A stretch of DNA of 39,809 nucleotides from Chloroflexota bacterium. GTDB taxonomy: Bacteria > Chloroflexota > Anaerolineae > Aggregatilineales > Ch27. Shown piece by piece: positions 1 to 39,809 of the stretch. A program made the translations under genes and the position numbers. The number at the start of each line of letters is the position of its first letter. Position 1 is the stretch's first letter. The notes beneath the pieces were generated by a model that made no database searches, was not told the DNA's origin, and saw only the letters and a list, made by a program, of their open reading frames with translations. The DNA is taken from NCBI GenBank assembly GCA_019873685.1, contig JAIOAT010000032.1:1-39809 (forward strand). Direction: 5' to 3'.

Positions 1-157
1 CTTCGCCGGTGAGGAAGTCCCCCAGATCACCCTCACCCCCTCCGTCGTCGTCACCCCGGATAACCTCCAGGATTACCTCGACGGCAAGCTCTGGACTGAG
101 CCTATCGCCGGTTTCCCGGAGTATGATAACGGTCAGCCCACCGTCCCTGAGGAGTAG
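1..157 (+). CDS. C-terminus of a sugar ABC transporter substrate-binding protein (partial)
   Basis: An open frame enters from the left edge (first full codon at base 2) and stops with TAG at 155-157, giving 51 residues. The stretch with [10 protein letters not shown] followed by a short acidic tail resembles the C-terminal end of RbsB-like periplasmic sugar-binding proteins, where this segment closes the second lobe. Only the tail is present, so the ligand cannot be read. It lies 149 bases before an arabinofuranosidase on the same strand and is separated from it by a strong hairpin, so an arabinose or arabino-oligosaccharide ligand is a reasonable guess only. Confidence 0.55.
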
Positions 158-233
158 GCAGTAATGCCTGGCCGGGCGGCGTTGCCCACGCTGGTGGTAC
201 AGGCCAGCGCCCCCGGCCAGTCTGCTGTCAGTC

Positions 234-263
234 AGCAGGGGCGTGCGCAGGCGCGCCCCTGCT
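234..263 (+). terminator. Hairpin after the binding-protein gene
   Basis: AGCAGGGGCG and CGCCCCTGCT form a perfect 10-bp stem around a 10-base loop, followed by ATTGTTT. The U-run is weak, so it may be a leaky terminator or a 3' mRNA stabiliser between the binding protein and the downstream GH51 gene. Confidence 0.55.
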
Positions 264-306
264 ATTGTTTGCGGTCGTGAAGCAGTGAATCGTGAAGGAG
301 AACGCT

Positions 307-1791
307 ATGAACCAGCTGGTTATCAACGCTGACCTGGGCCACAGGACCATCAGCCGCCACATCTACGGGCACTTTGCCGAGCACCTGGGCCGCTGTATTT
401 ACGACGGAATCTGGGTCGGCGAAGAGTCACCCATCCCCAACACACGCGGCATCCGGAATGATGTGGTGCAGGCGCTGCGGGCGATCAACATCCCCAACCT
501 GCGCTGGCCGGGCGGCTGCTACGCTGACGCCTATCACTGGCGGGATGGCATCGGCCCGAAGGCGCAGCGCCCGCGTACGATCAACTTCCACTGGGGAAAC
601 GTGGTGGAAGACAACAGCTTCGGCACCCACGAGTTCATGGACCTCTGCGACCAGCTGGGCTGCGAGCCGTACATCTGCGGCAACGTGGGCAGCGGCTCCC
701 CGCGGGAGATGGCCGAATGGGTGGAATACCTGACCTTTGACGGCGACAGCACGCTGGCCAACCTGCGCCGGGCTAACGGGCGGGCCGAACCCTGGAAGAT
801 CCGCTTCTGGGGCATTGGCAACGAGAACTGGGGTTGCGGCGGCTGCATGAAGCCGGAACACTACGCCGACCTCTACCGCCAGTTTCAGGTTTACGTCCGC
901 AACTATGGTGGCAACAAGATCATGAAGATCGCCAGCGGCATGGGCGGCCCGTATATCTATGGGACAGAGGTGCTGATGCGCGATGTCTTCAAGGTGCTCG
1001 GTCCGCGTGCCATCGATGCGCTGTGCCTGCACTACTACGTCTTCATGCGGGATACAGACTTCTCCGCGACCGAGTTCGGCGAGGAGCAGTGGTTCATCGT
1101 CCTGCAGAAGGCGCTGGCGATTGAAGACAGCCTCAAAGAGCACATCGCCATCATGGACTACTACGATCCGGGCCAGCACGTCGGTTTGATCGTCGACGAA
1201 TGGGGCACCTGGTACTCGCCCGAACCGGGCACCAACCCGGCTTTCCTGTACCAGCAGAACACCCTGCGCGACGCCCTCGTAGCCGGGCTGACGCTGCACA
1301 TCTTCCACCGGTATTGCGACCGCGTCCGCATGGCCAACCTGGCGCAGACGGTCAACGTCCTGCAGGCCCCCATCCTGACCCAGGGCGAGAAGATCGTCCT
1401 CACGCCCACGTACCATGTCTTCGAGATGTTCAAGGGCCACCAGGACGCCACGCTCCTGCCGCTGGAACTCAAGGCTGCGGATTACACCTTCAACGGCCAG
1501 ACCATCCCGGCGGTGAGCGCTTCCGCCTCGCGGAATGCAGCAGGCGACATCCTGCTGACGCTGTGCAACCTGAACCCGACCGCCGCGCAGACGATCACCT
1601 GCGAGTTGCGTGGCGTACAGGCGGCGTCGGTCAGCGGGCGAATCCTCACCGCCCCCACGATGACCGCCCACAACACGTTTGAGCAGCCGGATGCCGTCCG
1701 CCCGGCGCCGTTCCATGGCGCGCAGATCGTCGACGGCAGGCTGGCGATCGATCTACCCGCCAGGTCCGTCGTGGCCCTGACGATCCGGTAA
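307..1791 (+). CDS. abfA: Alpha-N-arabinofuranosidase, GH51 (first copy)
   Basis: This retaining glycosidase releases terminal alpha-L-arabinofuranose from arabino-oligosaccharides. It has 494 residues, normal for the family. The TIM-barrel acid/base glutamate sits in GNENWG (Glu173) and the nucleophile in IVDEWGTW (Glu298); the N-terminal [14 protein letters not shown] segment is typical of GH51. No signal peptide is seen, so it should act in the cytoplasm on imported oligosaccharides. I chose the ATG at 307 because AAGGAG lies about seven bases upstream; a GTG at 292 would overlap that ribosome binding site. It follows a sugar-binding-protein gene and ends at a good terminator. It shares the fold with the second GH51 at 9636-11144 but differs clearly around both active-site motifs, so the two are paralogues rather than a recent duplication. 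Confidence 0.93.
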
Positions 1792-1828
1792 GCCTGACGC
1801 TCAACACCCATTGCAGGACTCAACAACA

Positions 1829-1852
1829 AGGCCCGGCGCAACCGGGCCTTTT
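1829..1852 (+). terminator. Rho-independent terminator after first GH51
   Basis: AGGCCCGG pairs perfectly with CCGGGCCT around loop CGCAA, and the stem ends in TTTT. It sits 37 bases past the GH51 stop and before the convergent GH4 gene. Confidence 0.85.
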
Positions 1853-1889
1853 CTGACTCTGCTGGCTGGCAATGACACGAAATACAGCG

Positions 1890-3458
1890 TCAGGAGTCCT
1901 TCTTTTCCAGCATATGCGCTTTATCCGCCGCGCCCGCTGTGGCGCGGGCTTCCGCTTCGCTGCGGGCCATCTCCTCCACCGTACGCACGGGCAGGCGGGC
2001 AGCGCCCCGCCAGTCGCGCAGGGGGACGCGGGTGCCGTTGCGCTCGTGAGCGGCCAGCCGCGCTGCCGCCTCCGGGATGGCCGCCGCGTACTGGGGTAGC
2101 CAGGCCGCCTGCGCGACCAGCATCTCATCGACCATCTGCCAGACTTCCTCCGGGTTGCAGACAGCCCCAACCAGCGGGTCATGGAGCATGGCCTGCTTGA
2201 GCAGCGTGACATCGCCATGGACAGCGGCTTCCATGGCCATCTCCTGGACGCGCACGCTGGCCGCACAGGTCGCCGCGCAGGCCAGCGGCAGATCGCCAAT
2301 CACCGGCATGTTGATCCCGGTGCGGTCGACATAGCCAGGAATTTCCACCACGCAACCGTCCGGCAGGTTGGTGATGTGCCCCCGGTTGATCACGTTGAAG
2401 TGGCCGCGGTAGGGGCGACCAGTCTCCAGCGCTTCGATGATATACGAGGCGTGCTCCAGGCTGCGCATCCCTGGCCCGATGACCGGCGATTCTTCCCGCA
2501 GCCAGTTGGGGAAGTCCGTCTCAAACCAGTTACGGCTCTCCGTGCAGACGCGCAGGTAGCCGCCAGTCTCGCCGTTGATCCAAACTGAGAGATCGATCCA
2601 GCGGGGCAGTTCTTCCGGGCGCTTGCGGTACCAGGGCACATACTCGCTCAGGTGGCCGTTGGATTCGGTGCTGTAGTAGCCAAAGCGCCGCAGTACGTCA
2701 ATCCGCACTTTCTCCGTGGTGGGATAGGTCGGGTGCTGCTCAAACATCTCCAGCATCAGCGGGATCAGATCGATACCGCGCCATTCGGCTTTGATGTACC
2801 AGGTCTGGTGGTTGATCCCCGCCGCCACGATGGGCACATCCTTGATGGAGACGGTCTCATCCGGCCCGATCAGGCCCTTGCGCCGCGCCCAGTGCTCGAC
2901 GACGCTGGCGATCTGCTGGTGACCGGCCTGCACACCATGACACAGCCCGACAGTCGGCACGCCGCCGTACTTGTTGCAGGCCCAGACATTCATCGCCATT
3001 GGATTGACGTAGTTGAGGAACAGCGCACCGGGTTTGGCCACCTCGCGGATGTCCCGGCAGAAGTCCAGCAGCACCGGAATGGTGCGCTGGCCGTACATGA
3101 TCCCGCCGGCGCACAGCGTATCGCCCACACACTGGTCAACGCCATACTTGAGCGGGATGTCAATATCCAGCTGGAAGGCTTCCAGCCCGCCCTGGCGGAT
3201 CATGCAGATGACGTAGTCAGCGTCAGCGACCGCCCGGCGGCGGTCGAGCGTCGCTTCAATGGTCGCGGGCAGCCGGTTGGCGGCAATGTCCCGCTGGCAG
3301 AGCTGGGTCACCATGTCCAGGTTACGCTGCGAAATATCGGTGAAGGCAAAGCAGGTATCCTGAAATTCCGGGACGGCCAGCAGATCCTGCATCAGGCGGC
3401 GGGTGAAGCCGATCGAGCCAGCGCCGATCATGGCGACTTTGAGGGGCATCTTCTCCAT
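1890..3458 (-). CDS. GH4 family glycosidase (alpha-galactosidase/alpha-glucosidase type)
   Basis: GH4 enzymes use NAD+ and a divalent metal to cleave glycosides by an oxidation-elimination route in the cytoplasm. The 522 residues begin with the dinucleotide-binding loop GAGSIGF (12-18). Asn152-Pro153 in NYVNPMAMN and Cys173-His174 in GLCHGVQ match the substrate- and metal-binding residues of the family, and GINHQTWY supplies the further histidine. The pattern is closest to the MelA/alpha-galactosidase branch; substrate remains uncertain and an arabinoside-linked sugar is possible from context. ATG at 3458 and ATG at 3449 are both possible starts; neither has a well-spaced Shine-Dalgarno. The alpha/beta hydrolase gene lies upstream on the same strand, 75 bases away, so they may be co-transcribed. 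Confidence 0.9.
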   Translation of the reverse strand: MEKMPLKVAMIGAGSIGFTRRLMQDLLAVPEFQDTCFAFTDISQRNLDMVTQLCQRDIAANRLPATIEATLDRRRAVADADYVICMIRQGGLEAFQLDIDIPLKYGVDQCVGDTLCAGGIMYGQRTIPVLLDFCRDIREVAKPGALFLNYVNPMAMNVWACNKYGGVPTVGLCHGVQAGHQQIASVVEHWARRKGLIGPDETVSIKDVPIVAAGINHQTWYIKAEWRGIDLIPLMLEMFEQHPTYPTTEKVRIDVLRRFGYYSTESNGHLSEYVPWYRKRPEELPRWIDLSVWINGETGGYLRVCTESRNWFETDFPNWLREESPVIGPGMRSLEHASYIIEALETGRPYRGHFNVINRGHITNLPDGCVVEIPGYVDRTGINMPVIGDLPLACAATCAASVRVQEMAMEAAVHGDVTLLKQAMLHDPLVGAVCNPEEVWQMVDEMLVAQAAWLPQYAAAIPEAAARLAAHERNGTRVPLRDWRGAARLPVRTVEEMARSEAEARATAGAADKAHMLEKKDS

Positions 3459-3533
3459 CCTTGGTACGCGTGTCCAGACTGCGAATGGTTGCCCCTACTG
3501 TACATCACCTGGCCCGCCGCGCCACGACGAACG

Positions 3534-4553
3534 TCACAGGGTTCGCTGGAAGAAGAGGATCGTCCGGCGCATCGCCTGGTCAAAATACGGCGAATCAATG
3601 TTATGCCCGCCGCCCTCGTATTCGTAGAACTCATAGACCTTGCCATGCGCCGCCAGCGCAGCAATCAGATCGTAGGAATACCCGATGTTCACCACATCAT
3701 CGTTGGCGGCGTGGTGAATCTGCAGCGGGGCGTTCAGCAGGTCGATGTTGGCGGTCAGCGACACCGCCCGCCAGAACGGCTCTTCGGTGTTCGGGCGGCC
3801 GTAAGTCTCAAACAGCTCGCGGGAACGCCGGAAGGCAGGCATCCGCTCCAACACATCACGGGTGGCCGAGGGATCGGAGATCGCGTAGCGAGAGAAATCG
3901 TCGTAGCTATACACGGCTCCGGCCCAGATCACGCCGGCCTGGATGTCCGGCTCGATCAGCATGGCCCGCAGCACCAGGTTGCCCGCCATGCTGTGTCCCC
4001 ACATGCCAATGCCCTGCGGGTCGACAAAGCTCAGCGTTTGCAGGCTCTTGAGCGCGGCGATGGCGTCGATCGTGTAGGCAGGTGAGAAGTACGACCCCGC
4101 CGGTTCGCCTTCGGAATCGCCGTGCCCACGCAGATCGATCTTGAACACGACGAAACCGGCCCGCGCCAGGGCGTCAACATAGGCGACATAACGCTCGGTC
4201 GTGCGGTAGCTCGCCGGGGGGATAAACCCGTGATTGAATACGATGGCCTTGAAGCCGCCATACGGCGCATTGCCAAAGGGCACGGTCAACAGACCGTAGA
4301 TCCGGTTGCCCTCGGAGACATAGCTGGCGATATACCGATGGTAGTTGGCGCCGTTTTCCAGCGTCTCCTCAATGGTGATCTCGCTGCCCGTGATCTCGCG
4401 CTCCAGCAGGGCGGCGATGGTCAGCTCCTCGCCGACCTCAAACGTCGAAGGCCCCTGAGCCAGCAGGATGCCGCTGGAGCCAAGGCTGGCAACCAGCGCG
4501 ATGAGCAGCAGCGCCGCGTGGCGGGTAAGGGTCGCAGGGCGTGATGGGATCAT
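3534..4553 (-). CDS. Secreted alpha/beta hydrolase (dienelactone hydrolase/acyl-peptidase-like)
   Basis: The 339-residue protein starts with a Sec signal peptide: basic start, hydrophobic stretch at about 12-31, cleavage near LAQG. The alpha/beta-hydrolase core follows. The oxyanion segment is FNHGF (106-110), the nucleophile elbow GHSMAG puts the serine at 188, an aspartate in the NDDVV segment (285/286) and His317 in GGGHN complete the triad. LRGHGDSEG is typical of esterases and S9-like hydrolases. It is probably an extracellular esterase; removal of acetyl or feruloyl groups from arabinan would fit the neighbours, but substrate cannot be read from sequence. It is transcribed divergently from the GH127 gene. 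Confidence 0.8.
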   Translation of the reverse strand: MIPSRPATLTRHAALLLIALVASLGSSGILLAQGPSTFEVGEELTIAALLEREITGSEITIEETLENGANYHRYIASYVSEGNRIYGLLTVPFGNAPYGGFKAIVFNHGFIPPASYRTTERYVAYVDALARAGFVVFKIDLRGHGDSEGEPAGSYFSPAYTIDAIAALKSLQTLSFVDPQGIGMWGHSMAGNLVLRAMLIEPDIQAGVIWAGAVYSYDDFSRYAISDPSATRDVLERMPAFRRSRELFETYGRPNTEEPFWRAVSLTANIDLLNAPLQIHHAANDDVVNIGYSYDLIAALAAHGKVYEFYEYEGGGHNIDSPYFDQAMRRTILFFQRTL

Positions 4554-4924
4554 AGGGCTGGCCCTCCGGTCATCACCGGACGATTCCGGGCGCTACCGAA
4601 GCCCGGTGCTGTTAGTATACCCGTGCCGTCGCGCCCGCCAGAGGTTTTCTTAGCCAGCTCTCGTGCGCTACGGTAGCGTGGGCGCCAGCGGAATCTACCA
4701 ATGATTCGAGCGGTAAGATGTTTGTCTGCCCGGCCAATCCGGGGTATCATCAGGCGTGTACGACTGCTCTGCTCCGCGATATCCGTGCCACCTCACACCA
4801 GCCCTTGACCATATTCCGTAACCGATCGCGCTTTTCTCCCGGCTGTCTGGCCCGGAGAAAACAGGTGATGACAGGCATCGTTCGCTGGCATTTGTTCATT
4901 GACCCATCGGGAGTTTGATAACGC
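4554..4924. promoter_or_regulatory. Divergent intergenic region with GH127 promoter and leader hairpin
   Basis: No gene is seen here. On the plus strand TTGTCT (4722-4727) and TATCAT (4745-4750) are separated by 17 bases, a plausible sigma-70 promoter giving a leader of about 170 bases. Within that leader TTTTCTCC (4832-4839) and GGAGAAAA (4854-4861) form an inverted repeat, either a transcript hairpin or an operator. TCCGGT-CATC-ACCGGA (4565-4580) lies just upstream of the minus-strand hydrolase and could be its operator. These sites are pattern readings only. Confidence 0.5.
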
Positions 4925-6802
4925 ATGACCACGGCTCGTTCAGAGTACCCTTTTCAGCCTATCCCGTTCACCCGCGTGAGCATTCAGGATTCCTTCTGGT
5001 TGCCCCGCATCGAGACCAACCGGAACGTGACGATCCCCTACGACTTCCAGAAGTGCGAGGAAACAGGGCGCATCGACAACTTCGATAAGGCCGCCGGGAA
5101 GATGCCCGGCCCGCATATCGGCTGGCAATTCAACGATTCCGACGTCTTCAAGGTTATCGAGGGGGCGGCCTACGCCCTGCAGGTGCAGCCCGACCCGGAA
5201 CTGGAAGCCTACATCGACGGTATCATCGAGAGGATCGGCGCTGCCCAGGAACCGGACGGCTACCTCTACACCGCCCGGACGATCGACCCGGAGCATCCCC
5301 ATGAGGCCGCCGGCCCGACCCGCTGGTCCAACCTGGTCATGAGCCACGAGCTGTATAACTTTGGCCACATGTTTGAAGGCGCGGTTGCCTACTACCAGGC
5401 CACCGGCAAGCGCGCCTTCCTGGATATTGCCCTGCGCACCGCCGACCTGCTCTGCCGCACGTTCGGGCCGGACGGGCTGCACGCCGTACCGGGACACCAG
5501 GAGGTCGAGCTGGGGCTGGTCAAGCTGTACCGCCTGACCGGGGAAGAAAAGTACCTGAACCTGGCCAAGTTCTTCCTGGATGAGCGCGGGCGCCCGCACG
5601 GGCGGGAGCTGATGCAGGCCGTCGGAAACCCCGGCTACATGCAGGATCACCAGCCGGTGATCGAGCAGCGGGAGGCGGTCGGCCACGCTGTACGGGCGGT
5701 GTACATGTACTCCGCCATGGCCGATATCGCCGCCCTGACCGGCGACCAGGCTTACCTGAACGCCATCAAAGCCCTCTGGGAGAACGTCGTCACCAAGAAG
5801 ATGGCCCTGACCGGCGGGCTGGGCGCTCGCCATACCGGCGAAGCCTTCGGGGATAATTACGAGCTGCCCAATCTGACGGCCTACAACGAAACCTGCGCCG
5901 CCATCGGCAGCATCTTCTGGAACCATCGCCTGTTCCTGCTGGAAGGCAAGTCCGCCTACTACGATATTCTGGAACGGACGCTGTACAACGGCTTCCTTTC
6001 CGGCGTCTCGCTGGAAGGCAATACCTTCTTCTACGTCAACCCGCTGGAATGTGACACCAAATTCCACTTCAACAGCGACCACACCATCACCCGCCAGCCA
6101 TGGTTCTGGTGCTCCTGCTGCCCGACCAATGTGGTGCGTCTGATGCCCTCGCTGCCCGGCTACATCTACGCCGTGCGCGATGACCGCCTGTATGTCAACC
6201 TGTACATCGGCAGCCAGACGGCGGTCGCGGTCGGCGGGACGGAGGTGCAGCTCCGGATGGAGACCCGCTACCCCTGGGACGGCGCCATCCGGCTGCAGGT
6301 TGATCCGGCCCGGCCCGCCCGCTTTACGCTCATGTTGCGCGTCCCCGGCTGGGTCAAAGGGCAGCCTGTCCCCGGCGATCTGTACCGCTACCTGGACGCT
6401 ACGCCCGGCGCGGTGTCGCTGCGCCTTAACGGCGCGCCGCTGGCCGGCGAGGAAACCGATGGCTACCTGACCATCACCCGCGACTGGGCGGCTGGCGATA
6501 TCGTCGAGATCGACTTCCCGATGCCCATCCGGCGCGTACTGGCTCACCCCGCCATCAGCGACACCGTCGGCAAGGTGGCGCTGGAGCGCGGCCCGCTGGT
6601 TTACGCGGCGGAAGGCATTGACAACGGCGGTCACGCCCTCGATCTGATCCTGCCGGACGACCTGCCGCTGTACGCCGAACATCGCCCGGAGCTATTGAAC
6701 GGCGTGACGGTGATCCGGGGCGACGGCTTCATGGCCATCCCCTACTATGCCTGGGGGCATCGCGGCGTGCATGAGATGGCCGTGTGGCTCAAGCGCGGCT
6801 GA
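4925..6802 (+). CDS. Beta-L-arabinofuranosidase, GH127
   Basis: GH127 (formerly DUF1680) enzymes remove beta-L-arabinofuranose, for example from hydroxyproline-rich plant glycoproteins, using a zinc-bound cysteine as nucleophile. The 625-residue length fits the family. The catalytic set is visible: Glu306 in GEAFGDN as likely acid/base, Glu322 and Cys324 in NETC, and Cys398-Cys399 in WCSCCPTN, corresponding to the Glu-Cys3 zinc site of HypBA1 from Bifidobacterium longum. An (alpha/alpha)6 barrel is followed by beta-sandwich segments. There is no signal peptide, so the enzyme is probably cytoplasmic. The ATG at 4925 is preceded only by a distant GGGAG. It is followed 53 bases later by an exported arabinanase on the same strand, a likely operon. 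Confidence 0.92.
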   Translation: MTTARSEYPFQPIPFTRVSIQDSFWLPRIETNRNVTIPYDFQKCEETGRIDNFDKAAGKMPGPHIGWQFNDSDVFKVIEGAAYALQVQPDPELEAYIDGIIERIGAAQEPDGYLYTARTIDPEHPHEAAGPTRWSNLVMSHELYNFGHMFEGAVAYYQATGKRAFLDIALRTADLLCRTFGPDGLHAVPGHQEVELGLVKLYRLTGEEKYLNLAKFFLDERGRPHGRELMQAVGNPGYMQDHQPVIEQREAVGHAVRAVYMYSAMADIAALTGDQAYLNAIKALWENVVTKKMALTGGLGARHTGEAFGDNYELPNLTAYNETCAAIGSIFWNHRLFLLEGKSAYYDILERTLYNGFLSGVSLEGNTFFYVNPLECDTKFHFNSDHTITRQPWFWCSCCPTNVVRLMPSLPGYIYAVRDDRLYVNLYIGSQTAVAVGGTEVQLRMETRYPWDGAIRLQVDPARPARFTLMLRVPGWVKGQPVPGDLYRYLDATPGAVSLRLNGAPLAGEETDGYLTITRDWAAGDIVEIDFPMPIRRVLAHPAISDTVGKVALERGPLVYAAEGIDNGGHALDLILPDDLPLYAEHRPELLNGVTVIRGDGFMAIPYYAWGHRGVHEMAVWLKRG

Positions 6803-6855
6803 GAGTCGCCGCTCGCTCGCTGATGCTGGCAAGTCTGAGTTGAAAGGAATTCCGC

Positions 6856-7920
6856 ATGTCCACCAGTTACAGTCGCCGCCATTTCCTCCGCACCGGCCTG
6901 GCGCTTGGCGCAGGGCTGGGGCTGGGCTTGGGCGGCCTTCAGGCGCGTCGGGCGGGCGCAGCCAGCGCCCCGGAAGGAGGTCAGGCGATGACCCAGCTCT
7001 CCGGCAGAATCTCGCCGGTGCATGACCCGGCGATCATCAAGGCAGGCGACACGTATTACCTGTTCTGCACAGCCACCGGCCTTGAGGTGCGCAAGTCGAC
7101 CGACCTGGTCGCATGGAAGATGGCTAATCCGCCGGTCGTCTTTGGCAGTGTACCTGCCTGGGCCAGGGAGACAATCGGCGCCACCAACCTCTGGGCGCCG
7201 GATATCTCCTACTTCAACGACCGGTACCACCTGTACTACTCCGCCTCCACCTTTGGCAGCAATCGCTCCGCCATCGGCCTGGCGACCAACGTCACGCTTG
7301 ACCGCGAGGCGGAAGGCTGGGGCTGGGTCGATCACGGCCCGGTGATTGAATCATTCCGCACGGACAACTACAACTGCATCGACCCCAACCTGATCATCGA
7401 TGAAGACGGTGTGCCCTGGCTGGCCTTTGGCAGCTTCTGGTCGGGCATCAAGATGCGTCGCCTGGACTACGAGACCGGCATGCTCTCCACCGAGGACGAG
7501 ACGCTCTACCACCTGGCAACGCGCCATGTCAACTCCGGCTCGGTCGAAGCGCCGTTCATCATCCGTAAGGGCGACTACTACTACCTGTTCGTATCCTTCG
7601 ACTTCTGCTGCCGGGGGGTGGATAGCACCTACCGGGTGATGGTCGGGCGCTCGGAGAAGGTCACCGGCCCCTATGTCGATCGCGATGGCGTGGAGATGCT
7701 CGACGGCGGCGGCACGCAGGTCACCTTCCCGACCGAACGCTGGCGCGGCCCCGGCCACAACAGCATCCTGCAGGATGGCGACCGCGACTACATCGTTTAC
7801 CACGCTTACGACGCGCAGAACAACGGCACGCCTACCCTGCGTATCGACCCGCTGGAATGGGACGATGACGGCTGGCCGTTCATTGCGCCGCAGGAGGAGC
7901 AAGAGGAGACTGAGGCTTAA
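6856..7920 (+). CDS. Tat-exported GH43 arabinanase
   Basis: A GH43 five-bladed propeller enzyme, most like endo- or exo-acting alpha-1,5-L-arabinanases. The N-terminus has a twin-arginine signal (SRRHFLRTG, then a Gly/Leu-rich hydrophobic stretch to about residue 30), so it is exported folded. The catalytic triad is seen as Asp57 in VHDPAI (base), Asp176 in NCIDPNL (pKa modulator) and Glu231 in SVEAPFI (acid). WAPDISYFNDRYHLYYS is a typical arabinanase segment. The 354-residue length fits a single GH43 domain with no binding module. AAGGAATT precedes the ATG at good distance. It ends at a very strong terminator. Confidence 0.92.
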   Translation: MSTSYSRRHFLRTGLALGAGLGLGLGGLQARRAGAASAPEGGQAMTQLSGRISPVHDPAIIKAGDTYYLFCTATGLEVRKSTDLVAWKMANPPVVFGSVPAWARETIGATNLWAPDISYFNDRYHLYYSASTFGSNRSAIGLATNVTLDREAEGWGWVDHGPVIESFRTDNYNCIDPNLIIDEDGVPWLAFGSFWSGIKMRRLDYETGMLSTEDETLYHLATRHVNSGSVEAPFIIRKGDYYYLFVSFDFCCRGVDSTYRVMVGRSEKVTGPYVDRDGVEMLDGGGTQVTFPTERWRGPGHNSILQDGDRDYIVYHAYDAQNNGTPTLRIDPLEWDDDGWPFIAPQEEQEETEA

Positions 7921-7963
7921 GCCCGCTCTCCGGCGCACCACACGCCAGGCAATCCCGGAATCG

Positions 7964-7998
7964 AACGCAGCGCCGAGGAGCTTTCGGCGCTGCGTTTT
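7964..7998 (+). terminator. Strong terminator between convergent GH43 genes
   Basis: AACGCAGCGCCGA (7964-7976) and TCGGCGCTGCGTT (7984-7996) form a perfect 13-bp stem with a 7-base loop, running into TTTTGTCTT. It separates two convergent GH43 genes and could serve both strands, though the better T-run is on the plus strand. Confidence 0.88.
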
Positions 7999-8038
7999 GT
8001 CTTGTCAGGGTGTGCCGCTGCGCTTGCAGGGCGAGCAG

Positions 8039-9538
8039 CTAACGCTCCTGGTAGAAGGTGGCATCCTGCAGGGCGCCGGCGGGGCTGGAAGCTGTGGGCT
8101 GGAACAGAGCCACCACGCCGAACGTCTTGCCCAGGTAGTAGCCGGGACGATTGTAGGCTTCGAGCGAGATCAGACTCTCGTCCGCCAGACCGGGCCGGAT
8201 CCACCAGGTGGCGTCGGCCTCATAAGTCTCGGAGCCGTCATCAGGCAGGACAAAGACCGCGTTGTTCTGGTGGCGCAGGTAAAAGCCGGGGAAGTTGCGC
8301 GACTCAATAGACACCGCTTCCGGATCGGCCAGGCCGGGGCGGATGAGGAATTCCGAATCGGCCCGTGGCAAGACGGTGTAGTCGAACCGCGCGACAAAGC
8401 CCGAATGGCGCAGATAGCCTTCCGAGTAGCTGGAGGGGTGGAAGCGCACGACATCCAGCGCGGGCAATTCCGGCAGCGGGTCAACGCCTGTGTCGCCGGA
8501 AGGCGCGGCAATCGGCTCACCAATAGCGACCGGGACGCCGAAATCCGGCGTGCCGTCCGCGTTCCAGGCGATCCGCTGCACGCGGGTGGTGCGCCGGCCA
8601 TCACAGGCCCCCTCCGGGAAGTCCACGGCGTGGTAGACGATCCAGTCTTCTGTGCCGTCCGGCGACTTGAAGAACCCGTTGTGGCCGGGGCCAAAGACGC
8701 TATGCTCATCCGAGCGCTGGAAGACCGGCTGCGGACTCTTTTCCCATGATGCCGGATCGAGCGGGTCGCCGCCGCGGTAGGTCAGCATCCCCAGCTTGTA
8801 GTCGCCTGTGGCGCAGGAACTGGCGGAGAAGACAATGAATGTCTGTCCGTCATGCTGGAGCGCCACCGGCCCCTCGTTGACCATCCCGCCGGAAGTCTCC
8901 CACTGGTACGTGGGTTCGGAGATCAGCACGCCTGGCGCGCTGAGTGTCCAGGGGTTGCTCAGCGGGGCGATGTAAACCGATTGGCGGGGGCCAAAGGCCG
9001 AATAGAGCAGGTACAGCTGCCCGTTCAACTGCAGGATGCTGCTGTCGATCATCCAGCGGTCGCCGGTCGGCTCCATGAGCTGCCCCTTGTAGGTGTACGG
9101 CCCCAGCGGATCGGTTCCGGCGCTTTCCAGCACGTGAATGCGCTGGTGATCGTAGTTGCCAAAGGGCTGCCCGGCAGTGTAGTAGAAGTACCAGCGCTTA
9201 CCGTTGGGGCCGTCCAGCAGGTGGAATTCCGGCGCCCAGAAGTTACAGCAACGCGATGGCTCCGTTTCAAAGTAGATCAGTTGCGGCTCAGCGGTCTTCA
9301 GCCCGGCCAGCGTGGGCGACTTGAGCATATACCAGGCTGACGCCCAGGTGGTCGCGGCCATGTAGTAGTTGCCCTCGTAGTAGGTCAGCCAGGGGTCGGC
9401 CCCACCATATGGGTTCAACGGGTTGCGGAGCGTCCCCTGCTCGCCCGACTGGCCGGAGGCCATACCGGCGGTCACGACCAGCAGGGCTACCACGAGGCTG
9501 ATCTGCAGCAACCGGGGCAAACGAAACAACCTGCTCAT
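8039..9538 (-). CDS. Secreted GH43 arabinofuranosidase with C-terminal AbfB domain
   Basis: A 499-residue protein with a Sec signal peptide (hydrophobic 11-27, likely cleavage after ASG). The GH43 propeller has Asp48 in GGADPWL, an aspartate in WMIDSSI and a glutamate in VNEGPVA as the catalytic set; the layout resembles exo-alpha-1,5-L-arabinofuranosidases (GH43_26). From about residue 355 to the end there is an AbfB/CBM42-type beta-trefoil with repeated SIESRNFPGFYLRHQN-like and SLEAYNRPGYYLG segments, which binds arabinofuranose side chains. It would act outside the cell on polymer or oligomer. An ideal AGGAGG lies about five bases before the ATG. It follows the second GH51, from which it is separated by a terminator, so it may have its own promoter. 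Confidence 0.92.
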   Translation of the reverse strand: MSRLFRLPRLLQISLVVALLVVTAGMASGQSGEQGTLRNPLNPYGGADPWLTYYEGNYYMAATTWASAWYMLKSPTLAGLKTAEPQLIYFETEPSRCCNFWAPEFHLLDGPNGKRWYFYYTAGQPFGNYDHQRIHVLESAGTDPLGPYTYKGQLMEPTGDRWMIDSSILQLNGQLYLLYSAFGPRQSVYIAPLSNPWTLSAPGVLISEPTYQWETSGGMVNEGPVALQHDGQTFIVFSASSCATGDYKLGMLTYRGGDPLDPASWEKSPQPVFQRSDEHSVFGPGHNGFFKSPDGTEDWIVYHAVDFPEGACDGRRTTRVQRIAWNADGTPDFGVPVAIGEPIAAPSGDTGVDPLPELPALDVVRFHPSSYSEGYLRHSGFVARFDYTVLPRADSEFLIRPGLADPEAVSIESRNFPGFYLRHQNNAVFVLPDDGSETYEADATWWIRPGLADESLISLEAYNRPGYYLGKTFGVVALFQPTASSPAGALQDATFYQER

Positions 9539-9576
9539 CTTTCCTCCTGAGAGTGCTTATTCCTTCAAGAGCGGAC

Positions 9577-9612
9577 AAAAACATGCGGGGGATGGGCTGC
9601 CCCACCCCCCGC
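9577..9612 (-). terminator. Rho-independent terminator after second GH51 (minus strand)
   Basis: Read on the minus strand, a GC-rich stem (GCGGGGG plus TGGG arm against CCCA plus CCCCCGC, one G-U pair) is followed by ATGTTTTTG. It lies between the GH51 stop and the next minus-strand gene. Confidence 0.8.
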
Positions 9613-9635
9613 CCCGGATCGCACCGTGCCTGCGC

Positions 9636-11144
<1,509 letters not shown>

Positions 11145-11337
11145 CAGAATTCACCTCGTTTGCTAAGCGCACGCCCCGGCCCTCTGTGGTTCCCCGGTCA
11201 GGTCTGCCCGGCTACAGGCAGGTCTGCCGGTCCTGCCCACCGCTATGCAGCTTCCAACCCTCCCAACCGGTTCTGCTGCCAGCCCGTGGGAAATGGCCGA
11301 GGCTTCAATTGTCCGAAGGCATCGTCCTGCGTGATCA

Positions 11338-11363
11338 GGCCCGCTGCCAGTGTGGCGCGGGCC
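11338..11363 (-). terminator. Hairpin in permease-to-GH51 spacer
   Basis: GGCCCGC and GCGGGCC form a 7-bp stem with a 12-base loop just beyond the permease stop. There is no T-run, so it could be a processing or stabilising hairpin rather than a terminator. The rest of 11145-11370 shows no gene. Confidence 0.35.
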
Positions 11364-11370
11364 GGCCGTT

Positions 11371-12225
11371 TTACCGTCCCCCCATCCCCGTCAACGTCAC
11401 GCCCTGGATGATCCGGCGCTGGAAGATGGAGTAGACAATCAGCACCGGCAGCGTGGAAAGCACCGCGCCAGCCAGGATCATCGGGCGATATTGACCGGCA
11501 TAAGACGACTGGATGATCGACAGACCCACCGGCAGGGTACGCGTCTGCAGGCTGCTGGTGACGATGATGGGCCAGAACAGGTCATTGAAATGGCCGAGGA
11601 AGACGAAGATACCCAGCGCCGTCAGCGCATTGGTCGATAGCGGCAGGATCACGTGCCAGAAGCGCCCAAAGTACCCGGCGCCATCCAGCACTGCCGCTTC
11701 TTCCAGTTCCCTGGGCACCTGCATGAAGAACTGGCGGAGCAGAAAAACGCCAAAGACATTAGCCGCGCCGGGGAAGATGAGCGCGTTGAAGGTGTCAAGC
11801 CACTTCAGGTCGCGCATCAACAGGTAGTTGGGGATCAGCGTCACCTGCCCCGGGATCATGATGGTCGCCAGCAGGAAGGCAAACAGGGGCTTGTTGCCGG
11901 GGAAGTTGAGCCTGGCGAAGGCGTAAGCCGCCGGTGAGCAGATGAGCAGCACAGCGATCGTGTACCCCGTCGCCGCCACGACGCTGTTGCGCAGCCACAG
12001 GTCAAGGCGAACGTCCTGCTGGGTCAAGACCAGGCGGTAGCTTTCGATCGTGGGTTCAACCGGGATGACTCTGGGGGGCCAGCGGTTGACTTCCTGATTG
12101 GTCATGAACGATTGCGAGACCGCAATGACCAACGGAAAGAGCACAAACGCTGACAGCACAAGCAGAAACACATACACGCCAAAATAGCGGAAGAACGTCG
12201 AGTGTCTGAGTTGCGCGATGCTCAT
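11371..12225 (-). CDS. Carbohydrate ABC transporter permease, MalG/AraQ type
   Basis: An inner-membrane permease of 284 residues with six predicted hydrophobic segments, the first at about 12-33. The cytoplasmic EAA loop that docks the ATPase is clear: EEAAVLDGAGYFGRFW ending in ILPL at about residues 175-195. It pairs with the MalF-type permease encoded 13 bases upstream and the binding protein further upstream. The order binding protein, MalF-like, MalG-like, arabinofuranosidase parallels araN-araP-araQ-abfA of Bacillus subtilis, so arabino-oligosaccharide import is the best inference. No ATPase is encoded in the operon; a shared MsmX-like ATPase is expected elsewhere. Confidence 0.9.
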   Translation of the reverse strand: MSIAQLRHSTFFRYFGVYVFLLVLSAFVLFPLVIAVSQSFMTNQEVNRWPPRVIPVEPTIESYRLVLTQQDVRLDLWLRNSVVAATGYTIAVLLICSPAAYAFARLNFPGNKPLFAFLLATIMIPGQVTLIPNYLLMRDLKWLDTFNALIFPGAANVFGVFLLRQFFMQVPRELEEAAVLDGAGYFGRFWHVILPLSTNALTALGIFVFLGHFNDLFWPIIVTSSLQTRTLPVGLSIIQSSYAGQYRPMILAGAVLSTLPVLIVYSIFQRRIIQGVTLTGMGGR

Positions 12226-12238
12226 GCCCCGCCCCCTT

Positions 12239-13168
12239 TTAGTACTCCACAGGCCGGCTGATGATCTTGAACTGGAACGTGGTGATGATAGCCATGATGA
12301 TCGCGATCACCACCGCTACCGCGGCACCAAATCCCATCCGGAAGGCAACCCAGGCCTGCTGGTACAGATAGATGATCACGGTCCAGGAGGATCGCCCTGG
12401 CCCACCACCACCGGTGATGATGTATGGCTGCCCGAAAACCTGGAAGTGGCCGATCACCCCGGTCACCGTCACAAACAGAATCGTCGGGCGCAGCAGTGGA
12501 AGCGTGATATAGCGGAACGATTGCCAGCCGCTTGCGCCATCAATTCTGGCCGCTTCGTACAGATGCTCCGGTATCCCCTGGATACCGGCGATGTAGATCA
12601 GCATTGGGAAACCGAAGGTCCACCAGATCGTCGTAAAGCTGAGGACAGGCAGCACCAGATCGGGTTCCCCCAGCCAGTTGATCGGGCGGACGCCAAAGAA
12701 ACTGAGCAGGTAGTTGATCACGCCGAACTGCCCGCTCCACAGCCAGTTCCAGATCAAACCAACAGCGCCCACCGACATCAGCTGTGGGATGTACAGCAAC
12801 ACGCGGAAGAACCCCCGGCCATGGATAGGCCGGGTCACGGCCAGCGCCGCTGCCAGCCCGACCACCGATGTCCCGACCACCGTCATCGCGGTGAAATAAA
12901 GCGTGTGGACGACCGACGACCACCAGATTGGATCATCGAACAGTTCAAGATAGTTCTGAAGGCCAATGTAGGGCCGGGTGGGGCGCAGGAGCCGCCAGTC
13001 ATAGAAACTCATTTCAACGGAAGCAATCGTGGCGCGGACAAAGAAGATGGCGAAGAAGATCAAAAACGGCGCCAGGAAGGTATACGCAGCGATGGCTTCA
13101 CGGGTCTTCAGGCTGACCGGCAAGGAAAATCGCCCGGACCCGGTAAACCGCTCCATGATGGCAGACAT
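12239..13168 (-). CDS. Carbohydrate ABC transporter permease, MalF/AraP type
   Basis: A 309-residue inner-membrane permease. A hydrophobic helix at about 28-50 (FLAPFLIFFAIFF) begins the membrane domain, and the EAA loop YEAARIDGASGWQSFR ending TLPLL lies around residues 200-220. It forms the channel together with the MalG-type partner downstream. The start at 13168 (MSAIMERF) could instead be the ATG at 13156; a GGAGG lies about 12 bases before the first. The preceding spacer contains a perfect 13-bp hairpin after the binding-protein gene. Confidence 0.9.
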   Translation of the reverse strand: MSAIMERFTGSGRFSLPVSLKTREAIAAYTFLAPFLIFFAIFFVRATIASVEMSFYDWRLLRPTRPYIGLQNYLELFDDPIWWSSVVHTLYFTAMTVVGTSVVGLAAALAVTRPIHGRGFFRVLLYIPQLMSVGAVGLIWNWLWSGQFGVINYLLSFFGVRPINWLGEPDLVLPVLSFTTIWWTFGFPMLIYIAGIQGIPEHLYEAARIDGASGWQSFRYITLPLLRPTILFVTVTGVIGHFQVFGQPYIITGGGGPGRSSWTVIIYLYQQAWVAFRMGFGAAVAVVIAIIMAIITTFQFKIISRPVEY

Positions 13169-13263
13169 GGGCTTACCTGTCCTCCACTCACATGCCTCGC
13201 AAATTTGATTGCTCTATCTCCTGGAAGACAGGAAGACAGAGAGTATGCGGATTTTTACAAACA

Positions 13264-13321
13264 TCTACTCGCTGGCTTAGCTCACGAGTAGCGTGGGGCG
13301 GATCAAGGTTGATCCGCCCCA
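13264..13321 (-). terminator. Tandem hairpins between binding-protein and permease genes
   Basis: GTGGGGCGGATCA (13292-13304) and TGATCCGCCCCAC (13309-13321) form a perfect 13-bp stem with a 4-base loop immediately after the binding-protein stop. A weaker 7-bp inverted repeat, CTACTCG/CGAGTAG, lies at 13264-13290. No T-run follows, so these are better read as a partial block or 3' stabiliser that raises binding-protein mRNA over permease mRNA than as a full terminator. Confidence 0.6.
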
Positions 13322-13345
13322 CCTCAATTGACCTGTATTACAGCT

Positions 13346-14692
13346 TTAGCCAGCGCGGTCCAGCGCTTCCTGCATCAGCGCCGCGGCATCGTTCAGAGCC
13401 TGATCGAGCGGCTTGATGTTGTTGAGCGCTTCCTGCAGGCCGGCGTCAAGCAGGCTGAGCAGTTCCTGGGTCACCGTCGTGCGCGGGTCCTGGATACCGT
13501 ATTCGGAGAAGGTCTTGCCCAGCAGGATGTTGGACGGATAGTTCTCCGGGTCGAGGGCTGCCTGGGCCGACAGGCGAGCAGGCACCTGGCCGGAAGCCGC
13601 CCAGTCCACCTGATGCTCGCTGACCCAGCGGATCATGCGCAGCACGGCGTCCAGCTTGACAGGATCTTCCAGGCCGGCGGGAACCATGAAGGTGTGGATG
13701 CCGAACCAGGTCGCCTTGTTGGGGCCCCACTGCCAGTTGGGCCAGGCCATGCTGTTGATGTCCGTCTGCAGCAGGGACTGATTGCGGTACCAGGTGCCGG
13801 TGGGCAGCACGGCCACCGTGCCAGCGCCGAAGCCCTGCCAGGTGTCGAAGCCAGCCGGAGGCGGCGAGACATGATACTTGTAGACCAGGTCATAGGTCTG
13901 CTGCAGCGCCGTCATACCAGCTTCGGAGTTGACAGTGATGGTCTTGCCATCTTCGCTGAGGAACGACCCACCATGCTGATACAGCGCGGCCAGGAAGTTC
14001 ACATTGGGCCACTCGCCCACCGTGTAACCCCACTGCACCACGTTCTCGGGGTCGAAATCGGGCGACAGCGCGTTGTTGCCGTTGGCATCCAGCGTGAGCT
14101 TCTGGAACAGCTCCACCCAGCCTTCATAGGTGGTCGGCGCCTGGGTGTAGTCGGTCGAGATGCCAGCAGCCTCGAACATGTCGATGTTGATCCACAGGCC
14201 ACGGCCATGGTTGTCCAGCGGGATGCCGTAAATCTTGCCGTCCCAGACCAGACCGGACATCGTGGTCTCCGAGAGATCATCATCGGGGAGCCAGCCGCCG
14301 CCGGAGGTGTACTGATCACCCAGGTCGCGGAGTACACCGTAGCTGGCGTACTGCGGAATCTCCGACGCGTGCAGCAGGAAGACTTCCGGATACGTGCCGG
14401 CCACAAACGCCGTCTGGAGCTTCTGATAGAGCGTGTTCCAGGCGATCATTTCGACGGTGACCGAGATGTCCGGGTTTTCCTCAGCGAACTTGCCCAGCAT
14501 TTCGATCAGGGTCACGCCATCGGAACCGGTCAGGCCGTTCCAGAAGCTAATGTGCGTGGCGCCGGTACCAACCGTTGGCGGGGTGGCCGTCGGCTGTTCC
14601 TGGGCCTGCACAGTGCCCATCGACATGGACACCATGAGCATAACGGTGACAAGCACCACAGTTCCTGCGATCAAACCAAAGCGCTTCAACAT
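13346..14692 (-). CDS. Extracellular sugar-binding protein of ABC importer (AraN-like)
   Basis: A family 1 extracellular solute-binding protein of 448 residues. The N-terminus MLKRFGLIAGTVV with a hydrophobic stretch to about residue 30 is a Sec signal; cleavage near VQAQ gives a Thr/Pro-rich mature start. No lipobox cysteine is obvious. The mature part begins THISFWNGLTGSDG, the usual first strand of maltose/arabino-oligosaccharide binders. I chose the ATG at 14692 because AAGGAG lies seven bases upstream; the frame extends to 14731 but that start would lie before the ribosome binding site. It is the first gene of the importer operon and is read divergently from a LacI-type regulator. Confidence 0.9.
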   Translation of the reverse strand: MLKRFGLIAGTVVLVTVMLMVSMSMGTVQAQEQPTATPPTVGTGATHISFWNGLTGSDGVTLIEMLGKFAEENPDISVTVEMIAWNTLYQKLQTAFVAGTYPEVFLLHASEIPQYASYGVLRDLGDQYTSGGGWLPDDDLSETTMSGLVWDGKIYGIPLDNHGRGLWINIDMFEAAGISTDYTQAPTTYEGWVELFQKLTLDANGNNALSPDFDPENVVQWGYTVGEWPNVNFLAALYQHGGSFLSEDGKTITVNSEAGMTALQQTYDLVYKYHVSPPPAGFDTWQGFGAGTVAVLPTGTWYRNQSLLQTDINSMAWPNWQWGPNKATWFGIHTFMVPAGLEDPVKLDAVLRMIRWVSEHQVDWAASGQVPARLSAQAALDPENYPSNILLGKTFSEYGIQDPRTTVTQELLSLLDAGLQEALNNIKPLDQALNDAAALMQEALDRAG

Positions 14693-15312
14693 CTTCTGCT
14701 CCTTGTGAAGAACACGGTCCAGATGGTTCAACGTACGAGCTTGCTCATGCGATCAACACGAAGCCATTCCGCACCGAAACGACTTCTGGCTGCTCCACCT
14801 CCTTCCCGGCTTCCCGCCGGCGCACGCGCTCACAGACAGGCACACTTCTTAGGGGCGCTCATCAGACAGGCCGATTCGAAAACCGGCCTGCTGGAGCGTT
14901 CAAGGGGAATATCGGTTACCGTTCGCCATCGGGCGTTCACACCCTGGCGTCGGTTTGTAAAAAATCACCAAGTCACCGCGAGAAAATTCGAATGCATGAA
15001 TTCGAATTCACGTCTAGATCAAAGCACAGAATCAGCAGCCTGTCAAGCAATTCAAACAAGTCAGCGCAGGAACGAGCACAGGCATCTCGTGCATTTCACA
15101 CAGATGATTCTAAATTCCTTAATACTAGCATCTTATACGATCGTCCTAGAACAACGAAAATTGGGGGCTTTTACGAAATCGTATACCGTTATACAATTCA
15201 CCTAGAGAGGTTGTGTCATGCTGATGCAAGCAGGGTCAGCGTTCTTTGTTACCCTGCCAGTGCAGACCGCCCCCAGCGCGCTTGATCATCTGTGCCAGGT
15301 GGAAAGAAGGCC
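14693..15312. promoter_or_regulatory. Divergent control region of the AraNPQ-like operon and lacI gene
   Basis: This 620-base stretch has no convincing gene and becomes AT-rich between about 14950 and 15215. On the minus strand TTGACA (15041-15046) and TTTGAT (15018-15023) are spaced by 17 bases, a good sigma-70 promoter. Just downstream, AATTCGAAT (14985-14993) and ATTCGAATT (15000-15008) form an inverted repeat around GCATGA that would cover the transcription start, a fitting repressor site. Further small palindromes, ACGATCGT near 15138 and TACGAAATCGTA near 15173, lie toward the regulator gene and could be its own operators. A leader of over 300 bases would precede the binding-protein gene. 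Confidence 0.65.
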
Positions 15313-16350
15313 ATGCGCCGAGAGAAAAACAGAACAGGCCGCCCGCCGACCATGCAGGATGTTGCCCGCCTGGCCGGTGTCTCCCAGCCGACCGTCTCCC
15401 GGGTCCTCAACCAGTCCAGAACCTCCATCCCGGTCAGCAAAGAAACCCGCGAACGAGTCCTGGCAGCGGTCAGAGAACTGGGCTACCGGCCCAACACCAC
15501 CGCCCGCAGCCTGCGCACCCAGAAGACCTACATGATCGCGCTGATGATCGCCGATATCGCCAATGCCTTCTACCACCCCATTGTGCGCGGCGTCCAGGAT
15601 GTCGCCCACCGCTACGACTACGATGTCCTGATTGCCAACAGCGACCACCTGTACGAGAACGAAAAGCACTTCTGTGAAGCGGTCCTGCGTCGCCCGGTCG
15701 ACGGCGTGATCATGACCCCCATTCACCTGACCTACGAGGACATCGACCGCTTTCTGCGGCTCTCCGGCACGCCCATCGTGGCGCTGGGCGACCACGTCAA
15801 CCACCCCCAGGTGGATATCGTCCACATGGATGACCGCCAGGCGACCTATGACGGGACGCGCTGGCTGATCGAGGTGCGCGGCTACCGGCGCATTGGCTGC
15901 CTGACGGTGCCCGCCGCGTTCCCCCCCGGCCCGCGCCGCCTGCAGGGCTTCAACCAGGCGCTGGCGGATTGCGGCCTGCAGTACGAGCCTCAGCATCTGC
16001 TGTGGGGAGACTTCACCATCGAAAGTGGGCGGCGGGCCGCCGAGCAACTGATGGCCCGCAACGATCTGCCGGAAGTGCTCTTCGCCTTCAACGATCTGAT
16101 GGCTATCGGCGCCATCCTGGCGTTTCAGGACGCCGGGCTGAACGTGCCGTCCGACATCGCCGTGATGGGCATCGACAACATCGCCGAAGCCACCATCATC
16201 CGCCCCCGGCTCACCACCATCGCCCAGGAGCCGGAAGACATTGGCCGCAAGCTGGCCACCGCCCTCTTTGAGCGCATCGAGGGCAAAGTGGAAGGGCCGC
16301 GCCGTTTCTTCGCCAGCCCGTACACCATCATTCCGCGCGAATCGGCTTAA
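15313..16350 (+). CDS. LacI-family transcriptional regulator (arabinan locus)
   Basis: A 345-residue LacI/PurR-type repressor. The N-terminal helix-turn-helix is TMQDVARLAGVSQPTVSRVLNQ, followed by the hinge segment GYRPNTTARSLR, then a periplasmic-binding-protein-like sensor domain with FNDLMAIGAI and VMGIDNI motifs. ATG at 15313 is close behind AAGAAGG; a GTG at 15292 would add seven residues and is less likely. It is divergent from the sugar importer operon, so it most likely represses that operon until an arabinose-derived ligand is bound. The inducer is inference. A six-bp hairpin (ACCGCC/GGCGGT, 16351-16367) follows the stop. Confidence 0.9.
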   Translation: MRREKNRTGRPPTMQDVARLAGVSQPTVSRVLNQSRTSIPVSKETRERVLAAVRELGYRPNTTARSLRTQKTYMIALMIADIANAFYHPIVRGVQDVAHRYDYDVLIANSDHLYENEKHFCEAVLRRPVDGVIMTPIHLTYEDIDRFLRLSGTPIVALGDHVNHPQVDIVHMDDRQATYDGTRWLIEVRGYRRIGCLTVPAAFPPGPRRLQGFNQALADCGLQYEPQHLLWGDFTIESGRRAAEQLMARNDLPEVLFAFNDLMAIGAILAFQDAGLNVPSDIAVMGIDNIAEATIIRPRLTTIAQEPEDIGRKLATALFERIEGKVEGPRRFFASPYTIIPRESA

Positions 16351-16393
16351 ACCGCCCTGCTGGCGGTCATCCGATCGGGAGCTACGTCCGGCC

Positions 16394-17641
16394 CTACTCC
16401 CCCAGCCCGAACAGGTGGAACATCTTGGTGATGGTGAAGCGGCTGCGCAGGTAGTGGCCGTAGTGCAGCCCGCGTTGCACTTCTTCCTCTACCAGGCCGA
16501 GTTGCTGGCCGTTCACCGGCCCACCGACAGCGCTGAGCAACCGGGCGATCTCATCCGGCGGCAGCACCTCCGCCGCGATCTCCTGTACCGCATCCCAGCG
16601 CTCGATCACCCGCCGCTTGAGGTCAACAAAGGCCGCCTCTGACAGCTGCAGGAATTCCCCATGTCCCCGGATGATTGTCTCAGCCAGGGGGCCGTATGCC
16701 TCTCGGATGGCGGCGATCTCAGCCTCCGGATCGGGTCTGCTGGCCCGCTCGATCCGGGCAAAGGCTTCCTGCCGGGAGATGCTGCGAAGCCGGGCATAGT
16801 ACCCGGCGATGTGCCGGGACGCCACGCCAACCTTCGCGCCATGCAGGATCGCCGGGCGACCCTGCTGCAACAGCGTCATCTCCCAGTAGTGCGACGCGTG
16901 ATGCTCCGAGCCGGATGCTGGATGGGAGCGGCCAAAGTCCAGGATGCACAAACCCGACTCAATCAGGCCCTCGATCAGGGCGCGGATGCCCGCCTCCTCC
17001 CGGCGGCGGATGGCCTCCACATGGCGCAGGCATTCGCGGTAGGCGCGCTCAGTACGGGCGGCGATAGCCTCGTCGTAGTCCTCGCCCCACAGCAACGCCC
17101 CCAGCCGCCAGTCGGCCACTGACGTGGTCTTGCCGAGCAGGTCGCCGAAACCCGCTGCAATCAACGGCTCTGGTGCGGCCTGCAACGTCGGCAAATCAGC
17201 GAAAATGGCCTGCGGCGGCTGGGCGTCTACGGTGATCTTGACCCCGCCCAGGACCAGCGGTGCGCCGTTGGAGGTATAGCCGTCCACGGAGGGCGCGGTA
17301 GGCAGGGAGAGAAAGGGGTTACGGGAGCGATGGCTGACAAAGCGGACGATGTCCGTGATCGTGCCGGAACCGACGGCAAGGTAAGTCTGCGGTCTCGCCG
17401 GCGCCCGCACCAGGACGTTGATGCACGTGGCCTCATCGGCGATGACTTCCTCGCCTTCCAGCAGGATTGTCACTGGCGCGTAACCCTGCTCGCGCAGCGC
17501 CCGCTCAACGCGCTCGCCCAGCGCCGCATACGTGTTGCGATCGGCAACCAGCACCAGATCTCTCAGGTTATGTTGCTGGCAGTAAGCCAGCAATTCCGCG
17601 ATCGCTTCCTTGCCCACAATGATCGGTGCAATAGCCGTCAC
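16394..17641 (-). CDS. araM: AraM-like sn-glycerol-1-phosphate dehydrogenase
   Basis: A 415-residue member of the iron-dependent alcohol dehydrogenase superfamily close to Bacillus subtilis AraM (EgsA), which reduces dihydroxyacetone phosphate to sn-glycerol 1-phosphate with NAD(P)H. The nucleotide-binding GSGTITD motif (about 93-99) is followed by TAPSVDGYTSNGAPL, and the metal site is expected in the downstream aspartate and in SHPASGSEHHASHYW. In Bacillus the gene sits inside the L-arabinose operon; here too it lies in an arabinan locus. It is the last gene of a minus-strand operon after a sugar kinase and a class II aldolase, which could supply dihydroxyacetone phosphate. It may act on a related substrate. 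Confidence 0.85.
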   Translation of the reverse strand: MTAIAPIIVGKEAIAELLAYCQQHNLRDLVLVADRNTYAALGERVERALREQGYAPVTILLEGEEVIADEATCINVLVRAPARPQTYLAVGSGTITDIVRFVSHRSRNPFLSLPTAPSVDGYTSNGAPLVLGGVKITVDAQPPQAIFADLPTLQAAPEPLIAAGFGDLLGKTTSVADWRLGALLWGEDYDEAIAARTERAYRECLRHVEAIRRREEAGIRALIEGLIESGLCILDFGRSHPASGSEHHASHYWEMTLLQQGRPAILHGAKVGVASRHIAGYYARLRSISRQEAFARIERASRPDPEAEIAAIREAYGPLAETIIRGHGEFLQLSEAAFVDLKRRVIERWDAVQEIAAEVLPPDEIARLLSAVGGPVNGQQLGLVEEEVQRGLHYGHYLRSRFTITKMFHLFGLGE

Positions 17642-17678
17642 AGCGTCCCCTTTCTCGTCAACCGGCGTCTGCTCACCC

Positions 17679-19181
17679 CTACCCCGTCAGGTACTCCCGC
17701 AACAGCGGCCACAATTGCCGGTAGCGGGCGTAGTTCTGCGCGTAGCGGGCGTGCATACGCATATCCGGCTCAAACGTCCGGCCCAGCCGGATCATCGTCG
17801 CCACGCCTTCCTCAAAGGAGGCGAACATCCCGCAGCCTACCCCGGCGATGATCGCCGCGCCCAGGGCGCTGGCCTCCGTCACCTCCGGGCGGATGAAGCG
17901 CTGGCCCAGAATGTCGGCGCAGATCTGAATCCAGGTATCGGAGCGGCTGCCGCCGCCGGCCACGCGATACTCCTCGATGGCGATCCCGGTCGGTGGCAGA
18001 TTGTCGATGTTTTCCTTCAGCGAATAAGCGATGCTTTCGATGATGCCCTTCAGGATATCGCCCCGTGTGGTTTCCAGCCGCAGGCCGGTGATCACGCCGC
18101 TGGAATTGGCGATGAATTCGGGCGGCCCGGTGGTCATGAAATGCGGCAGCACCACGACACTGCTGGGGTCAGGCGGCATCTCATCCAGCAGGGCCGGGTA
18201 GATGCTCTGGCTGTTTTGCAGCGCCTGTTGATGTTCGGCAGCAGCGAAAGTGTTGCGGAACCACTTGACCAGCGCCCCACCCTGGTTGTAGATGAAGGCC
18301 ATAAAGCGCCCCGGCATGGCGTGGTGTTCCGTGTTGATCCCGCGTTCGATCATGATCGCCGGGGCGCGACGCCCGGTGAAAACCGGCGCGATGCAATGGT
18401 AAGTGCCCATGCCATAGCTAGCCTGGCCGGGGTTAAGCACGCCGCAGCCAATGGCGTTGGCGCACTGATCGTGCGCGCCAATAGCGATCTGCACCCCCGG
18501 CGGCAGGCCCAGCTCCGCCGCCACATACGGGGAGACCGTCCCCACCACCGCGTGGGACGGCGCTGGACGGGCCAGTTTGTCCGCCTCCAGCCCGGCGACG
18601 GCCAGCAATTCCTGAGACCAGGCTTCCCGGTTGATATCGAAGAAGAGCGTGCGGTTGGCCATCGAGTAATCGACGGTCGGTTCCGCCCCCAGCATAAAGG
18701 CCACAAAGCTCGTCCAGTGCAGGAAGTAAGCGGCCTGCTCGTACAGCCGGGGCTGGTGATCCCGGATCCACATCAGCTTGGTCAGCGTGAAGTGGTTGCC
18801 CAGCGTATTGCCATTGATCTGGTAGAGCTGTTCCGGGGTCAGCCGCTGGCTGAGGCCGGGTACGTATTCCTCCCCGCGGCAATCGAAGTTGAGCAGCGAC
18901 GGCCCCAGAATGCGCCGGTCGGCGCTGACCGGCACCACCGATTCGGCCAGCGACGAGATGGACAGGGCCTCGATCGGATCGCCGGCCTCGGCCTGCCCGG
19001 CTACCTGGCGGATGGTCTCCTGCACCGCTGCCCACACATAAACAGAGTCCAGTTCCGCCCAGCCGGGTTCAGGGTGCTGAATGTCGTACTCGCGGTAGGC
19101 CGTCGCCAGCATCCGCCCATCCGGCGCAAAGAGCGCCGCCTTGCAGCCGGTTGTGCCCACATCAATGCCCAGCAGACTCAT
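17679..19181 (-). CDS. FGGY-family carbohydrate kinase
   Basis: A 500-residue sugar kinase. The N-terminal phosphate-binding segment is LGIDVGTTGCKAALF (4-18). The second domain carries GAHDQCANAIGCG, the family's GxxDQ-like catalytic-aspartate region, and the C-terminal FGGY signature region is VAGGGSRSDTWIQICADILG. It resembles xylulokinases more than the longer AraB ribulokinases, so pentulose or another ketose is the likely substrate. Its ATG overlaps the TGA of the upstream aldolase by four bases (ATGA), implying translational coupling. Kinase, aldolase and AraM as one operon suggest phosphorylation of a ketose followed by aldol cleavage. Confidence 0.88.
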   Translation of the reverse strand: MSLLGIDVGTTGCKAALFAPDGRMLATAYREYDIQHPEPGWAELDSVYVWAAVQETIRQVAGQAEAGDPIEALSISSLAESVVPVSADRRILGPSLLNFDCRGEEYVPGLSQRLTPEQLYQINGNTLGNHFTLTKLMWIRDHQPRLYEQAAYFLHWTSFVAFMLGAEPTVDYSMANRTLFFDINREAWSQELLAVAGLEADKLARPAPSHAVVGTVSPYVAAELGLPPGVQIAIGAHDQCANAIGCGVLNPGQASYGMGTYHCIAPVFTGRRAPAIMIERGINTEHHAMPGRFMAFIYNQGGALVKWFRNTFAAAEHQQALQNSQSIYPALLDEMPPDPSSVVVLPHFMTTGPPEFIANSSGVITGLRLETTRGDILKGIIESIAYSLKENIDNLPPTGIAIEEYRVAGGGSRSDTWIQICADILGQRFIRPEVTEASALGAAIIAGVGCGMFASFEEGVATMIRLGRTFEPDMRMHARYAQNYARYRQLWPLLREYLTG

Positions 19182-20092
19182 ACCGCCTCCGCTGCGATCT
19201 GCCTGCGTGTGCCGCTCAACGCAAAATAGTCCCGGATCAGCCAGGTCGTCCGCTCGTAGACGGCGGCCTGCGCTGCGCCGATATCCCCGCTGGCCCGCAG
19301 GGTCGCCTCATACGCCTGGCGGATCTCCGTGCCGATGTTGATCTTGGCGATGCCGCGCCGGAACGCTTCCAGCACATACTCACGTTGCACGCCGGAACCG
19401 CCATGCAGCACCAGCGGGATATCGACTGCCGCCCGCAGCCGGTCAAGATGGTCAAGGTCAAGGCGGGCGCTGATCTTCTTCTGGTCCTTATAGACGCCTG
19501 AGATGGCGCCATGTATGCTGCCTATGGCAACCGAGAGCCAGTCACAGCCAGATTCGGCGACAAAACGCACTGCCTCATCGACCTGCGTGAAACCCCGGCC
19601 AGACGCGAACAGCTCGTCATAGGGCGGCGGCGGGCCATCCTCATGCCCCAGCACCGCGCCCAGTTCCGCTTCGACTGGGATGCCTGCCGCATGGGCCAGG
19701 GTGGCGACTTCCCGCGTGGCAGCGATGTTCTCCTCCAGGCTCAGGCGGGAACCGTCAACCATCACCGAGTGATAACCCAGGGCGATCGCTTCGCGGATGA
19801 TCCCCAGGTAGTCCACCTGCAGCTGATCTTCGTCGATGACCGGCACATGATCCAGATGCAGGCGGACGTGCTCCGGCGCCTGCCACTTCTGGAATTCCGC
19901 CATAACCGCCGCCGGGCTACCCGCCTCGAATTTGGTCCACTCCAGGCGGGCCACCTCCACCAGGGCGAAGCAGTCCTGGTCGACGACCGCACGGATCACC
20001 GGGGCCATCATCGGCAGATAGGGGATGTTGAAGGCAGGCACGGCGATCCCGGCCCGGTAGGCATTGCGCATGATGGCTGCCAGACTGAGCAT
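19178..20092 (-). CDS. Class II (zinc) fructose-bisphosphate aldolase family protein
   Basis: A 304-residue zinc-dependent ketose-1-phosphate aldolase of the FbaA/GatY/KbaY family. The catalytic aspartate and a zinc histidine are in LHLDHV, a zinc glutamate region follows as EAELGAVLGHEDG, then VAIGSIHGA and LHGGSGV with a further zinc ligand, and NIGTE near the C-terminus binds the phosphate. Length fits. I chose ATG at 20092, preceded by GGGGAGGGAAC, rather than the in-frame start at 20125. It is the first gene of the kinase and AraM operon. The substrate is probably a ketose 1-phosphate or bisphosphate made by the kinase; release of dihydroxyacetone phosphate would feed AraM. Confidence 0.88.
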   Translation of the reverse strand: MLSLAAIMRNAYRAGIAVPAFNIPYLPMMAPVIRAVVDQDCFALVEVARLEWTKFEAGSPAAVMAEFQKWQAPEHVRLHLDHVPVIDEDQLQVDYLGIIREAIALGYHSVMVDGSRLSLEENIAATREVATLAHAAGIPVEAELGAVLGHEDGPPPPYDELFASGRGFTQVDEAVRFVAESGCDWLSVAIGSIHGAISGVYKDQKKISARLDLDHLDRLRAAVDIPLVLHGGSGVQREYVLEAFRRGIAKINIGTEIRQAYEATLRASGDIGAAQAAVYERTTWLIRDYFALSGTRRQIAAEAV

Positions 20093-20142
20093 GTTCCCTC
20101 CCCCTGCACAGCTTGCCTGAACCACCGTCCAGCACGGCTCTG

Positions 20143-20222
20143 ACTATACCACAGGGAGCGAAAAGCGTTCACACTCTGGCGTGCCACAAAGTTGTTTCCA
20201 GCCCGGCCCGCCCGCGTATAAT
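20143..20222. promoter_or_regulatory. Divergent promoter elements between aldolase operon and zinc-ribbon gene
   Basis: On the plus strand a perfect TATAAT lies at 20217-20222 with TTGTTT at 20192-20197 (19-base spacing, long). On the minus strand TATAGT (20148-20143) could be the -10 of the aldolase operon; no clear -35 was found. Confidence 0.45.
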
Positions 20223-20250
20223 CAGGGGCGCAGGAGGAGAGATTGAACCC

Positions 20251-20526
20251 ATGATGGATAGGACATTAGCACTGTACTGCCAGGGCGTTGCGATCCTGGT
20301 GATCGTGATCGCCCTGTATTACTTTATCTCCACATCCACTGAGAAGCCCCGCCGCAGCCAGCATCATAGCGCCTACCGACCCAGCGCCACCCGGCACAAC
20401 ACCGTCTGGCGCTGCGCCGATTGCGGCGCTTACAACAGCACCGACAACGAGTACTGCTCGGAATGTGGGCGCTTCTACTACGAAGACGTCGACGCGCTCT
20501 TCGACGAAGAAGAGGACGAATTCTAG
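20251..20526 (+). CDS. Small membrane protein with C-terminal zinc ribbon
   Basis: A 91-residue protein of unknown function. Residues about 9-27 form one hydrophobic helix (VAILVIVIALYYFI), followed by a basic linker and then a four-cysteine zinc ribbon CADC...CSEC, and an acidic tail rich in Asp/Glu. The topology suggests an N-terminal anchor with the ribbon in the cytoplasm. ATG at 20251 or 20254 is the start; AGGAGG lies 13-14 bases upstream, farther than usual. A TATAAT box lies about 30 bases before the start. It is followed by an aldolase gene 128 bases downstream. Confidence 0.75.
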   Translation: MMDRTLALYCQGVAILVIVIALYYFISTSTEKPRRSQHHSAYRPSATRHNTVWRCADCGAYNSTDNEYCSECGRFYYEDVDALFDEEEDEF

Positions 20527-20654
20527 CCATCAGCCAACCGGGCGTAGTATAGTCAGGCCAGCAGGGAGCATCCCCCGCCGGCCCGGACCTGCTCTCTGCA
20601 ATGATCAGCCGGAGACATCCGGCCTGCCGGGCCTTCTGCCAGAGGAGTGTTCCT

Positions 20655-21500
20655 ATGCCAGCCTATACCAACGCGGGCAAAACCATCCGACTGGGGCGCG
20701 TGTTGAATCCCCGGACGCAACGCGCCGCGGTTGTGGCGTTTGACCACGGGCTACACCTGGGCGCCATCCCCGGCACCCTCAACCCCGGCCAGGTTCTTGA
20801 AACACTGGCCGAAGCCGGGGCGGATGCCTTTCTGGTCAGTCCCGGTGTGGCCCGGCAGTACGCTTCCGTCTTCGCCGGACGGGGCGCTCCCGGCTTGATC
20901 CTCCGCCTGGACTGGACGAACCGCTGGCGCGACCCGGCCATGCTGGGCAGCGACGAAGGCCGGGGTTGTCTGCTGGGCACGGTGGAGGATGCCGCCCGCC
21001 TGGGCGCTGACGCCGTGCTGGTTTACATGTTCATCGGCTACCAGGACCCTGCTGCTGAGGCCCATCAGGTTCAGGAGGTCGCTGCCGTGGCCCAGGCATG
21101 CGAGACGCTGGGCATCGGCTGTATCATCGAGCCGATGGCCCGCGGCCTGCGCGTGGGCGAAGCGATCTATAAGGCGGAATTCATCGCCATGGGTGCGCGG
21201 ATGGCCTGCGAGCTTGGCGCCGACATCCTGAAGACCGACTACAGCGGCGACGCCGAATCGTTCCGCCAGGTGGTCGCCGCTTCCTTCCGCCCGATCCTGA
21301 TTGCCGGTGGCCCCAGGACGGATACCCTGCGCCAGGCGCTGGCCATGGTCGCCGGGGCGCTGGCGGCCGGGGCTAACGGCATGTTCATCGGTCGCAACGT
21401 CTTTCAGGCGGCGGACCCGGCTCGTATGATGCGCGTCTTCCGCAGCATGATCCATGACGGGCTGAGTGTGGACGAGGCGCTGGCCCGGCTTGAGTCATAA
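20655..21500 (+). CDS. Class I aldolase, DhnA/FbaB-like
   Basis: A 281-residue TIM-barrel aldolase of the DeoC/LacD/DhnA superfamily that uses a Schiff-base lysine. FDHGLHLG near the N-terminus and ILKTDYSGD with Lys193 match the DhnA group, which includes archaeal-type fructose-bisphosphate aldolase; GGPRTDT and GMFIGRNVFQA bind phosphate. AGAGGAG precedes the ATG at 20655 by eight bases; upstream in-frame starts lack such a site. The next gene, 32 bases downstream, encodes a DNPH1-like hydrolase that would release 2-deoxyribose 5-phosphate, so a deoxyribose-phosphate or other sugar-phosphate substrate is possible. Exact substrate is not readable. Confidence 0.85.
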   Translation: MPAYTNAGKTIRLGRVLNPRTQRAAVVAFDHGLHLGAIPGTLNPGQVLETLAEAGADAFLVSPGVARQYASVFAGRGAPGLILRLDWTNRWRDPAMLGSDEGRGCLLGTVEDAARLGADAVLVYMFIGYQDPAAEAHQVQEVAAVAQACETLGIGCIIEPMARGLRVGEAIYKAEFIAMGARMACELGADILKTDYSGDAESFRQVVAASFRPILIAGGPRTDTLRQALAMVAGALAAGANGMFIGRNVFQAADPARMMRVFRSMIHDGLSVDEALARLES

Positions 21501-21532
21501 CACCGGCGACAACACCGCCAGGACAGACCGCC

Positions 21533-21949
21533 ATGCAACTCTATTTCGCGGCTTCCATCCGCGCCGGACGCGAGCTGCAACCCGTCTACGCCGCCATTGT
21601 CGATCATCTGCGCCGGGCCGGTCACACCGTACTTAGCGAACACGTCGCTTCCGCCACGCTCGAGGCTGATGAGGTCGGCCAGAGCGACCGCGACATCTAC
21701 AGGCAGGACATCGGCTGGCTGGATCAGGCCGCCGCAGTCATTGCAGAAGTGACCGTCCCTTCGCTGGGCGTAGGTTACGAGATCGCCTACGCGCTGCACG
21801 TCCGCGCCATCCCGGTGCTGGGCCTGTGCCGGGCCGGGACACACCTGTCGGCCATGCTTACCGGCTGCACTCACCCGTTGCTCCGGATCGCCTTCTACGA
21901 CGACCTGGGCGGCGCGCTGGAGGCCATCGATCGCTTCCTGGAGGCTTGA
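21533..21949 (+). CDS. DNPH1/RCL-like 2'-deoxynucleoside 5'-phosphate N-hydrolase
   Basis: A 138-residue member of the nucleoside 2-deoxyribosyltransferase superfamily, strikingly like animal DNPH1 (RCL), which splits deoxynucleoside monophosphates into base and 2-deoxyribose 5-phosphate and sanitises hydroxymethyl-dUMP. The catalytic set is present: Tyr4 in YFAASIRAGR, Asp59 in RQDIGWL, Glu83 in PSLGVGYE and Ser106 in LSAM, matching Tyr13, Asp69, Glu93 and Ser117 of rat RCL. LSEHV is also shared. It follows a class I aldolase and probably shares its transcript. No clear Shine-Dalgarno precedes the ATG. Cytoplasmic. Confidence 0.85.
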   Translation: MQLYFAASIRAGRELQPVYAAIVDHLRRAGHTVLSEHVASATLEADEVGQSDRDIYRQDIGWLDQAAAVIAEVTVPSLGVGYEIAYALHVRAIPVLGLCRAGTHLSAMLTGCTHPLLRIAFYDDLGGALEAIDRFLEA

Positions 21950-22016
21950 CGCTGCCGGTAAGTCTGACCGGTCACAATGGCCCTGGCGGGGCGAGCTGGA
22001 ATCTCCAGCGTACTGC

Positions 22017-22095
22017 TTGACAGCAAAATTGCATTCGTGCTAGCATTGGAATGCATTCCAATATCTTTTTTTGGCCTGGACTGGAATCGTTTCCA
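22017..22095 (+). promoter_or_regulatory. Promoter and two LacI-type operators of the fructan operon
   Basis: TTGACA (22017-22022) and TAGCAT (22041-22046) are spaced 18 bases. A perfect 18-bp palindrome, ATTGGAATGCATTCCAAT (22045-22062), overlaps the -10 edge and expected start site. A second site, TGGAATCGTTTCCA (22082-22095), runs into the ATG. Both share the GGAAT/TTCC half-site of LacI-family operators, so autoregulation by the adjacent repressor is the natural reading. Confidence 0.8.
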
Positions 22096-23111
22096 TGTCA
22101 TCGATCAGGTCAACCAAGAGCACAATCCGCGATATTGCCTCCCATGCCGGTGTAGGCGCGGGCACAGTATCGCGTGTCCTCAACAACCATCCTCACGTCA
22201 GCGATTCCACCCGCGCCAAAGTGCTCAAGGCGATCGAAGAACTGAATTATCGCCCCAGCTTTTCGGCCCGCCAGATGCGCACCGGCAAATCCCAGGTGAT
22301 CGGTTTCATCACCGACGAGATTGCCTCTACGCAGTTCGCCGTCAACATCATCAAGGGCGCTCAGGCGGTTGCCTGGGACTACGGAAAACTGGTCCTGGTC
22401 GTCAACAGTGATGGCAACCGGGCGATCGAGTATGAGGCCATCGAGATGATGTTGGAGCGTGGGGTCGATGGCATCATCTACGCTTCGATGTTCCACCGCC
22501 AGGCGCAATTGCCTGACTCAATCCACGAAGTACCTGCTGTCCTGATTGACTGTTTCCTGCCAGACCGATCCCTTCCATCAGTTGTGCCGGATGAATTCGG
22601 GGCGGCCCATGAGGCAACCGAAATTCTCATTCGCAAAGGCCATCGTCGTATCGGGCTAATCAATCTGGGTGGAGAGGCCAAACCCGCTATTGAAGGTCGA
22701 CTGGCGGGCTATACCGCGGCGATGCAGGCTCACGGCTTATACGACCCGGACCTCATTGTGCATGGCGGTGATGAGGGAGCCGGTCGCCATGGTTATGCCA
22801 GCGCCATGAAACTGATGAAACTCACCGAGCGACCGACGGCCATCTTTTGCGCCCAGGACCGTATCGCAGCGCAGGCTTACCGCGCCCTACATGAACTGGG
22901 TATCGCTATTCCCAATGAAGTCGCTGTGATGGGTTTTGACAATCACATCGATGTCGCGACCACGCTTTCGCCGCTACTTTCGACAATGGCGCTGCCCCAC
23001 CTTGAGATGGGACAGTGGGCAGTTGAGTATCTGTTGAGCGGAGCGGGGGAGCCGTTAGAACCTGTTCAGGTTAAGCTACCCTGCCCATACATCGAACGGC
23101 AGTCTATCTGA
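22095..23111 (+). CDS. LacI-family regulator of the fructan/sucrose operon
   Basis: A 338-residue LacI-type repressor: helix-turn-helix STIRDIASHAGVGAGTVSRVLN near the N-terminus, hinge NYRPSFSARQMRTG, and a sugar-sensing core with CAQDRIAAQAY and VMGFDNHIDVA. I chose the ATG at 22095; an upstream TTG at 22071 is also in frame. No Shine-Dalgarno is visible because the second operator occupies that place, so the leader of about 40 bases may be weakly translated. The gene is followed by a GH32 fructosidase and a sugar importer, which it very likely controls together with itself through the two operators upstream. Confidence 0.9.
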   Translation: MSSIRSTKSTIRDIASHAGVGAGTVSRVLNNHPHVSDSTRAKVLKAIEELNYRPSFSARQMRTGKSQVIGFITDEIASTQFAVNIIKGAQAVAWDYGKLVLVVNSDGNRAIEYEAIEMMLERGVDGIIYASMFHRQAQLPDSIHEVPAVLIDCFLPDRSLPSVVPDEFGAAHEATEILIRKGHRRIGLINLGGEAKPAIEGRLAGYTAAMQAHGLYDPDLIVHGGDEGAGRHGYASAMKLMKLTERPTAIFCAQDRIAAQAYRALHELGIAIPNEVAVMGFDNHIDVATTLSPLLSTMALPHLEMGQWAVEYLLSGAGEPLEPVQVKLPCPYIERQSI

Positions 23112-23261
23112 GGTAGGGTGTTCTGGAATTGCGGCCAGGTAGCTCGCCAGGCAAAGAAACATGCCAGATGAGCACCGCCGATCGTGTATCGGATTGACCG
23201 TGAAAGGAGAAGCTCAGCCCTGGTTAACCGTCTGAATACGGATATCCTGGCGAGCGCATAT

Positions 23262-24716
23262 ATGGACTCCATCAGTGCACTACGTCGTCAGCGTCACTTC
23301 AACGATCACCAGCGTCCTCAATATCATTTCTTGCCGCCTGCCAACTGGATGAATGATCCGAATGGTCTTATTCAGTGGGATGGCCAATATCATCTGTTCT
23401 ACCAGTACAACCCGGATGGGGCTTATCACGCCAACATGCACTGGGGCCACGCCGTTAGCTCCGACCTGATTCACTGGACGGACCTGCCGATTGCCCTGAA
23501 GCCAACCCCCGGAGGATGGGATGAAGGGGGATGCTGGTCAGGCTGTGCGGTCAACAACAACGGTGTGCCGACGCTGATGTATACCGGCGTCCGCGGCAAA
23601 CGCGGCGAAAATCAGGCGCAGGGTATTGCCACCAGCAGCGATAACTTGCTGACCTGGCAGCAATATCCCGGTAACCCGGTGATCAGCCAGATTCCCCCCG
23701 AGGCGCGCCAGCGGCATGATTTCCGTGATCCCTTCGTGTGGCGAGAGGATGATGGCTGGTATTTGTTGCTGGCTTCCCGTGTGGAAGGCATCGGCGGAAC
23801 CGTATTTCTGTATCGGTCGCCCGACCTGATCCACTGGGAATATCTCAATCCGCTGCTCATTGGCCGGATGGAGCAGACCGGGCGCACCTGGGAGTGCCCC
23901 AACTTTTTCCGGCTGGGCGATAAGTGGGTGCTAATCCTCTCCGCGCATATCGATCCAGAGCGCACTGCCAAGGTCTTTTACTTCGTTGGCGAGTACAGAG
24001 AGCATCGCTTCTACCCGGAGATAGAAGGCATCTTCGATTACGGTGTGCTTTATGCCCCCCTCACCATGCAAGATGATCGAGGTCGCCGCCTGCTGTGGGG
24101 CTGGCTACGTGAGGATCGTACAGTTGAAAAGCAGCTTGCTGCAGGGTGGTCAGGTGTGCAGTCAATCCCGCGCGTCCTCACGCTGTTGCCTGACCACCGC
24201 CTGGGGATGGCCCCGGCGCCGGAAGTGGAACAGTTGCGCGGTGAGCACCAGCGCTACACCAATATCTCCTTAAGCACCCTTACTGAGGAAATGCGATTGG
24301 AGCCGGACGGTCATGCGTTAGACATCGTGGCCGAATTCGAGCCGGGTCAAACAGGCCTGTTCGGCCTGAGTGTGCTCGCTACGCGGGACGGCCAGGAAAA
24401 AACGCGCATCCTCTATGACGCTCCAACCCAGCGCCTGATTGTCGAGCGGATGCAATCCAGTCTGGCCGATGGAGTCAATCCTTACGCTCATGCCGCCCCG
24501 CATCCGCTGCTGCCCGGCGAACGGCTGCAGCTACGCATCCTGCTGGATGGCTCCGTGATCGAGATCATTGCCAATCAGCGCACCAGCATCGTTAGTCGGG
24601 CGTATCCCACACGCGCCGACAGCACGGAGCTTACCCTTTTTGCGCACCACAGCGACGGTCATCTGGCCTCGCTGGACGTGTGGAAGATGGCATCGATCTG
24701 GCCGGCCCAGGAATGA
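23262..24716 (+). CDS. Beta-fructofuranosidase (GH32; levanase/invertase/sucrose hydrolase)
   Basis: A 484-residue GH32 enzyme that hydrolyses beta-fructosides. The nucleophile Asp32 is in WMNDPNG, the transition-state stabiliser Asp156 in FRDPFVW and the acid/base Glu211 in TWECPNFF; the five-bladed propeller is followed by the usual beta-sandwich from about residue 330. No signal peptide is apparent, so it probably acts inside on imported sucrose or fructo-oligosaccharides. The frame is open back to a GTG at 23184 but the family motif begins close to the N-terminus, so I prefer ATG at 23262; AAAGGAG at about 23203-23209 is not well placed for either start. It lies between the repressor and the binding-protein gene. 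Confidence 0.92.
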   Translation: MDSISALRRQRHFNDHQRPQYHFLPPANWMNDPNGLIQWDGQYHLFYQYNPDGAYHANMHWGHAVSSDLIHWTDLPIALKPTPGGWDEGGCWSGCAVNNNGVPTLMYTGVRGKRGENQAQGIATSSDNLLTWQQYPGNPVISQIPPEARQRHDFRDPFVWREDDGWYLLLASRVEGIGGTVFLYRSPDLIHWEYLNPLLIGRMEQTGRTWECPNFFRLGDKWVLILSAHIDPERTAKVFYFVGEYREHRFYPEIEGIFDYGVLYAPLTMQDDRGRRLLWGWLREDRTVEKQLAAGWSGVQSIPRVLTLLPDHRLGMAPAPEVEQLRGEHQRYTNISLSTLTEEMRLEPDGHALDIVAEFEPGQTGLFGLSVLATRDGQEKTRILYDAPTQRLIVERMQSSLADGVNPYAHAAPHPLLPGERLQLRILLDGSVIEIIANQRTSIVSRAYPTRADSTELTLFAHHSDGHLASLDVWKMASIWPAQE

Positions 24717-24805
24717 AAGGCCGGAGAAAGAAGGAGGTGCAGGGCCAAGCAAGTCGTCTGGAAGCAGTTCTGTTTGTTGGTGTAACACTCTAGAAGGAGC
24801 GCACA

Positions 24806-26194
24806 ATGAGTACCAAAATAAGCCGTCGCGAGATGCTCAAGCTTACCGCAGCGAGCGCAGTGGCGATGAGCACCGGCCTGGTTTCCAGCACAAAAATCTT
24901 CGCCGCTCCACCAGGACAGGAAACTATTACCCTGCGCTTCCAGGAAAACGAGCAGTACTATGCGGACGTCGTGGAAGCTTTTAAGCAGCAATTCCCCAAC
25001 GTCAACATCGAGTACGTGACCGTCACTGGCATTGACCACGCTGAGGTCGCCAGCAAGATTCTGGCCCAACTGGCTGCCGGGACTCCCGTTGACATCGGCT
25101 ACGCAGCAACAGAAGCGACCCAGCTGTATGCCGGCGAAGGTCTTGCCCTGCCGCTGACTCAGCGGGTGCTCGACTCCAAGGAAGAGCTGGCTGAATACTT
25201 CGCCGACGTCAGCCCGGTGCTGACCGAGACGATGATGTACGAAGGCGACCTGTACCAGCTGCCTCGTGACTTCAATGCCGCCAACATGTACTTCAACACG
25301 GAGCTGCTGGCCAAGGCCGGGCTGGAGATGCCGCCTGCGGAATGGACGAAAGACGATTTCGTCGAGTATGCCCGCGCCATGACCGGCATCGACGGCTCTT
25401 ATGGCTATGGCTGGACAAACCGGCTGTGGGGTAGCTGGACACCCTGGTTCTTCGTCAACAACACCAACTTCCTGGTGGAAGAGCGTGCTCCCGGTGGTGA
25501 ATGGATGTGGGAAACCTTCTATGCCGATGATCCCAAGGCCCAGGGTCGCGGCGGCGGCTGGCGCTGGCCGGCTCCACAGGCCAACAACCCGGAGATGCTC
25601 GAAGCCCTGGAGTTTGTGGTCTCGCTCACACGGGATGGTCTGACTCCAGAAGTGGGCATGGGTACCGGTGAGACGCTGACGGGCTTCTTCACCAGCGGCA
25701 AGCTGGGCATGACCCCGGCTGGCGGTTTCTGGTCCGGGAACCTGTATAACCAGGGTATGCCCAAGGATGCGTTCGATGTCCAGTTCTGGCCGGCCTGGAA
25801 GTCCCAGCGCCATCAGCTCGGCGTGGGTGCAGCCTGGATCCTGAACGGGAGCCAGCATGAAGACGAAGCCTGGGAGTTCGTCAAGTTCACCTGCAAGAAG
25901 GAGATCATGGAAATCTGCGGTCTCTTCAACCCGGTGACTCTGACAACCCCGGTGCGCCGCTCGATGAACAACGAGGCGCGTTACTCGGTTACCGGCCCGG
26001 CCAACTGGCAGGTCTTCTATGCCACGCTGGATGAACGTCCGGATACCGGCCCGATCCCGGCCCCGGTCTTCTCCATCGAAATGACCGACATCTATACCCG
26101 GTTCACCGGCCTGGCGGTCAATGGCGACATGACCCCCCAGGAAGCGCTGGACGGTATGCAGGCTGAGCTTGAAGCGCTCTACGCCCGGCAATAG
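24806..26194 (+). CDS. Sugar-binding protein of fructan-operon ABC importer (Tat-type signal)
   Basis: A 462-residue family 1 solute-binding protein. The N-terminus SRREMLKLTAASAVAMSTG is a twin-arginine-type signal, with cleavage near FAAPPG. The mature protein starts TITLRFQENEQYYADVV and has the usual two-lobe features, including YQLPRDFNAANMYFN. AGAAGGAG precedes the ATG at 24806. Context (GH32 upstream, permeases downstream) points to sucrose or fructo-oligosaccharides as ligand, by inference. A perfect 13-bp hairpin follows the stop. Confidence 0.9.
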   Translation: MSTKISRREMLKLTAASAVAMSTGLVSSTKIFAAPPGQETITLRFQENEQYYADVVEAFKQQFPNVNIEYVTVTGIDHAEVASKILAQLAAGTPVDIGYAATEATQLYAGEGLALPLTQRVLDSKEELAEYFADVSPVLTETMMYEGDLYQLPRDFNAANMYFNTELLAKAGLEMPPAEWTKDDFVEYARAMTGIDGSYGYGWTNRLWGSWTPWFFVNNTNFLVEERAPGGEWMWETFYADDPKAQGRGGGWRWPAPQANNPEMLEALEFVVSLTRDGLTPEVGMGTGETLTGFFTSGKLGMTPAGGFWSGNLYNQGMPKDAFDVQFWPAWKSQRHQLGVGAAWILNGSQHEDEAWEFVKFTCKKEIMEICGLFNPVTLTTPVRRSMNNEARYSVTGPANWQVFYATLDERPDTGPIPAPVFSIEMTDIYTRFTGLAVNGDMTPQEALDGMQAELEALYARQ

Positions 26195-26213
26195 TCACCC
26201 AATGCAGGATGAT

Positions 26214-26244
26214 CCCTGGGGAGCCATCCCCTGGCTCCCCAGGG
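26214..26244 (+). terminator. Perfect hairpin between binding-protein and permease genes
   Basis: CCCTGGGGAGCCA (26214-26226) and TGGCTCCCCAGGG (26232-26244) form a 13-bp stem with a 5-base loop. No T-run follows, and the permease ribosome binding site comes eight bases later, so a stabilising or attenuating role is likelier than full termination. Confidence 0.65.
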
Positions 26245-26264
26245 TACTCACAGGAGGCAGCGGA

Positions 26265-27212
26265 ATGGTCTCTCAAGCCATACAGCCCAAGCGCAATCGG
26301 ATCATCCAGTGGCTTGCTGCCGACACCATGGAAGGTATCCGACGTCAGCGCGCGTTGCTGGGTTATCTGTTTATTGCCCCCTCTATCATCGGGTTGCTGG
26401 TTTTCATCATCGGCCCGATGATCGCGACGTTCGGCCTGAGCTTCTACAAGTGGAATGTCTTCAGGCCGCCAGAGTTCGTCAATTTCGAAAATTTCAGCCG
26501 GCTGTTCAGCGACCCGCGTGTTTTCACAGCCTTCAGGAACACATTCCTGCTGGTTGTCATGACTGTGGTCATGCTGGAGATCATAGCCCTGGCGCTGGCA
26601 CTTTCTGTGCATCGCCTGGCCAGCCGACCACTGAGCTACTTTTTCCGGACGTCGTATTTTCTGCCTGTGCTGCTCTCCGGCGCAGCGGTAGCCGTGACGC
26701 TTGGCTACATGTTTCACCGTGACTTTGGGGTGATCAACTACTACCTGGGGCTGCTTGGTATCCCAAAAATCTCCTGGTTAACCGATAGTAATGTAGTGCT
26801 GTGGTCTGTTTCTCTCACCACAGTCTGGCGCAACCTGGGTTTCACGTTCATCATTTATCTGGGCGGGGTTAGTTCTCTACCAACTGAGATTCTTGAGGCT
26901 GCTCAGGTCGATGGGGCGTATGGCTGGCGGCGCTTGAAAAGCGTGGTGCTTCCTCTGCTTAGTCCGACCATTCTGTTCGCCACGGTGACGGACATCATCA
27001 AGATGCTCCAGTTCTTTGACGAGCCGTTCATCATGACGCGCGGAGGTCCCGGGGATGCCAGCCGGACCGTGGTGATGCTGATGTATGAGAATGCTTTTGG
27101 CAACCTGGCTTTCGGTTACGGCTCAGCTATTGCCCTGGTGCTCTTCGCCGTGATTCTACTCGTGACCGGCATCCAGTTTGCGCTCAGCCGCCGCTGGGTC
27201 TTCTACAGCTAG
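26265..27212 (+). CDS. Carbohydrate ABC transporter permease, MalF type
   Basis: A 315-residue inner-membrane permease with a first helix at about 30-52 (FIAPSIIGLLVFIIG) and the EAA loop LEAAQVDGAYGWRRLK ending VLPLL near residues 205-225. ATG at 26265 follows CAGGAGG by seven bases, which fixes the start; the frame extends further upstream through the hairpin. It pairs with the MalG-type permease encoded 10 bases downstream. No ATPase gene is found in the operon. Confidence 0.9.
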   Translation: MVSQAIQPKRNRIIQWLAADTMEGIRRQRALLGYLFIAPSIIGLLVFIIGPMIATFGLSFYKWNVFRPPEFVNFENFSRLFSDPRVFTAFRNTFLLVVMTVVMLEIIALALALSVHRLASRPLSYFFRTSYFLPVLLSGAAVAVTLGYMFHRDFGVINYYLGLLGIPKISWLTDSNVVLWSVSLTTVWRNLGFTFIIYLGGVSSLPTEILEAAQVDGAYGWRRLKSVVLPLLSPTILFATVTDIIKMLQFFDEPFIMTRGGPGDASRTVVMLMYENAFGNLAFGYGSAIALVLFAVILLVTGIQFALSRRWVFYS

Positions 27213-27222
27213 GAGGAACGCC

Positions 27223-28119
27223 GTGACCACGACATCGACTATCAGAACGGCCATGCGTAGTACCACCTGGTTAAACAGGCTGTTTAGAGCACTCCCACGC
27301 AGGCCAGGAGAGTGGCTTCGCCTGTTGTTCCTGTTTGTCATCGCTATTCTGACGCTGATGCCCCTTGTCTGGGTGGTTTCCACCTCACTGCGTCAGCCCA
27401 TCGAATCATTCAGCGTCCCACCGGAATGGATTCCGGTCGACATGGACTTCAGCAACTATAACGAGGTCTTCGAGCGGATTCCTTTCTGGAGCCAGATGAC
27501 CAACAGCTTTATCATCACTATTGCGGTCGTCGCTGGTCAGATCGTCACCGCTTCGTTGGCCGGTTACGCCTTTGCCCGGCTGCGCTTTCCGGGCCGGAAC
27601 TTCCTGTTCTGGCTGGTCTTGGCCACCATGATGATCCCTGGCCAGGCAACGATCATCCCGGTGTTCATTCTGATCTCACGGGGACTGGGAATCAACGACA
27701 CGCTCTGGGCGCTGATCATCCCCAGTCTCTCCACGGCGTTCGGTATCTTCCTGTTGCGGCAATACTTCCTGCAAATCCCTGGCGACTTTGAAGAAGCGGC
27801 CATGATCGACGGAGCCAACCAGTGGCAGATTTTCCGCCAGATCTACTTCCCGCTGGCTTCACCAGGTCTGGCCATCCTGGCCGTACTGACCTTCAACGCA
27901 AAATGGAATGACTACTTTACGCCGCTGGTCTTCATGAACACCAAAGACCGCTTCCCGATCACGCTTGGTATCGTCGACCTGAAGGGTTACATGGCGACGG
28001 GCAGCATCTCTGTTGTGCTGGCGGGGATCGTACTTTCCACGATCCCGGTGATCATCATTTACATCTTCGGCCAGCGTTACCTGATCGAAGGCCTGATGAT
28101 GGGTGGTATCAAAGGCTAG
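27223..28119 (+). CDS. Carbohydrate ABC transporter permease, MalG type
   Basis: A 298-residue inner-membrane permease. The start is GTG at 27223, set by AGGAGG seven bases upstream. The membrane domain opens with LLFLFVIAILTLMPLVWVV and the EAA loop is EEAAMIDGANQWQIFR ending FPLA. It completes the GH32-linked importer. The next gene begins three bases after the stop and encodes a chaperonin-like protein, an unusual operon partner. Confidence 0.9.
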   Translation: MTTTSTIRTAMRSTTWLNRLFRALPRRPGEWLRLLFLFVIAILTLMPLVWVVSTSLRQPIESFSVPPEWIPVDMDFSNYNEVFERIPFWSQMTNSFIITIAVVAGQIVTASLAGYAFARLRFPGRNFLFWLVLATMMIPGQATIIPVFILISRGLGINDTLWALIIPSLSTAFGIFLLRQYFLQIPGDFEEAAMIDGANQWQIFRQIYFPLASPGLAILAVLTFNAKWNDYFTPLVFMNTKDRFPITLGIVDLKGYMATGSISVVLAGIVLSTIPVIIIYIFGQRYLIEGLMMGGIKG

Positions 28120-28122
28120 CCC

Positions 28123-29751
28123 ATGAAACTGACGCAACGGCCAGGGGTAGTTTTCCAGCCCAGAGTCCACGCAGCCATGCAGCGTGGCATCCACAGCATG
28201 GTCAATGCCATCCGACCGACCTTAGGGCCTGTTGGAGGCGTAGTAGCCATCGAACCCATACACAACAAAGCACAGAAACCGCCAGAAGTCATCGATAATG
28301 GCGGGATCATTGCCCGCCGGATTATCGAACTGGCTGATCGTGACGAAGATATGGGGGCTATGCTGCTGCGGGCGATGATCCGTCGGCAACAGGAAGATGT
28401 TGGCGATGGTACAGCGACAGTTGCTGTGCTTTTCCAGGCGATTTATGATGCCGGTCTGCGCTACCTGACTGCCGGCGAAAACGCTATGCGGCTCCGCGAA
28501 CATCTGGAAAACGCGCTGCCGCTTATCCTGGCTGAGCTTGACCGGATGACCTTTCGCGTAGAAGGCCAGGCAGCTCTGACCAGAATCGCCCAATCCCTGT
28601 GCTACGACCCTGAAATGGCTGAGTTGCTGGGGGAAATATTCGACACAGTCGGCGAATACGGTCAGGTGGATATCCGCAAAGGTTACGGGCGCGGCCTCAA
28701 ACGGGAATACGTTGAAGGGGTCTATTACCCAACAGGGCTGTTCTCCCGTGAGATGGTGGATAAGCAGGAGATATTCCGGGCGGAGTATCAGAACCCGGCG
28801 ATCTTCATCTGCGACTTTGAGGTTGATGAACCGCGTGACCTGTTCCCGGTGCTCAAAGTAGCCGCGGACGCAAACATCCCGGCGCTGGTTTTGATTCTGC
28901 GGAACATGACCGACCGCGCTATGTCGGTTATCCTGGCCAACAAGCGCATTGACAAGTTCAAGGCAATGGCCATCAAGCTGCCAGGACTCAATGCCGAGGA
29001 TCGCCTGGCAGCTCTGGAGGACCTGAGCGTCCTTACCGGGGCTACCCCCCTTCTGACGGCTACCGGGGAGACGCTCGAACAGGTGACGCTGCAACACTTC
29101 GGGCAGGCCCGGCGTGTCTGGGCAGAGCAGAGAACGTTTGGCATCATTGGTGGGCGCGGGAATCCACGCCGTGTGCGGGAACACTTCGCCAACCTTGAGA
29201 AGCGTTTCCGGCTCACGCAAGATCCCGAACAGCGCCAGCGCATTCAGCAGCGCCTAGGTCGCTTGATGGGCGGTTCAGCCACATTATGGATTGGTGGAGC
29301 AACCGACTCAGAGATTGAGGTGCGTAAAGCCATTGCAGAGCGGGCCGCCGCTGCTGTACGTACTGCGGTGCGCGACGGTGTGATCCCTGGCGGTGGACTG
29401 GCGTTGCTGAATTGCTGCGCGGCTTTAGAGGAGCGTTGGCAAGCGGCCTCAGAGTCGGCTGAACGAGCAGCCTATCGCATCCTTTGCGAAGCTCTCGCTA
29501 CACCGATGCGCGTCATCTTTGCCAATGCGGGTTTCAATCCCAGCGAGATCATGGCCAGACTGGCTTTTGAGAATAGCAGCATGGGCTTCGATGTAGTCCA
29601 AAAGCGAGTCGTGAATGTTGTGGAGGCGGGCATTCTTGATAGCGCTGCTGTGCAAAAAGCCGCCGTGCGCAATGCGGTGTCGACAGCAGCGTTGGCGCTG
29701 ACGATTGATACCTTCGTGCATCTGCGCAAACCGGAAATCGCCCGGGACTAG
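28123..29751 (+). CDS. Divergent GroEL-like chaperonin paralogue, catalytic aspartates altered
   Basis: A 542-residue protein with full-length group I chaperonin architecture. TLGPVGG (33-39) and VGDGTAT (93-99) correspond to the nucleotide-binding loops of GroEL, the apical segment begins around VEGVYYPTGLFS, and IPGGGLAL (421-428) matches the conserved GGG. Asp95 (GroEL Asp87) and Asp506 in GILDS (GroEL Asp495) are kept. By hand alignment GroEL Asp52 is Asn59 here and the catalytic Asp398 is Arg407. The C-terminal Gly-Gly-Met tail is absent and no groES lies in the window. It is probably not a housekeeping GroEL and may be a slow or dead ATPase with a scaffold or specialised folding role. 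The ATG follows the permease stop by three bases, and a propeller gene follows by ten. Confidence 0.88.
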   Translation: MKLTQRPGVVFQPRVHAAMQRGIHSMVNAIRPTLGPVGGVVAIEPIHNKAQKPPEVIDNGGIIARRIIELADRDEDMGAMLLRAMIRRQQEDVGDGTATVAVLFQAIYDAGLRYLTAGENAMRLREHLENALPLILAELDRMTFRVEGQAALTRIAQSLCYDPEMAELLGEIFDTVGEYGQVDIRKGYGRGLKREYVEGVYYPTGLFSREMVDKQEIFRAEYQNPAIFICDFEVDEPRDLFPVLKVAADANIPALVLILRNMTDRAMSVILANKRIDKFKAMAIKLPGLNAEDRLAALEDLSVLTGATPLLTATGETLEQVTLQHFGQARRVWAEQRTFGIIGGRGNPRRVREHFANLEKRFRLTQDPEQRQRIQQRLGRLMGGSATLWIGGATDSEIEVRKAIAERAAAAVRTAVRDGVIPGGGLALLNCCAALEERWQAASESAERAAYRILCEALATPMRVIFANAGFNPSEIMARLAFENSSMGFDVVQKRVVNVVEAGILDSAAVQKAAVRNAVSTAALALTIDTFVHLRKPEIARD

Positions 29752-29761
29752 AGGCTGGCTC

Positions 29762-30667
29762 ATGATACAGGGCTTTAAGCAGACACAAGATACCGTTTAC
29801 AGTCTGGCGCGTTGTCAGGACGTATGCTTTGTCGCTCGCTTTTCGGGGATTTATCGGTCGGATGATGGTGGGCGCACCTGGTCGTTAGCCTACAAAGCGC
29901 CAGATACAGATGGCCCGCTGGCCACCACTACGTTAGCAGCTACTGGCCACGATATATTCGCCGGCGTCAAAGGAGGCATCCTGCGTTCCAGCAACTGCGG
30001 GGCGGATTGGTTTGCTGCAGTGCTTCCCCCTCCTGCACCGTTAATCAGCGCTCTGGCCATCTCGCCGAATTTTGAGCAGGATGGCGTTCTGATCGCCGGT
30101 ACAGCTGAAGATGGCATCTTTGTTTCCACAGATCGCGGCGTCCAGTGGCAACCATGGAACTTTGGTCTGCTTGATCTGGCGGTATATGCGGCTGCTTTTT
30201 CGCCCCATTTCGGCAATGACCAGACCATCCTCATCGGAACGCAAACCGGTATTTTCCGCAGCAAAAATGGTGGGCGGGCGTGGCGTAGCGTGTCGTTCCC
30301 AATGGACGCTGCCCCCGTACTCAGCCTCTGCCCTTCGCCAGATTTTGGACGAGACCATCGCTGGTTCGCTGGCACAGAAGCTAATGGGTTGTATGTCTCA
30401 GAGGATAACGGGGATAGGTGGGAGCGTATAGCAGCAGATCACATCAGTGGCGCAGTCAATGCTATTATCATTCCCCCAGCAGCCTCCCAGGAACTCTGGG
30501 TCTTACTGGATGATCGCCTTATCATTTCCCGCGATTCAGGCCAGCACTGGATGACTTCATCAATCTTTTCCCCAGAGTCGCAGGCCCTTGCGGTTCTACC
30601 CGGAAACGGGCAACAACACCCTACGCTGGTAGGCTTTGCCGACGGGACAATCTTGCCTCTCACCTGA
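29762..30667 (+). CDS. Cytoplasmic six-Asp-box beta-propeller protein
   Basis: A 301-residue protein made of repeated blades. Six Asp-box/BNR motifs of the S-x-D-x-G-x-x-W type are visible, at about residues 29-40 (YRSDDGGRTW), 73-83, 119-129 (VSTDRGVQW), 164-174, 210-220 (VSEDNGDRW) and 254-263 (SRDSGQHW). This resembles sortilin/YCF48-like propellers, not an active sialidase, since no catalytic arginine triad or FRIP motif is seen. There is no signal peptide or membrane segment. ATG at 29762 follows GAGG by seven bases and starts ten bases after the chaperonin-like gene, so both should be made together. A partner or substrate-presenting role for the chaperonin is inference; assembly-factor functions are known for YCF48-type propellers. 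Confidence 0.8.
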   Translation: MIQGFKQTQDTVYSLARCQDVCFVARFSGIYRSDDGGRTWSLAYKAPDTDGPLATTTLAATGHDIFAGVKGGILRSSNCGADWFAAVLPPPAPLISALAISPNFEQDGVLIAGTAEDGIFVSTDRGVQWQPWNFGLLDLAVYAAAFSPHFGNDQTILIGTQTGIFRSKNGGRAWRSVSFPMDAAPVLSLCPSPDFGRDHRWFAGTEANGLYVSEDNGDRWERIAADHISGAVNAIIIPPAASQELWVLLDDRLIISRDSGQHWMTSSIFSPESQALAVLPGNGQQHPTLVGFADGTILPLT

Positions 30668-30701
30668 GTCATCAGGCCATCATAACTGAAGTTGTGCCGC
30701 G

Positions 30702-30716
30702 CCAGAACGGTTCTGG
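30702..30716. other. Palindrome between convergent genes
   Basis: CCAGAAC-G-GTTCTGG is a perfect 7+1+7 inverted repeat between the propeller gene and the truncated GTPase. It lacks a T-run, so a terminator role is unsupported; a protein-binding site is possible. Confidence 0.3.
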
Positions 30717-30775
30717 ACTGACGCCAGTGACTTCTACCCGATCAGAGTGACCCGCGCCCTGGCGAATTCCGGCGT

Positions 30776-31525
30776 CTAACTGCTCGCTATGACCGACGAA
30801 TTGGAGGCAATCTTCGGGCGCAAGGTGGATCTGCTGTGGAGGGCTGCCCGAACCACATCCGGCGCAGGCACTTCCGGCGGTCTATGCGGTGTGATGATGC
30901 CCTGCTCTGAATCCAGATAGTCGATCTTGTTCAGCACAAAGAAAAGACGGGCAACATGTGGCTGCAACTGTTGCAGAAAGGCAACCTCCGCTGCCGTAAT
31001 TGGCGGATCAGCTGACAGCACGACTACAGCAGCATCACAGCGTGGAAGGAAATCCAGCGTAGTGTCCGTGTTGTGCTGAAGCGTTGAGCCTATACCCGGC
31101 GTATCAATCAGGACGATCCCTCTCTGGAGTAAATCCGCCGGATAGAAAAGATCAACCCGGCTGACATTCTCGCGATTCTTTGGATTGTTTGCCTCATTCA
31201 CAAAGTCACCAAGGCGTTCCACGCAGTAACGTTCAGGGGCGCGACCGTTAGCAAAGCGAATCTCAAACTCTGGTTGTGGACCGTAGTGCAGAAAAACAGG
31301 CACAAGCGTCACCGGCAAGACGCCATCGGGCAGAATCTCCGCTCCCAGCAGCGCGTTGATCAGCGTGCTTTTTCCCCGCTTGAACTGACCCATTACTGCC
31401 AAGTGAAGCTGCCCTGATGACAGCCGTTCACGCAGCATGGCAGCATCCTGTGCTAGTTCCGCTGGCAGGGCGGGACACTCTTGTACCAGCGCTATGAACC
31501 GGTCAATCAACTGCTGTAACATCAT
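30776..31525 (-). CDS. Truncated dynamin-like GTPase (G domain only)
   Basis: A 249-residue reading frame with a dynamin/Era-like G domain: P-loop GQFKRGKST (46-54), G2 threonine in PVTLVP, G3 DTPGIGS (141-147) and G4 NKID (199-202). Bacterial dynamin-like GTPases usually run to 550 residues or more with long helical bundles and a membrane paddle. Here similarity ends near residue 208 (base about 30901), and the last 40 residues look random and run antisense to a nucleotidyltransferase-like fragment. No other frame restores the helical part, so this is a rearrangement rather than a simple frameshift. AGGGAGAACC precedes ATG at 31525. The gene sits behind a fluoride-riboswitch-like leader. It is probably a remnant, though a free G domain could still be stable. 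Confidence 0.75.
   Translation of the reverse strand: MMLQQLIDRFIALVQECPALPAELAQDAAMLRERLSSGQLHLAVMGQFKRGKSTLINALLGAEILPDGVLPVTLVPVFLHYGPQPEFEIRFANGRAPERYCVERLGDFVNEANNPKNRENVSRVDLFYPADLLQRGIVLIDTPGIGSTLQHNTDTTLDFLPRCDAAVVVLSADPPITAAEVAFLQQLQPHVARLFFVLNKIDYLDSEQGIITPHRPPEVPAPDVVRAALHSRSTLRPKIASNSSVIASS
30780..30848 (+). pseudogene. Fragment of a MNT-type nucleotidyltransferase
   Basis: On the plus strand, in frame with ATG at 30789, the peptide DELEAIFGRKVDLLWRAA resembles the C-terminal part of small MNT-domain nucleotidyltransferases (HEPN/MNT antitoxin type), where a (D/E)LE...GRKVDL motif is common. A stop codon (30777-30779) precedes it and the frame ends soon after, so no gene can be intact. 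It overlaps the abnormal 3' end of the GTPase frame. The match is short, hence modest confidence. Confidence 0.4.
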
Positions 31526-31596
31526 GGTTCTCCCTGCTTCTCTGCAATCGATTTTGCGATAGTAGCAAGCATCATCAACTGCCCGGATACTGCGGC

Positions 31597-31715
31597 AAAA
31601 GAAAAAGCCTCTACCCGCCCACTTTGTGTGGAGGTAGAGGCTATTAGTCCTGCAACAAGGACACTTTGGTCGCTGTTTGCCGACGCGAGCGAGCCTCATC
31701 GCTTCATATTCTTCA
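31597..31715 (-). ncRNA. Putative fluoride riboswitch (crcB motif) with intrinsic terminator
   Basis: Read on the minus strand, P1 is AGCG (31703-31700) with CGCU (31691-31688) closing the 8-base loop AUGAGGCU. GAGGCU of that loop can pair perfectly with AGCCUC (31642-31637) as the pseudoknot. Hairpin GUCCU (31662-31658) with AGGAC (31651-31647) precedes CUAAUAGCCUCUACC. This matches the Thermotoga petrophila fluoride aptamer with compensatory changes in P1, P3 and the pseudoknot (C-G to U-A). A 20-base insert with a small GUCG/CGAC hairpin separates P1 from the conserved AAA. The 3' pseudoknot strand is also the 5' arm of a 10-bp terminator (AGCCUCUACC/GGUAGAGGCU, then UUUUUCUUUU), the standard fluoride-switch design. 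It would control the GTPase 72 bases downstream. Confidence 0.8.
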
Positions 31716-31721
31716 ATGATA

Positions 31722-31750
31722 ATTATAACGCTTCTGGCCTAGATCGTCAA
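31722..31750 (-). promoter_or_regulatory. Near-consensus sigma-70 promoter for the riboswitch transcript
   Basis: On the minus strand TTGACG (31750-31745) and a perfect TATAAT (31727-31722) are separated by exactly 17 bases. Transcription would start near 31715, about a dozen bases before the aptamer. Confidence 0.8.
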
Positions 31751-31829
31751 AGCTATGCACGTTCGCGTTCGGCCATTCAGGGGCCGCTGGCGGATTTTCG
31801 AGTACAATGGAAGCGTTCTTCAGCGCCAC

Positions 31830-31841
31830 GGCGTTAACGCC
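31830..31841. promoter_or_regulatory. Palindrome before the GHMP kinase
   Basis: GGCGTTAACGCC is a perfect 12-bp palindrome lying between a TACAAT -10-like box (31803-31808) and the kinase start, a possible operator. No convincing -35 was found. Confidence 0.3.
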
Positions 31842-31867
31842 ACCAGCCTGTAACAGGACGAATCCCC

Positions 31868-32932
31868 ATGCAAGATCAAGCGCGAACCCCTCTGTGTGTG
31901 ATCAACAGCGTGGCCCCCATCCGCATCTGCGACAATGGCGGCTGGACGGATACCTGGTTCGCCAAGTACGGCAAGATCTTCAACATCGGCGTCTATCCCT
32001 ACGTGGAAGTGCAGATCGAAGTTTACCCCTATGATGGGCAGGACGAGCGGATCATCATCTACGCCGAAAACTATGGCGAACGCTACGTCATGAACCCGGA
32101 CCTGCCCGGCTGGGATCGCCACCCCCTGCTGGAAGCCACCATTGAGTTGATGCGCGTACCGGACGATGTTGCCCTGCAGGTCACCATCTTCTCAGAAGCC
32201 CCGGCGGGCGCTTCCACTGGCACGTCGGCGGCAGTGACAGTAGCCCTGGTCGGGGCGCTCGACCGCCTGACGCCCGGCCAGCTCAGCCCGCATGAGGTCG
32301 CCCAGATGGCCCACCGCGTGGAAACCGACATGCTCAAGCGCCAGTCAGGGATTCAGGATCAGCTCTGCTCGGCGTTCGGCGGGATCAATTTCATCGAGAT
32401 GCATCTTTACCCCTATGCTTCCGTCTCGCCCATTGTCGTGCCCAATAGCATCTGGTGGGAACTGGAGCGCCGCCTGGCCCTGATCTATCTGGGCCACACC
32501 CACGACTCTTCGCAGGTGCATGAGAAGGTCATCCGCGAACTGGAAGATGTTGGCCCGGACTGCCGCCAGCTCAACGACCTGCGCGTCACGGCAGAAAAGT
32601 CACGGGACGCCCTCTACGCCGGGGATTTCGTCGCGCTGGGCCAGGCGATGATCGAGAACACTGCTGCCCAGGAGCGCCTGAACAGCGCCCTGGTCAGCGC
32701 CGACGCCAAGCGGGTGATCGAGATCGCCAGGGAATACGGCGCGCTGGGTTGGAAGCTCAACGGTGCGGGCGGCGAAGGCGGCTCGGTGACGCTGCTCTGC
32801 GGCCCGCAATCCCACCAGAAGCGGGCCATGATCCGCGAGATCGAGCAGGAAAACCCGCTCTTCCGCAACATCCCGATCTATCTCAGCCGCTTTGGTCTGC
32901 GCACCTGGAAGCAGGAATTCACCGACCGCTAG
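31868..32932 (+). CDS. GHMP-family sugar kinase (HddA-like)
   Basis: A 354-residue small-molecule kinase of the galactokinase/homoserine/mevalonate family. APIRICDNGGWTD (16-28) is the substrate-side motif, APAGASTGTSAAV (111-123) the ATP-binding loop, SGIQDQLCSAFGG supplies the catalytic aspartate, and LNGAGGEGGSV is the third GHMP motif. The layout is closest to D-glycero-alpha-D-manno-heptose 7-phosphate kinase (HddA) and related sugar-1-kinases such as fucokinase. It faces a GDP-mannose epimerase-like gene, so a role in making nucleotide sugars for surface polymers is plausible. AACAGGA precedes the ATG. Cytoplasmic. Confidence 0.85.
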   Translation: MQDQARTPLCVINSVAPIRICDNGGWTDTWFAKYGKIFNIGVYPYVEVQIEVYPYDGQDERIIIYAENYGERYVMNPDLPGWDRHPLLEATIELMRVPDDVALQVTIFSEAPAGASTGTSAAVTVALVGALDRLTPGQLSPHEVAQMAHRVETDMLKRQSGIQDQLCSAFGGINFIEMHLYPYASVSPIVVPNSIWWELERRLALIYLGHTHDSSQVHEKVIRELEDVGPDCRQLNDLRVTAEKSRDALYAGDFVALGQAMIENTAAQERLNSALVSADAKRVIEIAREYGALGWKLNGAGGEGGSVTLLCGPQSHQKRAMIREIEQENPLFRNIPIYLSRFGLRTWKQEFTDR

Positions 32933-32950
32933 GCCACCGGCCGCAAACGT

Positions 32951-32984
32951 AACAACAAAGGCGGCAGGGTTGTCCCCTGCCGCC
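32951..32984 (-). terminator. Terminator after the epimerase gene (minus strand)
   Basis: GGCGGCAGGG (32960-32969) and CCCTGCCGCC (32975-32984) form a 10-bp stem; on the minus strand it is followed by TTTGTTGTT. It lies between two convergent genes. Confidence 0.8.
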
Positions 32985-33021
32985 GTGCAATACCCTTCCC
33001 GGCGATCACCGACCGGACGGA

Positions 33022-33987
33022 TTACCCGCCGCGGGCGGCCCGCACCTGCTCCTCGATCCAGGGGTAAGTGCGGGCGATGCCGTCCTTCAGGTAGTACCTG
33101 GCCCGCCAGCCCAGCGAATAGATCCGCTCGTTGCTGAAGTTGCGCGATTGTACGCCAACCGGCCCCTCAACATGCCGGATGTGGATCCGCTTGCCGGCCA
33201 CCTCCGCCACGGTCGCCACCAGCTCATCCACAGTGACGTACTGCGGGCAGCCGATATTGACCGCGCCCTCCAGGTCGGAGTGCATCAGCAGGTAGATGCC
33301 ATCGATCATGTCGTCCACATAGGTATACGAGCGAATGGCCGTACCATCCCCCCACACCTCGATCGTGCCGCCATCTTCGGCCTCGGCGACCTTGCGGCAG
33401 ATGGCAGCGGGGGCCTTTTCCCGCCCGCCCCGCCACGTACCATAGGGGCCATAGCAGTTCTGGAAGCGAGCAATACGTACCTTGATATCATGGTGGCGGG
33501 CGTAAGCCATCGCCATCCGCTCGGCGTAGAGCTTCTCCCAGCCGTATTCGTTATCCGGGTTGGCGGGGATGGCCTCGGCCTCGGTCATCTCTGGCTCGCC
33601 GGGCTTCATATCACGGTAGACGCACACCGACGAGGAGAAGAAGTAGCGCGGCACACCCATCTGCGCAGCGTTATGGATCATGTGGATGTTGATCAGGGCG
33701 CTGTTGTGCATGATCTCGCACTCGGCGGTGTGGATGAAGCCCATGCCGCCCATATCCGCTGCCAGCTGGTAGACCTCGTCAAAGGTGCCGTCGCCCAGGC
33801 GCAGGGCGGCCTGGCAGTTCGGCTCCTCCCGCAGGTCCAGCAACAGGAACTCGTCAGCGGCGCTGGGCATGAATTCGTGTTCCTTGATGTCCACGCCGCG
33901 CACCCAGTAGCCTTCCGCTTTGAGCTTGCGGACCAGATGCCCGCCGATAAAGCCACCTGCGCCACATACCAGCGCTGTCTTGGTCAT
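33022..33987 (-). CDS. NAD-dependent epimerase, GDP-mannose 3,5-epimerase-like
   Basis: A 321-residue extended short-chain dehydrogenase. The Rossmann loop is GAGGFIGG (9-16), the active-site pair Tyr148 and Lys152 lies in YGWEK, Cys122 in SSVCVY and Lys191 in GGREKAPAA match the catalytic set of plant GDP-mannose 3,5-epimerase (Cys145, Tyr174, Lys178, Lys217). ADMGGMGFI and NCYGPYGTWRGGREKAP are hallmark segments. It would convert GDP-D-mannose to GDP-L-galactose or a related epimer in the cytoplasm, for exopolysaccharide rather than vitamin C in a bacterium. Start ATG at 33987. Convergent with the GHMP kinase. Confidence 0.87.
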   Translation of the reverse strand: MTKTALVCGAGGFIGGHLVRKLKAEGYWVRGVDIKEHEFMPSAADEFLLLDLREEPNCQAALRLGDGTFDEVYQLAADMGGMGFIHTAECEIMHNSALINIHMIHNAAQMGVPRYFFSSSVCVYRDMKPGEPEMTEAEAIPANPDNEYGWEKLYAERMAMAYARHHDIKVRIARFQNCYGPYGTWRGGREKAPAAICRKVAEAEDGGTIEVWGDGTAIRSYTYVDDMIDGIYLLMHSDLEGAVNIGCPQYVTVDELVATVAEVAGKRIHIRHVEGPVGVQSRNFSNERIYSLGWRARYYLKDGIARTYPWIEEQVRAARGG

Positions 33988-34086
33988 GGAACAAACCCTC
34001 TTTCAAGCCCGTCCCGCCGGGCTGAACGTACTGCTTACTACGAACGATTTTAGCAGCACTGCCTGCTTTCCACAGCTATCCGCCCG

Positions 34087-34126
34087 AAAAACACAGCAGC
34101 CGGGGAACGATCTCCCCGGCCTGCTG
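34087..34126 (-). terminator. Terminator of the Opp-type operon (minus strand)
   Basis: CAGCAGCCGGGGA (34094-34106) pairs with TCCCCGGCCTGCTG (34113-34126) with one bulged base; on the minus strand the hairpin is followed by TGTTTTTCG. It lies 30 bases past the OppC stop. Confidence 0.85.
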
Positions 34127-34155
34127 CGTGTGCACACCCGTTCATACGCGCCAGT

Positions 34156-35073
34156 TTAGCGCGGCATCTGCGGGTCAAAGGCGTCGCGGATGCCATCCCC
34201 GATGATGTACAGGCACAGCACGGTGATTACGATCAGCAGCCCCGGCATGACCACCAGGTGCGGGCCCTTCGTGAAGAACGTCTGCGCGTTAGTCAGCATA
34301 TTGCCCCAGGTGGCCGTGGGCGGCTTGACCCCCAGCCCCAGGAAGCTCAGGCCGGATTCGACCAGGATCAGGTTGCCGATGTTGATCGCCAGGGTCACCG
34401 CCACAATTGAGAACAGATTGGGGAGCATGTGCACGAACATGATCCGCAGGTCAGAGGCGCCGATCGAACGCGCGCTGACGATGAACTCCTGTGAGCGGAG
34501 CGCGATCGTCTCGCCGCGCACCAGGCGCATCACCCCCGTCCAGCCGATCAGCGCCAGCACCAGCACCAGCGCTTCCGCCGAGGGTGAAAGCACCGCGGCA
34601 ATGATCAGCAGCAGGAACAGCGAGGGGATTGAGTCCAGCGTCGTGATCAGCCAGTTGATCAGGTCATCGACAACCCCGCCATAGTAGCCCGTCACGATGC
34701 CCAGCGTCAGCCCGATGGTCATCGTCAGAATGGCTGCGCCGAAGCCGATGCCCAGCGAGATCTGCCCGGCATGCAGCAGACGGGACAGGTGGTCGCGGCC
34801 CAGGTCGTCGGTGCCCAGGATGTGCCCCGGTGCGCCGATCCCCAGGAACTTGTTGGCAATATCGGTGCGGTTGGGGTCAACATGCAGGACATACTGGCTG
34901 ATCGTTGGGGCCAGGATGGACAGGAGAGCGAGCAGGAGGATGACGGCAATGGCAATCTGTGTCAGGTAGTCGCGGCGCAGGCGGCGCATGGCCGTCGCCC
35001 ACAGCGATTCACTGACGTGATGTTCTTCTTCTTCCTGCAGATTCACAGGTTTGATGGTGGTTTGTGCGGCCAT
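34156..35073 (-). CDS. ABC transporter permease, DppC/OppC type
   Basis: A 305-residue inner-membrane permease. The N-terminal cytoplasmic segment is followed by a helix at about 38-60 and the periplasmic LGTDDLGRDHLSRLLHAG motif, the signature of OppC/DppC proteins. The conserved cytoplasmic loop is seen as VRGETIALRSQEFIVSARSIGAS. It forms a pair with the OppB-type permease encoded 16 bases upstream. Substrate may be peptide, nickel or oligosaccharide; family alone does not decide. OppD/OppF ATPase genes are not in the window. Confidence 0.92.
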   Translation of the reverse strand: MAAQTTIKPVNLQEEEEHHVSESLWATAMRRLRRDYLTQIAIAVILLLALLSILAPTISQYVLHVDPNRTDIANKFLGIGAPGHILGTDDLGRDHLSRLLHAGQISLGIGFGAAILTMTIGLTLGIVTGYYGGVVDDLINWLITTLDSIPSLFLLLIIAAVLSPSAEALVLVLALIGWTGVMRLVRGETIALRSQEFIVSARSIGASDLRIMFVHMLPNLFSIVAVTLAINIGNLILVESGLSFLGLGVKPPTATWGNMLTNAQTFFTKGPHLVVMPGLLIVITVLCLYIIGDGIRDAFDPQMPR

Positions 35074-35089
35074 AGCTTACAGCCCCTGC

Positions 35090-36166
35090 CTAATCAAAAC
35101 GGATGCGCGGGTCAATCCACGCATAGAGGATGTCGGAGAGCAAATACCCCAGGATGGTGGCGATAGACGTCATGATCACGACGGCCATGACCACCGGGTA
35201 GTCCTGCTGGACAACGGCTGCCACCGCCAGACGCCCCAGCCCCGGCCAGGAGAAGATCGTCTCGGTGATCGCCGCCCCGCCCAGCAGACCGGTAATCGCC
35301 GGGCCGAGGAAGGTTGCCAGCGGGATCAGGGCATTGCGGGCGGCATGGCCGAACCAGACCTGGCGGGGGCGCAACCCTTTGGCTTTGGCTGTGCGGATGT
35401 AATCCTGCCCGATCACGTCGAGCATCGCCGTGCGCATATAGCGGGAATAACCGGCAATGCCGCCGGTTGAAAGCACCAGCATGGGCAGCAACAGGTAGTT
35501 CAGCCGCGCGTAGATGGGCGGGCAATCGCCGATCAACGTCGGCGCGCAGCGGCTACCCATTGGCAGCACGCCAAGCATACTGCCGAAGATCAGGATCAGG
35601 ATCAGTCCCAGCCAGAAGATCGGCACAGCGTTGAAGATGACGGCCATGATCCGGGTGAAGTTGTCAAACAGGCCGCCCCGCCGGACAGCGGCGATGATAC
35701 CAATAGGTACACCGACAATCAGGCCAACCAGCAGCGAGGCCAGCCCCAGTTCCAGCGTGGCCGGGATGCGCTCCACGATGACCTGCAGCACCGGTCGGCG
35801 GGCATAGAACGACGTGCCAAAGTCGCCCCGGATGATCCCCAGCCGGGTGCCAGGCGGCTCTGGCTCGCCATCGCCATCAGCATCCAGCGGGATCAGGAAT
35901 GAACCATCGGACACGCCGTCGCCATCGCTGTCCCAGCGCATCCAGTCATCCCCCAGCAGCCAGCGCAGGTACTGCACCGGCCAGGGATCGTTGACCCCCA
36001 GACGGGCGGCCATCGCTTCACGCTCCTGCGGCGTGATCCGCTGGCCGAAGGTGAGCGCGGCCACCGGGCCGCCGGGCGCGGCGGTCATCAGCAGATAAGA
36101 GAGGATGGTGATTCCGAACAGAGTCGGAAGCGCCTGAATCAGGCGCCGAATTGTATACTTGACCAT
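35090..36166 (-). CDS. ABC transporter permease, DppB/OppB type, with Asp-rich insert
   Basis: A 358-residue permease, somewhat longer than typical OppB/DppB because of an insert at about residues 76-108 in the first large extracytoplasmic loop. The insert carries two calcium-loop-like motifs, DSDGDGVSD (Asp79, 81, 83, 87) and DADGDGE (Asp95, 97, 99), as found in dockerin and thrombospondin type 3 repeats. The rest is standard: VKYTIRRLIQALPTLFGITILSY start, GDFGTSF before the second helix and the loop YIRTAKAKGLRPRQVW. It probably sits with the binding protein on the outer face, where bound calcium could stabilise the loop. It is downstream of the binding-protein gene across a 228-base spacer with a hairpin. 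Confidence 0.9.
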   Translation of the reverse strand: MVKYTIRRLIQALPTLFGITILSYLLMTAAPGGPVAALTFGQRITPQEREAMAARLGVNDPWPVQYLRWLLGDDWMRWDSDGDGVSDGSFLIPLDADGDGEPEPPGTRLGIIRGDFGTSFYARRPVLQVIVERIPATLELGLASLLVGLIVGVPIGIIAAVRRGGLFDNFTRIMAVIFNAVPIFWLGLILILIFGSMLGVLPMGSRCAPTLIGDCPPIYARLNYLLLPMLVLSTGGIAGYSRYMRTAMLDVIGQDYIRTAKAKGLRPRQVWFGHAARNALIPLATFLGPAITGLLGGAAITETIFSWPGLGRLAVAAVVQQDYPVVMAVVIMTSIATILGYLLSDILYAWIDPRIRFD

Positions 36167-36337
36167 GATTGAAGCCTCTTAGCTTCTCCTGTACAAAGAG
36201 CCGGTCCGGCTCATCCTCCAATCATAACGGCAGGGACGGGCGGGAGTCAACGGAGGTATGCATCGTTTTCGGTTGAGACTCATCAGTAATTCGATGGCGG
36301 CGCAACCGAAAAAGGTGCATCGCCAGCAGCAGGGACG

Positions 36338-36369
36338 GGGACGCCGGAGCCAGCCGGCCCCGGCGTCCC
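36338..36369 (-). terminator. Hairpin between binding-protein and OppB genes
   Basis: GGGACGCCGG (36338-36347) and CCGGCGTCCC (36360-36369) form a perfect 10-bp stem 25 bases after the binding-protein stop. No T-run follows on the minus strand, so partial termination or 3' protection is likelier than a full stop. Nothing else is recognised in 36167-36394. Confidence 0.6.
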
Positions 36370-36394
36370 GTAATTTATTTTTTGCAGCCCAGTG

Positions 36395-38122
36395 TTAGGG
36401 CATGACTGACCAGGCGTCGACGTTCCAGAACATGTTGCTGGGATAGGGGTTCCAGCCCTCAACCTTGGAGCTGGCGGCATACATGCCGTCAATGGCGTAC
36501 AGGAACATGTACGGCTGGTCTTCCTTGACGATGCGCTGGTACTCGGCGTAGATGGCCGCCCGATCTTCCAGGCCGCAGCCGGGCACGCGACGCGCCTCAC
36601 GCATCAGATCCACCACCCGCTGGTTGTGGTACGAGCCGGTGTTATCACCGCTGCCGGGCACATCCGACTGGATGGAGAAGATCTGGGTGAAGTCGGGGTC
36701 ATCCGGGTAGCCCTGCCGCCAGCCGAGGATGATGGCGTCGTAGGTCTGGGCATACATGATGTCCAGCATGGTGTTCCAGTCAATCGTCTGGAAGTCCACC
36801 GCGACGCCGATCTGGGACAGTTCGTCCTGGATGATCGTGCCGACAGCCGCGCGACGGGTGTTGCCTTCGTTGGTGTACAGGGTGAAGCGGAACTCGGTCC
36901 CGTCCTCAGCATAGAGGGCGCCCTGCGCCTCCAGCACACCGTCGTTGTCGGTATCCACCCAGCCCGCCTCCGCCAGCATCTCGGTCGCCTTGGCCGGGTC
37001 ATACGGATACGGCTCCAGAGTCTCGTCGAAGGCCCAGGAGGCCGGGATCACGGTCGAGGCCATGGCTGTGCCTTCGCCAAAGACCGCGCCATCGATGATC
37101 GCTTCCAGATCAACGGCATGGGCCAGCGCCTGGCGGACGCGCACATCGCCGAAGATCGGGTGCGGTTCCTGCACGATCTCGTTGCCGTTCTCGTCCAGGC
37201 CGGGCTGCGGATTGGCCGGGTTGGCCAGGTTGTAGGTCATGTAGTCCCAGGCATTGCCGGGGTAGGCATAGACCTGCACCGCGCCAGTTTCAGCGGCAGC
37301 GCGGATGTCCGAACGGCGGTTGACCGCCGGGCTATCCAGCAGGTTGACTTCACCGGCCAGGAACTGCTCGACCATCACGGTCGCATCGGGCACGTTCTTG
37401 TAGATGAAGCCCTCAGAGTTGACATAGCCCAGTTCGGCGTCAACGTAGTTCGGGTTGGCCAGCAGGCTGACCAGTTCGCCGGAACGCATCTGCCCGAAGG
37501 TGAAGGGGCCAGCGGTCACGGTCGGCTCGAAGTTCCAGGGGTTGTCGTTGAACTGAGTGAAGTCATTGCTGAAGAGGTGCGACGGGATCACCTGGATGTA
37601 GCCGATGTAGAGCAGGGCGTTGCAGTCCGGCTCGTGGAGCGTGACCACAGCGGTGGTTGCATCGGGCGCCTCGACGCTGGCGATCACATCCTGGACATAA
37701 CCCAGGTTGGTGTCGGTCTGGCCGCTGACGATGGCATCCCAGGCGAACTTGTAGTCAAAGGCCGTGACCGGGGTGCCGTCCGTCCAGAAGTAGTCATCAC
37801 GGAAGGTCAGGGTGTAGACGGTGCCATCCTCGGAGATCTGCCAATCCTTGACCAGCGCGCCACGCACCCGGGGATTCTCACCGACGCGGGCCGGGGCCGC
37901 GATCTCCGGATCAACGCCGATCGTGCCGGGCATCATCAGACCAATGAGCCGGGCGCAACCCGTCTCCGTGCACAGCAGGGGGTTGAAGGTGGCCGGATCG
38001 CCGCCGAAGCTGGCTTCCAGGATGATGCCGCCCTTTGGCCCCTGGGCCGTTGTCGGCAGCGCCAGGGTCAGCGCCAGGGCCAGCAACAGGCCGGTCAGAA
38101 GAACCCTATTCAGCTTCCTCAT
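36395..38122 (-). CDS. Family 5 extracellular solute-binding protein (OppA/DppA-like)
   Basis: A 575-residue binding protein for the downstream Opp-type permeases. A Sec signal (MRKLNRVLLTGLLLALALTLALP) is cleaved near TAQG. Family 5 features include LEASFGGDPATFNPL at the mature N-terminus, YTLTFRDDYFWTDGTPVTAFDYKFAWD and VRQALAHAVDLEAII. A WVDTDNDGVLEAQG segment is a known variant of the family's GWxDTDGDG motif. No lipobox cysteine. AGGAGAGGAA precedes the ATG at 38122. Peptide is the default ligand, but oligosaccharide binding is also known in this family. Confidence 0.92.
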   Translation of the reverse strand: MRKLNRVLLTGLLLALALTLALPTTAQGPKGGIILEASFGGDPATFNPLLCTETGCARLIGLMMPGTIGVDPEIAAPARVGENPRVRGALVKDWQISEDGTVYTLTFRDDYFWTDGTPVTAFDYKFAWDAIVSGQTDTNLGYVQDVIASVEAPDATTAVVTLHEPDCNALLYIGYIQVIPSHLFSNDFTQFNDNPWNFEPTVTAGPFTFGQMRSGELVSLLANPNYVDAELGYVNSEGFIYKNVPDATVMVEQFLAGEVNLLDSPAVNRRSDIRAAAETGAVQVYAYPGNAWDYMTYNLANPANPQPGLDENGNEIVQEPHPIFGDVRVRQALAHAVDLEAIIDGAVFGEGTAMASTVIPASWAFDETLEPYPYDPAKATEMLAEAGWVDTDNDGVLEAQGALYAEDGTEFRFTLYTNEGNTRRAAVGTIIQDELSQIGVAVDFQTIDWNTMLDIMYAQTYDAIILGWRQGYPDDPDFTQIFSIQSDVPGSGDNTGSYHNQRVVDLMREARRVPGCGLEDRAAIYAEYQRIVKEDQPYMFLYAIDGMYAASSKVEGWNPYPSNMFWNVDAWSVMP

Positions 38123-38594
38123 GGTATTCCTCTCCTCGCTCTGGAGCGAACCAATAGCCCTCCGGACTCAGCGCCGGAAAGGCGCTCAACAGGAATCACA
38201 CGACAGAGACCGGGGTCCGATGTTGCGGCAGATCCGCCGATCCCCCCTCTGGCTGAGTGGTTTGCGCTGTGGCAGGAACAATGGGACGAAAGGAAGAGAA
38301 AGGCTTAAGCAACGTGCTCGCTCATGCGCAATGCCGTCGGTCAACCGCCCGGCAGTAGCCCATAGTGCCTGTCAAGCTGCCGCAGCCCCCTTCACTGAAG
38401 CGCCGCCGCCTGCCGATCAAGACCGGTAATCAGTACATCCGGCCTGATCTTCCCACCCAGGCTCTTCCACTCTCGACAGGTAGTACCCTAGTATAGTCAC
38501 CCAAAGGCTGAAATGTCAAAAAACCGTGCGGAATGGCGTGCCGGCGGCAGGCGGGCCTGCTACAATGAGCCAGCAACACGCAAAAGGAAAGCGC
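38123..38594. promoter_or_regulatory. Divergent control region of the Opp operon and GT-C gene
   Basis: This 472-base stretch contains no gene I can support. On the minus strand TTGACA (38519-38514) and TATACT (38495-38490) are 18 bases apart, a strong promoter for the Opp operon that would leave a leader of about 360 bases. TCGCTC-TG-GAGCGA (38136-38149), just upstream of the binding-protein ribosome binding site, is a small inverted repeat. On the plus strand TGCTACAAT (38557-38565) is an extended -10 for the glycosyltransferase-like gene, without a clear -35. Confidence 0.6.
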
Positions 38595-39809
38595 ATGATT
38601 GGTGCACTGATTCCCTGGCTGGCTACGATCTTCAGCCTGCTCTGGGCCTATCCCTGGGCGCGCTGGCTGCTGGCGCGTTCGCCCGCCCCCGATGGCGGGA
38701 ACAACGACCGCGTGCTGGTTGCCATCCTGACGCCCGCCCTGAGCCTTGGCGGGCTGAGCTGGCTGCTGATGCTGCTGGCGGCGATCTCCCCGGCGCTGGC
38801 CGCCGCCGGGCCGCTGACGGCGCTCCTGCTGGCGCTATCTGGCGCGGGCGTCTACGTCTGGCGGCGGGCACGCGCCGAAGCGCCCGCCCCTGCCCCGACG
38901 CAGCACACTGAGCGCCACCCGGCAGCGGTTGCGGCGTCGCTGGTCATCGCCGCTGTGATCGCCCTGACGCTGTTCAACGCCGCCTACTGGCCCTTCGGGG
39001 AGGATGACGCGCTGAGCCTCTACGGGCCGATGGCCTATCGCTTTGCCACAACCGGGCGTTTTGGCGGGGCCGGGCCGTATGACGCCTACCCGCAGCTTGT
39101 CCCGCTGGCGATGGCCTATCCCCACCTGGTCGGCGGCCAGCCACACGAATATGCGGGCCGCTTTGTCGTCGCTGTCCTGGCCGTGAGCCAAATCGGCGCG
39201 GCATATATCCTGGGCCGCGAACTGTATGGCCGGGCGGTCGGGCTGGCCGCCGCCTACCTGCTGGCGACGACGCCGATCCTGCCGCACTGGGCCGCCTCCG
39301 CCTACACCGACGTACCCGCCGGGACGTATGCCCTGCTGGCGATGATCTTCGCCTGGCGGCTGAGCCGCCGGTCAAGCGCGATTGATGCGGCGCTGGCCGG
39401 ACTGCTGGCCGGGCTGGCTGCCTTCACCAAGAACGGCGCGCTGCTGATCCCGGCAGCGCTGACCGGGTGGGTCATCTTCACGCAGTGGCGCAGAGGCACA
39501 GGAGCAGGGCGGGCCATCAGCGGACGGGAGACGGCGCTGATAGCAGGCGGAGTGCTCCTGGCGGCGGGGCCGTGGTACGTGCACGCCCTGCTGGCCTACG
39601 GCTACCTGATCCCGCCCACCGGCTGGACCGACCAGGCCAGCCGGACGCTGGCCATGTTGCTCGGCCCGGCGCTGACGCCGTCGCACTTTCTGCTGGGCGG
39701 TGTGCTGGGAGTGGCGGGCGCGGGCTGGCAGGCCGTCCGCTTGTGGCGGGCGCGCCCGGTGCTAGAACCACGTGCCGCGCTGCTGCTGGGCTTTGGCGTC
39801 CCATTCTGG
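38595..39809 (+). CDS. Polytopic GT-C glycosyltransferase-like membrane protein (partial)
   Basis: An open frame from ATG at 38595 (AAAGGAAA upstream) continues through the right edge, giving 405 residues without a stop. It has many hydrophobic helices from the N-terminus on. A short acidic extracytoplasmic motif, FGEDDALSLYGPMAYRF, follows a helix and resembles the catalytic acidic loop of GT39/ArnT-type GT-C glycosyltransferases, which use polyprenyl-phosphate sugars. ASAYTDVPAGTYALLAM and LAGLAAFTKNGALL are also typical of this superfamily. It probably transfers a sugar outside the membrane in glycan or glycoprotein synthesis. Acceptor and donor are unknown and the C-terminal part is missing. 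Confidence 0.75.
   Translation, partial: MIGALIPWLATIFSLLWAYPWARWLLARSPAPDGGNNDRVLVAILTPALSLGGLSWLLMLLAAISPALAAAGPLTALLLALSGAGVYVWRRARAEAPAPAPTQHTERHPAAVAASLVIAAVIALTLFNAAYWPFGEDDALSLYGPMAYRFATTGRFGGAGPYDAYPQLVPLAMAYPHLVGGQPHEYAGRFVVAVLAVSQIGAAYILGRELYGRAVGLAAAYLLATTPILPHWAASAYTDVPAGTYALLAMIFAWRLSRRSSAIDAALAGLLAGLAAFTKNGALLIPAALTGWVIFTQWRRGTGAGRAISGRETALIAGGVLLAAGPWYVHALLAYGYLIPPTGWTDQASRTLAMLLGPALTPSHFLLGGVLGVAGAGWQAVRLWRARPVLEPRAALLLGFGVPFW

Follow-up and report, generated by a model that had tools for sequence, protein, structure and literature searches.

A probable fluoride riboswitch with an extra helix and its link to a dynamin-like GTPase family

We find it very probable that a minus-strand element in a Chloroflexota contig is a transcriptional ON fluoride riboswitch carrying an additional helix, P2, that its target is a dynamin-like GTPase family belonging to the fluoride regulon, and that the gene copy beside it is truncated. 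The element lies in the 39,809-nucleotide (nt) stretch of DNA analysed here, referred to as the window. The crcB motif, or fluoride riboswitch (RF01734), reportedly goes back to Weinberg 2010 and Baker 2012. On our reading, a membrane-remodelling GTPase family would join the exporters, antiporters and inhibited enzymes of the known regulon, and bacterial and archaeal dynamins of unknown purpose would gain a first testable stress signal. Moreover, the standard model misses or half-misses the extra-helix branch, so that the regulon is undercounted.

Anatomy of the element and its extra helix

The promoter, P1, its loop, P3, the 6-base pair (bp) pseudoknot and a terminator that reuses a pseudoknot strand, all described in the initial annotation, are present on the minus strand between 31750 and 31597, as read from the sequence. 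The pairing percentages in the following list come from an alignment of 71 distinct copies (A2), which was fitted to the structure with the pseudoknot excluded, and are biased upward because of this fit.

31722 to 31750, minus strand: sigma-70-type promoter, TTGACG-17-TATAAT, with 11 of 12 consensus bases (one in the region, 0.4 expected)
31633 to 31704, minus strand: putative fluoride (crcB-type) aptamer, extra-helix variant, from alignments and covariance models (82 bits with R1, whose training set includes this copy; 18.9 bits with R2; none with RF01734)
31688 to 31703, minus strand: P1, AGCG (31703–31700) with CGCU (31691–31688); double-sided changes in 3 of 4 pairs, 97.5% paired
31692 to 31697, minus strand: 5′ strand of the pseudoknot, GAGGCU, within the P1 loop; 99.5% of cells paired with 31642–31637, 3 of 6 pairs covarying
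31668 to 31687, minus strand: 20-base insert read from covariation as helix P2, GUCG (31684–31681) with CGAC (31672–31669), and G31686–C31668 across a bulge
31663 to 31667, minus strand: J13, AAAGU, by alignment to J13 of other copies
31647 to 31662, minus strand: P3, GUCC (31662–31659) with GGAC (31650–31647); 4 of 4 pairs covarying, 93% paired
31637 to 31642, minus strand: 3′ strand of the pseudoknot, AGCCUC, which is also the base of the terminator (sequence, RNA fold and covariation)
31597 to 31642, minus strand: intrinsic terminator predicted by RNA folding, with the hairpin at 31642–31606 and a U-rich tail at 31605–31597
30908 to 31525, minus strand: N-terminal remnant of a dynamin-like GTPase gene (Dynamin_N match and homologue alignment)
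30660 to 31780, no strand assigned: segment missing in the sister species, where its two sides map to separate contigs (C11 and C14)

The −35 element (TTGACG) starts at 31750 and the −10 element (TATAAT) ends at 31722, separated by a 17-nt spacer. The AGCG and CGCU strands of P1 enclose the 8-nt loop AUGAGGCU, and P3 is followed by UAAU, then by AGCCUC, which forms 6 bp with the loop, and then by UACC. The 5′ arm of the terminator hairpin begins with this same pseudoknot strand, a layout shared by the relatives, and the terminator is the dominant predicted fold of the 3′ region (z of −3.8 against shuffled sequences).

Across the 71 copies of A2, 96% of all cells belonging to P1, P2, P3 or the pseudoknot hold standard pairs, a figure subject to the same upward bias, and double-sided changes occur in 16 of the 20 pairs; when the partners are slid by one to three columns as a control, pairing falls to 34–52%. 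An unfitted alignment of 15 copies gives the same covariation picture. The 20-base insert after P1 had initially been regarded as unusual. It is indeed absent from the description of RF01734 in a 2026 study, which comprises P1, the pseudoknot and P3 (PMC13273304), but it recurs as a covarying helix in about 40 of the 71 copies, with double-sided changes at every P2 pair. Comparison of the copies indicates that the insert folds into an additional helix, P2, where P1 meets J13, and this adds to the published description; we claim no priority in noticing such inserts.

Membership of the fluoride riboswitch family

A minus-strand search with the RF01734 covariance model, which the initial annotation had proposed as a check, went against it: with the model of Rfam release 15 (gathering cut-off, 34 bits), the window copy fell below threshold, receiving no score when the whole window was scanned, and none in a 301-base search, whether at the gathering score or at E values of up to 5. 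The same model, run on the element's own genome, did not match the element and returned only weak matches elsewhere, at 20.8 bits and below. By contrast with these scores, the element lies far beyond chance, because about a dozen copies recovered by blastn of 61 relatives share a near-invariant core, identical amid free flanks; three of these copies, in addition to the element itself, lie in its own genome (blastn). A presumed relative at L041 was rejected as a false blastn match.

Intermediate copies connect the element to the known family. A covariance model built from 15 copies including that of the window (R1) has matches in 21 of the 154 genomes searched from the order and in 74 of 400 from the phylum. 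Among 20 scanned phylum loci, 13 reach the RF01734 cut-off and nearly all the rest match below it, and the insert-bearing copies fall on both sides, with L105, L100, L107, L101 and L110 passing at 34–40 bits and L038 and L039, relatives of the window copy from the blastn search, remaining below at 27 and 25 bits. R1 alone spans both the window copy and members accepted by RF01734. Furthermore, a second model built from canonical and insert-less copies only, without the window's group (R2), recovers the window element at 18.9 bits (E of 0.02 in 696 kb). This continuity of scores through R1, RF01734 and R2 therefore suggests that the window copy is the divergent end of one continuous family, and the relatives indicate that the RF01734 miss is a limit of the model's reach.

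The genes behind related switches were compared with the known regulon. Copies in the phylum precede CrcB (with a DUF190–CBS protein), Voltage_CLC, Na_H_Exchanger, NADHdh and MutS_V genes, as assigned by Pfam, the NADHdh-family subunit being a formate-hydrogenlyase-type gene, and an enolase, read from the sequence, follows the switch at L167. CrcB lies behind copies in the element's own genome (C62) and in G020 according to Pfam, and in G035 by sequence, and a CLC gene (Voltage_CLC in Pfam) lies behind the copy at L248. DUF6062 operons and MFS transporters likewise follow switches; all the other gene kinds match the fluoride-switch lists in the crcB section of PMC2864571 and the main text of PMC11139923. 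This agreement with the known fluoride regulon, together with the continuity through R1 and R2, supports the identity of the element as a fluoride riboswitch, and the original crcB-motif assignment is borne out at the level of sequence comparison.

Several neighbourhoods of related switches have features of their own. In the element's own genome (C25, L029) and at L032, L034, L035 and L038, a switch precedes an operon that starts with DUF6062 and continues with coiled-coil-like proteins. A switch on C16 of the same genome (L030:3582-4826) lies directly 5′ of an MFS transporter gene, and MFS-like proteins follow switches in several other genomes, possibly representing a further fluoride-response transporter. 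At L240, L241 and L245, proteins of ~160 residues with a hydrophobic N-terminus come directly after switches, and L240, the only one tested, has no Pfam match. At L047 (G009:C110:4468-4598), tandem fluoride aptamers that are 7 bases apart and both above the Rfam cut-off precede a CrcB-like gene and may form a double fluoride switch.

Dynamin-like genes and fluoride switches

The next gene had been annotated as a dynamin-like GTPase, which holds for an N-terminal remnant. Dynamin_N (PF00350) matches it with an E value of 1.2e-29 (2.6e-26 and 3.9e-27 for intact homologues; Pfam), and the start codon (ATG, 31525) is preceded by a good Shine–Dalgarno site (AGGGAG, 31535–31530). Identity of ~50% to full-length homologues covers about the first 206 of some 600 residues, as far as 30908, and the open reading frame continues to 30776 without homology; the gene is short by about 390 residues, the C-terminal two thirds, and the neck and trunk part is absent. 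The missing part was sought across the same genome, where the sole match was a different dynamin pair on C33, and the flanks in the sister species (C11 and C14) carry neither switch nor dynamin. The stop in homology and the break in synteny therefore point to a gene fragment left where a rearrangement occurred, or conceivably to an assembly fault. The truncated gene is probably dead, and with ~390 residues lost the window's switch may regulate nothing useful. The stretch 30660–30908, between the remnant and a BNR-repeat gene, shows no homology that could be recognised in the one stretch tested and is probably a scar of the rearrangement; a reading of the sequence past the break as a reversed nucleotidyltransferase fragment was abandoned, as Pfam gave no confirmation.

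Homologous loci, whose comparison had been suggested in the initial annotation, also have dynamin-like genes after the switch. In G019, from the same order, a fluoride switch with 33.8 bits in RF01734, just below the cut-off, lies ~60 nt before a dynamin N-terminus that is 54% identical to the window's. In other families of the phylum, the switch lies directly 5′ of an intact dynamin gene (G427) or is followed by a HEAT-repeat gene and then the dynamin (G191). Because many genomes, G019 and G427 among them, have the same switch–dynamin order, we reject the earlier suggestion that an exporter gene was lost by rearrangement; what is missing is the dynamin gene's own C-terminal two thirds.

We searched for homologues by protein alone across 84,980 species, and examined the best 64 loci and 16 more distant dynamins. 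Of the 64 closest loci, 41 carry a fluoride switch on the strand of the dynamin gene, no more than about 500 nt upstream of it; 37 of these score at or above the RF01734 cut-off and 4 were recovered with R1 or R2. Aptamer and start codon are separated by a median of 31 nt, and in most loci the dynamin is the first gene after its own switch. About nine further loci of the 64 have a switch elsewhere in the locus, and about a third of the close homologues have none detected directly upstream, so the pairing is common and not obligatory. None of the 16 most distant dynamins has an upstream switch, a result that for the last six comes from R1 and R2 alone.

A tree of 77 proteins places every switch-bearing member in one 62-member group (SH-aLRT 98), and the label for switch presence changes 13 times, as compared with 26 after shuffling. 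According to record titles and tree origins, the switch-bearing clade covers roughly 16 phyla, archaea included, although many loci are metagenome-assembled and binning errors may therefore misplace single phyla: Bacillota, Thermodesulfobacteriota, Myxococcota, Nitrospirota, Planctomycetota, Acidobacteriota, Actinomycetota, Spirochaetota, Campylobacterota, Atribacterota, Calditrichota, Sumerlaeota, Latescibacterota, a Microgenomates record, the window's phylum and two archaeal phyla. In several dynamin loci there are two to four fluoride switches; the additional ones precede, as judged by eye, CrcB-, enolase-, Na+/H+ exchanger-, UspA (universal stress protein)- and MutS-like proteins. Taken across genomes, these sequences indicate that the dynamin-like target is real and recurrent, no local accident, and that the family forms a conserved part of the fluoride regulon. 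The target had been called unexpected, and fairly so: in the searchable literature, with Baker 2012 and the supplements of Weinberg 2010 outside its scope, fluoride riboswitch and dynamin never occur together, and fluoride resistance and dynamin co-occur only in a chromogranin paper. Dynamin-like GTPases are unnamed in the crcB section of the main text of PMC2864571 and in the main text of a 2024 review of the fluoride response (PMC11139923), which contains neither 'dynamin' nor 'GTPase'.

Two further arrangements were seen near dynamin genes. G191:C98:29607-38177 (L168, L223 and L162) packs four or more fluoride switches into 9 kb, a fluoride island in which the switches precede a MutS-like gene, the HEAT-repeat and dynamin pair, and others. 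Proteins with a zinc ribbon and HEAT repeats, encoded after switches, adjoin dynamin genes in two phyla (L308:6158-6421 and L223:393-884) and may be a partner.

Proposed mechanism and comparison with known systems

The predicted structure of an intact homologue from Moorella sulfitireducens, a cultured strain (L264; mean pLDDT of 84.9), includes the helical neck and trunk fold, and matches IniA over 521 of 615 residues (Z of 24.9, rmsd of 7.8), BDLP over 524 residues (Z of 20.5, rmsd of 9.1) and mitofusin constructs too. NCBIfam has no family above its cut-off for the four members tested. Bacillus DynA takes part in surveillance of the membrane against antibiotics (PMC8844932), an IniA-type promoter of mycobacteria responds to cell-envelope drugs (PMC5760070), and fluoride enters the cell as HF (PMC11139923). 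By analogy, the IniA/BDLP fold, the precedents of DynA and the IniA-type promoter and the entry of HF make protection of the membrane under fluoride our likeliest guess for the protein.

We propose that the nascent RNA would fold P1, P2 and P3, and that the pseudoknot would form once fluoride and Mg2+ are bound. The pseudoknot would sequester AGCCUC and block the terminator, allowing the polymerase to read into the dynamin-like gene, whereas without fluoride this strand would go into the terminator. P2 is most likely a tolerated stabiliser at the P1/J13 junction that leaves the fluoride site untouched. The family, with its IniA/BDLP-type fold, would maintain or repair the membrane under HF stress; in the window's genome the switch survives, with its gene truncated and probably dead. 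More broadly, we lean slightly towards an ancient, unnamed arm of the fluoride response, in which bacterial and archaeal dynamin-like GTPases remodel or seal membranes on HF entry under the control of fluoride riboswitches, including the extra-helix form missed by Rfam.

Alternatively, the dynamin gene could be a passenger in mobile fluoride-resistance islands with no role in the fluoride response, as suggested by the several dynamin loci with two to four switches and other fluoride genes and by the position of the window copy at a synteny break; the placement of most dynamins first after their own switch, at a median of 31 nt, and the spread of the clade over roughly 16 phyla make this unlikely. 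The protein could also be made to offset GTPases poisoned by AlFx, BeFx or MgFx, and not for membrane repair, comparable to extra enolase or pyrophosphatase, and the regulon is known to raise the output of enzymes that fluoride inhibits (PMC11139923, PMC5533749). However, the family does not belong to the housekeeping GTPases and folds like the dynamins that remodel membranes, and we consider compensation somewhat less probable still. That the aptamer drifted to another ligand, with the extra helix and the lost Rfam score as signs of a new specificity of the kind seen among variant classes of other riboswitches, could draw on the missing RF01734 score, on P2 and on the unusual DUF6062 and MFS targets in the same genome, but is very improbable, as the core positions known from the crystal structure of the Thermotoga petrophila aptamer are unchanged in the window copy, close relatives precede CrcB in its own genome (C62), G020 and G035, and insert-bearing copies pass RF01734.

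As a fluoride switch, the window copy has P1, the loop pseudoknot, J13, P3 and the conserved GAUGA and CUACC in common with the RF01734 riboswitch, and its family likewise has a terminator using the pseudoknot strand and fluoride-regulon genes. It differs in the covarying P2 between P1 and J13, and the RF01734 model, made of P1, pseudoknot and P3, gives it no score. The known regulon (crcB, CLC-F, Na+/H+ antiporter, enolase, pyrophosphatase, mutS and formate hydrogenlyase) has the same switch and the same loci as the dynamin-like genes. BDLP, IniA, DynA and C. jejuni DLP1/2 share GTPase motifs and a long helical trunk with the fluoride-linked family, whose fold matches BDLP and IniA over the full length, yet with only ~17% identity in the structure alignments. 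Unlike these known bacterial dynamins, the family is about 600 residues long, has a C-terminal half without a strongly hydrophobic stretch, and appears to have its expression tied to a fluoride switch.
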